Both the position numbers and the translations under genes were made by a program. Positions 1 through 64,000 of a stretch of DNA of 64,000 nt are shown in pieces. The stretch comes from Vagococcus fluvialis bH819 (GTDB lineage: Bacteria > Bacillota > Bacilli > Lactobacillales > Vagococcaceae): NCBI RefSeq assembly GCF_900163795.1, contig NZ_FWFD01000008.1, positions 124,001-188,000 of the forward strand, given 5' to 3'. A model generated the notes under the pieces. That model did no database searches and had not been told where the DNA came from. It worked only from the letters and a program-made list of their open reading frames with translations. Numbering within the stretch: the first letter of the stretch is position 1; each line of letters opens with the position of its first letter.

Positions 1-2716
1 TTTCTAATTTTTCATGACTACCTACATCTTCTTTAATAGCACGACAACGTTGACAAGTTTCTCCTGTTGCATGTTCAACTAAAACTGACATATTATCAAA
101 TTTAATCGCATTTTCAGGTACTTCAGCATTAACAGAAGCCACTTCAAAACCTGAAACGATTAATACTTGTTCTAAGTTTGTATTTAAAGCTTCTAATAAC
201 ACTTTAATTGGTTCACTTGGATAGATGGTTACTTTCGCTTCAAATGATTTACCAATTAATTTTTCAGTACGTGCTTCTTCTAGAGCTTTTAAAACATTAT
301 TTCGAACATCCATAAAATTATTCCATAAATCTAAAATTTCTTCTTGATCTGGATAAACTGTAAATCCAGGAAGTTCAGCTAATTGAACAAACTCTTCTTC
401 CTCTTGTAAATACTCCCAGATTTCTTCAGCTGTATGAGGTAAAATTGGCGTCATTAATTTTGTTAATGCCACTAACACTTCATAGAAAACAGTTTGCATA
501 GCACGACGTTCGTGATTATTTTCAGCTTCAATATAAACAACATCTTTGGCAAAATCTAAGTAGAAGGCTGATAATTCATTGTTACAGAAATTAACTAATC
601 TCTTGTACACCGTTGAGAATGAATAACTGTCATAACCTTTTTCTCTGATTGTTTGAATTTCTTGATTCAAGCGAATCATCATGTATTTATCCACAGAACG
701 TAAATCGTCATATGCCACAGCATTTACTTTTGCATCAAAATCTGATGTATTAGCAAGTAAAAAACGCATTGTGTTACGGATTTTACGATACACTTCCGCA
801 ATTGAATTCAATGTATTCATGTCCGCTTTTACATCTGACTCATAATCCACACTAGAAACCCATAGACGTAAAATATCTGCACCTAATTGATTCGTAACTT
901 TACTTGGTTCAATCGTATTACCTAATGATTTACTTTGCTTACGACCTTGAGGATCTAAAGTAAAACCTTGTGAGATAACGGCTTTATAGGGTGAAACACC
1001 ATTAATAGCCACACTAGTTGTAATACTAGAGTTAAACCAACCACGGTATTGGTCAGAGCCTTCTAAATAAAGATCAGCTGGGAATGATAAATTATCACGA
1101 CCACGTAAAACAGCCTCATGTGATGAACCAGAATCAAACCAAACATCCATGATATCTGTTTCTTTTGTAAATTCTCCATTTGGACTTCCCGGATGAGTAA
1201 ATCCTTCTGGTAATAACTCTTTAGCTTCACGTTCATACCAAACTCTTGAACCATGTTCAGCGAATAAATTAGCTACATGTTCAATAATTTCTGGTGTAAT
1301 AATTGGCTCTTCATTTTCAGCATAGAAAATTGGTAATGGTACACCCCATGCACGTTGACGAGAAATAACCCAATCGCCACGGTCACGAACCATGTTATAA
1401 AGACGCGTTTTACCCCATGGAATAATCCAATCTACTTTTTCAACTTCTGATAAAATGTTATCTCTAAATTTATCAATTGATGCAAACCATTGTGCCGTTG
1501 CTCTAAAGATAACTGGTTTCTTAGTTCTCCAGTCATGTGGATAACTATGTGTAAAGAAGTCTAATTTAAGTAGAGCTTCTTTTTCTTCTAACAATTCAGT
1601 AATCATTGGGTTCGCTTTATCATAGAAAATTCCTTCAAAACCAGGAGCTTCAGACGTGAAACATCCTCTGTTATCCACAGGTGATAAAACATCTAAACCA
1701 TATTTACGGCCAACAATGTAGTCATCATCCCCATGCCCTGGTGCTGTATGAACTAAACCAGTACCAGCCTCAAGGGTAACATGATCACCTAAAATTAATA
1801 ATGATTCACGATCATAGAATGGATGTTGAGCTGTCATTCCTTCTAGCGCTTCACCCTTTAATTCTTCAATAATTTCAGGATTATTCCAACCAATAGCATT
1901 AGAAACTGTTTCTAGCAATTCTTTAGCAACCATATATTTTTTTCCTTCAACAGAAACAATTACGTAAGCAAAATCTTTGTTTACAGTAATAGCTAAGTTA
2001 GCCGGTAATGTCCAAGGTGTTGTTGTCCAAATAACAAAATTCACATCATCTGTTAGTTTGCCTTGACCATCTTTTACTTTAAACGCTACATAGATAGAAG
2101 CAGATTTAACATCTTTGTACTCAATCTCCGCTTCAGCAAGTGATGATTCACTTGATGGTGACCAGTAGATAGGCTTTAATCCTTTATAAATGTAACCTTT
2201 TTCAGCCATTTTACCAAAAACTCTAATTTGTGCAGCTTCGTAATCTTTTGTTAAAGTAATATAAGGATTATCCCACTCACCAGCAACTCCCAGACGTTTA
2301 AAGTCATCACGTTGTTTGTCTACTTGAGTTAAGGCGTACTCTTCACATTTTTTAAGGTATTCTGCGCGAGTCATTTCTTTACGTTTAATCCCTTTATTAG
2401 TTAAAACTTGTTCAATTGGTAAACCATGTGTATCAAATCCTGGAACATAAGGAGATCTAAAACCAGACATTGATTTCGAGCGAACAATAATATCTTTACT
2501 AATTTTATTTAAAGAATGGCCTAAATGGATATTACCATTAGCATAAGGAGGGCCATCATGTAAAATAAAAGTCGGTTTCCCTTGATTCAATTCTTGACGA
2601 CGTTCATAAATTTTTTGTTCTTCCCAATTTTTTTGCCATTCAACTTCTCTGTTTGGTAAATTTCCTCTCATTGGGAAACCTGTTTTACCTAAATGTAGCG
2701 TTTCTTTTGTTTTCAT
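1..2716 (-). CDS. ileS: Isoleucyl-tRNA synthetase, partial (C-terminus beyond left edge)
   Basis: Charges tRNA-Ile with isoleucine in the cytoplasm. About 905 residues are visible of a family usually near 930, so only the last 20-25 residues are missing. The class I HIGH motif reads GNIHLGH near residue 60. The second signature reads KQSKS (926-940), where KMSKS is the textbook form. The C-terminal zinc-binding cysteines begin just inside the left edge (CQRC). The ATG at 2716 follows a GGAAAGGA ribosome binding site. A T-box leader lies upstream, so expression should respond to uncharged tRNA-Ile. It follows divIVA, the usual place in Firmicutes. Confidence 0.97.
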
Positions 2717-2744
2717 ATACAAATTCCTTTCCTTTTAAAAAATA

Positions 2745-2968
2745 TATAAAAAAAGACCCCTCCCTATAAAGGGACGAAGTCTTCGTGTTACCACCCATGT
2801 TTATATTTGAAATAAATCAAATATTACTCTCTCATGATAACGGTCTTTAACCGGTATTGCTTAATTAAATTTCAACAATACATTAAATGAAGGATCTTTT
2901 CTGTATCAGAGTCTTATCAGGTTTTCACTACTCCTGACTCACTTAAAAGAATAATACAGACTTTTCTG
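2745..2968 (-). ncRNA. T-box leader of ileS
   Basis: Read on the minus strand, the conserved T-box core GGGTGGTAACACG lies at 2784-2796. It is followed by a terminator-like stem (GAC...GTCCC with GGGAGGGGTC) and a run of seven T, then the ileS start. Upstream are several stem-forming segments typical of stem I. I could not assign the specifier codon with confidence; isoleucine is inferred from the gene downstream. The leader fills the whole gap between divIVA and ileS. Confidence 0.9.
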
Positions 2969-2977
2969 TTTCATTTA

Positions 2978-3736
2978 TTATTTTACACGACTACGGCTTG
3001 CACGTTCTGGACGGCCACCTTTTTTAGTCTCTTCTTTTATTTTTTCAGATTTCTTTTCTGGTTTTTCTTCTGGTAAAACAATCTCAGTTTCTTTAAATTC
3101 TGGCTTGACTTCAATAGCTACTGATGTTGGATCACTACTGTTAGCAGATTCAACCGCATCAAGTACTTCTTTAAATGCTGTATGGCTACTATCAACATAC
3201 GCACCGAATGGTTTTAACAATTCATCCCACTCTTCACTTTTCACAATTTGTAGTTGAGATTCTAATAACACAGATAAATTTCTGTGGAAAACACGTGTTT
3301 TTTTCTTTAAATCATCTGTTTCTACAGCTAATTGGCGAGCACGTTCACTTGCTTCAAGTAAAATTTGATTCGCTTTGTTAGTTGAACCAGTGATTAATTC
3401 TTCACTCATTTTATTGGCATGAGCTAAAATATCTTCTGATTGTGCTTGAGCCTGTTGAATGGCTAAGTCACTTTCTTTTGTTGCATTTTCTTTTAATTTA
3501 TCAGCTGTATCTTGTGCGACGATGATTGATTGATTCAATGAGTCTTTTAATTCATTGAAGTAACTCAATTTTTCTTCAGCTTGTTTGGCTTGCTTTTCAA
3601 CTTCTCTATTTTCAGAAACTAATTTTTCCACATCTAGTGCGATTTGATCTAAGAAATCATCTACTTGATCTTTGTCATATCCTTTAAATTTTGATCCAAA
3701 ACTTTTACTTGTAATATCGATTGGTTTTATTGACAT
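2978..3736 (-). CDS. divIVA: Cell division/polar protein DivIVA
   Basis: Coiled-coil scaffold that binds curved membrane at poles and septa. The N-terminus has the lipid-binding domain pattern (SIKPIDITSKSFG, then KGYDKDQVDDFLDQ) in residues 2-32. A long coiled coil follows to about residue 180, and a charged, low-complexity tail ends in a basic RASRSRVK. At 252 residues it is longer than the Bacillus protein (about 164), as is usual in enterococci and streptococci. GAGGTG precedes the ATG. It is the last gene of the ylm division block, 20 bases after ylmH. Confidence 0.96.
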   Translation of the reverse strand: MSIKPIDITSKSFGSKFKGYDKDQVDDFLDQIALDVEKLVSENREVEKQAKQAEEKLSYFNELKDSLNQSIIVAQDTADKLKENATKESDLAIQQAQAQSEDILAHANKMSEELITGSTNKANQILLEASERARQLAVETDDLKKKTRVFHRNLSVLLESQLQIVKSEEWDELLKPFGAYVDSSHTAFKEVLDAVESANSSDPTSVAIEVKPEFKETEIVLPEEKPEKKSEKIKEETKKGGRPERASRSRVK

Positions 3737-3756
3737 TTCTTCACCTCATAAATAAG

Positions 3757-4548
3757 TTACTTTCTCAAGACACGAATGCCCAAGCGAACTTTATCTTTTT
3801 TTGTTTTTCCTTGCTCTTCGAGTATTTGGATACGGCCTAATTTTCTAACTGATATAATATCTAGATAATCAACAACATAATCAACTCGTTCTGTTTCTAC
3901 CCAATTAACTTTGACTCTCTTTGATTCTACTATCTGTTTAGCTCTTTGCCTAGATATATTATATACTGTGGAAATAATATTATCAATTCTTAAGGAACTG
4001 ACCGTTAATCCTTCTTCAATCCACTCATTTGTCGGAACAATAAGGTCCGTATAAGTAATTTTTTCAAAACGAACACCAAAGGAACCTATCTTATCTACTT
4101 GATTAACAATATAGTTTGCCATTGTATCTTTAATAAATACTTGCCATCTTGAGCGATCTGTAATAATATCACCAATAAACTCACGCTTTATACCAGTACT
4201 CATCAAAGTGCCTAATATTTTTCCATGACTTAAGGAACCAAACTTCGTAGGGTACTTAATTTCATAAATAGCAATATCATAATCTTCTTGCTGCGGTTCG
4301 TAGTAACTGGGATAAATCACAGCACATTGACGCTCAGAATTTTCAAATCCCCCAAATAGAGAAAATTTGATATCATTTTTTTTGCCAATAAGGCTACTTA
4401 AAATGAAAGCCTCTCTAGGATTTAAAAAATCTGTTACGTAAGGTGCGTATTGATTTTCTACTTGTTCAAACCAACTAATCACATTATCAATAAAAGGATG
4501 TTCGTCCTTGCGAAAATGCTGGTACACATTAGCTAGCAAAAAACTCAC
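3757..4548 (-). CDS. ylmH: YlmH-type S4 RNA-binding protein
   Basis: Member of the YlmH family in the division cluster. Family knowledge: S4-domain protein that binds ribosomal complexes, with a reported role in ribosome-associated quality control. The S4 domain is C-terminal, about residues 185-245 (ISRQRAKQIVESKRVKVN). The N-terminal part matches the YlmH-specific domain (YQHFRKDEHPFIDNV). The start is uncertain: the GTG at 4548 is very close to its AAAGGAT site, and a TTG three codons in or a GTG at codon 8 (NVYQHF) are alternatives. Sits between ylmG and divIVA. Confidence 0.92.
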   Translation of the reverse strand: MSFLLANVYQHFRKDEHPFIDNVISWFEQVENQYAPYVTDFLNPREAFILSSLIGKKNDIKFSLFGGFENSERQCAVIYPSYYEPQQEDYDIAIYEIKYPTKFGSLSHGKILGTLMSTGIKREFIGDIITDRSRWQVFIKDTMANYIVNQVDKIGSFGVRFEKITYTDLIVPTNEWIEEGLTVSSLRIDNIISTVYNISRQRAKQIVESKRVKVNWVETERVDYVVDYLDIISVRKLGRIQILEEQGKTKKDKVRLGIRVLRK

Positions 4549-4567
4549 ATCCTTTCTCTTTTAAAAT

Positions 4568-4846
4568 TTAGTACCCAAAAACCAATTGGGTTACAAGTTT
4601 AGCTAGCCCATTACTTACAAGTTGTAAAGCAATTACTGCTACAATAATTGTAAAATCTATCGGACCAAACGATAAAGGCAATCGGTCAAACAAACTTAAA
4701 TATGGTCTACTAATTTTTATAATAAATTGTCCTATTTTTGATTCATATGCTCCTGGAAACCAAGACAATAATGCATATGCTATAAGTACAAATGAATAAA
4801 TTTCTACTGCTTTAAGAAATATCATTAAAAGATTTATAATTAACAT
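4568..4846 (-). CDS. ylmG: YggT-family membrane protein (YlmG)
   Basis: Small integral membrane protein of 92 residues with two hydrophobic segments, about 5-27 and 66-90. They flank the conserved middle region of the YggT family (LLSWFPGAYESKIGQFIIKISRPYL without a break). The biochemical role is unknown; the family is linked to division by its constant position between sepF and ylmH. It is 12 bases downstream of sepF in one operon. Confidence 0.92.
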   Translation of the reverse strand: MLIINLLMIFLKAVEIYSFVLIAYALLSWFPGAYESKIGQFIIKISRPYLSLFDRLPLSFGPIDFTIIVAVIALQLVSNGLAKLVTQLVFGY

Positions 4847-4858
4847 AACTGTACACCC

Positions 4859-5425
4859 TTAATAATTAGATAAGTGTGTTGAAATTAAACTTTGTGCTAC
4901 TGAAGAATCAACATCTACATTTGCCGGTGAACAAATAAATATTTCTTCGCCTATTCTTTGGATGTCTCCATCAACAGCATAAATAGCACCAGTTACAAAA
5001 TCAACCACTCTTCGTGCTTGAAATTCTTCCATTGCTGAAAAAGTTATAATAACAATTTCTTTTCTAAACAATGCTTGAGCAATTGATTTACAATCTGAAT
5101 AAGCTCTAGGCTCGAATACAGTAATTTTACGATGTACACGTTTGTTTTCAGTTTGACGTCGCTGATTTTTATCGTTTACATTTTGGTAAGCGTTCATATC
5201 AACAACTTTTTTATTGGTAAGATTGGTTGAAGAAGTTTGACCTAAAGAAGTTGCATTTTTTTCTTCAGACGCTTGATAAGCGTAAGATGGTTCATTAGAA
5301 TATTGTGTCTCTTCTTTTTCAAAACTTTCTTCATCTACCATGGGAGCGTCTAAATTAATATCTTCTTCCTGTGAATCATCCAGTCCAAAAAAATTGGACC
5401 AATTTTTTGATTTAAATAAATTCAT
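4859..5425 (-). CDS. sepF: Cell division protein SepF
   Basis: Cytoplasmic partner of FtsZ that forms rings and anchors FtsZ to the membrane. The N-terminal amphipathic helix is MNLFKSKNWSNFFGL. It is followed by an acidic, variable linker to about residue 100 and the conserved SepF core (ITVFEPRAYSDCKSIAQAL to ICSPANVDV). At 188 residues it is of normal size. The start overlaps the stop of the upstream YggS-family gene by four bases, suggesting translational coupling. Confidence 0.96.
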   Translation of the reverse strand: MNLFKSKNWSNFFGLDDSQEEDINLDAPMVDEESFEKEETQYSNEPSYAYQASEEKNATSLGQTSSTNLTNKKVVDMNAYQNVNDKNQRRQTENKRVHRKITVFEPRAYSDCKSIAQALFRKEIVIITFSAMEEFQARRVVDFVTGAIYAVDGDIQRIGEEIFICSPANVDVDSSVAQSLISTHLSNY

Positions 5426-6132
5426 CTTTCTGCCACCTCGTTTCCTTCTTCATTAAAAAATTTTGAGCCCACTCGAACAAACGTGGCACCTTCTTGAATA
5501 GCTACTTCATAATCACGACTCATCCCCATACTTAATTCAGTACAAGGAGCGTAACTTAAGTCCTTCTCTTCAATCGTCACCTTTAACTTATTCAAAGTAG
5601 AAAAAATAGACTGTAATTCTTCTCTTTTTGCTTCAAAAGGTGCCATTGTCATTAAACCTATAACGACAACATTTTTAAATTCCGAAAGTGATTGTATAAA
5701 CTCTTCCACTTCAGATATTGTCAGCCCTTGTTTCGAAGTTTCCTCTGAAACATTTACTTGAACAAAACACTTGATAGGATTTAGAGCTCGCTTATTTATT
5801 TCCTCAGCAAGTTTAAAATTATCTAACGCATGAAAATAATCAATATCATTAATAATATTTTTTACCTTTCGGCGCTGTAAATTACCTATAAAATGCCATT
5901 TAATTTGCTTTTGGTCAGAAAGAAAAGCTTTCTTTTCTATTAGTTTTTCCATTCTATTTTCTGCAAAGTGAACAATACCTGTATCAGCAACTTGTTTCGT
6001 TGTTTCATTATCTACAGATTTACTGACACAAATTAAGTTCACAGAATGTGGATTTCTGTGACTTAACTCGCAGTTTTTTTGAATGTTTGTTTCAATACTT
6101 TGAATATTTGTTTTTATTGTTTGTTCAAGCAC
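5422..6132 (-). CDS. ylmE: YggS/YlmE family PLP-binding protein
   Basis: Pyridoxal phosphate homeostasis protein of the alanine racemase-like TIM-barrel fold, with no known catalytic activity of its own. The PLP lysine lies in LICVSK near residue 38, followed by HFAENRMEKL and WHFIGNLQRRKVK. The PLP-phosphate region GLSMGMSRD (here ELSMGMSRDYEVAI) lies near residues 200-215. Length 236 is slightly above the usual 225-230. The start is GTG after GAGGTGAG. Between ftsZ and sepF, as in Bacillus. Confidence 0.94.
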   Translation of the reverse strand: MLEQTIKTNIQSIETNIQKNCELSHRNPHSVNLICVSKSVDNETTKQVADTGIVHFAENRMEKLIEKKAFLSDQKQIKWHFIGNLQRRKVKNIINDIDYFHALDNFKLAEEINKRALNPIKCFVQVNVSEETSKQGLTISEVEEFIQSLSEFKNVVVIGLMTMAPFEAKREELQSIFSTLNKLKVTIEEKDLSYAPCTELSMGMSRDYEVAIQEGATFVRVGSKFFNEEGNEVAER

Positions 6133-6146
6133 TACCTACTCACCTC

Positions 6147-7406
6147 TTATTTTTTTCTTCTAAAGAATGGTGGTGTACTCAACTCATCATCATCATCATC
6201 TGAAGAATGATCTGATTCAGTATTACTAAATGTATCAAAATCTCTCTTTTCGATTGATTCGAATTGTGTTTCATCAGGCACATTGCGTGTTGGTGTTTCA
6301 CGACGGATGTCCCAATCACCAAATGCTCCATTATTTGTATTAGTTGCTTCAGCTTCAACTTGTTTAGCTTCTTGCGCTGGTCTTACTTGACGTTGAACCA
6401 TTCCTTGAGTTGTCACATTGCCTCTTGGAGCCATTGGACGTTCTCTTTTTCCTGGATCAATTCCAGTTGCAATAACTGTTACAATGATTTCATCACCTAG
6501 TTGATCATTAACTGATGTACCTAAAATAATATTTACATCGCCACCAGTAGCGCTTGCCACAATTTCAGAAGCATCTTGTGCTTCAAATAATGTCATGTCT
6601 AATCCACCAGTGATATTTAATAAGACTTGCTCAGCACCTTCAATAGAAGTTTCTAATAATGGAGATGCGATTGCTTTTCTAGTTGCTTCGATAACACGGT
6701 CTTCACCGTTAGCCACACCAATACCCATAAGGGCAGTTCCTTGGTCTTCCATGACTGTCTTCACATCAGCAAAGTCTAAGTTGACATAACCTGGAGATGT
6801 AATTAAATCTGAGATACCTTGAACACCTTGGCGTAATACGTTATCAGCTTCTCTGAAAGCTTCCAACATTGGTGTTTTCTTATCAACGATTTCTAATAAA
6901 CGATTATTAGAAATAATAACTAATGTATCAACATTTTCTTTTAATTCTGAAATACCTTCTGCTGCAAATCTGCTGCGTTTTGGTCCTTCAAAACTAAATG
7001 GTCTTGTTACTACTCCAACTGTTAAGGCACCTTGCGCTTTAGCAATTCCTGCAACAACAGGAGCGGCACCAGTACCAGTACCACCACCCATTCCAGAAGT
7101 GATAAATACTAAGTCTGCACCTTGAAGTGAAGCGGCAATTTGCTCTTCGCTTTCACTAGCTGCTTTTTCACCAACGTCTGGTAAAGAGCCTGCACCTAAT
7201 CCTTTTGTAAATTTTGGTCCTAATTGAATCACTGTTTCAGCTTTTGAATGTTGTAAAGCTTGAACGTCCGTATTAGCTACGATAAATTCTACTCCCTTAA
7301 CACCCTCATCAATCATGCGATTTACGGCATTACCACCAGCGCCACCGACACCGATAACTTTGATAACTGCGCCAGTGTTTACTGTGCTATCTAAAGAAAA
7401 TTCCAT
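6147..7406 (-). CDS. ftsZ: Cell division GTPase FtsZ
   Basis: Tubulin-like GTPase that forms the cytokinetic Z ring. The N-terminal GTP site has [13 protein letters not shown] and the tubulin signature GMGGGTGTG around residue 105. The T7 loop region is [11 protein letters not shown]. The C-terminal peptide is [12 protein letters not shown], the docking tail for FtsA and SepF, reached through an acidic DDDDD linker. 419 residues, normal. It is 21 bases after ftsA. Confidence 0.98.
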
Positions 7407-7427
7407 TGTTTGTTTCCTCCTAGGATA

Positions 7428-8762
7428 TTAATCGAATATGTTAGACAAGAAACCTTTAAACTTGTTACCGATTCCTTCTTTTTCAGTTGGTTCTACTTCA
7501 ACTTCTGTTACTGTTTCTTTTGGTTGTACTGGCTGTGTCTCAACTTTTTTAGGTTGCTCCATTGGAACTTCTCTATTATGTGTTACTACTTTTTTCTTGT
7601 TGTCATAAATTGCTAATTTTGTAACGTGATAAACTTCATCCAGTTGAGCAACATATTCAACAATTGCGATACCATTAGCGAACACTGGGTTACGTAATCC
7701 CATATGGTTTGGAACATATAATTTTACGTTTGTTTCAAAAATGTCAGCTGCAAGTTCTACCACACCTGGTAAACTCGCTGCTCCACCAGTTAAAATAACA
7801 CCACCTGGTAAATTTAACGCATCAATACTATCTAAAACTGCTTTAGATTTTGTAAAGATTTGTTCTGCCCGAGCTTCAATGATTTCAGATAAATATCTTT
7901 CATCGATTCTTACGGGTTCATTTTTTCCAATAACATCAACTGGAAATTCTTCATTAGATGATGTTCTTTCAGGATAAGCATAACCATAATTAATTTTTAA
8001 AGTCTCTGCGTTTGTTAACGATGTATTTAAAACAACAGAGATATCTTTAGTAACAAACTCGCCACCCTCTTGTTCTACGTGAGAGAACTTCAATTCTCTT
8101 TCGTACATAACAGAAGTTGTGGTTTGTCCGCCACCCATGTCAATAATTGTTGTTCCAAAATCTTTTTCGCCATCTGAAAGGATCGACTCAGCTAATGCTA
8201 ATGGTGTAATCACCATTTCTTCAACACCTAAACCTGCTTTTTCAACACATTTACGAATGTTGTGAACAATTGTTTTAGGGCCTGTAAATAATAAACCCTT
8301 CATGTCTAAGCGGACACCAATCATTCCTCTTGGATCTTTAATACCTTCAAATCCATCGACTTTAAATTCTTGTGGAATTAAAGTAATGACTTGACGTTCT
8401 GGTGGAGTAGATCTTACCACAGCTGCTGATGCAACATTTTTAACATCTGCTGAAGTGATTTCTTTTGATTCTGTGTTAACAGCAATCATGCCCTCACATT
8501 TTTCAACTTGAAGTAAGTTAGCAGGAATCCCCACGCTAACACTTCTAATTTGGACACCTGATTTTTCTTCTGCTTGTTTAACTGCTCTTTGAATAGATTG
8601 AACGGCTTTATCAATATCGATAACAATGCCTCGATCCAATCCTTTTGATTTTGCATTTCCAACGCCAATAATGTTAATTTGATTTTCTATGTACTCAGCT
8701 ACTACGACTTTCACTGATGTTGTTCCAATATCAAGACTCACATGTATTCCTGTTTTTGCCAT
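7428..8762 (-). CDS. ftsA: Cell division protein FtsA
   Basis: Actin-fold ATPase that tethers FtsZ filaments to the membrane. The phosphate-1 motif is LDIGTTSVKVVV near the N-terminus and the phosphate-2 motif is IIDMGGGQTTT near residue 205. The nucleotide loop LTGGAASLPGV is near residue 325. The C-terminus ends in an amphipathic GNKFKGFLSNIF, the membrane targeting sequence. 444 residues. The 138-base gap upstream leaves room for an internal promoter. Confidence 0.97.
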   Translation of the reverse strand: MAKTGIHVSLDIGTTSVKVVVAEYIENQINIIGVGNAKSKGLDRGIVIDIDKAVQSIQRAVKQAEEKSGVQIRSVSVGIPANLLQVEKCEGMIAVNTESKEITSADVKNVASAAVVRSTPPERQVITLIPQEFKVDGFEGIKDPRGMIGVRLDMKGLLFTGPKTIVHNIRKCVEKAGLGVEEMVITPLALAESILSDGEKDFGTTIIDMGGGQTTTSVMYERELKFSHVEQEGGEFVTKDISVVLNTSLTNAETLKINYGYAYPERTSSNEEFPVDVIGKNEPVRIDERYLSEIIEARAEQIFTKSKAVLDSIDALNLPGGVILTGGAASLPGVVELAADIFETNVKLYVPNHMGLRNPVFANGIAIVEYVAQLDEVYHVTKLAIYDNKKKVVTHNREVPMEQPKKVETQPVQPKETVTEVEVEPTEKEGIGNKFKGFLSNIFD

Positions 8763-8825
8763 GAAAGGTGTTCCCTCCTATTTTCTAACAGAGTCTTCCT
8801 CTATTATTGCATAATACCTCACACC

Positions 8826-8834
8826 ATTCTATCA
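8826..8834 (-). promoter_or_regulatory. Possible extended -10 promoter for ftsA-ftsZ
   Basis: On the minus strand TGATAGAAT forms an extended -10 element (TG-N-TAGAAT) in the divIB-ftsA gap, the only long gap inside the dcw cluster. The -35 region is poor (TTATTT at 17 bases), so this is a weak call. Confidence 0.35.
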
Positions 8835-8900
8835 TAAAATAGGGTATTAAATAAAGAAGAATACTATAATTGTTATTATTTTTTTCTTAAAAATATTGAA

Positions 8901-9833
8901 TCACTCTACAACTTCAATTGAACTACTTTCCTCAGTTGATTCAGATGTTTGGTGCGGATATGAAAAAACACCTGATAGTCCTGCTTCCATATCAATTACG
9001 CCTTTTTCTTTCATCTCTGCAGTTATCTTGTCATAAAAAGCCATTTTATCGGCAATGGTCGTTGAAAGACCAATCACTTCATTACCATCTTTCATTTTAA
9101 ACTTAATTCTAAATGGATTAGTTTTCGTTGCCAATGACTCGATACTCTCAATATTTGCTTTAAGGCCTGCATCAAATTTATTATACGCATCTAGGAATTC
9201 AGTTAAATTCTCACCTTCTTCAAAATTTTGTAATAAAGGTAAATTTTTATTAATTTCTTTAACTGGTTCTTTTAAAATAAGACCACTGGCTAAAACCTCA
9301 TAATCTTTTCCGCTTATTTTAACATAACCAATAGTAGGATATTCCTTGATGGTTACTTTAATTTGATTTAAATTCACTAGACTAATTTTAGCCGTTTCAA
9401 TTCTTTGGTCATTTTTTTTAATTTTTTGAGCCATTTCATTTTTATTAAAATACTGTTCCCACAGGCTTTTGCCTACTCTAATTTCTGATGAAGTAACCAC
9501 TTTGTTAGCGTCGCTATTTTCAATACCAGAAACAATAATTTTACCTACCTTACTTAATGGAGAAATAAAATACAATGTAATAAAAATCGAAATCACAAGC
9601 ACACTTAATATTAAAGATAGACGCTTAAGTAACTCTTTTTCTTTTGGTGTTTGACTGTATCTCAATTTACTAAAATTCAAGCCAAACTCTTTTTTACTTT
9701 CTTCTGTCTCAATTTCATCACTACTATAATTTTTATCACTTTTGACTTCTTCCGAAAAATCATCGGTATTCTCTTGAGGCGGTAGCATTAACTGTTTTTT
9801 TTCATTTATTTCTTTATTTTCATTGTCAGTCAT
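8901..9833 (-). CDS. divIB: Cell division protein DivIB/FtsQ
   Basis: Bitopic divisome protein that works with FtsL and DivIC to control septal peptidoglycan synthesis. An acidic cytoplasmic region of about 68 residues is followed by one transmembrane segment (about 70-92). A POTRA domain begins at KVGKIIVSGIENSDANKV, and the FtsQ/DivIB beta domain follows. The C-terminus is a short serine/glutamate tail. 310 residues is within the family range. It lies between murG and ftsA. Confidence 0.94.
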   Translation of the reverse strand: MTDNENKEINEKKQLMLPPQENTDDFSEEVKSDKNYSSDEIETEESKKEFGLNFSKLRYSQTPKEKELLKRLSLILSVLVISIFITLYFISPLSKVGKIIVSGIENSDANKVVTSSEIRVGKSLWEQYFNKNEMAQKIKKNDQRIETAKISLVNLNQIKVTIKEYPTIGYVKISGKDYEVLASGLILKEPVKEINKNLPLLQNFEEGENLTEFLDAYNKFDAGLKANIESIESLATKTNPFRIKFKMKDGNEVIGLSTTIADKMAFYDKITAEMKEKGVIDMEAGLSGVFSYPHQTSESTEESSSIEVVE

Positions 9834-9846
9834 TTTCTGCCTCCTC

Positions 9847-10941
9847 TTATGAGATTAACTCAATAATTAAACGGTACAAACGATCAGTCGCATCTTGAAT
9901 GCCTTCTTTTTTAGACGCTTCTGCCATTTCGCTTCTTTTGTTCTGATTAAGCATCAATTCATCAATTTTAGAGACCAGTGTCTCTTTAGTTAATTCATCA
10001 TTTCTAATCATCAACGCAGCATGCTTATCTACTAAGCTTTGAGCATTTTTTGTTTGATGGTCGTTTGTAACATTAGGACTTGGAATTAAAATAGAAGGCA
10101 AGCCTAAAGAAGTAATTTCAGCTAAAGAGGTTGCACCTGCACGACCCACAACAACATCTACATTTGCTAAAACATTTTCCATATTTTTTATGTAAGGAAC
10201 TACTTTAATGTTGTCTTTATTCCCTGTGATTGTCTTCCATTTTTGTTCAACATCACTAAAATATATTTCTCCTGAAGCATACAATATTTGATAGGGTTTC
10301 TCTGTTAATAAAGATAAACTATCTAATAACGCCTTGTTAATTGCTAGTGCACCACGGCTACCACCAAAAATTAAAACTGTTGAAACATTTGTTTGTAACC
10401 CATACTGAGTCAACACATCAGATTGTTTAATATTGGCAACTTCTTGAGCACGTGGATTACCAACCATCACAACTTTATCAGTTGGGAAATCTTTTGTTAC
10501 ATCTGAAAAACAAATACCAATCTTATCAACATATCTTGCTAAAAATTTATTAGTGACACCTGCCACACTATTTTGTTCATGAATAATTGTTGGAATGTTT
10601 AATTTGTGTGCTGCATATACAACTGAACCGCACACATACCCTCCTGTTCCAATCACAATATCTGGTTGGAATTTTTTTATAATTTGTTTAGCTTTCTTAA
10701 TACTGCTTAAAAATAAATAGACTGTTTTAAAATTACTTAAAGATAAGGAACGTTTAAATCCTTGAATTTCAATTGTCTCAAACGGAATTCCTTGATCTGG
10801 AACTATTTTACTTTCTAGACCTTTTTTAGTTCCCACAAATAAAAATTCAGCGTCAGGATGTTTCTTTTTTATATATTTAACAAGAGAAACGGCTGGATAT
10901 ATGTGACCACCCGTACCTCCGCCAGATACTAGTACTTTCAT
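9847..10941 (-). CDS. murG: UDP-GlcNAc:lipid I GlcNAc transferase MurG
   Basis: Makes lipid II from lipid I at the inner face of the membrane. GT-B fold: the first glycine loop [11 protein letters not shown] is at residues 7-17. [15 protein letters not shown] is near residue 95 and the C-terminal donor-site region is [22 protein letters not shown]. 364 residues. Its start is one base from the stop of murD, so the two are translationally coupled. Confidence 0.98.
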
Positions 10942-10942
10942 A

Positions 10943-12313
10943 TTATTCCCTACTTACTATTTGTTTTATTTCTTTGACAAACGCATTGCCACGAATTTCA
11001 AAGTTTTGGTATTGATCCCAGCTTGCACAAGCAGGGGATAATAAAATTGCATCGCCAGCTTCACTGAAATTCCACGCATTTTTTACAGCTTCAACCATAT
11101 CGGATACTTTTAAACAGTTAGTAATCCCTACTTTTTTCCCAATATTTATCAACTTATCAGCTGTCTCGCCTGTAGCAATTAAGGCTTTCACTCCTCTTAA
11201 GGCCCCTTCTAACTCATCAAATTCATTTCCTCTGTCTAAACCACCAACAATTAAAATTAATTTTTCATTATCAAAGCCACTCAAAGCTTTTTCTGTTGCT
11301 AAAATGTTAGTTGCTTTAGAATCATTGTAAATTTTTACACCTTTATATTCACCAATGAATTCTGTTCTATGAGGAACACCAGAAAAATTCATCAACGTCT
11401 GTTTAATTTTTTCGTTAGAAACACCAGATAGCTTAGCCACTATAATTGCAGCCAATGCATTTTCAATATTATGATCTCCTGGCACGCCAACTTCTGATGC
11501 TAACATTATTTTTTCATCCTTATAAAATAGACTATCATCTAAAACATAGGCACCCTCTTCTTCAATAGTGCTTGTTGAAAAATACATGACAGTTGCTTTT
11601 GTTTTCTCAGCTAATTCTCTTAACTCTTTCTGATTGCCATTTAAAATTAAATATTCGGCTGATGTCATATTTTTTTGAATTTCCCATTTTGCCTGAACAT
11701 AATTCTGTCTGTTACCATGATAATCAATATGAGCTTCAAATAAATTAGTCACTATTGCAATTGATGGTTTGAATTTTTCAATTCCCATCAATTGAAAGCT
11801 AGATAGCTCCGTAACTAGCACATCTTCTTTTTTAGATTTTACAACAACGTCACTTGTTGGGTATCCAATATTTCCAGCTAACTTAGCAACACCTTGCTGA
11901 CGATCACTATTTAATAGCTGATAAATCATCGTTGTTGTTGTTGTTTTTCCGTTTGTCCCAGTGATTCCAATAAATTCAGCTTCAGAAACAGCATAAGCTA
12001 CCTCAACTTCTGTTATTATCGGAATCTTTTTTTCTATTGCTTTTTCGAGAATAGGATTCGTATAAGGAATCCCTGGATTTTTTACAATTAATGAAAAACC
12101 CTCATCAAGTAAATCGATTGGATGGCTACCTGTTATAACAGTCATCCCTAACGCAAGCAATTCTTGAGCTTCTGGATTTTCATCTATTTTTTTTGCATCA
12201 TTCACTGTGACAAATGCGCCTAATTGATGTAATAACTTAGCAGCTGCAACACCACTTTTGGCTAATCCTAATACTAAAATTTTTTCATTTGCGTATTCTA
12301 CTGCTTTTTTCAT
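10943..12313 (-). CDS. murD: UDP-MurNAc-L-alanine:D-glutamate ligase MurD
   Basis: Adds D-glutamate to UDP-MurNAc-L-Ala. The N-terminal Rossmann-like part has [16 protein letters not shown]. The ATP loop [14 protein letters not shown] lies near residue 118. [22 protein letters not shown] follows in the C-terminal half. 456 residues, normal. 20 bases after mraY. Confidence 0.98.
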
Positions 12314-12333
12314 GCCAATCGATTCTCCTTATA

Positions 12334-13302
12334 TTATAAATATAAAATTGCTAGCGTAATACCCGACATAACTAATCCTACTATCCAAAAAACAATGTCA
12401 ATTTTCCATTCACTCCAGCCACTTAATTCAAAATGATGATGAATTGGTGACATTTTGAATATTCTTTTACCTGTCAACTTAAATGACCCTACTTGCAAGA
12501 TAACACTTAATGTTTCAACTACATAAATTAAACCAATTAATAATAATGTCCATTCTTGATGCAGCAAGATCGAAATCGCAGCTAACATCCCTCCCAATGC
12601 AAGTGAGCCCACATCTCCCATAAAAATTTTGGCTGGTTTCTTATTATAGACAAAGAATCCTAATAAAGCTCCAATGGAGGCAATACAAATTATTAAAATA
12701 TCATACTGTTCCTGTTGCCAAGCGATAAAGGCGTATGTTCCAAATGAGATAGAAGCAAGCCCTGAAACCAACCCATCGATACCATCTGTTAAATTCACTG
12801 CATTCGAAAAACCAACTAGCCAAAAAACAACAAATGCACCGAATATAACCCCCATATCAACATTTCCTATTAGAGGAATATTTAATAACGTACTAATTCC
12901 TTCTGATTTCATCATTAGGTACAAGATAATACCACCAATGATTTGTCCAAGTAATTTTTGTTTTGAATTCAAGCCTAAATTACGTTTTTTAAATACTTTA
13001 ATAAAATCATCTAAAAAACCTAGCAAACCATATAATACTAAAATAAACAATACACTCCAAAAAGAAGTTGTTAGTTCTTGTTGCCAAAAACCAGTAATTA
13101 TTGAAGTAAGTACAATACTAATCAAGAAAATTAACCCACCCATTGTTGGTGTTCCTGTTTTAGCTAAATGTGCCTGAGGACCTTCTTCTCTAACTGCCTG
13201 ACCCATTTTTTTCATTTTAAAAAAGGCAATAAATTGAGGTATTGTCATTAAAACAAATGCAAACCCTAAAGATAATGGGATTAATAATTCTGTAAGCATC
13301 AT
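12334..13302 (-). CDS. mraY: Phospho-MurNAc-pentapeptide translocase MraY
   Basis: Integral membrane enzyme making lipid I from UDP-MurNAc-pentapeptide and undecaprenyl phosphate. About ten hydrophobic segments. Catalytic motifs are LLGFLDDFIKV, NAVNLTDGIDGL and FMGDVGSLALGG, with the histidine motif MSPIHHHFELSGW near the end. 322 residues. It begins 16 bases after the penicillin-binding protein gene. Confidence 0.98.
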   Translation of the reverse strand: MMLTELLIPLSLGFAFVLMTIPQFIAFFKMKKMGQAVREEGPQAHLAKTGTPTMGGLIFLISIVLTSIITGFWQQELTTSFWSVLFILVLYGLLGFLDDFIKVFKKRNLGLNSKQKLLGQIIGGIILYLMMKSEGISTLLNIPLIGNVDMGVIFGAFVVFWLVGFSNAVNLTDGIDGLVSGLASISFGTYAFIAWQQEQYDILIICIASIGALLGFFVYNKKPAKIFMGDVGSLALGGMLAAISILLHQEWTLLLIGLIYVVETLSVILQVGSFKLTGKRIFKMSPIHHHFELSGWSEWKIDIVFWIVGLVMSGITLAILYL

Positions 13303-13318
13303 AATTCTCTCCTAAATT

Positions 13319-15208
13319 TTAATTATCTGTATTAACCGTATCGACTTTAAAAGCATGTTTTAACATACTATTAGAAATGTCTGAAACTAATTTTTGCGGA
13401 CTTCCATGTTCACCAGTAATCGTCGGCCGCTTCATCGTGACGTACATGATATACTGTGGATTTTCCGTTGGTGCTATTTGGACAACAGAGTAAAGATAAT
13501 CATATTCTCCTGTTAAAAGTTTTCCATTTTCAAATATTTGTGCTGTTCCTGTTTTAGCAGACACATCCACTCCATCAATCCCATAAATATCATACCCTGT
13601 TCCATAAATTGGGTCATTAACAGTATCTTTCATGAAATCTAAGACTTTATCAGCCGTTTCAGGTTTAATCGGCTGCCCGATTTTTTCTGGACCGTAAACT
13701 TTTTCATCTTTACCGTCCTCTGAAGTGATTTTTTGAATGTATTGAGGTTTCATCATAGTCCCTTTATTAGAAATCGCTGTAAATCCTTGCATCATTTGAA
13801 AATTAGTCACACCAATTGCTTGTCCAAAAGAAGACATTGCTGTATCTACTGGGTTTTTATCTCTAATATTTCCTGGTTCTTCAAAAGGTAAGCCAGATTT
13901 TGTTGATTTAGCAAAGCCAAATTTTTGTAAATAATCTTGCCATGTTGTTCCCATTTTTTGTTCAAGTAGAACCATCCCTACATTACTTGACCATGATAAG
14001 GCTTGTCTGTAAGTCAGCGTTCCTTTTCCTTCTGGTTTCCAATCATTAATCGTTGTATCATAAACTTGAATTTTTCCCGATTGGAATGTTTCGTTTTCAT
14101 TGTAATTACCAGAATCAATAGCCGCCGCCATTGTAAATACTTTCATTGTCGATCCAGGTTCAAAAGGAGTCTGGACTAATAAATTTTGCCAAACTGGTTT
14201 AGGTTTATCTTTTTCTTCATATAAACCTTCCTTTGTTTGCGGATCAAATGTTGGGCGTTGTGAAGCTGCCAATATCTGTCCTGTTTTAGCATCCATCAAC
14301 ATCGCTGTTATATCCTCTGGAGTTGCTTTTTCTAATACGTCATCCATCACTTCTTCTAAACGAAGCTGAAGATTACTATCTAAGGTTGTGTAAATATCTT
14401 TTCCATCAACTGATTCTTTATCAACAATAACAGAACCAGGCAATTCGTTGCCCTTACTATCCTTTTGATAATACTTAAAACCATCTTTTCCTTTAAGAAT
14501 ATCGTCATAAGCTTTTTCAATACCCATGCCATTTTTACCAGTTAATTTAGAATCTTCTTCATCAGCATTTTCAGGTTGGGCATACCCAATTATATAAGAA
14601 GCATATTTACCATTCGGATACATTCTATCTGGATGTTCCGTAAAATAGACACCTGTTATTTTTTCTTTTTCTAATGCCTTCTCAATATTTTTTTTCACTT
14701 CTAAAGATAAATTTTTACCCTTAGAACCAAATTCTGTACTTCCATAATATTTTCCGTCAGCATTTTTTTTCACTTTTTTACTCAATTGTTCCATCGTTAA
14801 GCTTTTATCAATGCCGGCGTATTGATTAAATATATCAGCAATTTTGCTTTTATCCTTATCATGCACAAAAAGTTCTACACTATTTAAACCAATGTAATCT
14901 TTACCTAACTCAGCATATAACGAATAGGAAGTAGCATCTTCAGCAATTGGTTGTCCATTTCTATCATAAATGGTCCCACGCTTTGCCTTGATGATGCTAC
15001 TTCCTTGATACAGATCCTGTCTCTTCTTATCTAAACTTTCAGATCCTACTTTACCTACTCCGATAATATAAACAAATCGCACTGCAAAAAGAAGGAAAAT
15101 GGCAATAGTGGTTCCAAAAAGAATAATACCTACTTTTTTTCTATTACCCGATGGTGTTAAATTTTTTGCCGCTATTTTTTTTTTGAACTTCCGCCTAAAT
15201 TCTTTCAT
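13319..15208 (-). CDS. Division transpeptidase (class B PBP, PBP2x-like) without PASTA domains
   Basis: Septal peptidoglycan transpeptidase of the divisome. One N-terminal transmembrane helix (about 26-50), a dimerization domain starting with AKRGTIYDRNGQPIAED, and a transpeptidase domain. The active site serine is in STMK (353-356), SSN is at 407-409 and KTG at 552-554. The protein stops soon after the transpeptidase domain, at residue 629, whereas PBP2x-type enzymes of this position usually have one or two C-terminal PASTA domains (about 700-750 residues). The stop is followed at once by mraY with no leftover coding sequence, so this is not an obvious recent frameshift. Confidence 0.95.
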   Translation of the reverse strand: MKEFRRKFKKKIAAKNLTPSGNRKKVGIILFGTTIAIFLLFAVRFVYIIGVGKVGSESLDKKRQDLYQGSSIIKAKRGTIYDRNGQPIAEDATSYSLYAELGKDYIGLNSVELFVHDKDKSKIADIFNQYAGIDKSLTMEQLSKKVKKNADGKYYGSTEFGSKGKNLSLEVKKNIEKALEKEKITGVYFTEHPDRMYPNGKYASYIIGYAQPENADEEDSKLTGKNGMGIEKAYDDILKGKDGFKYYQKDSKGNELPGSVIVDKESVDGKDIYTTLDSNLQLRLEEVMDDVLEKATPEDITAMLMDAKTGQILAASQRPTFDPQTKEGLYEEKDKPKPVWQNLLVQTPFEPGSTMKVFTMAAAIDSGNYNENETFQSGKIQVYDTTINDWKPEGKGTLTYRQALSWSSNVGMVLLEQKMGTTWQDYLQKFGFAKSTKSGLPFEEPGNIRDKNPVDTAMSSFGQAIGVTNFQMMQGFTAISNKGTMMKPQYIQKITSEDGKDEKVYGPEKIGQPIKPETADKVLDFMKDTVNDPIYGTGYDIYGIDGVDVSAKTGTAQIFENGKLLTGEYDYLYSVVQIAPTENPQYIMYVTMKRPTITGEHGSPQKLVSDISNSMLKHAFKVDTVNTDN

Positions 15209-15594
15209 TATTTTATTGTCCTTATGTTTTCATCTCTTACTTTAATTTCCGCCTTATCCGCGATACCTTTAACGCGATCAGCTCTAAGTAATTCATTTTT
15301 TTCTTGCTCTAATTTATCAATTGCACTTTTTGATTCATTCATCGTTTGTTGTACGCTAGTTATTGCTTCTTCTTCTCTATTAATAGCTGTCGTCATCTTT
15401 ATTGTAGCAATAGATAAAAATAAAAAAGTAACAACAACTGTAGAAAAGACAATTTTTTCAAGCTTACTTACTTTTCTCAGCTTGCTTTTAGGTACTAGAT
15501 ATGGAATGTTTTCTTGTAACCTTTTCTCCTTTTCTGGAGGTAAGGTTTGTGCATAATCATATATCATTGGTTCTTGTTTTTCTGGAAGAGACAC
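15208..15594 (-). CDS. ftsL: Cell division protein FtsL
   Basis: Small bitopic divisome protein. A charged cytoplasmic N-terminus, one transmembrane helix around residues 48-68, then a leucine-zipper-like coiled coil (INREEEAITSVQQTMNESKS onward). It should pair with DivIC and DivIB. 128 residues. It overlaps the start of the downstream PBP gene by one base and begins two bases after rsmH. Confidence 0.92.
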   Translation of the reverse strand: MSLPEKQEPMIYDYAQTLPPEKEKRLQENIPYLVPKSKLRKVSKLEKIVFSTVVVTFLFLSIATIKMTTAINREEEAITSVQQTMNESKSAIDKLEQEKNELLRADRVKGIADKAEIKVRDENIRTIK

Positions 15595-15596
15595 AC

Positions 15597-16562
15597 CTAA
15601 CCCATCCTTTCAGGAGTTATTTTTTCAGCCACTCTAAGTTTAGCGCTTCTTGAACGATTGTTAGCTTCCAACTCTTCATCAGAGGCAACAATTGGTTTTC
15701 GATTAATAAATTTCAATGTTGGTTGGTATTCTACAGGTACCATCGGTAAACCAGGTGGTAAATCTTTTGGTCTACTATATTCTTTATAAATATTCTTTAC
15801 AATTTTATCTTCCAAGGAATGAAATGTAATCACACTAATACGACCTTCGTGATTCAACAATTCTATGGCTTGCTCCAACGATTCACCAATAACTTCTAAT
15901 TCACTATTAACTTCAATACGAATTGCTTGAAAAATACGTTTAGCAGGATGTCCACCTTTTCTTCTAGCTGGTGCTGGTATCGCCTCTTTAATCAATTCTA
16001 CTAGCTCTCCAGTTGTTTCGATTGGTTTTTCAATTCTTTTCTTCTCAATCAATCTTGCAATTTGTTTAGAAAATTTTTCTTCCCCGTATCTAAAAAATAT
16101 CTTTACTAATTGTTCATAACTATATTCATTTACAACATCAAAAGCACTTATCGGTGCCGTTTGATCCATTCTCATATCTAAAGGAGCATCTTGATGATAG
16201 CTAAAACCTCTTTCTCCTTCATCTAGCTGAGGAGAAGAAACGCCTAAATCATATAAAATACCATCAATTTCATCAACACCATGTTTAGCTAACTCTGCTT
16301 TTAAATATCTAAAATTCGCTTGAATAAACGTTACCTTATTTTGTTCTAACTCATTTTTTAGTTTGTTACTCGCATGTTGGATAGCTGTTTCATCTTGATC
16401 AAACGCATATAGATGACCCTTTTCAGATAGTTGTGAGAGAAGGTACTGGCTATGACCGGCTCCACCTAAAGTACAATCTACATAGATTCCATTAGGCTTA
16501 ACATTAAGTCCATCTACTGTTTCTTTTAATAAAACCGTGACATGTTCAAAATTTTCTGACAT
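15597..16562 (-). CDS. rsmH: 16S rRNA (cytosine1402-N4)-methyltransferase RsmH
   Basis: Methylates N4 of C1402 in 16S rRNA using SAM. Motifs: [13 protein letters not shown] at the start, the SAM loop [12 protein letters not shown] near residue 32, [21 protein letters not shown], and LRMDQTAP-like [20 protein letters not shown] is in the C-terminal part. 321 residues, formerly MraW. 24 bases after mraZ. Confidence 0.97.
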
Positions 16563-16586
16563 AAATATCTTTCTCCAAGCTTTAGT

Positions 16587-17018
16587 TTAAAAACCAAAAT
16601 CAATCATTGTTTCAGCAATGTCATCAAAATTCTCTTCAGCATCTAGAGAGAAATCTTCCCAACGTTCCTCGCTCCAAATCTCAATTCGATTTGAAACACC
16701 AATTACAACACATGGTTTTTCTAATTTCGCATATTTTCTTAAGTTTAACGGAAGATTAATTCTTCCTTGTTTATCAATTTCACATTCAGTAGCAGCTGAG
16801 TAAAAGAATCGAACAAAAGTTCTTGCTTCTTTTTTAGATAGTGGCATTTCTTTCATTTTATCTTCTAAAACTGCCCATTCGTCCATCGGATAACCAAATA
16901 AACATCCATCCATCCCTCTTGTTACGATAAACTTTTCACCTAAGCCTTCTCGTAATTTTGATGGAACAATTAAACGTCCTTTTAAGTCAATATTATGTTG
17001 ATATTCACCCATAAACAT
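16587..17018 (-). CDS. mraZ: Transcriptional regulator MraZ
   Basis: AbrB-like DNA-binding protein that controls the dcw operon. It contains two SpoVT/AbrB-type half domains ([20 protein letters not shown] and [19 protein letters not shown]). 143 residues, normal. AGGTG seven bases ahead supports the ATG at 17018. Immediately upstream are three phased GTGG repeats that look like its own binding box. Confidence 0.97.
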
Positions 17019-17058
17019 AAAAGGTCACCTCGACTCGCCACTCAATAGAACTAGTCTA

Positions 17059-17082
17059 CCACATTCCCCCACTTTCTACCAC
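17059..17082 (-). promoter_or_regulatory. MraZ box: three GTGG repeats, 10-bp period
   Basis: On the plus strand CCAC occurs at 17059, 17069 and 17079, exactly 10 bases apart; on the minus strand this is three GTGGN units. MraZ is known to bind tandem TGGGN-type repeats separated by five bases ahead of mraZ. The site lies 41 bases ahead of the mraZ start. I did not find a convincing promoter immediately beside it. Confidence 0.7.
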
Positions 17083-17180
17083 ATTCTTAGCAAAAAAATT
17101 AAGATTTGGTATAGATTGTAATAAAAGTGAAAACAAAAAAGACAATACCAGTAAATATACTCGTCCTTGTCTTAGTTTTT

Positions 17181-17552
17181 TTATTTTAAAAATAGAATAA
17201 TACTTACTAAAATCAATAAAAAATAGATTAGTAAAGTAATTAAAAATATTATTCGCCACACCATTTTTAAATATCTTTTATACTTAATTTCCTTATACTG
17301 ATACGCTTGAAAAACTGCTATCAACATAGAAACCAGTAAAACAATCAATAACGTATATGGTAGAAAACTTTCATCAAAGGTCTTTTTTGATAAATAGTGA
17401 ATACCAATTAGTAAAAAAGGAGTTGCAATATCAGGTGATTTAACTCCATATTTTTTCTCAAGAGAAGTTTTTTTTACTAAAAAAGAACTTCCAAATAATA
17501 ATATCAATGGAAAGATATACCAAAAAAAAGTAACTATCGTAAATTTTTGCAT
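17181..17552 (-). CDS. DUF3397 family membrane protein
   Basis: Hypothetical membrane protein of 123 residues with four hydrophobic segments (about 4-20, 41-55, 62-80, 95-120). It matches what I know of the DUF3397 family, which sits ahead of mraZ in Lactobacillales. Function unknown; the position suggests a link to envelope growth. I chose ATG at 17552 with AAGGGA upstream rather than the GTG at 17570, whose Shine-Dalgarno sequence is too close. It is probably the first gene of the dcw transcript. Confidence 0.85.
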   Translation of the reverse strand: MQKFTIVTFFWYIFPLILLFGSSFLVKKTSLEKKYGVKSPDIATPFLLIGIHYLSKKTFDESFLPYTLLIVLLVSMLIAVFQAYQYKEIKYKRYLKMVWRIIFLITLLIYFLLILVSIILFLK

Positions 17553-17714
17553 GTGACTAATTCCCTTCACAATCCTTTTGTAAGCTTCACTACTAAGACA
17601 AATTCATTATAAGCCATTTAGATGTCAAACTAATAACAATGATGGGACTTATAAAGTCGTCTTTGTAACAACCATTACAGAATAAGGCTTTTTCTAAATT
17701 TAATCCTTTAAACA

Positions 17715-17743
17715 ATTATAGTTCATCTAGTGAAACAGTTCAA
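17715..17743 (-). promoter_or_regulatory. Promoter of the dcw operon
   Basis: Minus strand TTGAAC (17738-17743), a 17-base spacer, and TATAAT (17715-17720). It lies about 160 bases ahead of the DUF3397 gene. The 309-base gap 17553-17861 holds this promoter and the divergent one for the DUF4044 gene, and I see nothing else in it. Confidence 0.75.
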
Positions 17744-17791
17744 TTTTTTTAAAATTAATTTTTATTTCACGATTTTTAATTAATACTTACC

Positions 17792-17820
17792 TTGATTCCT
17801 CTTACTATTCGGTGTAAACT
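17792..17820 (+). promoter_or_regulatory. Promoter of the DUF4044 gene
   Basis: TTGATT (17792-17797), a 17-base spacer, TAAACT (17815-17820), 42 bases ahead of the ATG at 17862. It is divergent from the dcw promoter, with about 50 bases between the -35 boxes. Confidence 0.6.
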
Positions 17821-17861
17821 ATTATCATTGAACATAAGACTAAAAGGCGGAATATAATATT

Positions 17862-17981
17862 ATGAGTAAAAAACCAAAAAGTACTTTTTCAAAAATTACA
17901 ACTGTTGTCATTTGGGTAATGTTAATCGCTATGGTTGGTGGGGCAGTTATAACTGCACTAGCTAGTCTAGGCATGATCTAA
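17862..17981 (+). CDS. DUF4044 family small membrane protein (39 aa)
   Basis: Very short gene: MSKKPKSTFSKITTVVIWVM is the start, one transmembrane helix spans about residues 13-36, and the N-terminus is basic. This agrees with the DUF4044 family of tiny Lactobacillales membrane proteins as I know it; function unknown. A weak AGGCGG site precedes the ATG. It has its own promoter and terminator and is divergent from the dcw cluster. Confidence 0.82.
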   Translation: MSKKPKSTFSKITTVVIWVMLIAMVGGAVITALASLGMI

Positions 17982-17982
17982 A

Positions 17983-18022
17983 AAATAAAGAAACGGATCA
18001 ATTTGACCCGCTTCTTTATTTT
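17983..18022. terminator. Bidirectional terminator between DUF4044 gene and recN
   Basis: AAATAAAGAA and TTCTTTATTT arms enclose a second CGG/CCG pair; T-rich on both sides. It overlaps the last codons of recN. Confidence 0.85.
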
Positions 18023-19692
18023 TTTTGAGCAATTGCTAATAATTCTTTAGCATGTTCTAATGTTAAAGGTGTTATTTCACTACCTGATAACATCCTAGCA
18101 ACTTCATCAATTCTCTCATCAGATGCCAATTCACTGACACTCGTCTCAGTTCGCTTATTTTTTATTTCTTTTTTAATAAAATATTGCGTATCTGCAATAG
18201 CAGCTACTTGCGGTAAATGAGTGATGCATAACACTTGAGAATTCATCCCTATTTGATGGATTTTCTCAGCAATCGCTTGTGCAACTCTGCCACTCACACC
18301 GGTATCAACTTCATCAAAAACAATACTCGTCATTCCATGATTTTTCGAGAAGATAGTCTTTATTGCTAACATCACTCGGGATAATTCTCCACCTGAAGCA
18401 ACTTTTACTAGAGGCTTCAACTCTTCTCCTAGATTGGTAGAGATAAAGAATTCTATTTTATCAACACCATATTCATTTGGTTTATCTAGTGGCGTAAATT
18501 TCACTTCAAATCGTGTATTTTCCATAAACAAACTCTTAAGTTCCACCAAAATATTCTCTTCTAATCCTTTGGCGGTCTCCATCCTACATCCACTTAATTG
18601 TTCTCCTAAAGAATCCACTAGATTTTTTTCTGTTTCCATTTCTTGTTCTAGCACTTCAATATCAAAATCACCAATTTCTGAGAGCGATAATTCTTCTTTA
18701 ATAAACTCGAAATACTCTAATACTTTTTCAACTGTCTCGCCATATTTTCTTTTCAACTGACGGATGACATCTAACCGTCCTTCAACTTCTAACAAACGAG
18801 ATTCATCTAGCTCTAAGTCATCTACCAAAGCAGAAACATTATTCGATGCTTCTTGTAATGAGTAGTAGCTTGTTTGTATTAATTCACTTGTTTCTTTGTA
18901 CGAAGCATCCAAATGTTCAATACTACTCATTTCATTCATCGCCTGTGCTACTAAATCTAATGTTTGACTATCTTCTCCGTTAATCACATGATAAGTGTTT
19001 TTCAAAGCATCTGTTATTTGTTGAAAGCTAACCAATTTTTTTCGCTCTTCAAGAAGTTGATCTTCTTCATCAGGAATAAGCTCTGCTCTATCAATTTCTT
19101 CAAATTGGAACTGCAACATATCCATTCTTTGAACGTATTCTTTTTCATTAGCATAGAATTTTTTAACCGCTAATTCAATTTCTTTAAATTTATGAAAATG
19201 CTGCTGATATTCTTCCAACAACGGTGTTAATCGCTCTGGATCAAAATGATCTAACAAACTCAAATGATGACTTGCATCCATTAATTCTTGGTGCTCATTT
19301 TGTCCATGGATATCGACTAAAAATTGACCAATTTCTCTCAACGTTTTTGTATTAACTAGTTGACCGTTAATTCGACAATTATTTCTACCTGTTCGATAAA
19401 TTTCTCGTTGCACAATTAAAAGGTCATCCACCATCTCAATTCCATGATTTTCTAAATAAACAGCTATTTCTTTTTTATTTTCAATATAAAACGAGCCTTC
19501 AATACGACATTTTTCTGCACCATCTCTAATAAAATCACTTGATCCACGTCCGCCAACAATTAATCCCATCGCATCAATAATAATAGATTTTCCAGCACCA
19601 GTTTCTCCTGTTAACACAGTCATCCCTTCTTTAAATTCAATATTTAAATTAGAAATAATCGCAAAATCTTGAACAGATAATTCTTGTATCAT
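18016..19692 (-). CDS. recN: DNA repair protein RecN
   Basis: SMC-like ATPase for double-strand break repair. Walker A GETGAGKS near residue 30, a long central coiled coil (about 150-360), the ABC signature ASGGELSRVMLAIK and Walker B TSIVFDEVDTGVSG near residue 465. 558 residues is normal. It follows the ArgR-type regulator gene by 14 bases, a classical Firmicutes order (tlyA, argR, recN). Confidence 0.97.
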   Translation of the reverse strand: MIQELSVQDFAIISNLNIEFKEGMTVLTGETGAGKSIIIDAMGLIVGGRGSSDFIRDGAEKCRIEGSFYIENKKEIAVYLENHGIEMVDDLLIVQREIYRTGRNNCRINGQLVNTKTLREIGQFLVDIHGQNEHQELMDASHHLSLLDHFDPERLTPLLEEYQQHFHKFKEIELAVKKFYANEKEYVQRMDMLQFQFEEIDRAELIPDEEDQLLEERKKLVSFQQITDALKNTYHVINGEDSQTLDLVAQAMNEMSSIEHLDASYKETSELIQTSYYSLQEASNNVSALVDDLELDESRLLEVEGRLDVIRQLKRKYGETVEKVLEYFEFIKEELSLSEIGDFDIEVLEQEMETEKNLVDSLGEQLSGCRMETAKGLEENILVELKSLFMENTRFEVKFTPLDKPNEYGVDKIEFFISTNLGEELKPLVKVASGGELSRVMLAIKTIFSKNHGMTSIVFDEVDTGVSGRVAQAIAEKIHQIGMNSQVLCITHLPQVAAIADTQYFIKKEIKNKRTETSVSELASDERIDEVARMLSGSEITPLTLEHAKELLAIAQKK

Positions 19693-19706
19693 ACATCGTC
19701 ACCTTC

Positions 19707-20153
19707 TTATATGATTTCTAGTATCTTTGTTTCTAATTCGATAGCTAATTTTTCTGTTTTTGCAAAGATCAACACTCGGTCATCATTGACCATCACTGTA
19801 AAAATATCCGCTTTATAGTATGATTCTAAAGCGCCTCCTAAAGCAAATCCACTCCCCGGTTTTGTAAGAATGGAAATCATTTTATCCATTTGAAAAACAT
19901 CTATAAAAGAACTCCTCAACATTCGTTCCAATTTAGCATAACTTGATTTATCCTTTTCGGGCATACTATATGTAAAACTTTTATCTATGCCCATTTTTTT
20001 TATTAACTTCATTTCTTTAATATCTCTTGAAACCGTCGCTTGAGTTACTAAAATATCATTTTCTAATAATAAACGTACTAAGTCTTCTTGTTTAGATACT
20101 TTTTGTTCAGTAATAATTTTTTCAATCCATTTATGTCTTTCTTGCTTCCTCAT
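19707..20153 (-). CDS. argR: ArgR/AhrC-family arginine repressor
   Basis: Arginine-responsive transcription factor. N-terminal winged helix (ITEQKVSKQEDLVRLL and ATVSRDIKEMKLIK), C-terminal hexamerization and arginine-binding domain (FVMVNDDRVLIF-like TVMVNDDRVLIFAKTEKLA). 148 residues. Because it sits in the recN operon rather than with arginine genes, it may be a general AhrC-like regulator. I cannot say from the window which genes it controls. Confidence 0.92.
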   Translation of the reverse strand: MRKQERHKWIEKIITEQKVSKQEDLVRLLLENDILVTQATVSRDIKEMKLIKKMGIDKSFTYSMPEKDKSSYAKLERMLRSSFIDVFQMDKMISILTKPGSGFALGGALESYYKADIFTVMVNDDRVLIFAKTEKLAIELETKILEII

Positions 20154-20176
20154 CTTCGCTTCCTCCAGTTAACAAA

Positions 20177-21001
20177 TTACGTTAGCCTACTATGAGATAA
20201 CTCCACAATCTCTTCTGCTGATACTTCACTTAAAAATGCCCCTATTCCTTCAACAGGTTTTAAATGTGCTAAGAATTCAATATTACCATCCCCACCTGTA
20301 ATAGGTGAAAAATCCAGACCTTCTACATTAAATCCAAATTCTTGAACGAAAGATAAAACATCTTTTAAAACAGATAAGTGAACTTTTCTATCACGAATAA
20401 TTCCTTTTTTACCCACTTGCGCTTTTCCTGCTTCAAATTGAGGTTTTATCAAAGCTATCACCTCTCCATCAGGTGTTATAATCGTTCTTAAAACAGGTAA
20501 AATTAATTTTAGCGATATAAAGGAAACATCGATTGAAGCGACATCAGGCTGACCTTTGGTAAAATCCTCTAATTTAGAGTATCTAAAGTTTGTTTTTTCC
20601 ATCACTTCAACACGGTCGTCTTGTCTTAATTTCCACGCTAACTGATTAGAACCAACATCTAAAGCATAGCTCATTTTAGCTCCATTTTGTAGCGCTACAT
20701 CTGTAAATCCACCTGTTGAAGAACCGATATCTAATAAAATTTTACCTTCAAAATCCACCAAAAAAGATGCCATTGCTTTTTCTAATTTCAAACCACCACG
20801 AGAAACATATTTTAAAGCTTGTCCTTTTAACCTAAGAACAGAATCTACTGAGATTTTTTCGCCTGGTTTATCATAACGAACGCCGTTTGAATCTACAACC
20901 AAGCCAGCCATGACATTTCGTTTAGCTTTCTCACGAGTCTCACTCAACCCTTGTTGGACCACTAGTACATCCACACGTTCTTTCTTTACTTTTTCACTCA
21001 T
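20177..21001 (-). CDS. tlyA: TlyA-family rRNA 2'-O-methyltransferase (hemolysin-like)
   Basis: Predicted rRNA ribose methyltransferase; the hemolysin label of the family is historical. N-terminal S4 domain (ERVDVLVVQQGLSETREKAK) and an FtsJ-type Rossmann domain with the SAM loop LLDIGSSTGGFTDVAL near residue 90. DVSFISLKLILP follows and IKPQFEAGKAQVGKKGI is near residue 188. 274 residues. It overlaps the ispA stop by one base. Confidence 0.94.
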   Translation of the reverse strand: MSEKVKKERVDVLVVQQGLSETREKAKRNVMAGLVVDSNGVRYDKPGEKISVDSVLRLKGQALKYVSRGGLKLEKAMASFLVDFEGKILLDIGSSTGGFTDVALQNGAKMSYALDVGSNQLAWKLRQDDRVEVMEKTNFRYSKLEDFTKGQPDVASIDVSFISLKLILPVLRTIITPDGEVIALIKPQFEAGKAQVGKKGIIRDRKVHLSVLKDVLSFVQEFGFNVEGLDFSPITGGDGNIEFLAHLKPVEGIGAFLSEVSAEEIVELSHSRLT

Positions 21002-21897
21002 TACATTACCTTCAATTCTTCTAAAATAACATCTAATAAGGTTTCTTTTTTGTCATAGTTCAGTATTTCTTTGGCCTGATTTAACGCTTCTTGAGCATTG
21101 TCACAATATGATTCAAATGCGGTTTGAGCACCCTTTATACCTAACAAAGAAACATAAGTATTTTTATCATGTGCTGCATCTGCACCTATTTTCTTACCGA
21201 TGATAGTCTCATCACCAATAACATCTAATAAATCATCCCTCACTTGAAAAGCAATCCCTAGATATTCCGCATATTCAATAAGATATTTTTTAACTTCTAG
21301 ATTATCGGTACTTAAACTGGCACCAGCTTCTACTGCATATTTTATTAATTCACCTGTTTTTTTACTGTGCATATCTTGTAATTCTTTTAACGTTATTTTT
21401 TTATTTTCTCCTAACATATCTTCCATTTGTCCTGCTATCATACCTGACGAACCAGACGCATTAGCAAATAAGCGAATCAACTCTACTTTCAAAGCACTTT
21501 CAATTTCTGCTGTTGACACTAAATGAAAAGCTTCAGTCAATAAAGCATCTCCTGATAAAATCGCCACAGCTTCACCATAAATTTTATGGTTGGTGGGTTT
21601 TCCCCGCCTTAAATCATCATCATCCATCGCTGGTAAATCATCATGTATTAACGAATAAGTATGAACCATTTCTAAAGCCGCAGCTACGTCGTAATGCTGA
21701 CTTTCAAAAGAAACTTCAAAAAAATCGACTGTCGCCAATAATAACAACGGTCTGAATCTTTTACCTCCTGCCATTAAAGAATAAGCCATTGACTCTAGCA
21801 GTAGCTCAGATTGGTTGCTCTTTTTTAAAAAAGTTACCATTGTCTGATTAATAAAAGGAATGTTATTTGCTGAAAACTCCTTATATGTTAGCATCAT
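21001..21897 (-). CDS. ispA: Polyprenyl synthetase (farnesyl diphosphate synthase)
   Basis: Condenses IPP with allylic diphosphates to make farnesyl diphosphate, the precursor of undecaprenyl phosphate for the cell wall. The first aspartate-rich motif is DDLPAMDDDDLRRGKPT and the second is FQVRDDLLDVIGD. 298 residues. Between xseB and tlyA, two bases after xseB. Confidence 0.95.
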   Translation of the reverse strand: MMLTYKEFSANNIPFINQTMVTFLKKSNQSELLLESMAYSLMAGGKRFRPLLLLATVDFFEVSFESQHYDVAAALEMVHTYSLIHDDLPAMDDDDLRRGKPTNHKIYGEAVAILSGDALLTEAFHLVSTAEIESALKVELIRLFANASGSSGMIAGQMEDMLGENKKITLKELQDMHSKKTGELIKYAVEAGASLSTDNLEVKKYLIEYAEYLGIAFQVRDDLLDVIGDETIIGKKIGADAAHDKNTYVSLLGIKGAQTAFESYCDNAQEALNQAKEILNYDKKETLLDVILEELKVM

Positions 21898-21899
21898 AA

Positions 21900-22130
21900 C
21901 TACTCTCCTTGCTCTTCAAAAGGAACTTCTTGACCATCTTCTGACATAATTTTTGTTAAAGTTTCTTCTGCATTAGTCAAAGTATCTTGACATAATTTGC
22001 TCAACTCTATTCCTTTTTGAAATTGATCTAACGCGTCTTCTAAAGGAACTTCCCCTGTTTCTAATTGTTTTACGATTTCTTCAAGTTCTGCTAGAGAAGC
22101 TTCAAAAGTTTGTTTTTTTTCTTTTACCAT
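21900..22130 (-). CDS. xseB: Exodeoxyribonuclease VII small subunit
   Basis: 76-residue helical protein with the family signature [20 protein letters not shown], followed by [20 protein letters not shown]. It binds XseA to form the ssDNA exonuclease. Four bases separate it from xseA. Confidence 0.96.
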
Positions 22131-22134
22131 TTTT

Positions 22135-23475
22135 TTAGTCCTTTCTAACTACATCAGTTACCGTTGTATCTACAACACCATCTGACAAGTGAACACTTAG
22201 TATTTGTTCTTTATCTATTTCATTAACTGACTTAATTATTTTCTCATCTATCGTCACATAACTGTACCCTCGCAGCATCGTTTTTAACGGACTCAACAAA
22301 TCCAAATTAGCTATCTGTTGACTTACAGCTATCTTCTTACTTTCAACTAATCGTTCCATATTTTTTTCTAATTTATCATTTAAGAATTCTATCTGTTGCC
22401 TTGAAATCTTAACTTTTTCTTGAGGATTCCTAAAGTATAAGCGTTGCTTCATTTGTTCGAATTTTTTTTCTTTTTGATTTATCTCTTGAGACAAACTTTG
22501 TTCTAACTTACGATTTAGTGTATCCAACTGAACCGAAAAAGCTTCATATAACCGTTTAGGTTGCTTAAAAACAAAAGAGTTTACAGCATGTTCATGCTTT
22601 TGTTTTTTATGTTTTAATTGCGCAGACATTGCTTGGAATAAACGATTCTCTTTTTCTTTAATTCTCAATAACTCTTCTCTTAGTACAGGTGTCGCAATCT
22701 CAGCTGCCGCTGTTGGTGTCGCTGCTCTAACATCTGCTACTAAATCTGCAATCGTTGTATCTGTTTCATGCCCCACAGATGACACTATTGGTGTTCTCGC
22801 TTCAAAAATAGCTCTAGCAACATTCTCTTCGTTAAAAGGCCATAAATCTTCAATCGACCCACCACCACGAGCCACAATCATCGTATCATATTCACCACTT
22901 TGATCCACTTCTTTAATCCGTCTAGTAATATCTGCTGCAGCTTTATCTCCTTGCACAAGCGTTGGAAAGACCACAAGCTGAGCAATTGGATACCTTCTTT
23001 TAACCGTTGTCATGATATCCCGCACAACAGCTCCACTTGGACTTGTCACAACAGCAATTTTTTTAGGGTACTTCACTAATGGTTGTTTAAAGTTAGGATT
23101 AAACAAACCCTCTTTGTGAAAAGCTTTTTTACGTTCCTCTAAAGCTTGATATAAAGCTCCCACACCGTCTGGTTCCATGTGTTCCACATAAATTTGATAG
23201 CTACCGCCGGGTTCATAAAGAGAAATACGTCCAATCACTAAAACTTTCATTCCTTCTTCTGGCTGAAACTTTAGTTTTCCAAAAGCTCCTTTAAACATAA
23301 TTGCCGAAATTTTTGCCTGATCATCTTTTAAACTAAAATACTGATGAGCGTTTGGCCTCATTCTAAAATTTGAAATCTCCCCTGTTAAAAAGATACGTTC
23401 TAAATATGGGTCTGCTTCAAATTTTCGTTTGAGATATTTAGTTAATGCTGTTACCGTTAAATACTTTTCAGTCAT
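22135..23475 (-). CDS. xseA: Exodeoxyribonuclease VII large subunit
   Basis: Catalytic subunit of exonuclease VII. N-terminal OB fold ([20 protein letters not shown], then GEISNF), the nuclease core ([58 protein letters not shown]), then a long coiled-coil C-terminal half. 446 residues. 17 bases after folD. Confidence 0.97.
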
Positions 23476-23492
23476 ATTTTCACAATCCTTTA

Positions 23493-24335
23493 CTAACCTC
23501 TCGCATTTGCGACTGTCTGCTCCATTAACATACCAATCGTCATTGGGCCAACACCACCAGGAACTGGTGTAATAAAAGAAGCTTTTTGACTCACTTCATC
23601 AAATTTAACGTCTCCTACTAAATGCCCATCAGCATGACGGTTCATCCCGACATCAACAACAACCGCACCTTCTTTAATATGATCCGCAGTTAAAAATTCA
23701 GATTCCCCAATAGCAACAACCACAATATCCGCTTCACTTGTAATTTTTTTCAAATCTTTTGTATGAGAGTGCGTAATCGTAACCGTAGCATTATGCATTA
23801 ATAAAAGTTGAGCCATCGGTTTTCCAACAATATTACTTCGCCCAATTACAACAGCATTTTTTCCTGCTATCTCTATTTCATGTTCTTCTAGTAACCTTAT
23901 AATTCCATAAGGCGTACAAGGTAATTTATCAGGTTTCCCAATGAATAATTTTCCCATGTTCAAAGGATGGAACCCGTCCACATCTTTTTTAGAATCAATC
24001 GCTAAAATAATTTTCTCTTCATCAATATGTTTTGGTAGGGGAAGTTGTACCAAGATACCGTCTACCTGTTGGTCTTCATTGTACTCATTGATCCGTCTTA
24101 ACAACTCTTCCTCAGTCGTACTTTCAGATAAGCGATCAACTTGAGAATGAAACCCAATATTTTTTGCCGAATTTTCTTTATTTTTAACGTATACTTGACT
24201 CCCTACATCTTCACCGATTAAAATAACCACTAATTTTGGAAGTCTTTTTCCTTTTTGTTTCCATCCAGCAACTTCTTGCTTAAGATTTGCTTGTATCTTA
24301 TCGCTAAGCGCACGACCATCTAATAATATTGCCAT
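23493..24335 (-). CDS. folD: Bifunctional methylene-THF dehydrogenase/cyclohydrolase FolD
   Basis: Interconverts methylene-, methenyl- and formyl-THF. Motifs: VGSQVYVKNKENSAKNIG (catalytic lysine), GILVQLPLPKHI, CTPYGIIRLLEEH, NAVVIGRSNIVGKPMAQLLL (NADP site) and TPVPGGVGPMTIGMLMEQT. GGAGGTG sits seven bases ahead of the ATG at 24335; the upstream TTG in frame would lie before that site, so I reject it. 280 residues. Confidence 0.96.
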   Translation of the reverse strand: MAILLDGRALSDKIQANLKQEVAGWKQKGKRLPKLVVILIGEDVGSQVYVKNKENSAKNIGFHSQVDRLSESTTEEELLRRINEYNEDQQVDGILVQLPLPKHIDEEKIILAIDSKKDVDGFHPLNMGKLFIGKPDKLPCTPYGIIRLLEEHEIEIAGKNAVVIGRSNIVGKPMAQLLLMHNATVTITHSHTKDLKKITSEADIVVVAIGESEFLTADHIKEGAVVVDVGMNRHADGHLVGDVKFDEVSQKASFITPVPGGVGPMTIGMLMEQTVANARG

Positions 24336-24434
24336 TAAAAACACCTCCAAAATTTAATTACACATGCCTACATTCTAGCATAAAAAGACTTTCTCGAAAA
24401 TAGAGTGGTGAAAAAGTGGTTCTGCTTCAAGTAA

Positions 24435-24467
24435 CAAAAAAACTCAAACAAAATTAATTGTTTGAGT
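24435..24467 (-). terminator. Terminator of asp23-nusB
   Basis: ACTCAAACA and TGTTTGAGT arms followed on the minus strand by a run of T. The stem includes the last nusB codons. It separates nusB from folD as transcription units. Confidence 0.8.
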
Positions 24468-24879
24468 CCAATTCTTTCATAACTGATGATAACACGCCGT
24501 TAATAAAACGACGGGATTCATCATCACTAAATGTCTTCGCTAATTCCAACGCTTCATTTAAAGATACTTTGTACGGGATATCCGACACATAAAACATCTC
24601 AAATAAAGCTAATCTTAAAATAGTTAAATCAGTTTTCGCAATACGATTTACTGTCCAACGCTTTAAGTGCTTTTCAATATGCTGATCTAATTCTAACTGA
24701 TGTTCCTTTACACCACCAACAACTACTTTGATATATTGAGGTATTTCTTCACAGGTCTGTTCTTCATATAGGTCAAGGACATTTTCAATCACTTGATCAA
24801 CCTCTACACCCTCGCTATATAAGATAGAAAAATTGACTTGGAACGCTATTTCTCTTAACTGATGTCTTGTTAACTCCAC
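24454..24879 (-). CDS. nusB: Transcription antitermination factor NusB
   Basis: Part of the rRNA antitermination complex. All-helical NusB fold, with ELTRHQLREIAFQVNFSILY at the start and NEALELAKTFSDDESRRFIN near the C-terminus. I chose GTG at 24879, one base after the asp23-like stop and six bases after AGGAAG, giving ELTRHQ at the N-terminus. An ATG at 24894 lies inside the upstream gene and has no spaced Shine-Dalgarno. About 141 residues. Confidence 0.92.
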   Translation of the reverse strand: MELTRHQLREIAFQVNFSILYSEGVEVDQVIENVLDLYEEQTCEEIPQYIKVVVGGVKEHQLELDQHIEKHLKRWTVNRIAKTDLTILRLALFEMFYVSDIPYKVSLNEALELAKTFSDDESRRFINGVLSSVMKELDSNN

Positions 24880-24880
24880 T

Positions 24881-25309
24881 CTATTCTTCCTCATCTTCTG
24901 AATCAAACAACTCGTCTAAGTCTGGTAATGAAATCTTTTCAGGAACAACACCCACCACATGGACGTTAACTTCTGATAATTCCAAATCTGTCATATACAA
25001 GACTTGTTGTTTAACTTTTTCTTGCATGTCTATTGCCACTTTTGGTACTGAAACACCGTAATTCAGATAACAAAATAAATCAATACGAATGTTACCTTCC
25101 TCATTCTTCAATGATACACCCTTATCATGGACTGATTTTCCAAATAATTCTGTAACATTTGACGCTAAATTACCACGCATTGCATAAACGCCTTCCACTT
25201 TCGACGCTGCAATCCCAACGATAACTTCTAATACCTCAGGAGCAACAACAATTTCTCCACCAATTTCTTGATTATTGCTGCTTAGGACTAAATCTTTATT
25301 TTCTGCCAT
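24881..25309 (-). CDS. Asp23/Gls24 family envelope stress protein (YqhY-like)
   Basis: 142-residue protein of the Asp23 family (GGEIVVAPEVLEVIVGIAAS, then KVEGVYAMRG). The conserved RIDLFCYLNYGVSVPKVA strand and the acidic tail DELFDSEDEEE are present. The copy next to nusB corresponds to Bacillus YqhY, which has been linked to control of acetyl-CoA carboxylase; that role is family knowledge only. GAGG precedes the ATG. Confidence 0.92.
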   Translation of the reverse strand: MAENKDLVLSSNNQEIGGEIVVAPEVLEVIVGIAASKVEGVYAMRGNLASNVTELFGKSVHDKGVSLKNEEGNIRIDLFCYLNYGVSVPKVAIDMQEKVKQQVLYMTDLELSEVNVHVVGVVPEKISLPDLDELFDSEDEEE

Positions 25310-25416
25310 CTGTCTTCCTCCTTCAGTTCGTTTTAACTTGAGAAACCTACAATTTGATTAATAAAACTATCTCCTCAAAACATTAAGAATATAATATTTT
25401 TAATCATTTGTCTATT

Positions 25417-26481
25417 CTATAAAATAATAAGCTCTTTTTCAGAATGTGTCAATCTCTTTATCCCATTATCTGTCACTAACATGTCATCCTCAATCCGAAC
25501 GCCACCAATTCCAGGTAAATAAATTCCTGGCTCATTTGTAATCACATTGCCTGAGACAAAAGCTTTTTCTGCCATTTTTGAAACATTTGGCCCCTCATGA
25601 ATCTCTAATCCAATGCCATGACCTGTAGAATGGCCAAACGCCTCACCATAACCTTTTGATTCAATATAATCACGAGCTACTGCATCTAACTCAGCCCCAG
25701 TCATTCCTGGTTTCGCAACATCTAAAACTTTTTGTTGTGCTTCTTTCACAATTTGATAAATTTCTTTTAATTTTTGATTCGGTTCGCCAAGAGAGATAGT
25801 TCTTGTCATATCTGATACGTATCCTTGATAGTAACAACCAAAATCAATGGTAATAAAATCACCTTGCTCAATTACTTTTTCACTAGCCACTCCGTGAGGC
25901 ATTGCCGATCTCAATCCACTCGCCACTATTGTTTCAAAAGAAACACCAGAAGCACCTAAGTTTCTCATATAAAAATCAAGTTCATTGGCTACTTGAATTT
26001 CTGTCATTCCTGGTTTGATATAAGTTAAAATATGACTAAAAGCTTTATCAGCAATCTCACACGCTTTTTCAATTATTTTAACTTCCGATTCATCTTTGAT
26101 CTCCCTTAATTCTTCAATCATTCCTGAAACAGGGATTAAATCTGCTTCCATAATCATTTCTAATTGAACATATTCTTTAAAGGAAACCAACGCTTCTTCA
26201 AAAGCAAGAGTTTCTAGTTTCTTTTCTTCCACTAAATCTGCCACTACATCAAAAATCGGTCCAAAATTCTGAACAACTTTATAACCTTTACACTGAGTTG
26301 TAGCTTGCTCAGTATATCTAAAATCCGTAATAAAAAATGCTTCTTCTAAGGTAATTAGAGCAATACCCGTTGTCCCTGTAAACCCTGTTAAATAACGTAA
26401 ATTGTATGAACTAGTTATTAAAAATGACCCAATATCTTCTTTGATCATTTCTTTTCTTAAATTATCAACTCTACTAATCAT
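25417..26481 (-). CDS. M24 family Xaa-Pro peptidase
   Basis: Cytoplasmic metallopeptidase that removes residues before proline. Creatinase-like N-terminal domain and a pita-bread domain with all five metal ligands visible: TIDFGCYYQGYVSDMTRT (two Asp), GHSTGHGIGLEIHE (His), TNEPGIYLPG (Glu) and GVRIEDDM (Glu). 354 residues fits PepP/PepQ short forms. In many relatives efp lies between this gene and asp23; here only about 100 noncoding bases separate them. Confidence 0.94.
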   Translation of the reverse strand: MISRVDNLRKEMIKEDIGSFLITSSYNLRYLTGFTGTTGIALITLEEAFFITDFRYTEQATTQCKGYKVVQNFGPIFDVVADLVEEKKLETLAFEEALVSFKEYVQLEMIMEADLIPVSGMIEELREIKDESEVKIIEKACEIADKAFSHILTYIKPGMTEIQVANELDFYMRNLGASGVSFETIVASGLRSAMPHGVASEKVIEQGDFITIDFGCYYQGYVSDMTRTISLGEPNQKLKEIYQIVKEAQQKVLDVAKPGMTGAELDAVARDYIESKGYGEAFGHSTGHGIGLEIHEGPNVSKMAEKAFVSGNVITNEPGIYLPGIGGVRIEDDMLVTDNGIKRLTHSEKELIIL

Positions 26482-26567
26482 CTATCAAGACACCTTCCCC
26501 TTTATTTCTAATACTATTATAACAAAAGGACTAGATAAATTAAACCAATCTCTATTTTCTTAACAAC

Positions 26568-26600
26568 AAAAAAACAACCCAATAAATTGAGTTGTTTATT
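26568..26600 (-). terminator. Original rpmA operon terminator, now displaced
   Basis: AACAAC-CAAT and ATTG-GTTGTT arms, then on the minus strand a T run. It abuts the left att copy, so before integration it stood directly after the rpmA stop codon. It is now 8.4 kb from rpmA. Confidence 0.75.
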
Positions 26601-26603
26601 AGT

Positions 26604-26624
26604 ATTATTTAGCTACTGGATAGA
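26604..26624. repeat. attL core, 21 bp
   Basis: Identical to 35058-35078. The bases correspond to the rpmA 3' end read on the minus strand (TATCCAGTAGCTAAATAA). Left of it is host DNA with the old rpmA terminator. Confidence 0.88.
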
Positions 26625-26727
26625 GAAAGTTCTACTTTTAACACGTTTCAACCTACCACAAGAAACGCTATATAATAGTAGGTTTTAATCATAAAGTATT
26701 CAACCAGTCATAATATGTCACATTCAG

Positions 26728-26750
26728 ATGGCATTCAATATGGCATTCAA
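26728..26750 (+). repeat. Integrase arm-type repeats, left end
   Basis: ATGGCATTCAA at 26728-26738 and again at 26740-26750, start to start 12 bases. The same pair with the same spacing and orientation lies at 34965-34987 beside the other att copy. Probable arm-binding sites for the N-terminal domain of the integrase. Confidence 0.75.
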
Positions 26751-26782
26751 AACGCTACGGGCGAGATGGTGAGTTTATATAG

Positions 26783-26810
26783 AAAAAGAGATGAGAGATC
26801 ATCTCTTTTT
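26783..26810. terminator. Terminator after the deaminase-like gene
   Basis: Perfect 12-bp stem AAAAAGAGATGA with TCATCTCTTTTT and a GAGA loop, 30 bases beyond the stop at 26840. It is T-rich in both directions and also insulates the element from the host side. Confidence 0.85.
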
Positions 26811-26839
26811 TCATAATAAATTATACCACTCATAAGCGG

Positions 26840-28135
26840 TCAGTATCTATCTCTATATATAACTATTTTTAATGCTGTTTTATCTAGAGGGCTAGTATCA
26901 ACTTCTTGTCCAGTTCCACTGCATTCTAATAAGGAATCTATGTTACAAATAAAATGTAGATTCTCTTTCATAGTTATACATCTTTTACAAGGTTGAAATT
27001 TAACAAATATATGAGAATCATCATCTTTTATACTAATATTTTCTAACTTCATTGATAGTAATTTTTTTTCACAACATGCAAATAATTTCCCTTTATTACG
27101 TTTATCATCATTTAATAAGATTGCTGCACTATTTGCATTTTCATAATCAGCTAAATTAATGTAATCATTTTCTAAACTACACATATAATAACGAGTCGAC
27201 GTATTTAACTTTACATATTCATACTTATTTATACAATTATCAGTGATTTTTTTAAATATTTTTTCTGCGTCTATTTCCAAATTACGTTTAGCCCCACTAA
27301 TTGATAAGTATGTTTTATCATCATTTTCAATCCTCATAGCCGCAATACATTTTGATTCTAAATTATATTTTAATTTATTTGAATCATTATTTGTTCTAAT
27401 TCTAGATAATTCAGCTACTATCCTTTGAGGTAATGACAAATTATTTCCCGTTATTTCTAAAAGCGACATTTGTTCTTGTAATTCAATTTGATTATTATTA
27501 AAACTCTTGTCCAACTCGATTATCATTTTCTTTACTATTTTTTCATAATGATACTCATCATATGGGAAATTCTTGTTTTTGGCTTGTTGGATGTTTTTAT
27601 CCTCAGAAATTACCATCATAAATGTTTTACTTTTTTTATACCTAATAGTATATTCTTCAGTCTCTATATTAAGTTCTAATTGATTCCCTAATAAATAAAG
27701 ACTTCTAGCAAGCAGATTCATGCGCCATAGCTTTTTTAAAGTTTCATTTTGAAAACCTTTAATTTTATCCATATATTTTTTAATTGTTTTTTTCTCGTAA
27801 AAGAAACTATAATAAATATTAATTTTTTTTAACAGTTCATATCTAGAATTTTCTTCATTAGCGCCAAAAACATCGTTCTTTAATTCATCCCAAATATATT
27901 TCTTTACTAATATAAGATCAGAATATTTCTTATCTAAAATAGAAAAATCACTTTTTTCTCGTTCACTAATTTCTCTTGGCCAACTTTCAGCTAAATAAAA
28001 TGGTACAAAAATATTACCCAAAATATAAAATAGATTGTTTTCTTTAAACTCTTTTTCGTATAAAATAATGCGATCATTTAACTCAGTTTTCAAAATATAT
28101 TTTAACTCTAAGTCTATATCATTATCATTTTCCAT
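26840..28135 (-). CDS. Unknown protein with a C-terminal cytidine-deaminase-like zinc signature
   Basis: I do not recognise the full-length family (431 residues). Residues 1-250 are helical and charged with no known motif. The C-terminal part looks like a CDA-fold deaminase: strand CIAAMRIE (263-270), strand KTYLSISGA (274-282), a helix carrying CCEKKLL with C354 and E356 placed like the Cys/His-x-Glu motif, and strand HIFVKFQPCKRC (375-386) with the PCxxC zinc pair C383/C386. This order matches polymorphic-toxin deaminases (family knowledge). It sits at the cargo end of the element, with an AGAGG Shine-Dalgarno and its own terminator. Role in phage defence or as a toxin is inference; no immunity gene is obvious beside it. 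Confidence 0.7.
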   Translation of the reverse strand: MENDNDIDLELKYILKTELNDRIILYEKEFKENNLFYILGNIFVPFYLAESWPREISEREKSDFSILDKKYSDLILVKKYIWDELKNDVFGANEENSRYELLKKINIYYSFFYEKKTIKKYMDKIKGFQNETLKKLWRMNLLARSLYLLGNQLELNIETEEYTIRYKKSKTFMMVISEDKNIQQAKNKNFPYDEYHYEKIVKKMIIELDKSFNNNQIELQEQMSLLEITGNNLSLPQRIVAELSRIRTNNDSNKLKYNLESKCIAAMRIENDDKTYLSISGAKRNLEIDAEKIFKKITDNCINKYEYVKLNTSTRYYMCSLENDYINLADYENANSAAILLNDDKRNKGKLFACCEKKLLSMKLENISIKDDDSHIFVKFQPCKRCITMKENLHFICNIDSLLECSGTGQEVDTSPLDKTALKIVIYRDRY

Positions 28136-28213
28136 ATTTACCTCTCCCTGTATAACATTTATTAATTAAAATATATCACTTTCCAACACACATTTGATTT
28201 ATTTCTAGTATAC

Positions 28214-28240
28214 CAAAAAAACCCACTAATTAAAGTGAGC
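28214..28240 (-). terminator. Terminator of the element's replication operon
   Basis: On the minus strand CTCACT-TTAAT-AGTGGG followed by seven T. It lies between the 48-residue reading frame and the promoter region of the deaminase-like gene, so the latter is likely transcribed separately. Confidence 0.75.
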
Positions 28241-28249
28241 TTTCAAATG

Positions 28250-28396
28250 CTATCCATTTACTTTACTAGCTAAATCATTAAACGTGAGTGTTTTAACCAT
28301 GCTTAATCCACCAGGGTATCTACCTAAAACGGCTGACTTGTCAGGACTAATATAAGTTTTAAGCTTATTTAATAAGTATTTGACTATCGAGATCAT
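28250..28396 (-). CDS. Small hypothetical protein (48 aa) of the element
   Basis: Reading frame starting ATG at 28396, overlapping the end of the upstream 89-residue gene by 32 bases. The product contains KLKTYISPDKSAVLGRYPGG and ends LTFNDLASKVNG. It looks protein-like and I believe similar peptides occur in phages of Lactobacillales, but I cannot name a family. No clear Shine-Dalgarno is visible, so translation would depend on coupling. Confidence 0.5.
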   Translation of the reverse strand: MISIVKYLLNKLKTYISPDKSAVLGRYPGGLSMVKTLTFNDLASKVNG

Positions 28397-28634
28397 CAAA
28401 TTTAGATATAAAGTCAAGCAGCTTTTGTTTTCGCTGCATTAAACTATCTAATTCAAGCTTTTTTTCTTTAATAATGCCTTCAATTTTCGCACCTTTACTT
28501 TCTTTAGTGATTTTCACTTTAGATAGATCACCACTTACCCAACGCTTTAATTCTGACTCGTAATCATCTATTTCAAATTCTAGGTAATCAATTGCACGTT
28601 GTAACGTTTGGTACTTTGTCAGCCAGTCATACAT
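28365..28634 (-). CDS. Hypothetical coiled-coil protein of the element (89 aa)
   Basis: Unknown function. The start at 28634 is fixed by GGGAGG seven bases upstream (MYDWLTKYQTLQRAIDYLEF); a longer frame exists but lacks a ribosome site. Helical and highly charged, with two heptad-like stretches (residues 8-32 and 50-80). Separated from the upstream xtrA-like gene by a strong hairpin. Confidence 0.75.
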   Translation of the reverse strand: MYDWLTKYQTLQRAIDYLEFEIDDYESELKRWVSGDLSKVKITKESKGAKIEGIIKEKKLELDSLMQRKQKLLDFISKFDDLDSQILIK

Positions 28635-28660
28635 CTTGAAACCTCCCGTGTTATTAAAAA

Positions 28661-28706
28661 GAGAACACAAGCTACTAGCCAAAAATGACTAACAACCTAT
28701 GTCCTC
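28661..28706 (-). terminator. 20-bp wobble-rich hairpin of the element operon
   Basis: In the minus-strand RNA, AGGACAUAGGUUGUUAGUC pairs along its whole length with GGCUAGUAGCUUGUGUUCU around a loop of about six bases, using seven G-U pairs, then a U run. On the plus strand the same positions would be A-C mismatches, so the fold is strand specific. A smaller CACG-AAAG-CGTG hairpin precedes it. Confidence 0.65.
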
Positions 28707-28725
28707 ACGCTTTCGTGTCAGACTA

Positions 28726-28857
28726 TTAAATTTTTTCTGATATGATCGTTTCTTTTCTGATTACCTGACCATCTTGGATAATCAAGCGAACCTCTCCATA
28801 TTTTGGCAGCTCCACTGTTGTGTTTTTTCCTTTTGAATCAATGTAAATTTTATCCAT
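28726..28857 (-). CDS. XtrA/YqaO-like small phage protein (43 aa)
   Basis: Starts MDKIYIDSKGKNTTVELPKY, then GEVRLIIQDGQVIRKE. This fits the small DUF3954/XtrA family of phage and element genes as I remember it; function unknown. It starts 16 bases after the dnaC-like stop with AGGGA upstream, in the same operon. Confidence 0.72.
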   Translation of the reverse strand: MDKIYIDSKGKNTTVELPKYGEVRLIIQDGQVIRKETIISEKI

Positions 28858-28873
28858 TCATTTCCCTACTTTC

Positions 28874-29716
28874 TTATTTTTTTAGAGTATATTCGTACTC
28901 TCGTTTATCAGTAATACCGTTAAAATCCATTAACAATAAATTACTTTTTATCCTTGATACAGTTCTCGCATCTAAGATTAGAGATAATTCATCCAAACTT
29001 AGATTACTTGTAAATATCGTTGTCTTGTTCTCTCTTGCGTTGAGAATATTATAAAGGGTATCTACAGTAAAGTTAGATGCCTGCTTGTTAGAGTTCATTG
29101 ATAGCTCACTACCGATATCATCTAGACCTAGAACGTCCGCTTCTACTAATAAATTTAGATAGTCAGCTGAAGTCTTTTGATCAGTGTACTTTTTATTAAA
29201 CGATTCTTTCATTTCAGATAATAACTTCGGCATCGATACAAACAAACATTTCTTTGAATCACCTAGTTCGTTAATGTTCTTTAACATTCCCATCATTAAA
29301 TGAGTTTTTCCAACTCCTGGAGGACCAACCATAAAGACATTTCTATTATTTTTTAAAACTTCTTTAACCACTGTATGAGTATGTTTTTTGATATCACTCT
29401 CAGTATCATTTTTATTGATATAATCTTTAATGCCTTTATTCAGTAATGATCTATCATGTAGAATACTATTATTTTTCAAAAATAACTTTCTTCCTTCTTT
29501 GGTACTTTCAAATTGTTTTTTAGTTGCTTGAGTTGAAAATTTTTTACTCCGTCGCTCACTCTCACATCTTGGACAAATTATTTCATCGTTAAAGTGCCAT
29601 AAATTGTATTTTTCATGTCCTGGAACATTACACGGTTCTTGAAGCTCAATATATCCAGTACGTTCAATGTGGCTATCTGGTACTTTGACGCTTCCCATTT
29701 CCATTGTTTTACTCAT
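28874..29716 (-). CDS. DnaC/DnaI-like helicase loader ATPase
   Basis: AAA+ protein that loads the replicative helicase on element DNA. An N-terminal zinc-ribbon-like part has C29, then CPRC (48-51). Walker A is GPPGVGKTH (131-139) and Walker B is VLGLDDIGSE (about 195-204). TIFTSNLSLDEL is near residue 245 (sensor 1) and an arginine-rich end follows. 280 residues, typical of phage DnaC-like loaders. GGAGG overlaps the stop codon of the upstream gene. Confidence 0.9.
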   Translation of the reverse strand: MSKTMEMGSVKVPDSHIERTGYIELQEPCNVPGHEKYNLWHFNDEIICPRCESERRSKKFSTQATKKQFESTKEGRKLFLKNNSILHDRSLLNKGIKDYINKNDTESDIKKHTHTVVKEVLKNNRNVFMVGPPGVGKTHLMMGMLKNINELGDSKKCLFVSMPKLLSEMKESFNKKYTDQKTSADYLNLLVEADVLGLDDIGSELSMNSNKQASNFTVDTLYNILNARENKTTIFTSNLSLDELSLILDARTVSRIKSNLLLMDFNGITDKREYEYTLKK

Positions 29717-29728
29717 AACGCAAACCTC

Positions 29729-30612
29729 CTAATAAGGTAATTCTGGTAGTTCTGAATCATCATAACTTGGGACTTTTCTTGCTTCAGCAATATTAGCAGC
29801 CCACTCTGGTGGTATTTCTTCCGTTTGGTTTACCTGGTATTGTTTTCTGTTGTTAGTAGTCACGAATTCGTCCATATAAGAACGTTGGTTAAAGAAAGTG
29901 CTACCTTGCTTTATAAACTGTATTTCAGTTCGCTGTAGCTCGATTTGTTTCTTATAAGCATTAATACCATTTAAAATAGTTTCGTCTGTTGTGCCGTCTC
30001 TGATAGCTTTTTGATAGGACTTAAAGGCATTCTCTTTACCTTGCTTTTTAGGATATTCTTTCCAAATTAAATCAAACCTATTTTTTAAATCGACTTTATC
30101 AACTTCTTTGGAAGATGATTGATCTATATTACTCTTCTCTAACTCTATCTCTTAGTCACATCGATGTTACTTTGTAACTCACTAGCGTTACCTTGTAACT
30201 TTTTCTTTTCTCTATGACGTCTAACTCTTTCTGCGCTATAACTTTCAGAGCCAAGCATTTCAGGTATTCTATTAAGATAATATTCGTCATTTTCCACTAC
30301 TTCAATAAGTTGCTTAGTCTCTAAAAAATTGAGCGTCATGGCTACATTTTCTGGTTCTTCATCAATTAACAAAGATATTTCTTCAGCAAAATCGTCACCT
30401 ATAGATTCAAAATAAAGTTTCCCCTCATCTTTAAGACTTGCTAATAACATTTTTAAGTAAATAACTGTATACGTATCACCACCAGCTATTTTTCTTAACA
30501 ATTTAATTTCTTTCTGATCAAAGAAATCCGTTTTTAATTGCAACCAATAATATCTTTTTGCCTTTGTATCATTTTTGAATTCAGCCAACTTAATATTCCA
30601 CCTACTTACCAA
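29729..30612 (-). pseudogene. Replisome organizer, split by a frameshift
   Basis: Phage-type replication initiator. The first part (30145-30612, 155 residues) has the replisome organizer N-terminal domain (YYWLQLKTDFFDQKEIKLLR) and ends in RVRRHREKKKLQ and VTKR-stop. The next frame continues without a start codon as EIELEKSN, then FDLIWKEYPKKQGKENAFKSYQKA and FIKQGSTFFNQRSYMDEF, ending at 29729. Homologues run through in one frame. One missing base near 30146 (AAGGAG to AAGAG) would explain it. It may be a true mutation or a sequencing error; no slippery sequence is visible. Confidence 0.82.
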
Positions 30613-30626
30613 TTTTATTTATATTT

Positions 30627-30842
30627 TTATATTCCTATCCCAAACTCAGATAGCTCTGTAGCATGCTTAGTCGCTAATAACTTGACTGATGCCAGAAAGC
30701 CGCTTAATGCGTTTATATCTTCGGTTTTTATATCATTAAACAAAAAATTATTGTAAACAAATGAATCTAAACCGTGAATTGCATTCTCTAAGTTATTTGC
30801 ATCGATTGTAATATCATCAATATTTAATGTTTTTTCTTTCAT
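30627..30842 (-). CDS. Hypothetical protein of the element (71 aa)
   Basis: Unknown function. I chose ATG at 30842 with GGGGAAG nearby (MKEKTLNIDDITIDANNLEN); longer frames have no ribosome site. Acidic, probably alpha-helical, ends in SEFGIGI. It lies just before the replisome organizer, where phages often carry small regulators. Confidence 0.65.
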   Translation of the reverse strand: MKEKTLNIDDITIDANNLENAIHGLDSFVYNNFLFNDIKTEDINALSGFLASVKLLATKHATELSEFGIGI

Positions 30843-30878
30843 TTTACTTCCCCATTTCATCATAATTTGTGATAACAT

Positions 30879-30944
30879 GAGGTAAATAGGGATTAAAATC
30901 TATTTACCTCAGCACGCTTAAAGGATTGCAGTCCTAAGTGTGCT
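30879..30944. repeat. Two adjacent inverted repeats
   Basis: GAGGTAAATAG and CTATTTACCTC (11-bp arms, 10-base loop) directly followed by AGCACGCTTA and TAAGTGTGCT with a nested GGAT/GTCC pair. They fill the gap between two small genes ahead of the replication genes. Possible origin, terminator or RNA element; undecided. Confidence 0.6.
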
Positions 30945-30948
30945 ATTT

Positions 30949-31176
30949 TTATTTATCTTCATATCCTAAAATCTCTTGAATCTGTGACACATAACAGGCA
31001 ATAGCTGAACCAGCTAAATTTTTAGCTCTTTCTAATGGCGTTTCATCAATACTTCTTGAACCATCACCATCAATGAGTTTAGCTTTATATACCTTGTTTT
31101 CATCAATAGTAGAAATTTCTTCTAAAATACCAGATAAATCTCTTAACAACTCTCTTACACTTTTTTCTTCATTCAT
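30949..31176 (-). CDS. Hypothetical protein of the element (75 aa)
   Basis: Unknown function. Helical N-terminus (SVRELLRDLSGILEEISTID), then ETPLERAKNLAGSAIACYVS. AGAGGAAA five bases ahead supports the ATG at 31176, which is one base from the stop of the preceding small membrane protein, so the pair is coupled. Confidence 0.7.
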   Translation of the reverse strand: MNEEKSVRELLRDLSGILEEISTIDENKVYKAKLIDGDGSRSIDETPLERAKNLAGSAIACYVSQIQEILGYEDK

Positions 31177-31177
31177 T

Positions 31178-31354
31178 TTAATTTCCTCTTTTCTTTTTTA
31201 ATTGAAATGATGCGATATCTAAATTAAATAAAAACATCATAAACATCGGAATGCCTAAAATAGCTATTAACTTACCGTCTAGGCTTCCTAATATCATTCC
31301 TAGTACAAATACAACTAATAAAACTCCATAACGTCTAACACCGTAAATATTCAT
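31178..31354 (-). CDS. Small membrane protein of the element (58 aa)
   Basis: Starts MNIYGVRRYGVLLVVFVLGM. Two hydrophobic segments (about 9-24 and 29-43) and a basic tail QLKKKRGN. A strong GGAGGAG site is four bases ahead of the ATG. Family unknown; small membrane proteins of this kind are common in the early region of Gram-positive phages. Confidence 0.75.
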   Translation of the reverse strand: MNIYGVRRYGVLLVVFVLGMILGSLDGKLIAILGIPMFMMFLFNLDIASFQLKKKRGN

Positions 31355-31390
31355 GTTTCTCCTCCATCTCGCAAAGCCCGCCCGCTTGCT

Positions 31391-31660
31391 TTATTTTTGG
31401 TGTTCTAACATAAATCGATCTAATTCTGATGTTGCATACCACACTGAACCACCTTCAACAGGTTCTGACCTCTTTAACCCTTGTCTCTCATATCGAATTA
31501 AGGTACCTACGGAAATTCCTTTGTAATAATTGGACACATCCTTCTGTTGTATAAAAGGTGGCTTCTGCACTTGTTGCTCTACTAGTTCAATCATTCGTTG
31601 ATAAGTTTCTTGGTGCTGCTTTAGTAATTCTTGTTCGTACTCAATACTAAAAAAATTCAA
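31391..31660 (-). CDS. Excisionase/AlpA-like helix-turn-helix protein (89 aa)
   Basis: N-terminal coiled segment (YEQELLKQHQETYQRMIELV) and a C-terminal MerR-like winged helix (VSVGTLIRYERQGL-type: ISVGTLIRYERQGLKRSEPV, ending ATSELDRFMLEHQK). Such proteins act as excisionases or activators in integrated elements; that role is inference. The start is TTG at 31660, six bases after AAGGAGGTG. An operator-like repeat (31684-31698) lies just upstream. Confidence 0.75.
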   Translation of the reverse strand: MNFFSIEYEQELLKQHQETYQRMIELVEQQVQKPPFIQQKDVSNYYKGISVGTLIRYERQGLKRSEPVEGGSVWYATSELDRFMLEHQK

Positions 31661-31683
31661 ATCAATCACCTCCTTTTCACAAA

Positions 31684-31698
31684 GAAACATTTCCCAAC
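31684..31698 (+). promoter_or_regulatory. Operator copy 1, GAAACATTTCCCAAC
   Basis: Same 15-base sequence as the copy at 31926. It lies between the Cro-like gene and the excisionase-like gene, so it may let the repressor act on the latter. Confidence 0.6.
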
Positions 31699-31700
31699 TT

Positions 31701-31901
31701 TCACCCAAAAAAAAGAAGGTCAATAGTCACGTTAGAATCTACCTGTTTAAATAATTCTTTTAAAAAAATCTTTTCAGAATCTTTAAATGGCACATTACCT
31801 CTTTCTTTTTCTGAATATGCCTGTCTAGAAATATTCAATTTGTTAGCCATGTCGGATTGTTTTAATTTTAACGCTACTCTATAACCAGCTACTCTATTCA
31901 A
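31701..31901 (-). CDS. Cro-like XRE family regulator (66 aa)
   Basis: Compact helix-turn-helix protein: RVALKLKQSDMANKLNISRQ and AYSEKERGNVPFKDSEKIFL cover the whole domain. It is the first gene leftward from the switch region and so takes the Cro position. Start TTG at 31901, six bases after GGAGGTG; the in-frame GTG further up is part of the ribosome site itself. Confidence 0.82.
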   Translation of the reverse strand: MNRVAGYRVALKLKQSDMANKLNISRQAYSEKERGNVPFKDSEKIFLKELFKQVDSNVTIDLLFFG

Positions 31902-31925
31902 ATTTATCACCTCCTACTACCCAAG

Positions 31926-31940
31926 GAAACATTTCCCAAC
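31926..31940 (+). promoter_or_regulatory. Operator copy 2, GAAACATTTCCCAAC
   Basis: Lies at the expected transcription start of the leftward promoter, mirror-placed relative to copy 3. The core GGAAA-N3-TTCC is palindromic. Confidence 0.65.
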
Positions 31941-31941
31941 C

Positions 31942-31970
31942 TTGACATCATTCTAGCATGACATTATACT
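31942..31970 (+). promoter_or_regulatory. Rightward promoter of the repressor gene
   Basis: Perfect -35 TTGACA (31942-31947), 17-base spacer, -10 TATACT (31965-31970). It drives the CI-like gene at 32011 and overlaps the leftward promoter on the other strand. Confidence 0.85.
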
Positions 31971-31978
31971 GGTGTCAA
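31950..31978 (-). promoter_or_regulatory. Leftward promoter of the early operon
   Basis: Minus strand TTGACA (31973-31978), 17-base spacer, TAGAAT (31950-31955). It shares its spacer with the rightward promoter, so the two should exclude each other. Confidence 0.82.
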
Positions 31979-31993
31979 GAAACATATCCCAAC
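31979..31993 (+). promoter_or_regulatory. Operator copy 3, GAAACATATCCCAAC
   Basis: One mismatch to the other two copies. It begins about 9 bases after the rightward -10, over the transcription start of the repressor gene, suggesting autorepression. Confidence 0.65.
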
Positions 31994-32010
31994 TCAAGGA
32001 GGAATTAATT

Positions 32011-32718
32011 ATGAGCTCTTCTCAAAATAAAGTTGGAGAGAGAATTAAAAATATCAGAATTAGTAAAGGTTTATCTATGGATGATTTTGGGTCTCTTTTT
32101 GATCCACCGGTAACTAAAGGAACAATATCTAAATGGGAAAACGGAAAATATCTTCCTAATAATAACCGAATTAAAAAAATAGCTGAGATAGCTGAGATTT
32201 CTGTTGAAGAATTGCTATATGGAGATATAAGAAATTATCTCAACCCTATCATCATTGAGATAGCAGCAAATCAATACAATATAGATATTAGCGATGATCA
32301 AGAAATGATAGATTATATTTTTGAAGGGTTATACCATGAATCTTATGATAGTGATGAGGAATCACTATATTCTGAGAATAAAGACAGATTGGATGATATA
32401 CTTTTGTATCCTTTCGCTATGGACAGTGAAGGTTTAATACAAACGGCCACTTTAGATTTATTTCATTCAATGAACAAAATAAAAGAGTTAACCGAAAATA
32501 GAAAAGATGATTTATCTAAAAAAGAATATGCAGAATTAACACATACAAAAGACTTAATTACAGAAGTGCTCCAGCAAGCTTATTATGATATTGATGGAAT
32601 GGATGTTGATTCTCATTTCAGCAGTATTGAAAAATATGAAAAAAAACTACAAAAAGAAATAGATAAAAATGCTAATACTGAAATATTAGATCCAAAAATA
32701 CCAAATAATAATAACTAA
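32011..32718 (+). CDS. CI-like XRE family repressor of the element
   Basis: N-terminal helix-turn-helix (VGERIKNIRISKGLSMDDFG, then GTISKWENGKYLPNNNRIKK). The C-terminal 150 residues are acidic and show no S24 peptidase Ser/Lys pair, so induction is probably not by RecA-stimulated self-cleavage (inference). In satellites such repressors are released by a helper-phage protein. AAGGAGG precedes the ATG at 32011; the transcription start near 31977 excludes a longer form. 235 residues. Confidence 0.85.
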   Translation: MSSSQNKVGERIKNIRISKGLSMDDFGSLFDPPVTKGTISKWENGKYLPNNNRIKKIAEIAEISVEELLYGDIRNYLNPIIIEIAANQYNIDISDDQEMIDYIFEGLYHESYDSDEESLYSENKDRLDDILLYPFAMDSEGLIQTATLDLFHSMNKIKELTENRKDDLSKKEYAELTHTKDLITEVLQQAYYDIDGMDVDSHFSSIEKYEKKLQKEIDKNANTEILDPKIPNNNN

Positions 32719-32754
32719 ACTCCCCCCTTACCATCACTTAGAAAGGAGCAAACT

Positions 32755-33732
32755 ATGAGCAATGACATTATTCTATACAGCACAGAGGACGGACAAACAA
32801 AAGTTGAGTTACACTTACAAGATAGCACCGTATGGCTGTCACAATTGGAACTAGCAGAGTTGTTCGATACCTCCAAAAACAATATTAGTCTACATGTTAA
32901 AAACATATTTGAAGATCAAGAATTGGATAAAAATTCAACTGTTAAGGATTACTTAACAGTTCAAAAAGAAGGTAACAGAGACGTTCAACGGACTATCACA
33001 CTCTACAATTTAGATATGATTCTAGCTATTGGCTACCGTGTTCGTTCTGTTAGAGGTGCCCAATTTAGACGATATGCCTCAACTATCTTAAAAGAATATC
33101 TAATAAGTGGCTTTGCCATTAACGATGATAAAGTAACGCAAGAATTAGATTACTTTAAAAAATTACAAAAGCGTATTAGAGATATTAGAACAAACGAAAG
33201 AATATTCTATAAGCAAGTGTTAGATATTTTTGCTACTAGTATTGATTATGATGGTAGTAGTAAAGCTGCAATGGAATTCTTTGCCACTGTTCAGAATAAA
33301 ATGATTTATGCTGTTACAGGACATACTGCACCAGAGCTAATCTTTAATCGTATCGATGCAGATAAAGAAAACTTAGGTTTGACAGTTCAAAAAGGTGATT
33401 ATCCAACTAAAACAGAATTAAAGGTATCAAAAAATTACCTGGATGAAAAAGAACTAACTGATTTAAACCTTATTGTTTCCGCTTATCTTGATACGGCAGA
33501 AAGACAAGCCAACCAAAAAATAAAAATGACCATGAATGACTGGAAAAGTGAACTAGATCGCTACTTAGATTTCCAAAGAGTTGATATTTTACAAGATAAA
33601 GGAAAAATAAGTAGAGATGCAGCTAATAAAAAAGTAGATGATGAGCTAAAGAAATATAAAGCATTAAATAAAGAAGTCAAACAGGTTGATACTGATTACT
33701 TCAACGCATTAAACAAACTCAATAAAAAATAA
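32755..33732 (+). CDS. RhuM family protein
   Basis: 325 residues. The N-terminal region matches the RhuM family (YSTEDGQTKVELHLQDSTVW, then LSQLELAELFDTSKNNISLH and GYRVRSVRGAQFRRYASTIL). The C-terminal half is helical and charged. The family was named as a virulence protein from Salmonella but is widespread on mobile elements with no agreed function. AGAAAGGAGC precedes the ATG. It lies between repressor and integrase, on the same strand, and may be cargo or part of control. Confidence 0.88.
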   Translation: MSNDIILYSTEDGQTKVELHLQDSTVWLSQLELAELFDTSKNNISLHVKNIFEDQELDKNSTVKDYLTVQKEGNRDVQRTITLYNLDMILAIGYRVRSVRGAQFRRYASTILKEYLISGFAINDDKVTQELDYFKKLQKRIRDIRTNERIFYKQVLDIFATSIDYDGSSKAAMEFFATVQNKMIYAVTGHTAPELIFNRIDADKENLGLTVQKGDYPTKTELKVSKNYLDEKELTDLNLIVSAYLDTAERQANQKIKMTMNDWKSELDRYLDFQRVDILQDKGKISRDAANKKVDDELKKYKALNKEVKQVDTDYFNALNKLNKK

Positions 33733-33788
33733 CTAAATCCCCTTACCATCTCGTAAACGCCCGTAGCAAGATAAGGGAGAGAAAACAA

Positions 33789-34961
33789 ATGGCAACATTC
33801 AAGCAATACGATAAAAAAGACGGTTCTAAGGCATGGCAATTCCAAGCTTACTTAGGAGTTAACCCGATAACAAACAAGGCGGTAAAGACAACTAGACGAG
33901 GTTTTAAGACAAAAAAAGAAGCCCAACTAGAACTTAATCGTTTACTAGTGGACTTTGAACAAAACGGATTACAAAAAGAAACTATAACAGCCTTTAAAGA
34001 GATTTGTGAGCTTTGGTTGATAACTTATAAGAAAACAGTTAAAGAGACAACCTACATCACGACAGAGCGTTATATGACCAAGTATGTCTTGCCTTCATTC
34101 GGAGATATTAGAGTGGATAAACTTAACTTAAAAACATGCCAGGTAGAAGTTAATAAGTGGGCTGACAAAACGAAAATGTATAAAATAATCTTGCAGTATG
34201 CTTCTAAAGTAATGGAATATGCGATCAGTTTAGAGTTAGCGGACCGCAATCCATTTAGCAGTGTGATAAGACCAACGCCAAAGAAAGTCATAGAACAAGA
34301 CAAGATAAAGTTCTATACGTTAGACGAATTAAAACAGCTGTTTGAGTTCCTGGAGAACAGAATTAAACAAAATGCTAATGGCCAGCTAATGCAAAAATAC
34401 TTTTCTGAATTGGATCTAATTCTTTTTAGGTTCCTAACCTATTCGGGATTACGTGGAGCTGAAGCAAGCGCCTTAGAATGGCAAGATATTAATTTCATTG
34501 ATAAAACTGTGACAGTCAATAAAAATATGTCTCTTACAAAGAACGGTTTCGTTGTCTCCACACCTAAAACTAAGAGCTCATATAGAACGATCACTTTAGA
34601 TGATAAGACGCTTAGACTGCTTAAAAAATGGCAACTAAGACAAAAAGAAATGCTCTTTGCTAATGGTTTAAGAGATAATAACGTTGTCTTTACTAACTTG
34701 TTTGGTGAACGATTCACTAGACAAGATTTATACCAACGTGCTTCCAGGTTATCAAAAGCTGCTGATCTTCATGTCATTGGCGTTCATGGTTTCAGACATA
34801 CCCACGCATCACTTTTATTGGAGAGTGGTGCCAGCATGAAAGAAGCACAAGTTAGATTAGGTCATAGCAGCATCGAAATGACGATGAATATCTATACCCA
34901 CGTTACAAAAGAAGTCACTGAAAAAACCGTTGAGAAGTTAATGAAATTTGCTAATTTGTAG
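33789..34961 (+). CDS. int: Tyrosine recombinase/integrase
   Basis: Site-specific recombinase that integrates the element at rpmA. AP2-like arm-binding N-terminus (KQYDKKDGSKAWQFQAYLGV), a core-binding SAM-like domain (about 65-160), and a catalytic domain with SGLRGAEASALEW (Arg), HGFRHTHASLLLE (His-x-x-Arg), LGHSSIEMTMNIYTHV (His and Tyr). 390 residues. It faces the attR copy 96 bases away, with two arm repeats directly after its stop. Confidence 0.97.
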   Translation: MATFKQYDKKDGSKAWQFQAYLGVNPITNKAVKTTRRGFKTKKEAQLELNRLLVDFEQNGLQKETITAFKEICELWLITYKKTVKETTYITTERYMTKYVLPSFGDIRVDKLNLKTCQVEVNKWADKTKMYKIILQYASKVMEYAISLELADRNPFSSVIRPTPKKVIEQDKIKFYTLDELKQLFEFLENRIKQNANGQLMQKYFSELDLILFRFLTYSGLRGAEASALEWQDINFIDKTVTVNKNMSLTKNGFVVSTPKTKSSYRTITLDDKTLRLLKKWQLRQKEMLFANGLRDNNVVFTNLFGERFTRQDLYQRASRLSKAADLHVIGVHGFRHTHASLLLESGASMKEAQVRLGHSSIEMTMNIYTHVTKEVTEKTVEKLMKFANL

Positions 34962-34964
34962 TCA

Positions 34965-34987
34965 ATGGCATTCAAAATGGCATTCAA
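34965..34987 (+). repeat. Integrase arm-type repeats, right end
   Basis: ATGGCATTCAA at 34965-34975 and 34977-34987, spaced 12 bases like the left pair. They start three bases after the integrase stop codon. Confidence 0.75.
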
Positions 34988-35010
34988 TTTCAATTCAAGA
35001 CAAAATAAAA

Positions 35011-35045
35011 AAGCCTAAGCCCTTGATAGATAAGGGTTTAGACTT
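35011..35045. terminator. Terminator carried by the element, now serving rpmA and int
   Basis: AAG-CTAA-CCCTT and AAGGG-TTAG-CTT arms; on the minus strand a T-rich tail follows. It lies inside the element, so the element brings a replacement for the displaced host terminator. Confidence 0.75.
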
Positions 35046-35057
35046 ATAATAAAACTA

Positions 35058-35078
35058 ATTATTTAGCTACTGGATAGA
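35058..35078. repeat. attR core, 21 bp, within the rpmA 3' end
   Basis: Identical to 26604-26624 and contains the last codons and stop of rpmA, which therefore keeps its full reading frame after integration. Confidence 0.88.
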
Positions 35079-35343
35079 CAGACACTTGAGTTTTTTCGCG
35101 TCCTTTACGTTCGAAACGTACAACACCTTCAACTTTAGCATACAAAGTATCATCTCCACCACGACCAACGTTTACACCTGGATAAATTTTAGTACCGCGT
35201 TGACGGTATAAAATTGAACCACCTGAAACAGTTTGTCCATCAGCACGTTTAGCACCTAAACGTTTTGATTGTGAATCACGGCCGTTGGTTGTAGAACCGC
35301 CCCCTTTTTTGTGGGCGAATAATTGTAAGTTAATTTTCAACAT
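35059..35343 (-). CDS. rpmA: 50S ribosomal protein L27
   Basis: Ribosomal large subunit protein near the peptidyl transferase centre. The N-terminus [20 protein letters not shown] carries the Firmicutes extension that Prp cuts after the phenylalanine, exposing AHKKG. 94 residues. Its last codons lie inside the att core, so integration left the protein unchanged. Confidence 0.98.
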
Positions 35344-35364
35344 GAAAAAAGCACCTCCTTGAAA

Positions 35365-35685
35365 TTATTTTACACGAATATATATATTATATTCTTTTTC
35401 GATATCTCTTAACCCAATATAAAGACTGTTCATTAGGATATCTGTTATTTCAATCTGTTTATCAGACAAATCTGACAGGATTTCAACAAACAGGTAACCA
35501 TCGTCAATATCTACAATTGGTTGATAACCGGCTAATTCTTCAATACTGTTCACTACATTCATTGCTAAAACAGATGCAGCTGCACAAACTATATCAGAAC
35601 CCGATTCAGCAAAATCAGCATGACCAGACATTTCAAAAGAAACAATCCTGTCAGCTTCTTTTCTGAAAAACTCAGCTTTGATCAT
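35365..35685 (-). CDS. prp: Ribosomal-processing cysteine protease Prp
   Basis: Cleaves the N-terminal extension of L27. The catalytic pair is visible: His in EMSGHADFAESGSDIVCAAA (position about 21) and Cys in the same stretch (about 33). 106 residues. Lies between rplU and rpmA as in other Firmicutes. The ATG at 35685 is preferred over the TTG one codon earlier. Confidence 0.95.
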   Translation of the reverse strand: MIKAEFFRKEADRIVSFEMSGHADFAESGSDIVCAAASVLAMNVVNSIEELAGYQPIVDIDDGYLFVEILSDLSDKQIEITDILMNSLYIGLRDIEKEYNIYIRVK

Positions 35686-35711
35686 CAAGATACCAACTCT
35701 CTAAATTTTAA

Positions 35712-36020
35712 TTATGCGTTAATTGCATCGATCATTACTTTAGTGTAAGGTTGACGATGACCTTGTTTACGATGTGAATCTTTTTTAGGTTTGTATTTGT
35801 AAGTTACAACTTTCTTTTGTTTTCCTTGTTTTTCAACAGTTCCTTCAACAGTTGCACCTTTAACAGTTGGAGCACCAATCTTTGTTGTTTCTCCACCTAC
35901 TAAAATAACTTCATCAAACACAACTTTTTCGCCAGCTGCTACGTTTAATTTCTCAACGTAAATCGCTTGACCTACTTCTACTTTTAATTGTTTACCACCA
36001 GTTTTTACAATAGCGTACAT
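35712..36020 (-). CDS. rplU: 50S ribosomal protein L21
   Basis: 102-residue ribosomal protein. [20 protein letters not shown] at the start and the family C-terminus [29 protein letters not shown] precedes the ATG. First gene of the rplU-prp-rpmA operon, behind a structured leader. Confidence 0.98.
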
Positions 36021-36135
36021 GTTTGTTCCGCACCTCCTTTTCTTTACTTAGACTCGCCAACTTAAGGGTCATAAATTAATATGAACTTAATACTTAATAT
36101 GTGCGGTTGTAGTTGTGGTGCACACAAATACAACA
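36021..36135 (-). promoter_or_regulatory. Leader of rplU (probable L21 leader RNA)
   Basis: A 115-base untranslated leader with complementary stretches (for example GTTGTATTTGTGTG with CACACAACTACAAC-like segments and CTTAAG near the end). Firmicutes rplU commonly has an autoregulatory leader; I infer this one by position and did not fold it fully. Confidence 0.45.
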
Positions 36136-36140
36136 TTAAT

Positions 36141-36169
36141 ATGATATCAAAAAAAGAAAGATAGGTCAA
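36141..36169 (-). promoter_or_regulatory. Promoter of rplU-prp-rpmA
   Basis: Minus strand TTGACC (36164-36169), 17-base spacer, TATCAT (36141-36146). It overlaps the terminator of the upstream TetR gene. Confidence 0.7.
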
Positions 36170-36190
36170 CAAAAAGTTAACTTATCTTTC
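36152..36190 (-). terminator. Terminator of the TetR gene
   Basis: AAGAAAGATA and TATCTTTCTT arms with GTTAAC/GTTGAC near the loop, then a T run on the minus strand. Its downstream arm lies within the rplU promoter spacer. Confidence 0.75.
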
Positions 36191-36194
36191 TTTT

Positions 36195-36809
36195 TTATTC
36201 TGCTTCGGAAATAAATAGTTCTTTCAAACCAATCTCAACAAATAATTCTGATCTAAATAATTTAGCTACATTTGTTGCCATGTAGTGATTAGCATAAATT
36301 TTCCCTTCAACAACCCAAGCGTCTGCTATACCAAGTAAAGCAAATACTAAAAAGTTATTCAATAATTCTTTAGGCATTTTTCTAACTGGAATAGAATTTC
36401 CATAGTTTACATGTTCTAAAATATAATCATACAGTTTATCACTAAATAAAGTTCTGTACATTTCTGCATCATTTTCTTTTAATAATGTCACAAAAAACTC
36501 TGGTGAATCACCAATGTATTCAAATACTCTATCTAAAATAATTTGAGGGATCAATTTATCTTCATTACCATCATAAGCAACATACTTCACTACATGATCA
36601 TAAAAATCCTCAATTATTTCTTCCATTATCGTTTCAACAAATGTATCTTTGTCACGATAATGCAGATAGAACGTTCCTCTTGTAACACCTGCTTGATTCG
36701 TTAAGTCTTTAATGTTCATTTCGCTTAACTTACGAGTCTTTAGTAAATCTAAAAACGCTTGTCTTAATTTTTTACGAGTTTTAACAACTCGTGGATCAAT
36801 TTTCCCCAT
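36195..36809 (-). CDS. TetR/AcrR family transcriptional regulator
   Basis: 204 residues. N-terminal TetR helix-turn-helix: KTRKKLRQAFLDLLKTRKLS, then LTNQAGVTRGTFYLHYRDKD. The C-terminal ligand domain resembles the TetR_C type found in Lactobacillales regulators of stress or lipid genes, but no target is adjacent. It has its own terminator. The 278-base gap 36810-37087 upstream is AT-rich and holds the tRNA promoter. Confidence 0.9.
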   Translation of the reverse strand: MGKIDPRVVKTRKKLRQAFLDLLKTRKLSEMNIKDLTNQAGVTRGTFYLHYRDKDTFVETIMEEIIEDFYDHVVKYVAYDGNEDKLIPQIILDRVFEYIGDSPEFFVTLLKENDAEMYRTLFSDKLYDYILEHVNYGNSIPVRKMPKELLNNFLVFALLGIADAWVVEGKIYANHYMATNVAKLFRSELFVEIGLKELFISEAE

Positions 36810-37034
36810 ATTATTCTTCCCCTTACTTACTTAAAACTTAAAACGCATTATACGAAGTTTCCCAATCACTTCCTACAACACATTCACGATTATATAGCAT
36901 CTAGCCTCTTTTGTCTAGTATTATTACTTAGTGTTTATTTATTATCTATTTATTCTCCTTATTTTGTTTACTACGAATCTTTGTAAATAATAATTATAAA
37001 AAGAACATTCTAAATAAAAAAATTAAAATAAAGC

Positions 37035-37063
37035 TTGACTATTCTCTCAAATTTTATTATGAT
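37035..37063 (+). promoter_or_regulatory. Promoter of tRNA-Arg
   Basis: TTGACT (37035-37040), 17-base spacer, TATGAT (37058-37063), 24 bases ahead of the mature tRNA. Confidence 0.75.
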
Positions 37064-37087
37064 ATTCATGTTGCTTGAAGCTGACTT

Positions 37088-37161
37088 GTCGCAGTAGCTC
37101 AGCTGGATAGAGCATTCGCCTTCTAAGCGAACGGTCGGGGGTTCGAATCCCTCCTGCGACG
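37088..37161 (+). tRNA. tRNA-Arg (anticodon TCT)
   Basis: Cloverleaf: acceptor GTCGCAG with CTGCGAC, D arm GCTC..GAGC, anticodon stem TTCGC/GCGAA with loop CTTCTAA giving anticodon TCT, T arm with GGTTCGAATCC. Discriminator G, no encoded CCA. Reads AGA codons. Confidence 0.97.
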
Positions 37162-37170
37162 TTTAATAAC

Positions 37171-37204
37171 AAAAAGACAAAAGGCTAATACCTTTTGTCT
37201 TTTT
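37171..37204. terminator. Bidirectional terminator after tRNA-Arg
   Basis: Perfect 14-bp stem AAAAAGACAAAAGG with CCTTTTGTCTTTTT around CTAATA; also serves the O-methyltransferase gene on the other strand. Confidence 0.88.
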
Positions 37205-37896
37205 TATTTTTCGTTAATAATTATATTATCTACATTTTTACTTATCATCAAAACACCATCACCTAAAGGTAATATCGTTACTGTAAGGTCTGGATGTTCT
37301 AAGACAGTATCAAATAATTTATTCAATTTTCTATAAATTGTCCGCTGACTGCGTGGTATATCTTTGATATCTTGCATAATTGTTCCAGCTTGAAAAACAT
37401 CGTCAATCATCAAAACACCGTCCACTCTTAGTATTCTCAAACATTCTGGCAAAAATTCAATATATTTTGATTTAGCACTATCCATGAAAATAAAGTCATA
37501 TGGACCTTTTAATGTCGGTAATACTTCTTTTGCATCCCCTTCTAAAAGCGTCACTTGTTCAGATAATCCAAATTTTTCAAAATTTAACTTCGCTTTTCTA
37601 ATCATGACATCAAAACGATCAATCGTTGTTACATGACCTTCTTTTCCAATAGTTTCAGCCATTAAACTTGCAGAAAAACCAACCGCTGTTCCAATTTCCA
37701 AAACTTCTTTCGCTTTAATTTGTTTTAAAAAAAACTTTAGAAATGTAGCAGTTTCATTGGGTATAATAGGCACATTATCAGCATATGATTGTTCTTGAAG
37801 TTCTCCTAAAGAACCACTCATTTGTTTTTGTCTCTTTCTAAGTAAATCTAAAATTTCATCCTGTAATACAGGACGATGCATCATTTCATTTCTCAT
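37204..37896 (-). CDS. Class I SAM O-methyltransferase (YrrM/TrmR-like)
   Basis: SAM-dependent methyltransferase of the catechol O-methyltransferase-like family. Motifs: VLEIGTAVGFSASLMAETIG (SAM loop), VTTIDRFDVMIRKAKLNFEK, and DFIFMDSAKSKYIEFLPECL with the metal-binding Asp. VLMIDDVFQAGTI follows. Bacillus YrrM (TrmR) methylates 5-hydroxyuridine in tRNA and is of similar size; this identity is a guess. I chose ATG at 37896 with AAGGA seven bases upstream, giving 230 residues; a longer form starts at 37935. Confidence 0.88.
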   Translation of the reverse strand: MRNEMMHRPVLQDEILDLLRKRQKQMSGSLGELQEQSYADNVPIIPNETATFLKFFLKQIKAKEVLEIGTAVGFSASLMAETIGKEGHVTTIDRFDVMIRKAKLNFEKFGLSEQVTLLEGDAKEVLPTLKGPYDFIFMDSAKSKYIEFLPECLRILRVDGVLMIDDVFQAGTIMQDIKDIPRSQRTIYRKLNKLFDTVLEHPDLTVTILPLGDGVLMISKNVDNIIINEK

Positions 37897-38048
37897 TTCG
37901 ACATCCTTCTTTCTCACTCCTTGTTGATTATACAAATTTTTTTATTTAAAAACAAATTAATTATTTTAACATCTATAATCGGTATAGATTGACTACTTCA
38001 TGTTTTTATCATATTATGACTTTAAAAAGACAAGAGGTATATTTGTAA

Positions 38049-39968
38049 ATGACAACTAGAAATAAATATTATGATTTGCTTAACACTAAATTTAACTCTT
38101 CCGAAGAAATTGTAAGCGAAATCATAAATTTGAAAGCAATTCTCAATTTACCAAAAGGGACAGAACATTTCGTCAGTGATCTTCACGGAGAGTACGATGC
38201 TTTTCAACATATTTTAAGAAATGGCTCTGGAAATGTTAAAGAAAAAATAAAAGAACTTTTCCATCGTATTTTGACGACACAAGAACAGCAAGAACTAGCA
38301 ACTCTTATTTACTACCCTGAAAAAAGATTAAAAATTACTAACGGTTTTAAAAACGAGAAATGGTATAGACAAAAAATAGATCAATTAATTCAATTGGTTC
38401 GTTTTTCTTCTTCTAAGTACACTCGTTCTAAATTAAGAAAATCATTTCCTAAAAGGTATTCATATATTATTGAAGAACTTTTGTTTCAAACAAATAATCA
38501 AACAGATAAAAAAAATTATTACAATCAAATTATTGAAACAGTTATCAATTTAGAACAAGCTGATGAGTTAATCACTGATCTTTGCTATATTATTCAAAGG
38601 CTAGTTGTTGACCATTTACACATTGTCGGTGATATTTACGATCGAGGTCCAGCACCTGATAAAATCATAGAACGCTTAATAAATCATCACTCGATGGATA
38701 TCCAGTGGGGAAATCACGATATCATTTGGATGGGAGCTGCGTCAGGTTCTCCTATTTGCATGATGAACACCATTAGAATTTCTGCTAGATATAATAATCT
38801 TTCCATCATTGAAGACACTTACGGCATTAACTTAAGACCCTTATTAACCTACGCGGAAAAGTATTATACTAATAATCCCGCTTTTAAACCAAAAACAGAC
38901 ACAGAAACGTCAAAAGATAAAGATGAGTTATTAGAAACAACCAAAATTCATCAAGCAGCTGCTATTTTACAATTTAAATTAGAAGAACAATTAGTTCGTA
39001 GAAGACCAGATTTTAATATGGAGCATCGTTTGTTACTCAGCAAAGTTAACTTAGCTGAGTCTGATATTATTCTCAAAGAGAAAACATATCAATTACATGA
39101 CACTTGTTTTAAAACCGTTTCAGCAGAAGATCCTTCTAAACTAACAGCAGAAGAAGAAGAAGTCATCAATCGCCTATTACATAATTTTATCCACTCAGAA
39201 AAATTAAAAAGGCACACTGATTTTCTCTTCAAAAAAGGAAATATGTATCTTGTCTATAACGAAAACTTGTTAATCCATGGTTGTGTTCCTTTGAATAAAG
39301 ACGGAAGTTTTCAATCTGTTTGTTTTGAAGGTCAAAATTACGAAGGTAAGAAACTACTCGATTACTTTGAGAATTGCTTGAGGAAGTCATATAAAAAACC
39401 ACACATACAAGATGACTATGAAACAGACATCATTTGGTATCTTTGGTCTGGTAAGTATTCTTCACTTTTTGGAAAAAAAGAAATGACTACTTTCGAAAGA
39501 TATTTCATCAAGGAAAAAGAAACTCACACTGAAGAAAAAAATGCCTACTATCATTTAAGAGAAGAAGAAGAAACAATCAAAAAAATTCTTCATGAATTTA
39601 ATTTGAACTGTGAGGATAGTCACTTAATTAATGGACATACACCTGTTAAAGAAGTTAAAGGAGAAGATCCCATTAAAGCTAACGGTAAAATGATTGTCAT
39701 TGATGGTGGATTTTCAAAACCATACCAAAAAACCACTGGGTTAGCAGGTTATACACTGCTGTACAATTCATACGGTATGCAGCTAGTTGCTCACAAACCC
39801 TTCTCATCTGTCGACTGTGTGATTCGAAATCACGATGATATCTTATCTATTAAACGTGTCGTTGACAGACCCTTAGAAAGAAAATGCGTCTCTAATACAA
39901 CTATTGGCAAGATACTCTCAGAAGAAATACAAGAACTCTATGACTTACTAGAATATAATAAACATTAA
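38049..39968 (+). CDS. fbp: Fructose-1,6-bisphosphatase, class III
   Basis: Gluconeogenic phosphatase of the Firmicutes-specific class III, in the metallophosphatase fold. Metal motifs: [41 protein letters not shown] and [16 protein letters not shown]. 639 residues, normal for the class. AGACAAGAGG lies a little upstream of the ATG. Monocistronic, ending in a shared terminator with pncB. Confidence 0.97.
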
Positions 39969-40013
39969 AATAAGCTTGGGGCTGACAAAATTTAAAGTCA
40001 GATCCAAGCTTAT
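39966..40013. terminator. Terminator between fbp and pncB
   Basis: AATAAGCTTGG-GCTGAC and GTCAG-CCAAGCTTATT arms, T-rich on both sides, so it can end both convergent genes. Confidence 0.85.
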
Positions 40014-40032
40014 TTATTTAACTCTATTCATA

Positions 40033-41484
40033 TTACTTAATTGATTTAACCGAATTTCTAATTTTTTCAATCGTATTCATTTTATGTTGCCAACATTCTT
40101 TAGATAAATCAACTGGGTATTTTTGCGGATTCAGATTACGTTTATATTCTTCCCATAAAGAGTTTAGATTATCTTCTGAAAATGCCTTAATCTCCTCTAA
40201 AGTTGGTAAATTATACACTCTCTTGCCCTCAATATAGACATCCTTCAATATCGCTCGTGCTTCAAAATCAGTTACCGTTTTATTAATAAAAGTATGCACT
40301 GGATGAAACATGTAAATCTCTTCCATTTCCCTTGGATCTTCATTCCACAAAGTAATGTAATCTCCCTCAGACTTACCATTCTTACCAGTAATTCGCCAAA
40401 CTTGCTTCTTACCAGGCGTTGAGACTTTCTCTGCATTACCAGATAATTTTAATGTATCAATCATTTTCCCATGACTATTTTCAATTGAAACTAACTTATA
40501 GACTGCTCCTAATGCTGGTTGATCATATGCAGTAATCAACTTTGTTCCTATTCCCCATACATCAATCTTAGCCTTTTGCATTTTTAAATTCAAAATAGTT
40601 GATTCATCTAAATCATTAGAAGCATAGACTTTAGCATCATAAAAACCAGCTTCATCTAATTGCTTTCTAACTTTTTTAGAAATATACGCCATATCTCCAC
40701 TATCAATCCTAACACCTAAGAAATTAATTTTATCACCCATTTCTTTAGCTACTCGAATTGCATTAGGAACTCCTGATTTTAACGTATCAAACGTATCTAC
40801 TAGAAACACGCAATCTTTGTGTGTTTGAGCATACGCCTTGAACCCTTCATAATCATCTAAATAAGATTGGATCAAACTATGAGCATGCGTTCCAGACACC
40901 GGTATCCCAAAAATTTTCCCAGCTCTCACATTACTTGTTGAGTCAAAACCACCAATATAAGCCGCTCTAGTCCCCCAGATAGCTGCGTCCATTTCTTGGG
41001 CACGTCTTGTTCCAAACTCCATCACTAAGTCGTCCTCACAAACAGCACGGATTCTTGAAGCTTTTGTCGCAATCAGTGTTTGATAATTAATAATATTAAG
41101 AATCGCAGTTTCAATTAACTGACACTGCGCTAACGGACCTTCTACTTGAAAGATTGGCTCATCGTTAAAAACCATTTCTCCCTCAACAGCAGATCTTACC
41201 GTACATGTAAATTTAAAATTTTTTAAATAAGTTAAAAATTCTTCTGGATAATCTGTCACTTCTCTTAAATAATCGATATCACTATCTGAAAATGATAAAT
41301 TATCTAAATAACCAACAAGCCTTTCTAACCCTGCAAAAATAGCATAACCATGTTTAAAAGGCATCTGTCTAAAATAACACTCGAATACTGAATGTAAATC
41401 TGCTCGATCTAACTCCCAATAGGTTTTCATCATGTTCAATTGATACAAATCCGTATGAAGTGCCAAGCTATCATCTTTATACAT
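40033..41484 (-). CDS. pncB: Nicotinate phosphoribosyltransferase
   Basis: Makes nicotinate mononucleotide from nicotinate and PRPP in NAD salvage. LHTDLYQLNMMKTYWELDRA at the start, EFGTRRAQEMDAAIWGTRAA, GTHAHSLIQSY, VDTFDTLKSGVPNA and RIDSGDMAYISKKVR. 483 residues matches the Gram-positive form. The 295-base gap 41485-41779 upstream is AT-rich and holds the rplL terminator; I see no gene there. Confidence 0.97.
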   Translation of the reverse strand: MYKDDSLALHTDLYQLNMMKTYWELDRADLHSVFECYFRQMPFKHGYAIFAGLERLVGYLDNLSFSDSDIDYLREVTDYPEEFLTYLKNFKFTCTVRSAVEGEMVFNDEPIFQVEGPLAQCQLIETAILNIINYQTLIATKASRIRAVCEDDLVMEFGTRRAQEMDAAIWGTRAAYIGGFDSTSNVRAGKIFGIPVSGTHAHSLIQSYLDDYEGFKAYAQTHKDCVFLVDTFDTLKSGVPNAIRVAKEMGDKINFLGVRIDSGDMAYISKKVRKQLDEAGFYDAKVYASNDLDESTILNLKMQKAKIDVWGIGTKLITAYDQPALGAVYKLVSIENSHGKMIDTLKLSGNAEKVSTPGKKQVWRITGKNGKSEGDYITLWNEDPREMEEIYMFHPVHTFINKTVTDFEARAILKDVYIEGKRVYNLPTLEEIKAFSEDNLNSLWEEYKRNLNPQKYPVDLSKECWQHKMNTIEKIRNSVKSIK

Positions 41485-41731
41485 TTTATTGTCTCCAATT
41501 CTTTAGTATACATATTTTCATACATATATTTTACGTGTTACTTCGAAGTTTCTCAACCTTTTTATCTTTTCAGTAGCCAATATACTAAATTATATGCAAA
41601 AAATGATTATGATTCATAAAATAATTTTTATTGGCGTAAACTTTTCCACATGTTATATAATTATTTATCACTAAATTTCTATTTTCCCTCTAGCTTATCC
41701 ACAATTATTTTTCACTATCTAAATAACGCAA

Positions 41732-41759
41732 AAAAGAAAGGTCCTAAGACCTTTCTTTT
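41732..41759 (-). terminator. Terminator of rplJ-rplL
   Basis: Perfect stem AAAAGAAAGGTC with GACCTTTCTTTT around CTAA. Confidence 0.88.
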
Positions 41760-41779
41760 ATTTATTTTAACTATAAAAA

Positions 41780-42148
41780 TTATTTTACAGTTACTGAAGC
41801 GCCAACTTCTTCTAAAGAAGCTTTTAAAGCTTCAGCTTCGTCTTTAGAAATTCCTTCTTTAAGTGCAGATGGAGCGCCATCTACTAAAGCTTTAGCTTCT
41901 TTAAGACCTAAACCAGTTGCTTCACGAACTGCTTTGATAACTTTAACTTTTGAATCTCCAGCGCCAACTAATTCAACAGTGAATTCAGTTTGTTCTGCAG
42001 CAGCAGATGCTTCACCAGCACCAGCAGCAGCTACAGGAGCAGCAGCAGATACGCCAAATTCTTCTTCGATAGCTTTTACTAAGTCATTTAATTCTAAAAT
42101 AGTTGATACTTTTAAATCAGCAATAATTCCTTCAATGTTTAATGCCAT
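41780..42148 (-). CDS. rplL: 50S ribosomal protein L7/L12
   Basis: Stalk protein that recruits translation factors. N-terminal dimerization part ([20 protein letters not shown]), an alanine-rich hinge near residues 38-53, and a C-terminal domain ([20 protein letters not shown]). ATG at 42148 follows GGAGG; 122 residues. Confidence 0.98.
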
Positions 42149-42216
42149 TATGGGTTCCTCCATTATAATCTTTACGATTAATTTATATTTTTTTTAGTTT
42201 TAGATTGAGTTACTAA

Positions 42217-42720
42217 TTAAGCAACTTCTTCTTCTTTTGATTCTGATACAGCTTTAACTGCATAAGCAACGTTTCTGACAGGAGCTTGTAATACAGAAAG
42301 TAACATAGAAAGTAAACCTTCGCGGCTTGGTAATTTAGCAAGAGCAACGATTTCTTCAACAGAAGATACGTTTCCTTCGATAATACCACCTTTGATTTCT
42401 AGTTTATCTGCACCTTTAGCAAAATCATTCATGATTTTAGCTGGAGCTACTACGTCTTCATTACTGAATGCTACGGCTGTAGGTCCTACGAATACATCGC
42501 CTAAACCTTCTAAACCAGCTTGTTCAGCAGCACGACGTAAGATACCATTTTTGATAACTTTCATTTCAACGTTTGCATCACGTAATTGTTTACGTAAATC
42601 AGTTACTTGTTCTACTGTTAAACCACGGTAGTCAACTACGACTACTGATGCAGCTTCTTTAAGTTTTGCAGTAACAACTTCAACTTCTTGAGCTTTTTTA
42701 GCGATTGATGCTTCACTCAT
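42217..42720 (-). CDS. rplJ: 50S ribosomal protein L10
   Basis: Base of the L12 stalk. [20 protein letters not shown] at the start and [20 protein letters not shown] near residue 30. The C-terminal helix that binds L12 follows. 167 residues. Likely autoregulates through the leader upstream. Confidence 0.98.
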
Positions 42721-42726
42721 TTTATT

Positions 42727-42915
42727 TCACCTCCGTAAATTTAGATGGTGGAATTTTCTATATAAAAAAACCCCATGCCACCGTTGACATAGAGGGACTA
42801 TTGATTACTTTCAATATGGTCCTCGGTAGGAAATTAAGACTTACGTCACCTACTGTCTTCGGTACAGTTAATATTTAACCTAGACAACTATAACACAGAT
42901 AGTTGTCTAGGACAA
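42727..42915 (-). promoter_or_regulatory. L10 leader ahead of rplJ
   Basis: Structured leader: a perfect 12-bp stem CCTAGACAACTA/TAGTTGTCTAGG (42879-42911), internal hairpins, and near the end CCTCTATG...CATGGGG followed by seven T, an attenuator shape. Firmicutes rplJ operons carry the L10 leader with this position and size. The first stem may also end rplA transcripts. Confidence 0.7.
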
Positions 42916-42923
42916 GTTATTTT

Positions 42924-43613
42924 CTAGAAAGAAAAATGATCTACTTTAACACCAGGGCCAAATGTAGTTGTAACTGTTAGGTTTTTAATGTAAGAACCTT
43001 TTGTTGCAGCAGGTTTTGCTTTAAGGATTACATCGTTGATTGTTTTAAAGTTTTCAATTAATTTAGCATCATCAAATGATACTTTACCAATTGGAACGTG
43101 GATGTTACCTTGTTTGTCAACACGGTAAGTTACTTTACCAGCTTTAACTTCTTCAACAGCTTTAGTTACATCCATAGTAACAGTTCCTGTTTTAGGGTTA
43201 GGCATTAATCCTTTAGGTCCTAATACACGTCCTAATTGACCAACTTGTGCCATCATGTCTGGAGTTGCAACAACTACGTCAAACCCAAACCAACCGCCTT
43301 TAATTTTAGCAACCATGTCAGCATCGCCAACAAAGTCTGCTCCAGCAGCTTCTGCTTCTTTAGCTTTTTCGCCTTTAGCGAATACTAAAACAGTTTGTGT
43401 TTTACCAGTACCGTTTGGTAATACTACAGCACCACGAATTTGTTGATCCGCTTTTTTAGGATCAACATTTAAGTTATAAGCAACTTCTACAGTTGCGTCA
43501 AATTTTGCAATATTTGTATCTTTAGCTAAAGCAACAGCTTCTGCTACAGAATAATTTTTTGTTACGTCTACTTTTTTTAATGCATCTTGCATTTTTTTAC
43601 TCTTATTAGCCAT
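42924..43613 (-). CDS. rplA: 50S ribosomal protein L1
   Basis: Binds 23S rRNA at the L1 stalk. [20 protein letters not shown] at the start, the signature [19 protein letters not shown] near residue 130, and [20 protein letters not shown] at the end. 229 residues. Confidence 0.98.
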
Positions 43614-43628
43614 TTTGTTTCCTCCTTG

Positions 43629-43660
43629 ATTGTGGTTATAACGGTTGAACCTCCCACGGA
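43629..43660 (-). promoter_or_regulatory. rplA leader hairpin (possible L1 site)
   Basis: CGTGGGAGG then ACCGTTATAACCACAATC ahead of rplA; GTGG can pair with CCAC. The same GTGGGAGG plus CCACA pattern occurs ahead of rplK (44169-44210). L1 regulates its operon in other bacteria by binding such a mimic. Confidence 0.45.
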
Positions 43661-43725
43661 ATTCATATTTTTCAATATAAACCGACTGAGAAGCTACTTC
43701 TAAGTATCAATAAAATAATTTAAAA

Positions 43726-44148
43726 TTATTCTACAACGATACCCATGCTTCGTGCAGTACCTTCTACCATGCGCATTGCTGCTTCAACATCAGCTGCGTT
43801 TAGGTCTTGCATTTTAGTTTCAGCAATTTCTTTTACTTGGTCTTTAGTTACAGTTGCAACTTTTTTAGAATTTGGTTCACCAGAACCTTTTTCTATTTTT
43901 GCAGCTTTTTTAAGCAATACTGCAGCTGGTGGTGTTTTTGTAATAAATGTAAATGAACGATCTTCATATACAGAAATTACTACAGGAATAATTAAGCCTG
44001 CTTGATCAGCTGTACGAGCGTTAAACTCTTTAGTGAATCCCATGATGTTAACACCGGCTTGTCCTAATGCTGGTCCAACTGGTGGTGCTGGAGTTGCTTT
44101 CCCTGCTGGGATTTGTAATTTAACTAATTTTTCTACCTTCTTTGCCAC
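43726..44148 (-). CDS. rplK: 50S ribosomal protein L11
   Basis: Ribosomal protein of the GTPase centre. [20 protein letters not shown] at the start, [20 protein letters not shown], and [10 protein letters not shown] near the C-terminus. The GTG at 44148 follows GGAGGTATGTCTC and gives 140 residues, the family size; the longer frame upstream is leader. The 301-base gap 44149-44449 holds the leader and promoter. Confidence 0.97.
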
Positions 44149-44168
44149 GAGACATACCTCCTTAAGTC

Positions 44169-44210
44169 CGTGATGTGGTTTAATGGAGATGTAAATTTCT
44201 CCTCCCACGC
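44169..44210 (-). promoter_or_regulatory. rplK leader hairpin (possible L1 site)
   Basis: GTGGGAGGAG...CTCC...CCACATCACGG can fold into a bulged stem that shares GTGGGAGG and CCACA with the rplA leader. Confidence 0.45.
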
Positions 44211-44253
44211 TTCCATAAAAAAAGAAGCACGTGTATGAAACACGTACTCCGAT

Positions 44254-44282
44254 ATTATACTTGATTCTATTATTAATTTCAA
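44254..44282 (-). promoter_or_regulatory. Promoter of rplK-rplA
   Basis: Minus strand TTGAAA (44277-44282), 17-base spacer, TATAAT (44254-44259). Confidence 0.72.
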
Positions 44283-44449
44283 TAGTTTTATTATGAATTT
44301 TATTTTTGATTGTTTTACAGTATGATTAACCAACTCATTTCCTCTCCTCTCTCTACTAACTTAATAGATAACTTATCAATAGTATAACTTGCTTCCTATA
44401 TTTCTCCATGATAGAGTAGTTTAAAGATTATTAAGGAGGATTTTTACTT

Positions 44450-45019
44450 ATGATACGTTCAGCAGAGCCTAAAGATGCTAATGAAGCTATGGATTTAGTA
44501 ATGATTGTTTTAAGAGACATGGAATTAGACGTTTTTAATAAGCTAGCCGAAGATGATGTTAAAAAATTACTTATCAAAGCTTTTATTAAAGAACCTAATT
44601 ATAGATACGGATTCAACAACGCGATTGTTAAAGAAATTGATGGTCACGTTGCCGGTGTTGCTTTCGGATATCCAGACCATTTGGAAAAAAATATCGATGA
44701 TGCTTTCATCAATCTACTATTAAATCATAATTTATCTGAAGAATATAAACTATTTCATGATGAAGAAACATTTAAAGATGAATGGTACTTAGACACCTTA
44801 GTTACTTCTCCTGATTTCAGAGGAAAAGGCGTTGCTAGAGAATTACTGGATTCACTACCCTATCTTGCAAAAAAACATAACCGCAATAAATTAGGATTGA
44901 ATGTTGACACAATTAACGAGAGTGCTAGAAGAATTTATCTAAACAACGGGTTTGAAAAAGTTGGTCAAATTGAAATTTCTAATCATGATTACGATCACTT
45001 ACAAAAACTTGTTGATTAA
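44450..45019 (+). CDS. GNAT family N-acetyltransferase
   Basis: 189 residues. Acetyl-CoA-binding motif A is LVTSPDFRGKGVARELLDSL near residue 124, and motif B is LNVDTINESARRIYLNNGFE near the end. The substrate cannot be told. AAGGAGG precedes the ATG. Monocistronic with its own terminator. Confidence 0.9.
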   Translation: MIRSAEPKDANEAMDLVMIVLRDMELDVFNKLAEDDVKKLLIKAFIKEPNYRYGFNNAIVKEIDGHVAGVAFGYPDHLEKNIDDAFINLLLNHNLSEEYKLFHDEETFKDEWYLDTLVTSPDFRGKGVARELLDSLPYLAKKHNRNKLGLNVDTINESARRIYLNNGFEKVGQIEISNHDYDHLQKLVD

Positions 45020-45031
45020 ATATAATACGCC

Positions 45032-45069
45032 AGAGTAACGAAAGAATAAATTTATTCTTTTGTTACTCT
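45032..45069 (+). terminator. Terminator of the GNAT gene
   Basis: AGAGTAAC-AAAGAATAAA and TTTATTCTTT-GTTACTCT followed by eight T. Confidence 0.88.
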
Positions 45070-45086
45070 TTTTTTTATCAATTCAC

Positions 45087-45137
45087 TTGCATTTATAGAT
45101 TTTTTGCTCTATACTAAACAAATGAATAAACATTCAT
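45087..45137 (+). promoter_or_regulatory. Promoter with ArsR/SmtB-type operator for the metal ATPase
   Basis: TTGCAT (45087-45092), 17-base spacer, TATACT (45110-45115), then the inverted repeat ATGAATAAACATTCAT (45122-45137) over the early transcribed region. TGAA-N6-TTCA is the known shape of CzrA/SmtB-class operators, which open when Zn, Co or Cd binds the repressor. No such repressor gene is in the window. Confidence 0.75.
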
Positions 45138-45176
45138 ATGACAAATCAAACATATTTTAAAAGGAGGAGTTTTTTT

Positions 45177-47129
45177 ATGGAACAATCACTTACTAACAAT
45201 AAAAAACACACTGAACACAATCACGAACATGACCATGAGCACGATCACGGTGGGCACGATCACGATCATGGAAAATTACCTGTCATCTTATTTTTCATAG
45301 GTTTAGCCACTTATATCGCTAGTCTATTCACACCAGATGGTATGCTACAAAATATTCTAGCTACTGTGACAATTTTTATGTCTGGGTATCATATTATTAT
45401 TGAGGGATTTGAAGATACAATTACTCAAACAAAAGCTAATCGTAAATTCACGCCTAATGTCCATATCCTAATGACGCTTGCAGCATTTGGAGCCGCCATT
45501 ATTGGTGACTTTAAAGAAGGAGCTTTACTTATCGTTATCTTCGCTGGCGCTCACTTCTTAGAAGACTACGCTGAGGGTAAAAGTAAACGTGAAATTACTA
45601 ATTTAATGAAAATGAATCCAACAGAAGCTCGCCTAATTAAAGCAGATGGTTCCACTGAAATAGTAGATGTGTCTACTTTAAAAATTGGTGATCAATTAAA
45701 GATTTTAAACGGTGACCAAATCCCAACAGATGGTCGTATTATCTCTGGATACACTTCTATTGATGAAGCTTCTATTAACGGTGAAAGTGTGCCGGCTGAA
45801 AAAACAGTTGGGGATGATGTCTACGGAAGTACCATTAATGGTAATGGAATGATTACCATTGAAGTCACTAAAGAGAGCTCGGATACTGTTTTTGCTAAAA
45901 TCTTACAACTCGTTAATCAATCACAATCGAACCTTTCAAAAAAGGCGACTAAGATTAAAAAATTAGAACCAAAATATGTGACTGCTGTTATGATTATCGT
46001 GACACTTTACATTCTTGCTATGCCACTTATCTTTGGTGCTACTTGGTATGATAGTTTCTATAAAGGGATGGTCTTTCTTACTGTTGCCTCACCTTGTGCC
46101 CTAGCTGCCAGTGACGTTCCTGCTACATTATCAGGAATTTCTAACTTAGCTAAACGTGGTGTCTTGTTTAAAGGCGGTTCATTCCTTTCCAACTTAGAAG
46201 GTATTCGTGCCATTGCCTTTGATAAAACAGGGACTTTAACTGAGGGTAAACCAAAAGTAACTGACGTTTTCTTCACAGTTGAAAATGAAAATAATTCAGC
46301 TAATTACTTAAATATTATTGCAGCGATGGAAAAACAGGCTAACCACCCATTAGCTAATGCTATTTTATCTCACATTAATGTCACTGAAGTTCTTTCTCTT
46401 GATATTGAAAACCAAATTGGTAAAGGCCTAGTTTCAACATATAAAGGAATTACCTATCGTATTGGTAAGCCTGCCCAATTTACAAAAGTTGATAGCAAAA
46501 TCGAACAACTTAACCATACTTATTCAGAACAAGGAAAAACAGTTGTTTACTTCTCTGAAAACGAAAAAGTTATTGGCTTAATCGCCATGATGGATTTACC
46601 AAATGAAAATTCTAAACAAGTTATTTCTTATCTTAAATCTCAAGGAATTCACACAACAATGATTACTGGTGACGCTGAAAAAACTGGCCGTGCCGTTGCT
46701 AATCAACTTGGTATGGACGAAGTTGTTGGCAATGTTTTACCTGAAAATAAATCTGCTATTATTGAAGACTTAGAAGCAAAATATGGTTCTACTGCAATGG
46801 TTGGCGATGGTGTCAATGATGCTCCAGCTCTTGTTAAAGCGGATGTGGGAATTGCTATGGGTGAAGGAACGGATATCGCTATCGACGTTGCTGATGTTGT
46901 TCTTATGAAAAACGATTTAACTAAATTAAGTTATGCTCATCGTATTTCTAAACGTTTAGATAAAGTCGTTATGCAAAACATCACTTTTTCTATGTTCATT
47001 GTAGTTTTACTTGTCATCCTTAATATAATGGGCAAGATGAATTTACCTCTTGGTATTATTGCACATGAGGGTAGTACATTAATTGTTTTATTCAATGGAT
47101 TAAGATTGTTGAAACCTTTACAAGAATAA
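45177..47129 (+). CDS. P1B-type heavy-metal ATPase (P1B-4-like)
   Basis: Membrane pump that exports transition metals, 650 residues. The N-terminus is histidine-rich (about 12 His in residues 7-34) and there is no HMA domain. A-domain GESVPAEKTVGDDVYGST; the membrane metal site is SPCALAASDVP; the phosphorylation site is DKTGTLTEGKPKV; the hinge is MVGDGVNDAPAL. The last helices contain HEGSTLIVLFNGLRLL. SPC plus a HEG(G/S)T motif is the P1B-4 pattern, linked to Co, Fe(II), Zn or Cd. ATG at 45177 after AAGGAGG. Confidence 0.93.
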   Translation: MEQSLTNNKKHTEHNHEHDHEHDHGGHDHDHGKLPVILFFIGLATYIASLFTPDGMLQNILATVTIFMSGYHIIIEGFEDTITQTKANRKFTPNVHILMTLAAFGAAIIGDFKEGALLIVIFAGAHFLEDYAEGKSKREITNLMKMNPTEARLIKADGSTEIVDVSTLKIGDQLKILNGDQIPTDGRIISGYTSIDEASINGESVPAEKTVGDDVYGSTINGNGMITIEVTKESSDTVFAKILQLVNQSQSNLSKKATKIKKLEPKYVTAVMIIVTLYILAMPLIFGATWYDSFYKGMVFLTVASPCALAASDVPATLSGISNLAKRGVLFKGGSFLSNLEGIRAIAFDKTGTLTEGKPKVTDVFFTVENENNSANYLNIIAAMEKQANHPLANAILSHINVTEVLSLDIENQIGKGLVSTYKGITYRIGKPAQFTKVDSKIEQLNHTYSEQGKTVVYFSENEKVIGLIAMMDLPNENSKQVISYLKSQGIHTTMITGDAEKTGRAVANQLGMDEVVGNVLPENKSAIIEDLEAKYGSTAMVGDGVNDAPALVKADVGIAMGEGTDIAIDVADVVLMKNDLTKLSYAHRISKRLDKVVMQNITFSMFIVVLLVILNIMGKMNLPLGIIAHEGSTLIVLFNGLRLLKPLQE

Positions 47130-47136
47130 AAATATC

Positions 47137-47170
47137 AAAAAGAAGCTGATTATTCTGATCAGCTTCTTTT
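47137..47170. terminator. Terminator of the metal ATPase
   Basis: AAAAAGAAGCTGAT and ATCAGCTTCTTTT around TATTCTG; suits both convergent genes. Confidence 0.88.
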
Positions 47171-47217
47171 TAATTTTATCCATATTGTTTAAGTTAGGTA
47201 TTAAAAGGATCGCGTAT

Positions 47218-47619
47218 TTACGGTTGTGCCATCCACATTGGCTCTAGGGTATTGCCATCTAAATCTTGAACTTCTAAACCATACATCATTTCTTCTGGCA
47301 TTCCTGTTTCGATTTGGTAAACATTACCACCATTGTTTCTGGCTGCTTCACCAAAATCTTTCACTTCTTGCGCATCATTCATAGAAAAAGCAATCAAGGC
47401 ACTACTTGTTTTTGTATTATCCGCTACCGTTCTGTTTGGTGTAAAGAATTCATATCTAGCATGTTCAAGTAACATCACAAAAAAGTTATCATCCCAGACC
47501 ATGCAACTTGTATCTTCTGTTGAAAATACTGGATTTAATTTAAAACCTAATTTTTCATAAAATATAGTAGAAGCTTTCACATCTTTGACTGGAAAATTAA
47601 CAAAAACCATTGTAGCCAT
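47218..47619 (-). CDS. VOC family protein (glyoxalase-like)
   Basis: 133 residues in the vicinal oxygen chelate fold: FVNFPVKDVKASTIFYEKLG opens the first half, and GLEVQDLDGNTLEPMWM is the second-half metal motif with a Glu. It resembles the PhnB/YaeR-type proteins of unknown substrate. Monocistronic. Confidence 0.88.
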   Translation of the reverse strand: MATMVFVNFPVKDVKASTIFYEKLGFKLNPVFSTEDTSCMVWDDNFFVMLLEHARYEFFTPNRTVADNTKTSSALIAFSMNDAQEVKDFGEAARNNGGNVYQIETGMPEEMMYGLEVQDLDGNTLEPMWMAQP

Positions 47620-47687
47620 TTAACATCATTCCTTTTCTTTAAGATGATTAATTATAATACAGATCATATATATCAGGTTAGTAAAAA

Positions 47688-47717
47688 GCACTTAAGATTC
47701 ATTTTAATCTTAAGTGC
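47688..47717 (-). terminator. Terminator of the sugar operon
   Basis: Perfect 12-bp stem GCACTTAAGATT/AATCTTAAGTGC followed on the minus strand by five T, just after the last Gfo/Idh/MocA gene. Confidence 0.85.
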
Positions 47718-47723
47718 CTTTAA

Positions 47724-48776
47724 TTATTCAAATGTTAAGGTTTGCTTTTTCTCTGCTGCTTCAAACATTACTTCAATTAATCGTAATACGCGATATACCT
47801 CTTCATTTTTCACAATTGGTTCCGCATTATTTCTGATAACATCATAAAAGTTATGATAGAAATTATCAAAATCGGATGGAACTTCAGTGATCTCAAATGT
47901 TGTTGTCGCTTCTTCTGATGGTGGTGCCATTGTTTTGGTTAAACCTTGTCCCGCTTGAATTGGCACTAAGTTATGATGATCAATGGTACCTGTTTGTTTA
48001 ACAATTTTTCCAGATAAATCCCAATCATTAATTACTGCTGCTCCTTCAAAACCACGAACATACCATCTTGGTAATTTAACAAAATTAGTTGTACCTACTT
48101 CAACAATTGCTTTGACGCCATTTTCAAAAGTTAGATAACTAATAAAACCATCATCCACTTCATCTCCCAAGACATAACTTAAATCACAAGAGACTGTTTT
48201 TAATTTACTATTGATCATAAATAACATTTGATCTAATAAGTGAACGCCCCAATCAAGGACCATTCCACCACCATGTTGTTTTAAATGGCGCCAGTCACCA
48301 GGAATACCATTAGCGCCTTGAACACGAGACTCGATTTGGAATAAATCACCTATTTGATGAGTTTTATATAAATCACGGATAATTAAAAAGTCATTGTCCC
48401 ATCGTCTATTTTGATGTACCATAAAGGTTTTATTTTCAACTTTTGAGATAGCTATTACTTCTTCTAATTCCGTTGTGTTCATCATCACTGGTTTTTCACA
48501 GACAACGTGCTTACCAGCTTTCATTGCTTTAATAGCTAGTTCTTTATGACTGTCATTAGGTGTCGCAATTAAAACAGCTTCCACCGTTTCATCTGCTAAG
48601 ACACTTTCTAACGTTTCATATGTTTTAAATTTATTTTCTTTGGCTAAATCAAGACGAGTTGGATCAATGTCATAAACACCGACCACTTTTACACCATTTG
48701 ATTCTTGAATTAAATCTTTAGCATGGTAACTACCCATTCCACCATAGCCAATAACGACGAAGTTTATTAAATCCAT
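47724..48776 (-). CDS. Gfo/Idh/MocA family oxidoreductase (second copy)
   Basis: NAD(P)-dependent sugar dehydrogenase, 350 residues. FVVIGYGGMGSYHAKDLIQE is the dinucleotide site and GKHVVCEKPVMMN holds the catalytic Lys region. GGGMVLDWGVHLLDQ carries Asp and His of the active site. GGAGGAG fixes the ATG at 48776. Last gene of a five-gene operon with a paralogue, two TIM-barrel epimerase-like proteins and a ThuA-like protein. Confidence 0.92.
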   Translation of the reverse strand: MDLINFVVIGYGGMGSYHAKDLIQESNGVKVVGVYDIDPTRLDLAKENKFKTYETLESVLADETVEAVLIATPNDSHKELAIKAMKAGKHVVCEKPVMMNTTELEEVIAISKVENKTFMVHQNRRWDNDFLIIRDLYKTHQIGDLFQIESRVQGANGIPGDWRHLKQHGGGMVLDWGVHLLDQMLFMINSKLKTVSCDLSYVLGDEVDDGFISYLTFENGVKAIVEVGTTNFVKLPRWYVRGFEGAAVINDWDLSGKIVKQTGTIDHHNLVPIQAGQGLTKTMAPPSEEATTTFEITEVPSDFDNFYHNFYDVIRNNAEPIVKNEEVYRVLRLIEVMFEAAEKKQTLTFE

Positions 48777-48792
48777 TGTTCTCCTCCTTATC

Positions 48793-49761
48793 TTAAGCCC
48801 ACCACATACCACCAGGTTGGTCTTTGATCATAATTGATTTCAAATTAGTTACTGCACGGTCAAATCCTTCATCAATCGACATAATCGGATCTTCATGCTC
48901 AATACTTAAAACATAGTCGTAACCGTATAAACGAAGGGCACTAATAATATCAGACCACTCTTGAATACTATGACCACAACCAACAGATCTAAAGGTCCAC
49001 GCACGTGTTTGAACGTCACTATATGGTTGCATATCTGTTAAACCATGCATGTTAATGTTATCTTGATCTAAATAAGTATCTTTGGCGTGGAAATGGTTAA
49101 TTGCATTTTCCTTACCTAATATTTTAATTGCACCAACTGGGTCAATTCCTTGCCACCATAAATGAGATGGATCTAAATTACAGCCAATATTTTTCCCCGC
49201 TGCATCTCTTAATTTAAGCATAGTATATGGTGTATGTGCTAAGAAGCCACCATGTAACTCAATCCCAATTTTAACACCGGCTGCATCACACTCTTGATTA
49301 ATTTCTTTCCAATAAGGAATTAATTTTTTCTCCCATTGATAGTTATAAATATCAGTGTAGTCTGTAGGCCAAGGTAACACAGGCCAGTTAACGCTTGTGT
49401 CTGTTTCGTTACCTCCAGCAACACCTGAAAAGCCATTAACAATCGGCACATTCATCATTGAAGCTAATTTGATTGTCTTACGTAATAATTCATCTGCTTC
49501 AGTTGCTTCAGCTTTATTGGGAGAGATTGGATTATGATGGGCACTAAAAGCACTGATTTCTAACCCTTTATCTTGTAGTTTTGCTAAATATTCTTTTCTA
49601 GCATCCCCACTTGCTAGTAATTTGTCAATATCACAGTGAGCTGTACCTGGAGAGCCTCCCGTACCAATTTCCACTGTTTGCAATCCTCTTTTAGCAACTT
49701 CTTCAATCATTTCATCAAAACTTAAATTATTAAATAATGGAGTAAAAACGCCTAATTTCAT
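48793..49761 (-). CDS. Sugar phosphate isomerase/epimerase-like TIM barrel
   Basis: 322 residues of the IolE/xylose isomerase-like fold. Metal ligands appear in GIELHGGF (Glu), CNLDPSHLWWQGIDP (Asp, His), HFHAKD (His) and LSIEHEDP (Glu). Enzymes of this fold can epimerize sugars or cleave 3-keto-glycosides; here the second is attractive given two dehydrogenases beside it (inference). ATG at 49761; the TTG three codons earlier is less likely. Confidence 0.9.
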   Translation of the reverse strand: MKLGVFTPLFNNLSFDEMIEEVAKRGLQTVEIGTGGSPGTAHCDIDKLLASGDARKEYLAKLQDKGLEISAFSAHHNPISPNKAEATEADELLRKTIKLASMMNVPIVNGFSGVAGGNETDTSVNWPVLPWPTDYTDIYNYQWEKKLIPYWKEINQECDAAGVKIGIELHGGFLAHTPYTMLKLRDAAGKNIGCNLDPSHLWWQGIDPVGAIKILGKENAINHFHAKDTYLDQDNINMHGLTDMQPYSDVQTRAWTFRSVGCGHSIQEWSDIISALRLYGYDYVLSIEHEDPIMSIDEGFDRAVTNLKSIMIKDQPGGMWWA

Positions 49762-49776
49762 CTCATCCAATCCTCT

Positions 49777-50517
49777 CTAGTTTAATTTACTTAATGCTTC
49801 TATATTTACTTTAGCACTTTCCATTGGTGTTAGTGATTGGAAGGCTTCCTGTTCAATGACCACCCATTCTAACTTAGCTGCCTTCGCCCAATTCATATAA
49901 GAATCGATTGGAAGAATTCCTTTTCCGATTTCAGTACTTTCTTTTTCATCGTTAATTGTCAGCATATCTTTAATATGCAGCCAACTGATATTTTTCTTAT
50001 GTTTTTCTAACCAAGGAATCACGTCAATTCCAGCATAAGATAACCAATAAGTATCCACTTCTAGCTGAATATCAGGAATCATCTCAATCATTTTTTCTAA
50101 AACATTCACATTGGGAATATCCATTATTTCATGCGCATGATTGTGATAACCTAGAACTAATTTTTTTTGTTTAAGTTTTTCAGATAATTCTTTTAATTGC
50201 TCAATTTTGACTTCCCATTCTTCTATTGAATCTGCACCTATATGAGGAACAATCACGGAATGATTATTGATTGCTTTTTCAAAAGCGACAACTTCTTCAA
50301 AATTTTCTAGCAAAGAGTCAAAACCAACATGCGAACCTGATACTTTTAAAGAAATATCTTGTAATTTTTGCTGTAAATCTGAGGCTTTTAAATTATAATA
50401 ACCTGCAAACTCCACTCCATCATAGCCAAATTTTTTTACTTTTTCTAAAACTTCTTCAAAATTTTCAGCACAGGCGTCTTGAACACTCCACAGTTGTAAA
50501 CTAATTAATGGTTTCAT
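49777..50517 (-). CDS. Sugar phosphate isomerase/epimerase-like TIM barrel (short form)
   Basis: 246 residues. ISLQLWSVQDACAENFEEVL at the start, KFGYDGVEFAGYYN, LGYHNHAHE (His), EVDTYWL (Asp) and WLHIKDM (His). WVVIEQE (Glu) completes the metal site. A second, shorter paralogue of the neighbouring gene, often found with ThuA-like proteins in sugar catabolic clusters. Confidence 0.9.
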   Translation of the reverse strand: MKPLISLQLWSVQDACAENFEEVLEKVKKFGYDGVEFAGYYNLKASDLQQKLQDISLKVSGSHVGFDSLLENFEEVVAFEKAINNHSVIVPHIGADSIEEWEVKIEQLKELSEKLKQKKLVLGYHNHAHEIMDIPNVNVLEKMIEMIPDIQLEVDTYWLSYAGIDVIPWLEKHKKNISWLHIKDMLTINDEKESTEIGKGILPIDSYMNWAKAAKLEWVVIEQEAFQSLTPMESAKVNIEALSKLN

Positions 50518-50535
50518 TATTATGAACTCCTATTT

Positions 50536-51246
50536 CTACAATTTCTCTAATGGTTGATGATTACCATAAGTTGGATACGTATTATCCGTTGGCGTTGCCC
50601 ATCTCACAGCATTTTTAATCACTCGTTGAACTTTTGGATGGTAGTAAGAAGGGTACGTCTCATGTCCTGGTTGGAAATAGAAAATCTTACCATTACCACG
50701 GCGATACGTACAGCCTCCACGGAACACTTCTCCACCTTGATACCAATTAATAAAAATCAATTCTTCTGGAGTTGGAATATCAAAATGCTCTCCATACATT
50801 TCTTCTTTTTCAAGATCAATGTACTCACCAATGCCTTCAACAATTGGGTGACTTGGATTAACATTCCAAATACGACATTTTTCATCTGCCTCACGCCACT
50901 TCAAATCACAAGTTGTTCCCATTAATTTTACAAATATTTTAGACATATGTCCTGAATGTAGAACAATCAAACCCATTCCTTGCAAGACACGTTCGTGCAC
51001 ACGGTTGACGATTTCCTCTGAAACTTCATCATGAGCAATATGTCCCCACCAGATTAAAACGTCTGTATCATTTAAAACTTCCTCTGTTAAACCATGCTCC
51101 TCTTCATCAAGAGTTGCTGTTCTCACCTGAAAATCTTCTTGTAAGAAATTTTTTAATTGTTCATGAATCCCCTCTGGATAAACTTCACGAACTTTCTCAT
51201 CAGTCTTTTCATGACGGTATTCATTCCACACAGTGACATTAATCAT
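50536..51246 (-). CDS. ThuA-like protein
   Basis: 236 residues of the ThuA (trehalose utilization) class I glutamine amidotransferase-like fold: [39 protein letters not shown] and [20 protein letters not shown]. The usual catalytic Cys is not evident. ThuA acts with ThuB, a Gfo/Idh/MocA dehydrogenase, in oxidation of trehalose and related disaccharides, matching the neighbours. AGGAGTG supports the ATG at 51246. Confidence 0.92.
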
Positions 51247-51257
51247 TTTCCACACTC

Positions 51258-52337
51258 CTATTTATTTAAAAATACTGGTTCACCAAGTTCTGAAGATTTA
51301 TAAATAGCTTCTAAAATTTCAGTAACGACAAGTGCTTGTTCGGGTTTTACAACTGGTTCTGTGTCATTAATAATCGCATTAACCCAAGATTGAGCTTCTA
51401 CAACAGCTGGATCTGTTCCGGCTCCATCGTAAAAATCAACGCCACCTGTTTCAAGTTCTACTTTTTTCTGATACAACAGACCACGATCTTCACCATTAAT
51501 TGTTAAACCGTTTTTCATGTCTGCTCCAGCTTTAGTTCCTGAAAGGCTGGTTTTAGCTTCATCTACATCTAAGCTATTGATTGCCCAGCTTGCTTCTAAA
51601 GTAATTGAAGCACCGTTTTCCATTGTAATAAAACCAAATGCAGAATCTTCGACTGTGAATTTTTCTGGATCCCATGGTCCCCATGCATTAGCTGCATTTT
51701 TAGTTGAAGATAATTTATGATACGCATTTCCAACAACATATTTAGGTTTATAATTATCCATCATCCATAAGGTTAAATCTAAAGCGTGTGTACCGATATC
51801 GATTAATGGACCGCCACCTTGAGCTTCTTCATCTAAGAACACACCCCAAGTTGGTACAGCACGACGACGAATAGCGTGTGCTTTACCTACGTAAATTTCG
51901 CCTAAATCACCATCTGAACAAGCAGCATGTAAGTACTGTGAATCTGTTCTAAAACGGTTTTGATAACCAATTGTTAATTTTTTCCCTGTTTCTTTAGCAG
52001 CCGCTAACATCGCTCTTGCTTCTTCACTTGTTTTCGCCATTGGTTTTTCACACATAACGTGTTTATCTGCATGAAGACCAGCAATTGAAATTTCTGCATG
52101 CGAGTTATTTGGTGTACAAACATGAATCACATCAATTAATTCATCTTTTAATAATTCCTTATAATCTGTATACACTTTTGTTGATTCACTGCCAAAATCC
52201 GCTTTCGCTTTAATCGCTTTTGCTTCATCTATATCACAGAAAGCAACCATTTCTACTTCTTTTACTTGTTTTAATGCTGGCATATGTTTCCCGTTAGCAA
52301 TTCCGCCACATCCGATAATCCCAATTTTTAATGTCAT
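51258..52337 (-). CDS. Gfo/Idh/MocA family oxidoreductase (first copy)
   Basis: 359 residues. [20 protein letters not shown] is the nucleotide site, [20 protein letters not shown] carries the catalytic Lys region, and [20 protein letters not shown] the Asp/His pair. First gene of the operon; a long inverted repeat covers its ribosome site. Likely oxidizes a glycoside or sugar at one hydroxyl, in line with ThuB-type enzymes. Confidence 0.93.
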
Positions 52338-52340
52338 AAT

Positions 52341-52398
52341 AAAACCCCCATCAATGTTTTGTTTGTACGTTCATTCTACAAAACTTTGATAGGGGTTT
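52341..52398 (-). promoter_or_regulatory. Inverted repeat covering the ribosome site of the sugar operon
   Basis: On the minus strand CCCCTATCAA-GTTTTGT pairs with ACAAAAC-TTGATGGGGG around a loop of about 18 bases. The GGGGG arm is the presumed Shine-Dalgarno of the first gene and is followed by TTTT. It could be an attenuator, a ribosome-site lock, or an operator for the AraC regulator. Confidence 0.65.
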
Positions 52399-52414
52399 CT
52401 TCCTTGTTTCATGC

Positions 52415-53290
52415 TTAATTATTCCCGAATATTGCCTTGTGAAATTTAAGAGGCGACATTCCTACTTGTTCCTTAAAAACATGATGAAAAGTCTTTACAC
52501 TATTAAAGCCTGATTTTTCTGCCACTTCAATCATCGGTATTTTTTCATGAGAGAGAATGTATTTTGCTTGATTGATTCGATAATCAGTCAGAAACTGCAT
52601 AAACGTTTGACCAGTATTTTTTTTAAAAAACCTTGAGAAATAATAAGGGCTAAAACCAACAACTTCGGCAATGTCATCTAAAGTGATTAATTCCTCGTAA
52701 TGATTCTCAATATAAATGAAGATTTCGTTTAGCCTTTCCAATGTTTCGTGATTATTAGTAGCATCCACAAAATTAGCTTTTTTATAAATATCTGGTTTGG
52801 CTGGAATTTCACGATAATATATTGTCATTAATCTTAACAAATCACTGATCATCGCATGCTCATAACCAATTTTTAGCTCACTCATCTCTTGAATCAAATC
52901 ATGTAAACAAGCTAGAACTTTTTCTTTTACTTCATTCGGCCAATGAACACTATGGTTCTCGGCCTCTTCAAATAATTTAGCTAATTCTTTATGACTTTTT
53001 TCTTTAAATAAAGTGTCTCTAAATAAACTTAAATCAAATTGAAATACCCTTCTAATACTACCAGGTGATGCAACAAAATAGTGACTTTCACCACTCCCAA
53101 AAACAAAAATATCACCTTCATGCACTTGAATAATTTGATCATTATAACCAATATTTACTGATCCTTTTGTCACATAAATAATTTCTATTTCTTTATGCCA
53201 GTGTGGCGGAACAATGATTTCGCCCTCATTTTCAAACGTCCTAAATGGAAATGATAACGGCCACTCTGGAATTTCTAAATATAAGCTCAC
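52415..53290 (-). CDS. AraC family transcriptional regulator
   Basis: 291 residues. N-terminal cupin (IIVPPHWHKEIEIIYVTKGS, then VHEGDIFVFGSGESHYF) for sugar binding; C-terminal double helix-turn-helix (TLDDIAEVVGFSPYYFSRFF and IPMIEVAEKSGFNSVKTFHH). It directly precedes the sugar operon on the same strand, so it probably activates it. Confidence 0.93.
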   Translation of the reverse strand: MSLYLEIPEWPLSFPFRTFENEGEIIVPPHWHKEIEIIYVTKGSVNIGYNDQIIQVHEGDIFVFGSGESHYFVASPGSIRRVFQFDLSLFRDTLFKEKSHKELAKLFEEAENHSVHWPNEVKEKVLACLHDLIQEMSELKIGYEHAMISDLLRLMTIYYREIPAKPDIYKKANFVDATNNHETLERLNEIFIYIENHYEELITLDDIAEVVGFSPYYFSRFFKKNTGQTFMQFLTDYRINQAKYILSHEKIPMIEVAEKSGFNSVKTFHHVFKEQVGMSPLKFHKAIFGNN

Positions 53291-53373
53291 GATAAGTCCC
53301 CTTCCTGTGGCTTTCTCATGAAATTAGTATAGCAAACTTGATAAAAAAAGAAAAAATTTCTTCCTTTATGAAG

Positions 53374-53544
53374 TTACATTTTCTTAAAAATCAAATCATA
53401 ATGATGAGGAATATAACGACGTCTGTACATTGGTACCATAGAAACTAATTCATAACCCTCTCTTAAATATTCATTTAAAATATCAGCATAATCTTCTTTC
53501 ATTTCACCAGAAATTTTAGTCTTAATTGATATATAGCGGTACAT
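53374..53544 (-). CDS. Small DUF4177-like protein (56 aa)
   Basis: Begins MYRYISIKTKISGEMKEDYA, then LNEYLREGYELVSMVPMYRR. The EGYELVSMV segment recalls the DUF4177 family; function unknown. GGAGTG lies eight bases ahead of the ATG. Monocistronic, between the AraC gene and yjdF. Confidence 0.75.
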   Translation of the reverse strand: MYRYISIKTKISGEMKEDYADILNEYLREGYELVSMVPMYRRRYIPHHYDLIFKKM

Positions 53545-53610
53545 TTCTAATACACTCCTTCCCTAAAAAAATTAACATAATACAACGTATTAAAAAGAAT
53601 TCGTATAAAT

Positions 53611-53641
53611 AAAACAGAGGCTGACATTTTGGTCAGCCTCT
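53611..53641 (-). terminator. Terminator of the yjdF-family gene
   Basis: Perfect 10-bp stem AGAGGCTGAC/GTCAGCCTCT followed on the minus strand by G and TTTT. Confidence 0.85.
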
Positions 53642-53664
53642 CTCTTGATACGATTTCTTTATCT

Positions 53665-54078
53665 TTAATGCCCTTTACGCTTTTTCAGTTTTTTTAATTG
53701 AGCTTTATCAAATTTTTCTTGCTTCAAACGTTCTTTTTCCGCCTTCGAAATTTGTTTCCTCTCAATCTTTAAACTGTCTTGAATCTCTCTCATTGCGTCT
53801 TGGGACTTAGTCGAAATAACTGTTTGTTTTTTTTGACGATTGATTAATCGTTGCATCCGTTTTGGGTTGATTTTTTTAGTTTCTTCCACCGATTCAGTGA
53901 TATCACTAAACCGACTATTTACCAAAATGGACGTCAATTCATAATCAATAAAATCAAGAACTTCCGCATCTTTTGGTGCTCTACCAAACATATGCTTATA
54001 AACAAGCAACTTATTCCTTTCCTGATATTCAATCAAACCGTACCAAAAACTACCATCAAAATAAATTGTTAATTTCAT
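53665..54078 (-). CDS. yjdF: YjdF family protein
   Basis: 137 residues: KLTIYFDGSFWYGLIEYQER, then FGRAPKDAEVLDFI and a long basic, coiled-coil-like C-terminus (KKINPKRMQRLINRQKKQ onward). This matches the YjdF (DUF2992) family, whose function is unproven but whose mRNA often carries the azaaromatic-sensing yjdF riboswitch. AAGGAGG precedes the ATG. Confidence 0.9.
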   Translation of the reverse strand: MKLTIYFDGSFWYGLIEYQERNKLLVYKHMFGRAPKDAEVLDFIDYELTSILVNSRFSDITESVEETKKINPKRMQRLINRQKKQTVISTKSQDAMREIQDSLKIERKQISKAEKERLKQEKFDKAQLKKLKKRKGH

Positions 54079-54200
54079 GATAGCCCTCCTTTATAAAAAA
54101 TTACAATGGACGACCTGGAGGGAAGGATACTAACACGTTTTAGCGTGCTTACGGACTACCAACCGTAACGTGATTTTATGTGGCTTTATTATATAACCTG
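54079..54200 (-). ncRNA. Leader of yjdF, probable azaaromatic (yjdF) riboswitch
   Basis: About 120 untranslated bases with evident stems: CACGCTAAAACGTG, and TTACGG with CCGTAA around GTTGGTAGT. GGTCGTCC lies near the ribosome site. Identification rests on the downstream gene family plus visible structure; I did not match the full consensus. Confidence 0.6.
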
Positions 54201-54223
54201 ACGTATTATATAGCAAATAAAAG

Positions 54224-54259
54224 TAAAAAAAGAAGATAAAGTTTTCACTTTACCTTCTC
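54224..54259 (-). terminator. Terminator of rny
   Basis: GAAGGTAAAGT/ACTTTATCTTC around GAAA, then seven T on the minus strand. Confidence 0.82.
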
Positions 54260-54267
54260 ATCCATTC

Positions 54268-55821
54268 TTACTTAGCGTAATCTACTGCTCGTAATTCACG
54301 GACAACAGTTACTTTAATGTGACCTGGATATTCTAATTCGCTTTCAATGCGTTTTCTAACATCTCTCACTAATAATATCGCTTCATCATCTGTTACTTCG
54401 TCTGGTTTAACCATAACGCGGATCTCACGACCAGCCTGGATAGCAAAACTTGTATCCACACCTGGGAAATCATTAGCAATGTTTTCTAAGCGCTCTAAGC
54501 GTTTAATGTAGTTTTCTAAAGATTCACTTCTAGCGCCTGGTCTTGCGGCAGATAATGCATCTGCTGCTGCAACTAAGACTGAAATAACAGAAGTGGCTTC
54601 TACATCGCCATGATGTGAGGCTACAGCGTTAATAACAACTGAATTTTCTTTATACTTACTTACTAATTCTGTTCCAATTTCAACATGTGAACCATCCACT
54701 TCATGATCTAGTGCTTTACCAATATCATGTAATAGTCCCGCACGTCTTGCTAAGACTGGATCTTCTCCCAACTCTTCAGCTAGAACACCAGCTAACTTAG
54801 CTACTTCTATCGAATGATTCAACACGTTTTGACCATAACTTGTTCTGAATCTCATACGACCCAAAATCTTAATTAAGTCTGGATGTAATGAGTGAACGCC
54901 AACATCAAATGCCGCATTTTCACCATACTCTCGAATTCTTTCGTCCATCTCTTTACGAGATTTCTCAACCATCTCTTCAATACGAGCTGGATGAATTCGA
55001 CCATCTTGAATTAATTTTTCTAAGGTCATTCTTGCCACTTCACGTCTGATTGGATCAAATCCTGAAAGCACAACTGCTTCTGGTGTATCGTCAATGATCA
55101 AATCTATTCCCGTTAGTGTTTCAAGTGTACGAATATTACGACCTTCACGGCCAATAATACGGCCTTTCATGTCGTCATTTGGTAAATTAACAACTGTTAC
55201 AGTTAATTCTGATACTTGATCAGCAGCACAACGTTGAATCGCTAGAGAAAGTAAATTCTTCGCTTTTCTATCCGCTTCTTCTTTGGCTTTTTGATTACTA
55301 TCTTTAACAAACATCGCTCTTTCATGGGTTAATTCTTGTTCTGTTTCATCCATGATAAGATCTTTTGCTTCATCTTTTGTTAAAGATGCAATTTTTTCAA
55401 GCTCATCTTTTTGCTTGTCGATTAATTCTGATACCTCTTGTTCTCGCTCATCAATCAATTGTCTCTTAGAATCAATCTTTTCCTCTTTTTCCTCAAGTGT
55501 ACGTTCGCGCTTTTCTAAAGAGTCATCTTTGCGATCAAGATTATTTTCTTTTTGTAATAGTCTATTCTCTTGATTTTTTATTTCTACTCTTTCCTCTTTC
55601 AGCTCACTTTCGATTTCAAATCGGTAATCCTGATTCTGTTCCTTAGCCTCCAACAAATACTCCTTTTTAAGAGTCTCAGCATCTTTTTTAGCCTGTCCCA
55701 AAATACCAGCAGCTGTATTATTAGCCCCTGCAATTTCCTTACTATGTTGAGACTTCGCAAAAAAGTAGCCTAGTGTCAAACCTACAATTAATCCGATGAT
55801 AGTGAGGAGTATCAAATTCAT
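54268..55821 (-). CDS. rny: Ribonuclease Y
   Basis: Membrane-anchored endonuclease that starts mRNA decay. N-terminal transmembrane helix (residues 2-22), a long charged coiled coil (about 35-190), a KH domain ([20 protein letters not shown]), and an HD domain ([12 protein letters not shown], then [20 protein letters not shown]). 517 residues, normal. Confidence 0.98.
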
Positions 55822-55990
55822 AAAAACACCTCCATACTATCTGTCATTATTTTTTTATGTGTAGATTAAAAGTAAAATATTACTAAATCATGCTCTACAG
55901 GCATGAGTGTATAAAATAAAACTATACATCCTTCATTTTAAGCTTTGTTAAATGGAGTGTCAACTTAAATAATAGCTTATTAAGAACATA

Positions 55991-56026
55991 AAAAACTGTT
56001 AAATGAAGTGTTCGTTCATTTAACAG
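55991..56026 (-). terminator. Terminator of cinA-recA
   Basis: Perfect 12-bp stem CTGTTAAATGAA/TTCATTTAACAG around CGAACAC (seven bases), then a T run on the minus strand. Confidence 0.88.
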
Positions 56027-56040
56027 TCGATATTTTAGTT

Positions 56041-57102
56041 TTATTCTTCTAACTCTAAAGCAATATCCTCTGACGGGGTATCCTTTTCAGGTATCTCTGG
56101 TTCTTCTGGTGCTGCGTCAATGTTGTATGCTACTCTAACTTGTTGATAAATTTCTTCCATCATTTCTGGATGTTCTGCAAAATATTTTTTCGCATTTTCA
56201 CGACCTTGACCAATACGCTCTTCTTTATATGAATACCATGCACCGCTTTTATTCACAATATCTTTTTCAGCAGCCATATCAAGAAGTTCTCCTTCTTGTG
56301 AAATACCCTCTCCGTACATGATATCTACTTCAGCTATTTTAAATGGTGGTGCTACTTTATTTTTTACTACTTTAATTTTTGTACGGTTACCAACTATATC
56401 TGTTCCTTGTTTCAACTGCTCTGCACGTCTCACTTCTAATCTCACAGTTGCGTAAAATTTTAAGGCACGTCCACCAGGAGTTATTTCTGGATTACCAAAC
56501 ATTACGCCAACTTTTTCACGAATTTGATTGATAAAAATCGCAATTGTTTTAGTCTTATTAATTGTTCCAGATAATTTCCTTAAAGCTTGAGACATCAAAC
56601 GTGCTTGTAGACCCACATGACTATCTCCCATTTCTCCATCAATTTCAGCACGCGGAACTAAAGCAGCCACTGAATCGATTACTACAATATCAATTGCTCC
56701 ACTTGAAACAAGTGCTTCTGCAATACTTAATCCTTGCTCTCCGGTATCAGGTTGAGAAAGAAGTAATTCATCAATATTTACACCTAATGCTTGTGCATAT
56801 TTAGGATCTAAGGCATGTTCAGCATCGATAAAAGCAGCAGTACCACCCTCTTTTTGAACAGAAGCAATCGCATGTAATGCAACTGTTGTTTTACCCGAGC
56901 TTTCTGGTCCATAAACTTCAATAATACGACCACGAGGATACCCACCAACACCTAAAGCAGAGTCTAAGGCTAATGATCCACTTGAGACAGTAGATATTTG
57001 TGTATCTACTTTTTCTCCTAGCTTCATGACTGAACCTTTACCAAAATCTTTTTCTATTTTTTTTAATGCTGCATCTAATGCAGTTTTACGATTATCTGAC
57101 AT
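56041..57102 (-). CDS. recA: Recombinase RecA
   Basis: Strand exchange and SOS coprotease. Walker [17 protein letters not shown] near residue 67, [18 protein letters not shown], Walker [21 protein letters not shown], and loop 2 [20 protein letters not shown]. Acidic C-terminus. ATG at 57102 after GAGGAGG; 353 residues. Follows cinA in the same orientation. Confidence 0.98.
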
Positions 57103-57191
57103 CAATGTGCCTCCTCAAATTTATCTCTTCTATGAACATAATACTGTCTTTTTTATAAAAAAGCAAGATAAAAGCGAACAGATATTCGCTT

Positions 57192-58412
57192 TTATTTTTT
57201 CATAACTTTTCTTAAATAATTTAAGCTATGTTTGACCGCACCATCCTTTATATATTCAAAATCACGGTTGATCATTATTTTTTTACTCTCTACTTCTGTT
57301 TCAGTTGCAATAGCTATAAAAATTGTTCCCACTGGATGTTCGCTATTCTGATGTTTTTTATCTACAACCATCATACTTAATCCGAAATCAGTTTGCATCT
57401 CTTCTTTAATTTTAGTGGCCAATATTTCACAGTTTTTAAGGGTATATAATTCACTCTCAACAGCTAAATAGGCTGATAAACTTTTATCAGAATAAAGAAC
57501 TCTTCCTCCACACATTATGTCACAACTTGCTTCAACCTTACTAATACGACTTTGACAAAGACCACCTGTTGTTGTTTCTAAAATAGATAGTGTTTGTTTG
57601 TTTTCCTTGAGTAAAGTAGCAATGACTTCTTCTATCGTTAAGTTCTCACCATATCCATAAAAGTACTCACCAACTTTTTTCATAATTTCTATTTCTACTT
57701 GATCAAGAAGTGACTCACCTTCTTGATCATCTTCACACTTCGCAGTAATTCTTAGCATGACTTCATTTGATTTGGCATAAGGGGCTATAGTTGGATTAGT
57801 CTGCATTTTAATCATCTCGCTCAATTCAGTAACTAATCGAGATTCACCAATTCCCATAAAACGTAAGTACCTAGATACTAGTTTCATTTTATTAGGTAAC
57901 ATCTTACTTAGAAGTGGCAACACACCTACTTCTATCATTTTTTTCATTTCTCTTGGTGGACCTGGTAACAGTAAATAATTTATTTTATTTTTTTCAATTA
58001 ATAAACCACAAGCTAGACCTGCTGGATTTTGAATCGTAGTAGCTCCTTTAATTGTTAAAGCTTGTTGTTTATTATTTTCTGTCATCGGCCGGTCTGAGTA
58101 AACAAAATAATCCGTAACATGTTTCAATGCTTTTTCATCATACATCAGTTCTTCATCAACAAACTTCGCCACTGTTTGTTTCGTTAAATCGTCTTCTGTT
58201 GGACCCAAACCACCACATAGAACGACTAAAGTAGATCTTTTACTTGCTTCTTCTATACTATGAAATAATCGTGCTTCATTATCACCTACTACTTGTTGAT
58301 GATATAAATCAAATCCTAACTCAGTTAAAATTTGGGATAAGTAAGTTGCATTTGTATTAACAATTTGACCTAATAAAATTTCTGTTCCTACTGCGATAAT
58401 CTCTGCTTTCAT
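57192..58412 (-). CDS. cinA: Competence/damage-inducible protein CinA
   Basis: 406 residues. N-terminal MoCF-like domain (AEIIAVGTEILLGQIVNTNA, CGGLGPTEDDLTKQTVAKF, LLPGPPREMKKM). The C-terminal nicotinamide-nucleotide amidase-like domain has ILETTTGGLCQSRISKV. The cinA-recA order is conserved in streptococci and enterococci, where it is tied to competence or DNA damage. No ComX-type promoter was recognised. Confidence 0.95.
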   Translation of the reverse strand: MKAEIIAVGTEILLGQIVNTNATYLSQILTELGFDLYHQQVVGDNEARLFHSIEEASKRSTLVVLCGGLGPTEDDLTKQTVAKFVDEELMYDEKALKHVTDYFVYSDRPMTENNKQQALTIKGATTIQNPAGLACGLLIEKNKINYLLLPGPPREMKKMIEVGVLPLLSKMLPNKMKLVSRYLRFMGIGESRLVTELSEMIKMQTNPTIAPYAKSNEVMLRITAKCEDDQEGESLLDQVEIEIMKKVGEYFYGYGENLTIEEVIATLLKENKQTLSILETTTGGLCQSRISKVEASCDIMCGGRVLYSDKSLSAYLAVESELYTLKNCEILATKIKEEMQTDFGLSMMVVDKKHQNSEHPVGTIFIAIATETEVESKKIMINRDFEYIKDGAVKHSLNYLRKVMKK

Positions 58413-58597
58413 CTTTCACCCTCACAATCAATATACGATATTTTCCACTATTTTATTTTATCACAACAAAACACTAATAAATTTCTTTAAGTTCAATTAA
58501 ATATTATTAATAATCGTTTACTATCATATGGAAAATGGCACACTTCATGGTAGAATGAGTGGTAAGTAAAATACCATTAATTATAAGGAGAGTTCTT

Positions 58598-59257
58598 ATG
58601 GCTCAATATAAAAGTGTCTTTGATATCATCGGACCTATCATGATCGGACCAAGTAGTTCACATACCGCCGGAGCAGCTCGCATTGGAAAAGTCGTCCGCC
58701 AAATTTTTGGCGAACAACCTGAAACTGTGGATTTGTATCTCTACGAGTCCTTTGCTAAAACGTATCGCGGACATGGGACCGACATTGCTCTTGTCGGTGG
58801 TTTATTAGATATGGAGCCCGATGATGCTCGTTTGTCTGGTTCATTAAAAATTGCTCATGAAATGGGAATGGAAGTCGCTTTCATCCCTAAACAAGAAAAA
58901 GCAGATCATCCCAATTCAGTAAAAATTGTTGTGAAATCTGGAAAACGTACGTTAACCTGTATGGGTATTTCAATTGGTGGTGGTGCTATTCAAATATCTG
59001 AACTTAATGGCTTTAAGATTAATTTAGATTTATCTACACCAACTTATCTAACTGTTCACCAAGATAAACCTGGGATCATCGCTAAAGTAACCGCAGTTTT
59101 ATCTGAGCATGATATTAACATTAGTACGATGACCGTAACAAGAGAAGCTAAAGGTGATAAAGCGATTATGATCATTGAAGTGGATGAACGGATCGAAGGT
59201 TTAACGGATAAATTAAAGACCATTGATTATATAGATGAAGTAAGTTTCTTTGGTTAA
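58598..59257 (+). CDS. sdaAB: L-serine dehydratase, beta subunit
   Basis: Iron-sulfur serine deaminase, small subunit, 219 residues. VFDIIGPIMIGPSSSHTAGA at the start and a C-terminal ACT domain (TVHQDKPGIIAKVTAVLSEH). AAGGAGAG seven bases ahead supports the ATG at 58598 over an in-frame upstream GTG. 12 bases before sdaAA. Confidence 0.96.
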   Translation: MAQYKSVFDIIGPIMIGPSSSHTAGAARIGKVVRQIFGEQPETVDLYLYESFAKTYRGHGTDIALVGGLLDMEPDDARLSGSLKIAHEMGMEVAFIPKQEKADHPNSVKIVVKSGKRTLTCMGISIGGGAIQISELNGFKINLDLSTPTYLTVHQDKPGIIAKVTAVLSEHDINISTMTVTREAKGDKAIMIIEVDERIEGLTDKLKTIDYIDEVSFFG

Positions 59258-59269
59258 GGAGGAAAATGA

Positions 59270-60139
59270 ATGTTTCAATCAATTGAAGAGTTAGTTATTA
59301 TGGCGAATCAATGCGGTTCGATTCATGAAGCTATGATCCAAACTGAAATCGAAACCTCTCAACATTCAAGAAAAAAAATTCTTGAACATATGGGAAAAAA
59401 TTTAGATGTGATGACAGCTTCTATTGAAAAGGGGGTTAAAGGAGTCACCTCTGTTACTGGACTAACAGGTGGAGATGCTACCAAAATGAATGATTATCTT
59501 AACAAAGGTGATTTTTTAAGCGGTAAGACTATTTTAACAGCCGTTCAAAATGCCGTTGCTGTCAATGAAGTCAATGCCGAAATGGGTGTTATTTGTGCGA
59601 CACCTACTGCTGGTAGTGCCGGTGTAGCTGCTGGTGTTCTATCCGCCTTAACAGAAGAGCGTGGGTTAACTCGTGAACAACAAATTAATTTCCTCTTTAC
59701 AGCCGGTGCTTTTGGTTTAGTGATTGCCAATAATGCTTCAATTAGTGGTGCTGCTGGGGGTTGCCAAGCCGAGATTGGTTCTGCTAGTGCCATGGCAAGT
59801 GCTGCTCTTGTTGAAGTTTGTGGTGGTACCCCGGAACAATCAGCTCAAGCAGTGGCAATTACAATTAAAAATATGATGGGACTTATTTGTGATCCTGTCG
59901 CAGGACTTGTTGAAGTTCCTTGTGTGAAAAGAAATGCTTTAGGTGCCTCACAAGCCTATGTTTCTGCAGATATGGCTCTAGCTGGTATTACAAGTGTCAT
60001 TCCTCCAGATGAGGTAGTTGAAGCCATGCACCGTGTTGGAATGCAAATGCCTAGTATTTTTAAAGAAACTGCTGAAGGTGGTTTAGCGACAACTAAAACT
60101 GGCCTTGCCATTTCTAATAAGTTATACCCTAAAGATTGA
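59270..60139 (+). CDS. sdaAA: L-serine dehydratase, alpha subunit
   Basis: Converts serine to pyruvate and ammonia using a 4Fe-4S cluster. 289 residues. GVKGVTSVTGLTGGDATKMN, PTAGSAGVAAGVLSAL, and CDPVAGLVEVPCVKRNALGA with two cluster cysteines; a third is in EVCGGTPEQ. AAGGAGG precedes the ATG. Confidence 0.96.
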   Translation: MFQSIEELVIMANQCGSIHEAMIQTEIETSQHSRKKILEHMGKNLDVMTASIEKGVKGVTSVTGLTGGDATKMNDYLNKGDFLSGKTILTAVQNAVAVNEVNAEMGVICATPTAGSAGVAAGVLSALTEERGLTREQQINFLFTAGAFGLVIANNASISGAAGGCQAEIGSASAMASAALVEVCGGTPEQSAQAVAITIKNMMGLICDPVAGLVEVPCVKRNALGASQAYVSADMALAGITSVIPPDEVVEAMHRVGMQMPSIFKETAEGGLATTKTGLAISNKLYPKD

Positions 60140-60171
60140 CAGATGATTCTTTATAAGTTTATATAATAATA

Positions 60172-60214
60172 AATATCAAGAGAGGATGACTTTAAGATTA
60201 TCCTCCCTTGGTAT
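60172..60214. terminator. Terminator between sdaAA and the TetR gene
   Basis: AATATCAAGAGAGGAT and ATCCTCCCTTGGTATT arms, T-rich at the right side. Confidence 0.8.
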
Positions 60215-60225
60215 TTTTTCGAATG

Positions 60226-60774
60226 TTAAAAAATACCATAAAAAAATATTGTTATAAGTTCTTCAATAGGAAGTTGATTATTAGAATAAGTATTGTCATT
60301 CATGTACGCTGATAATACTCTCAGATAATGTAATGAAACCTGTTCTGCTGAGTAATCTTTTTTTATTTTTTTATCTAAATTTTCAAAAAAATACTTAAAT
60401 GGTTTAAAATAATTATCATTCCATAACATAAATATTTGCTGCTGACTTTTTTCAGATAACTCTTCTTTCATATCTTTCATCATCAAAGAAAAATTAATGG
60501 AATGATTCTTTATTAAATAGTCTGACATTTCGAACAACTTTTTTTCTGGTGTTACCTCTTTTTTTAGAATGTGTGCTAACTCACTCCCAATTTCCTCTGT
60601 AAAATTGGTTAACACATTAACATAGATATCTTCCTTATTTTTAAAATGATGGTAAATGGCTGGTTGTGTAATATTTAAGCCCATCGCTATTTGACGAGTA
60701 GATGTTGACACATAACCTTGAGTCATAAATAGCTCTGTTGCGTAATTTATTATCTCTTCTTTTTTACTTTTCAT
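60226..60774 (-). CDS. TetR family repressor of the adjacent ABC exporter
   Basis: 182 residues. N-terminal helix-turn-helix: KEEIINYATELFMTQGYVST, then LNITQPAIYHHFKNKEDIYV. The C-terminal part is the ligand and dimer domain. It is divergent from the ABC genes, and two perfect palindromes lie in the shared 166-base gap, so it probably represses them and itself. Confidence 0.92.
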   Translation of the reverse strand: MKSKKEEIINYATELFMTQGYVSTSTRQIAMGLNITQPAIYHHFKNKEDIYVNVLTNFTEEIGSELAHILKKEVTPEKKLFEMSDYLIKNHSINFSLMMKDMKEELSEKSQQQIFMLWNDNYFKPFKYFFENLDKKIKKDYSAEQVSLHYLRVLSAYMNDNTYSNNQLPIEELITIFFYGIF

Positions 60775-60838
60775 ATAAACACCTCAATTAATATAGTTTC
60801 ATCATAATATGATTTGGAAAAATACTCAACAGCCTGAA

Positions 60839-60856
60839 ACTTATCAGTTGATAAGT
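60839..60856. promoter_or_regulatory. TetR-type operator 1
   Basis: ACTTATCAGTTGATAAGT: palindrome with 8-base arms (ACTTATCA/TGATAAGT). It overlaps the -35 box of the ABC promoter. Confidence 0.82.
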
Positions 60857-60877
60857 TATTGTGTCACGTGATATTAT
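60849..60877 (+). promoter_or_regulatory. Promoter of the ABC exporter genes
   Basis: TTGATA (60849-60854), 17-base spacer, TATTAT (60872-60877), enclosed by the two operators. Confidence 0.72.
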
Positions 60878-60879
60878 TT

Positions 60880-60897
60880 ACTTATCAAATGATAAGT
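60880..60897. promoter_or_regulatory. TetR-type operator 2
   Basis: ACTTATCAAATGATAAGT: same 8-base arms as operator 1, 41 bases from it, just after the -10 box and ahead of the AAGGAGG site. Confidence 0.82.
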
Positions 60898-60940
60898 AGA
60901 AAGGAGGTTCTTAATAATTTTTAATTATTAAGAGACGTTT

Positions 60941-62047
60941 ATGTTTTTAGCAATTAGAGAAATAAAAAAAGAAAAACTAAAATTTATAATGATTATCATG
61001 GTTACTGTTTTAATAACCTATCTTGTCTATTTTTTAACTGGACTTGCATTCGGTTTATCAAGTGCTAATAAAACCTCAGTTGATTACTGGAAAGGAGACT
61101 ATGTTATTCTTTCTAAATCTTCAAATAGTAATATCTACGCTTCTAGTATTGACCAATCACTTCTTAAAACACTAGATACAAAAGGGATTGCACCACTCAA
61201 TATTTCTAATACGGTTGTAACAATAAACAATGATAGTAAGCAATTTAATTTAATTTTCATGGGAATAAAAGATAACGATACTACTATCCTCCCAGAAATT
61301 GTTGCTGGAGAAAAAATAAAAAAAGATAATCAAATTATTTTGTCAGAATCATTTAAAAAGTCAGCTAATATCAAGTTAAACGATACTATCCGTCTTTCTA
61401 ATGTCAATCGTACTTTTAAAGTCGTTGGTTTTTCTAAAGAAGCAGAGTACAACACTCAACCTGTAGGCTACGTTTCTTTAAATCAAGCTTCCCAAGTGAT
61501 GATGACTTACAAGACTAAAAATACTACAGATGCTATTACTTCTCCTACACCCAATATGCCTAATAGAGTATCCGCATTAATTAGTAAAAATAAACTATCA
61601 TCATCCTTTTTAAAACAAAATAATTTAATTCAACTTTCTATGGCTGAATTTATTAATAAAATTCCTGGTTATCAAGCTCAAATTTTAACGTTTGGTTTAA
61701 TGATTATTTCATTGATTATCATTTCAGCTGTTATTATTGGTATTTTCATGTACATTCTAACACTACAAAAAAAATCAGTTTTTGCTATTCTAAAAATCCA
61801 AGGTATCAGTAACCGCTTCATTAGTAGTTCAGTTATTTATCAAACGCTTATCATTAGTTTAATCGGTATCATTATTGGACTAACTTTATTCTTCATCACA
61901 ATTAATTTCTTGCCTAACAGTATTCCAATTAAATTCAGTCTCTTCTTAACAGTAATCATTAGTTTTATTTTTATTATTTGTTCTCTTCTTGGTAGTTTTT
62001 TCTCTGCCATAAATGCACTAAAAATCGACCCACTAGATGCGTTATAG
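60941..62047 (+). CDS. ABC transporter permease (MacB/FtsX type)
   Basis: 368 residues. One N-terminal membrane helix (about 13-36), a large external domain (about 40-235), then three helices (about 240-270, 290-320, 330-360). This is the MacB/FtsX-type topology of exporters and mechanotransmission systems. The substrate is unknown; the TetR control suggests a drug, peptide or lipid response. 11 bases before the ATPase gene. Confidence 0.9.
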   Translation: MFLAIREIKKEKLKFIMIIMVTVLITYLVYFLTGLAFGLSSANKTSVDYWKGDYVILSKSSNSNIYASSIDQSLLKTLDTKGIAPLNISNTVVTINNDSKQFNLIFMGIKDNDTTILPEIVAGEKIKKDNQIILSESFKKSANIKLNDTIRLSNVNRTFKVVGFSKEAEYNTQPVGYVSLNQASQVMMTYKTKNTTDAITSPTPNMPNRVSALISKNKLSSSFLKQNNLIQLSMAEFINKIPGYQAQILTFGLMIISLIIISAVIIGIFMYILTLQKKSVFAILKIQGISNRFISSSVIYQTLIISLIGIIIGLTLFFITINFLPNSIPIKFSLFLTVIISFIFIICSLLGSFFSAINALKIDPLDAL

Positions 62048-62058
62048 GAGGTATCGAC

Positions 62059-62730
62059 ATGAAAACGATCGAACTGAAAAATATTTCAAAAGACTTTAAA
62101 ATAGGGGAACAACTAGTAAATATATTAAAACCGACCACTCTAACGATTAATGAAGGTGAATTTATCGCTCTCATTGGACCGAGTGGTTCTGGAAAATCTA
62201 CTCTACTTACTATTATTGGGGCACTACAAAAACCCACTAATGGTGACTTAATGATTAATGGAAAAAATATTTCTCAATTGACTAACAAAGAGCTCACTCA
62301 GTTAAGATTTGATGAGATTGGTTTTATATTACAAGCTTCAAACCTCGTTCCCTACTTAACTATTCAAGAACAGTTTGAGTTGCAATATCGATTTAATAAA
62401 GAAAAGATAAATTTTAAAAAAATAGATGAAACACTTGATAATTTGGGCATTAAACAATTAAAACATAAATATTCTGAAGAAATATCAGGTGGAGAACGCC
62501 AACGTGCTGCAGTCGGTTTAGCCCTCATTAAAGAGCCTAAAATCATCCTTGCAGATGAGCCAACTGCAAGTTTAGATACAAAGAAAGCATTTGAAATAAT
62601 GGCTATTTTTAAAGAAATCACAGAAAAAACGAAAACAACTATTATCGTTGTCACGCATGATTTAAGAATTTTAGATAATTGTGATCGTATTCTTACTATG
62701 AATGATGGCATACTAAGTGAACAAAACTAA
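62059..62730 (+). CDS. ABC transporter ATP-binding protein
   Basis: 223 residues. Walker A LIGPSGSGKSTLLTIIG, signature EEISGGERQRAAVGLAL, Walker B IILADEPTASLD, switch His in VVTHDLRI. LolD/MacB-like class. Partner of the preceding permease; GGAGG ahead of the ATG. Confidence 0.95.
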   Translation: MKTIELKNISKDFKIGEQLVNILKPTTLTINEGEFIALIGPSGSGKSTLLTIIGALQKPTNGDLMINGKNISQLTNKELTQLRFDEIGFILQASNLVPYLTIQEQFELQYRFNKEKINFKKIDETLDNLGIKQLKHKYSEEISGGERQRAAVGLALIKEPKIILADEPTASLDTKKAFEIMAIFKEITEKTKTTIIVVTHDLRILDNCDRILTMNDGILSEQN

Positions 62731-62754
62731 CTATGTTTTCATACGTCATCCTAA

Positions 62755-62804
62755 AAAAGCCGGATTGGGTCCTTAATTAAAATTAAGAATCCAATCCGGC
62801 TTTT
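62755..62804. terminator. Terminator between the ABC genes and nhaC
   Basis: AAAAGCCGGATTGG and CCAATCCGGCTTTT arms with an inner CTTAATT/AATTAAG pair; bidirectional. Confidence 0.9.
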
Positions 62805-62812
62805 GTTAATAT

Positions 62813-64000
62813 TTATTTAGCTTCTTCTTTGTACAATACACCAATACCTGTTACAGCACTTAAAACTGAAAAGACTGGTGACAATAAACTGAAAAAAACA
62901 AATGGTAAGTAAGTTAAGGTTGGAACACCAAAGGTACTAGCCACAAAACTACCTGCAATTCCCCAAGGTATTAAGTAATTGATTACCGTTCCGCCATCTT
63001 CTAGCGTTCTACTTAAAACAACTGGATCGATATTTCGTTCATCGTAAGCTTCTTTAAAGGCATTCCCTGGTAAGATAACTGACAAGAATTGTTCCCCAAT
63101 AAAGATGTTCACACCAATACTAGAAAGCAATGTCACAACAATTAATTGCCATGTTGAATTTAGCTTTTTAACTAAAGATTCTATGACAGTCGTAACTAAC
63201 CCAATTTCCATTAAAATTCCACCTAATGAAAGAGTTAAAATAATCAATGCCACTGTTGGCATCATACTGTCAATACCACCTCTTGAAAGAAGTAAATCAA
63301 TTTGTTGATTCCCCGTTTCAGAGACAAATCCTTTTTCCACAACAGTCGCAATGCTTGAAATAGCTGTTGACGGCTTTTGGATAAAAATCATCACAATCCC
63401 AACAATGACATTAAGTAAGATTGTAATAATTGCTGGGATTTTTTTCCACGCACATACTAACATCAAAATAATCGGGATCACTGACCAAAATGAAATTGAA
63501 AAGTTTGATTCTAATACATTAACAACAGTATCAATTTCACTTAGATCAGCATTTGTGTTACTTATACCTAATACTGCAAACAATATCAATGAGATAACAA
63601 ATGCAGGAATGGTTGACCACATTAAATGTTTGATATGTTTAAAGAGATCCGCTCCAACAATTGCTGAGGCTAAGTTCGTTGATTCAGATAAAGGTGACAT
63701 CTTATCTCCAAATACTGAACCTGAAACAATCGCTCCAACAACTAACGCTGGATTTAATCCAATAGTTGCACCGATTCCGAAAAAGGCAATTCCAATCGTT
63801 GACATAACTGTAAAGGCACTTCCCACAGCACTTCCAACAATCGCACAAACTAAAAATACAGAAGGGACAAACCATTTCACACTAATAATTTTAAATCCAA
63901 CAACCATTAATGTTGGAATAATTCCTGCTTGAATCCAAACAGCTATTAAAGCTCCTACCAACAAAAAGATAAAAATGGGGATAATTCCTGGTTTTAACCC
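62813..64000 (-). CDS. nhaC: Na+/H+ antiporter NhaC family, partial (N-terminus beyond right edge)
   Basis: Multi-pass membrane antiporter. The open frame runs through the right edge (GLKPGIIPIFIF is the first visible part), so an unknown number of N-terminal residues is missing; about 395 are present. SVFGDKMSPLSESTNLASA is the family core motif, and RTLEDGGTVINYLIPWGIAG lies near the C-terminus. About nine membrane segments visible. Confidence 0.93.
   Translation of the reverse strand, partial: GLKPGIIPIFIFLLVGALIAVWIQAGIIPTLMVVGFKIISVKWFVPSVFLVCAIVGSAVGSAFTVMSTIGIAFFGIGATIGLNPALVVGAIVSGSVFGDKMSPLSESTNLASAIVGADLFKHIKHLMWSTIPAFVISLILFAVLGISNTNADLSEIDTVVNVLESNFSISFWSVIPIILMLVCAWKKIPAIITILLNVIVGIVMIFIQKPSTAISSIATVVEKGFVSETGNQQIDLLLSRGGIDSMMPTVALIILTLSLGGILMEIGLVTTVIESLVKKLNSTWQLIVVTLLSSIGVNIFIGEQFLSVILPGNAFKEAYDERNIDPVVLSRTLEDGGTVINYLIPWGIAGSFVASTFGVPTLTYLPFVFFSLLSPVFSVLSAVTGIGVLYKEEAK

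Follow-up and report, generated by a model that had tools for sequence, protein, structure and literature searches.

A PICI-like element of Vagococcus fluvialis carries a candidate zinc-dependent deaminase of a rare and divergent family

The integrated element and its gene content

The window analysed here, a stretch of 64,000 nucleotides from Vagococcus fluvialis bH819, contains an integrated element of 8.5 kb that is bounded by 21-bp direct repeats (att; Table 1). Two places for cargo were identified within it: a deaminase-like gene at the 3' end, hereafter the cargo gene, and a RhuM-family gene between the repressor and the integrase. The cargo gene stands outside the block of replication and regulation genes and adjoins an att repeat, at the end of the element opposite the integrase, as described in the initial annotation of this DNA. 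The RhuM-family gene matches the PADLOC candidate single-gene defence PDC-S05 (E 6e-126) and is possibly a second cargo gene of the element. Furthermore, an imperfect long hairpin with a T tail lies at 28661-28706, 5' of the gene for the 105-aa regulator-like protein, and was scored as terminator-like (20 pairs).

No structural gene, terS or capsid-redirection gene was recognised within the 8.5 kb, and for this reason the element is named only "PICI-like". It is phage-satellite-like in its gene content. No relative of its DNA was found in the plasmid and phage collections.

Table 1. Coordinates of the element, its flanks and the cargo gene within the window
Feature	Positions	Strand	Remarks
Xaa-Pro peptidase gene	25417..26481	-	Far flank
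att repeat ATTATTTAGCTACTGGATAGA	26604..26624	+	Far end of the element
ATGGCATTCAA repeats	26728..26752	+	Near far att; possible integrase arm sites
Perfect 12-bp inverted repeat	26783..26810		Terminator-like, flanking A and T runs, 3' of cargo gene; read from sequence
Cargo gene (431 aa)	26840..28135	-	Deaminase-like C-terminal domain; stop codon counted in
C-terminal domain, residues 258-431	26843..27364	-	Common to 7/7 family members
PCKRC, residues 382-386	26978..26992	-	C383 and C386 predicted zinc ligands
CCE, residues 354-356	27068..27076	-	C354 predicted zinc ligand; E356 predicted catalytic
Hairpin-like segment, residues 263-281	27293..27349	-	Invariant C263, A265, Y276, G281
N-terminal region, residues 1-257	27365..28135	-	Predicted all-helical (low-confidence model)
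Ribosome-binding site GGGAGAGG	28141..28148	-	Strong, 5' of cargo ATG; read from sequence
105-aa protein gene	28365..28682	-	Match to phage transcriptional regulators (phrog_36)
DnaC-like helicase loader gene	28874..29716	-
Phage replisome organiser N-terminal domain	30145..30612	-	PF09681 E 1e-27
Excisionase or MerR-like regulator gene	31391..31723	-
Small HTH (Cro-like) gene	31701..31910	-	Sequence; homologue in L109
CI/Stl-like HTH repressor gene	31972..32718	+
RhuM-family gene	32755..33732	+	Second accessory gene, between repressor and integrase
Tyrosine integrase gene	33789..34961	+	Pfam PF00589 E 8e-29
ATGGCATTCAA repeats	34965..34988	+	Possible arm sites near att on the integrase side
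att repeat, same 21 bp	35058..35078	+	3' end of rpmA; covers its last codons
rpmA (L27)	35059..35343	-	Host gene with the integrase-side att

Elsewhere in the genus the integration site is mostly empty: of 13 other genomes, 10 have rpmA adjoining the peptidase gene of the far flank. Together with the att repeats, these empty sites confirm and strengthen the satellite-like setting that had been proposed. The same rpmA site is occupied in genome G006 by a related element, whose integrase is 98% identical and whose att copies lie at 4212 and 17530 of locus L109; the deaminase-like cargo is absent from it. This related element (L109 4212-17550) is only 13 kb long and carries an HK97-type capsid gene (PF05065) together with tail genes, including tape-measure genes. 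It may be what remains of a prophage, or else a satellite that forms capsids.

The cargo gene and its expression signals

Translation of the minus-strand open reading frame confirmed the 431-residue product and the reported order of its motifs, with the hairpin-like stretch (263-281) first, CCE (354-356) and KKLL next, and PCKRC (382-386) last. When the protein was shuffled at constant composition, [HC]xE...PCxxC arose in 14 of 100,000 permutations, and the pattern occurred in none of 347 ORFs (≥ 150 aa) from 47 unrelated loci. The initial annotation stated that the first 250 residues match nothing known. This held in Pfam, NCBIfam, PADLOC and PHROGs, where no score for this region was convincing, and a counterpart was detectable only in the protein of a congener (L003). 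The GC content of the gene is 24.7%, compared with 33.6% in the flank.

A terminator belonging to the cargo gene is supported by the perfect inverted repeat on its 3' side. The promoter claimed alongside it is unconfirmed, because a promoter scan of the upstream gap (28136-28240) gave no sigma-70-like site.

A rare family that shares only its C-terminal domain

Six homologues of the cargo protein were found: one in a congener (L003, locus L091; 387 aa, 28% identity over 369 residues), two in genomes from another family of the same order (L089 and L090, loci L092 and L093), and one each in a human-gut phage record (L005, MT837131.1; 563 aa), an IMG/VR contig (L094) and a Fibrobacter succinogenes MAG (L065). 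What the seven members have in common is confined to the C-terminal ~170 residues (18-49% identity), and 13 positions there are invariant in 7/7 (C263, A265, Y276, G281, F352, C354, C355, E356, K358, K379, P382, C383 and C386). Conservation of the Cys, the Glu and PCxxC across divergent homologues was a test that the initial annotation had named as able to refute the deaminase reading, and these residues are kept throughout. Pairwise comparison of the N-terminal halves found clear relationship only between the cargo protein (P0001) and L003 and between L089 and L090.

The family is rare and sporadically distributed. A profile search detected it in 4 of 395 genomes of the order, and among 399 genomes of the class it was detected in 1, the source genome itself; the libraries searched hold no name for it. 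Scans for close relatives in viral and genome collections, whether with P0001 alone, L005 alone or three-row alignments, found nothing, and MT837131 was the sole homologue in the plasmid and phage collections. A DNA pattern for CCE...PCxxC retrieved 48 loci from genomes, one of them a homologue (L065). The two loci that it retrieved from the viral collection were both rejected as chance, and two further motif scans of viral contigs added no member.

At L094 (5249-6608), two ORFs encode the N-terminal part and the deaminase-like domain separately, the first overlapping the second by four bases. This separation suggests that the family proteins consist of two functional modules. The deaminase-like ORF of L094 is itself frameshifted at a run of ten A, through assembly error or slippage. 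At L065 (558-2858), the deaminase-like domain continues in frame into an ATP-grasp protein of a surface-polysaccharide-type operon, which represents a fusion, a gene insertion or an assembly chimera. The homologues at L092 (9492-10823) and L093 (8339-9652) are nearly identical in their first 30 residues and likewise in their last residues, and both lie near rpsD; one stands beside an integrase and the other is orphaned, and a possible att copy (GKELAR-like) overlaps the 3' end of the gene.

Evidence bearing on a proposed deaminase-type domain

Zinc-dependent deaminases modify bases, whether in DNA, in RNA or in nucleotides. The invariant residues of the cargo family are set in the order found in these enzymes, namely an alanine and a glycine in the hairpin, CxE, and PCxxC 20-28 residues later (7/7), although the gap from hairpin to CCE (62-82 residues across the family) exceeds that of TadA. 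A three-row profile of the C-terminal domain was searched against 398 genomes and matched mostly short proteins with HAE...PCxxC. Among the 29 non-self loci read, 22 encode TadA or dCMP-type deaminases, and the similarity of these matches to the domain extends little beyond the motif region. In the PDB, the same profile gave only two matches at E ≤ 10, a dCMP deaminase (E 0.12) and TadA-8e (E 1.1), and with a six-row profile the deaminase matches vanished. Alignment of the family with the 22 deaminases by hhalign gave P 0.0012 and a probability of 19% over 17 columns around PCxxC, against P 0.54 for the reversed control. PF00383 (dCMP deaminase) was the only Pfam family matched by more than one member (3/6), with E 0.18 for the cargo protein and 0.0094 for the best member, both below the curated cut-off. 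Matches to DUF3108_like, KCT2 and YabP fell far below cut-off and were judged to be chance. The deaminase reading of the initial annotation stood in part: distant profile matches are mostly deaminases and the motif residues are invariant, but no library match reaches a curated cut-off.

Structure prediction was limited by an input alignment of three rows, and two AlphaFold models had a pLDDT of 36-38. The full-length model (pLDDT 38) contains strands at 263-269 and 274-280, a helix at 287-303, a strand at 315-320, a helix at 354-361, a strand at 373-379 and a helix at 384-392. CCE and PCxxC each fall at the start of a helix in this low-confidence model, and the order of elements is that of a deaminase, whose CDA core runs beta-beta-alpha-beta-alpha with the two motifs at helix starts around one zinc; at this pLDDT the agreement is only suggestive. 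Foldseek (PDB, viral) and VIA searches returned no deaminase among their matches; with query models of such low pLDDT, these searches were taken to be uninformative. A weak Foldseek match to MafB2-CT was dropped, as it was not significant and that toxin is an RNase A-fold ribonuclease.

An alternative explanation is a protein without enzymatic activity, in which the Cys and Glu residues make up a zinc site for structure or for nucleic-acid binding; it would then bind DNA or RNA on behalf of the element, for instance as a regulator or anti-repressor. CxxC zinc sites are common, the profile support for a deaminase is weak, and AlphaFold at pLDDT 36-38 gave no deaminase fold. However, invariance is not confined to the cysteines but extends equally to E356 and P382, and A265 and G281 correspond to positions of the deaminase hairpin. 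In addition, eight ORFs with FxCCE[RS]K were found in viral contigs, and PCxxC follows the motif only in the true homologue. A core regulator would fit poorly with the sporadic distribution of the family, which is that of cargo. On balance, a purely zinc-binding factor is considered unlikely. The C-terminal domain is likely to have a deaminase fold, and the cargo protein is probably, if a little less surely, active as a deaminase.

Genomic neighbourhoods and proposed function

Of the six homologues, four come from integrase-bearing, phage or viral settings. The element at L091 has an integrase, a repressor and an excisionase, and its homologue adjoins HEPN-like genes; at L092 the homologue is directly beside an integrase; the L005 phage record contains an integrase and two HEPN-like genes; and L094 is a viral contig. 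HEPN RNases are typical of defence loci. HEPN-like neighbours are present at 2/7 loci, L091 and L005, where four proteins contain R[NS]xxxH, and one such neighbour has a weak PADLOC match to a CARF-HEPN profile. These genes occur as pairs directly 5' of the deaminase-like gene in the two unrelated elements (L091 11197-13308, L005 2290-3751). For the family itself, PADLOC gave no convincing match.

The initial annotation saw no neighbouring immunity gene, and the wider comparison agrees, since neither an immunity or antitoxin gene nor any other neighbour is conserved across the seven loci. Pfam searches of the cargo protein and five homologues found no secretion, RHS, LXG, pretoxin, trafficking or repeat domain. 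There is likewise no sign of an AvcI-like RNA antitoxin upstream of the cargo gene, because this region has no Rfam match and its RNA is not strongly folded (z -1.2). A role against phage, about as likely as not, is inferred from the position of the cargo, from the HEPN-like genes next to two of its homologues, and from the missing parts for secretion or immunity.

In the proposed mechanism, the cargo would be an accessory gene of the PICI-like element and would encode a two-part protein. Its C-terminal ~170 residues would form a zinc-dependent deaminase-type catalytic domain, with the zinc bound by C354, C383 and C386 and with E356 as the proton shuttle. The N-terminal half, which is helical and evolves fast, may keep the enzyme off until it senses a trigger, most simply a product of the infecting phage; a sensor is a role that this half could equally have or lack. 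The released enzyme would then deaminate nucleic acid or free nucleotides, with nucleic acid somewhat favoured as the substrate. Deamination would spoil the replication of the incoming phage, so that the satellite and the host population are spared. Taken as a whole, the gene could well encode a self-contained, probably infection-triggered deaminase effector borne by a satellite, a reading held at middling confidence.

A deaminase might instead serve the mobile element, by acting on nucleotide pools, on the helper phage or on host transcripts in favour of satellite replication or the exclusion of competitors. The carriers are integrase-bearing elements and viral contigs, and other satellites are known to interfere with helper phage (PMC6092414). 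However, the cargo stands next to att and apart from the genes for replication and regulation, is followed by a terminator-like repeat of its own and is missing from the related G006 element at the same att site, and such a service is improbable. It is very unlikely that the cargo is a toxin, whether a deaminase of the polymorphic or secreted kind or one belonging to an addiction module. Some deaminase toxins do combine CxE or HxE with CxxC (PMC3482391), but the domains of secreted toxins, an immunity gene, a conserved neighbour at the seven loci and a sign of an upstream RNA antitoxin (no Rfam match, z -1.2) are all lacking.

Comparison with known systems

The element resembles PICIs in having an integrase, a divergent repressor, an excisionase and replication genes between att repeats, and in lacking structural genes (PMC6092414). 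The two cargo places of this element correspond to those of SaPI accessory genes, which are found at the 3' end or else between int and stl (PMC6092414). PICIs are about 15 kb in size and some have no terS (PMC6092414), whereas this element measures 8.5 kb and a terS or capsid-interference gene was not recognised in it. PICIs are also marked by att sites that prophages do not use; here the rpmA site serves the related 13-kb element of G006 as well, with its capsid and tail genes.

With zinc-dependent deaminases (PF00383; TadA, dCMP deaminase), the cargo family shares the order of hairpin, [HC]xE and PCxxC, the invariant alanine and glycine of the hairpin, and profile matches that are weak but repeated. 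It differs from them in having CCE rather than HAE, in the 62-82 residues between hairpin and CxE, in the long helical N-terminal half of the cargo protein, and in the lack of a match above cut-off.

Polymorphic-toxin deaminases (DddA, SsdA, YwqJ, WD0512-like) are also divergent and associated with conflict (PMC3482391, PMC7901873). Toxin deaminases with [HCD]xE and CxxC have been described, among which the WD0512-like family has CxE (PMC3482391) and, in combining CxE with CxxC, is the same as the cargo family. The chemistry predicted for the cargo would be that of DddA and SsdA (PMC7901873) and of AvcID (PMC10511110). Unlike these toxins, the cargo has no trafficking domains or immunity gene, and it is borne by satellites and prophage-like elements.

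To our knowledge, few anti-phage systems that use deaminases are known. AvcID is a deoxycytidylate deaminase defence in which AvcD is controlled by an RNA antitoxin (PMC10511110). It is comparable to the cargo in its deaminase-type domain and phage-conflict setting, but no RNA antitoxin was seen for the cargo, and no library matched it to a defence deaminase. Each of the deaminase-using anti-phage systems compared here has a partner that restrains the enzyme, and a rare, divergent family standing alone in satellites would add a new mode of control for a base-altering enzyme. Because the invariant residues are those of zinc-dependent deaminases, the cargo may represent an antiviral effector of a new type. 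It is conceivable, though rather doubtful, that the cargo family founds a new branch among nucleic-acid deaminases, comprising single-protein, self-restrained anti-phage effectors with a variable N-terminal sensor and without an immunity partner, spread by satellites and prophages. A family standing alone in satellites would also be relevant to the proposal that antiviral base editors arose in bacteria, and it could yield new deaminases for base editing. With seven sequences and 13 invariant residues, it is defined well enough for direct testing.

OTT_1508-like deaminases carry an HCE motif similar to the CCE of the cargo. The combination of HxE with CxxC is a further likeness, and their role is antiviral. 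The OTT_1508 Pfam model was absent from the matches of six members at E ≤ 5 in single-sequence hmmscan, which a very distant relation may escape. The fungal OLD proteins (OLD-ZAO module) are antiviral deaminases of OTT_1508 type (PMC12754623), and on the doubtful reading of a new branch given above, the cargo family would play in bacteria the part of antiviral base editors like APOBEC3 or these fungal proteins.

Follow-up and report, generated by a model that had tools for sequence, protein, structure and literature searches.

A satellite-phage-like element of Vagococcus fluvialis carries a replication initiator gene broken at its own predicted intragenic origin

Does the interrupted replisome organiser gene of Vagococcus fluvialis bH819 encode one protein that a frameshift has split in two, and if so, what would be left of replication in the element that carries it? 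We addressed this in a window of 64,000 nt, which is the whole stretch of DNA analysed (contig NZ_FWFD01000008.1, positions 124,001 to 188,000); positions below count from its first letter. The initial annotation, made from the sequence alone, had read two neighbouring frames as one replisome organizer broken by a single lost base. The features on which our reading rests are collected in Table 1.

Table 1. Features of the split initiator gene and of the element around it, with window positions unless stated otherwise.
Feature	Position	Strand	Evidence or remark
Satellite-like integrated element, 8475 bp with both repeats (~8.45 kb)	26604–35078		End repeats and empty sites
Left 21-bp direct repeat, putative att site	26604–26624		
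431-aa ORF, possible cargo	26840–28135	-	No Pfam match above cut-off, none in PADLOC
105-aa ORF, matching part of a phage transcriptional regulator family	28365–28682	-	phrog_36, E 7.6e-11, positions 55–148 of 220
DnaC-like helicase loader, full-length ORF, 280 aa	28874–29716	-	phrog_50, E 1.4e-53
Frame B, carrying the C-terminal part of the replisome organiser in a shifted frame	29732–30151	-	phrog_270, E 3.7e-25
Short GA-rich tract, predicted origin tract, starting 2 nt past a GTGAC half-site	30132–30152	-	
Frame break, sole stretch between the frame B stop and the frame A stop	30145–30154	-	
Frame A, carrying the N-terminal part of the replisome organiser with Phage_rep_org_N	30145–30612	-	PF09681, E 1.2e-27
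Two TTACAANGTAAC iterons, 21 bp apart	30166–30198	-	Contig 154166–154177 and 154187–154198
Excisionase-like HTH ORF, 110 aa	31391–31723	-	phrog_10458, E 5.5e-8; phrog_66 (excisionase/regulator), E 5e-5
Small HTH ORF, 69 aa, divergent from the repressor	31701–31910	-	phrog_3, E 3.7e-7
Repressor-like HTH protein, 248 aa	31972–32718	+	HTH_3, E 3.6e-10; phrog_3, E 2.6e-15
RhuM-family gene, 325 aa, between repressor and integrase	32755–33732	+	PF13310, E 5.2e-94
Tyrosine integrase, 390 aa	33789–34961	+	PF00589, E 8.3e-29; 98% identical in G005
Right 21-bp direct repeat, putative att site, across the rpmA 3' end	35058–35078		

The upstream part of the gene, frame A, runs on the minus strand from a TTG at 30612 to a TAG at 30147–30145 (155 codons); a second TTG at 30588, from which 147 codons remain, is the likelier start because an AGGTGG-like site stands about 10 nt upstream of it. 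The Phage_rep_org_N domain in this frame is nearly complete, with profile positions 1–118 of 121 aligned at 96.7 bits against a Pfam cut-off of 23.3. Frame B consists of 140 open codons (30151–29732) immediately preceded by a stop, and it matches phrog_270, a 'replication initiation protein' family, over positions 163–290 of 383; its two Pfam matches both lie under the cut-off. Since that stop stands directly before frame B, the two frames are jointly open only over about ten bases, from about 30154 to 30145. No single open frame in the window holds both the N-terminal domain and the C-terminal region, continuity being broken at 30154–30145. The break is present in the window sequence, and the split gene is confirmed.

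Comparison with relatives bears out that one protein has been divided. Searched separately, the two halves match the same single open frames in two other genomes of the genus, G007 (302 aa) and G001 (313 aa), and the families matched by frames A and B agree with the naming of the gene as a replisome organizer. The C half also matches ORFs in G004 (292 aa) and G005 (288 aa), whose N-terminal parts are unlike that of the window. Alignment to intact homologues, which had been proposed as a check, places the C half in a single open frame of 288–313 aa in all four other genus genomes matched, two of which share the same N-terminal domain (one genome per species was compared). In G013, a distant N-domain match (25% identity) sits in a frame open for 254 aa; one search counted a single stop within that match, and a second search counted no stop. 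Across the order, PF09681 occurs in 48 of 295 genomes at 57 places, 52 of which have open frames of 251–375 aa; the other five are a frame of 869 aa, one of 224 aa with an internal stop (G223), one of 185 aa (G112, C30), the window gene at 157 aa and a second place in G283 at 97 aa. We do not claim the window initiator as the sole broken one among these places. Megablast against the plasmid collection gave no match to the same element. The phage collection gave 11 records, and among the 10 matches listed the aligned pieces cover at most 10% of the 2.6-kb query at 66–74% identity; a pattern scan of IMG/VR yielded one relative of the C half, 52% identical.

We see no route by which the interrupted gene would give a full-length product or a useful C-terminal protein. 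Within 29729–30650 there are five heptamers of the XXXYYYN type, none of which falls in the frame overlap, in agreement with the initial annotation, and programmed -1 frameshifting was rejected on this ground. A separate C-terminal protein from a second start, which had been held open as an alternative, was rejected as well: frame B has no ATG, GTG or TTG before 29875, and a start there would give only 48 aa.

The frameshift could also be a sequencing or assembly error, with the gene intact in the organism, a reading that we regard as unlikely. It would suit a draft assembly in 22 contigs, the intact gene in relatives and the absence of further stops over the 140 codons of frame B. Errors of this kind, however, would have to have arisen where the longest homopolymer (30140–30165) measures 2 nt, and the comparison with G005 speaks for sound sequence around it: of the 45 G005 ORFs (at least 100 aa) that have 70% identity or better to the window, 42 align over at least 95% of their length in a single frame, and the remaining three differ at the ORF start (two) or are cut by the window edge (one), so that no other frameshift appears. 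These 45 ORFs, together with the lack of a slippery heptamer in the overlap, make a real mutation likelier than a sequencing error. Both halves show the marks of constraint, with pN/pS values of 0.13/0.66 (N half) and 0.24/0.63 (C half) against G007 and of 0.13/0.75 and 0.24/0.63 against G001; as synonymous sites are near saturation, these values reflect past constraint and give no age for the break.

Frame A and frame B would be joined by a linker that we predict to be an intragenic origin, and the break falls inside it, at the junction between the iterons and the GA-rich tract, a location that the initial annotation had not noticed. The TTACAANGTAAC motif has 7 matches genome-wide against 5 for the reversed control, so only the pair spaced by 21 bp is noteworthy; no other pair in the genome lies so close. 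The window tract has its usual phase in frame B and a stop phase in frame A, which places the length error either where iterons and tract meet or at the edge of the tract. Between the final full iteron and an anchor common to the relatives the window has 44 nt (remainder 2 modulo 3), compared with 60 nt in G007 and 78 nt in G001 (remainder 0). The initial proposal of a single lost base therefore holds as to the net frame offset, which is -1 (modulo 3), but with segments of 44, 60 and 78 nt no one ancestral base can be named as the one lost. Given that the iterons, the 2-nt spacing and a short tract remain, the origin looks usable in cis.

To characterize the tract in relatives, loci were gathered by N-domain similarity, one search contributing its best 80 out of 448 and another contributing 30. 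HMM analysis then returned 158 rows, with repeats of one locus included, of which 138 were intact, 17 broken and 3 at contig edges; tract statistics refer to intact genes with at most 80% positional identity (n = 55). Codon use in the linkers of these genes departs from that of the rest of the genes, with GAG making up 0.70 versus 0.27 of Glu codons, ATA 0.85 versus 0.30 of Ile, AGA 0.80 versus 0.40 of Arg and TTA 0.61 versus 0.32 of Leu, while Asp is barely shifted (GAT 0.75 versus 0.71). Gene by gene, the linker share of GAG is higher in 46 and lower in 5, and that of ATA is higher in 33 and lower in 1. Hexamers of the form WAGAKW occur 306 times in the 55 linkers, against 84 expected (sd 7, maximum 103) in 200 synonymous redraws from the pooled codon use of the gene remainder. 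The linker tract exceeds what the protein needs: there is a signal at the DNA level, and its letters seem to be conserved for their own sake.

The tract pattern is found in 48 of the 55 genes, and 205 of its 208 matches lie inside the linker; the seven genes that lack it include one of the window gene's two closest intact relatives, L002 (G007). Compared with the rest of the genes, the tract is poorer in GC (0.28 versus 0.37; lower in 42 of 48) and richer in purines on the coding strand (0.81 versus 0.59; higher in all 48). In 23 of the 48 genes exactly 2 nt separate the end of a half-site from the tract, a number to be set against a mean of 1.8 and a maximum of 8 under shifts that keep codon phase; the other 25 have a different spacing or different iterons. 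Codon phase is constant in 197 of the 208 matches, which lends little weight to independence from the reading frame, and frame-independence was set aside as a demonstration that the DNA itself has a role. A tract of this kind could grow by neutral slippage, which in our judgement would not explain a motif and a spacing shared across so many diverged genes. An exact scan of IMG/VR for one version of the tract, by design biased to its own motif, found at least 120 stretches, of which the 80 listed (81 matches) were examined. Among these 80, 68 lie in ORFs with the N domain and five more (L200, L227, L242, L248, L257) have by eye the same linker next to an N domain that is cut off or broken. As for the others among the 80, L202 matches PHROG replication proteins and L254 resembles it by eye, L255 matches a functionally uncharacterized family, two (L181 and L229) have the look of unrelated genes, and in L189 and L214 the longest frame across the tract is on the opposite strand. 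In the literature searched, within which most subscription papers did not fall, we found no description of such a tract.

The initiators of G005 and G004 define a second class, with another N-terminal part (in G005 a match to phrog_6493, DnaD-like helicase loader, at E 1.4e-57), other iterons and a CAGAGACTAC-type tract. A similarity search with the N-terminal part of the G005 initiator supplied 80 loci, from which 36 were picked by hand, those dropped being mostly repeats; 20 of the 36 were non-redundant. In these, GAG accounts for 0.91 of linker Glu codons versus 0.21 elsewhere; CAGAGACTAC is present 18 times, where 0.35 would be expected (at most 3 in 200 redraws); ACA and ACT together make up 0.56 of linker Thr codons versus 0.78 elsewhere, which goes against a simple rule. 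An exact scan for the second tract hit 60 IMG/VR contigs (L320–L379), and in 59 of them the strand and phase of the tract relative to the covering ORF are the same. In these 60 contigs the tract, ACAGAGACTACTACAGAGAC, codes for TETTTET and has varied repeats just upstream; by eye the ORFs are mostly phage initiator-like, and AT-rich as well as GC-rich phages are represented.

The positions of frameshifts could be counted in those broken relatives for which a comparator reached 0.90 identity or more. Twelve events were found, five of them in the tract (L013, L015, L025, L028, L029) and seven outside it, several at homopolymers (L011, L023, L028, L031, L032 and two in L045). L039 and L115 yielded the L025 result again and were counted once together with it; L007, L035, L074, L112 and L162, which have no close comparator, stand outside the count. 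Five of twelve events within about 58 of 768 nt correspond to a binomial P of 0.0012, a value to be read with a tract boundary set post hoc, related copies and some homopolymer events that may be sequencing errors. As a separate observation, many broken PF09681 initiators belong to one related gut group of Lachnospiraceae type (L011, L013, L015, L023, L025, L028, L029, L031, L032), and few to the order of the window.

Taking both classes together, we lean, by a modest degree, towards the following reading. In many initiator genes of Firmicutes phages and satellites the linker would be primarily origin DNA, made up of initiator-specific iterons and then, in many cases after exactly 2 nt, of a conserved purine-rich tract of period 6, (WAGAKW)n, perhaps read as a single strand during origin opening or helicase loading, and the acidic EIEIEK linker would be a by-product. 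Selection on the DNA combined with slippage would then create an indel-prone seam, at which satellite initiators break, the window gene among them. A second class would have a constant CAGAGACTAC-type tract at the same place, and satellites of one genus would swap N domain, iterons and tract while keeping the C domain and the loader.

The broken gene resides in an element at the 3' end of rpmA that is bounded by perfect 21-bp direct repeats. The corresponding empty site, with pepP 121–286 nt past rpmA, is seen in 10 of 14 genus genomes; G000 and G005 have an integrase gene at the rpmA site in place of the empty arrangement, and G006 and G009 have no pepP within the flank fetched after rpmA. 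In G005, the integrase at this site is 98% identical to that of the window, and the initiator has the other N-terminal part. Besides the genes in Table 1, the element contains small ORFs at 28250–28417, 30627–30878 and 31178–31354. The 431-aa ORF was matched, among 100 genomes, only in its own genome and in G005, in the latter case close to another integrase; towards its C-terminal end, a CxxC-like stretch may bear a weak resemblance to deaminases. The RhuM-family gene matches the PADLOC model PDC-S05 (E 6.2e-126) and is a candidate defence gene. Paired ATGGCATTCAA repeats lie within both element ends (26728–26750 and 34965–34987) and are perhaps integrase arm sites. In G005, a major head protein match (phrog_10, E 2e-39; L064, 1694–2821) lies near the element at the same rpmA site, on the initiator side, and if this gene is inside the element, the latter may be a capsid-encoding satellite. 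The elements of G001 and G004 show terminase small subunit matches (phrog_2538) 3' of the loader (L066, 2904–3284, E 1.6e-7; L067, 2664–3074, E 1e-9), and no such match was found in the window element.

Our main reading, to which we assign a probability of about 0.75, is that the initiator of a satellite has been broken at its own predicted intragenic origin, leaving the element unable to start replication alone. The gene would be the replisome organiser, that is, the replication initiator, of an element that resembles satellite phages, measures about 8.45 kb and lies in the rpmA 3' end. An uncompensated length change at the junction of iterons and GA-rich tract, within the origin in the gene's own linker, would have put the C half out of frame, so that the product would be a protein of 147–155 residues containing the N-terminal domain. 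This domain, on the analogy of replisome organisers already known, would bind the iterons, while the C-terminal region, the presumed hand-over part to the helicase loader, would not be made. An initiator of like specificity, if provided in trans, could still use the origin. By the same analogy, loss of self-replication is probably the outcome, with rescue in trans possible. The initial suggestion that the element could be trapped in the chromosome goes too far, since the element retains its integrase, its repressor and the 21-bp repeat at each end, and may be replicated in trans.

Two further explanations give the break a function. The truncated protein might have been kept because it binds the origin iterons without hand-over to the loader and thereby blocks or titrates a helper phage or related element, the cis origin acting as a decoy. 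The nearly complete N domain and the remaining iterons and tract would allow this, and in PMC8965321 the cloned origin regions and organisers of TP901-1 and Tuc2009 are described as conferring phage-encoded resistance in trans; against it, the truncated form shows no sign of selection, being a single copy with frame B undecayed, and the genome has no second PF09681 match, so that we consider interference distinctly improbable. The break might instead be switchable, with tract slippage or translational frameshifting restoring the full protein in part of the population. What speaks for this is the indel-prone look of the tract in other copies, yet those twelve events come from related and partly decayed copies with a boundary chosen after they had been seen, the window tract is short, and the overlap offers neither a slippery heptamer nor a long homopolymer; we find a switch highly implausible.

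On the preferred reading of a satellite initiator broken at its own origin, the pseudogene is ordinary decay of a satellite element and matters mainly for annotation, as the element would probably multiply only with help in trans; what merits following up is the origin tract. If a constant origin tract in coding linkers holds true, origins of phages and satellites could be located from sequence alone, origin specificity could be read as an exchangeable module, and DNA opening by the initiator and hand-over to the helicase loader would become directly testable.

The closest known elements are Javan167 (MK448345), a Streptococcus satellite phage, and the streptococcal satellite prophages with which we group it (PMC6813308). 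Javan167 resembles the window element in size (8.1 kb) and in core gene order, with an integrase and a DNA-binding regulator on one strand and an HTH gene, small genes, a PF09681 initiator and a helicase loader on the other. It differs in having a single 285-aa ORF for its initiator, whose C-terminal domain is a different one (Phg_2220_C), in a Clp-like gene, in the absence of a RhuM gene as annotated and in its host. Gram-positive PICIs, as described in PMC6092414, have divergent regulators with the integrase on the repressor side, an arrangement also seen here, and an excision and replication module on the other strand, of which the window offers a weak excisionase-like match (phrog_66), the initiator and the helicase loader; no primase was found among the element ORFs scanned. 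That source also describes PICIs as free of phage structural and lytic genes, and none was found among the window element ORFs scanned, which were those other than the three small ORFs named above. According to the same text, PICIs measure about 15 kb, compared with 8475 bp here, and their origin lies immediately 3' of the initiator, with two iteron sets around an AT-rich region; the predicted origin of the window lies inside the initiator gene, whose 3' side (29716–29732) leads directly into the loader gene. Induction and packaging by helper phages and an att site never used by prophages are further PICI traits in this text.

The tract itself recalls the DnaA-trio and the DnaD recognition element of the Bacillus subtilis oriC, which in PMC10797057 and PMC10201434 are short repeats beside double-strand sites that are read as single strands. 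The tract found here, though, has a period of 6 instead of 3, is 81% purine on the coding strand and lies in a protein-coding linker; owing to its period we do not call it a trio, and identity with the DnaA-trio was rejected. Origins inside initiator genes have precedents. In SPP1, gp38 binds oriL within gene 38 (PMC6316719), and the gene resembles that of the window in its internal direct repeats and AT-rich unwinding element; SPP1 differs in having a second origin, oriR, and the likeness is one of description, not of sequence. TP901-1 ORF13 and Tuc2009 Rep2009, according to PMC8965321, bind repeats inside their own genes that serve as the origin. Binding and replication have been demonstrated there, whereas the window gene is broken and likened to them by description, not by sequence; like them, it is a replisome organiser gene that holds direct repeats, the two TTACAANGTAAC copies, and with them its predicted origin.
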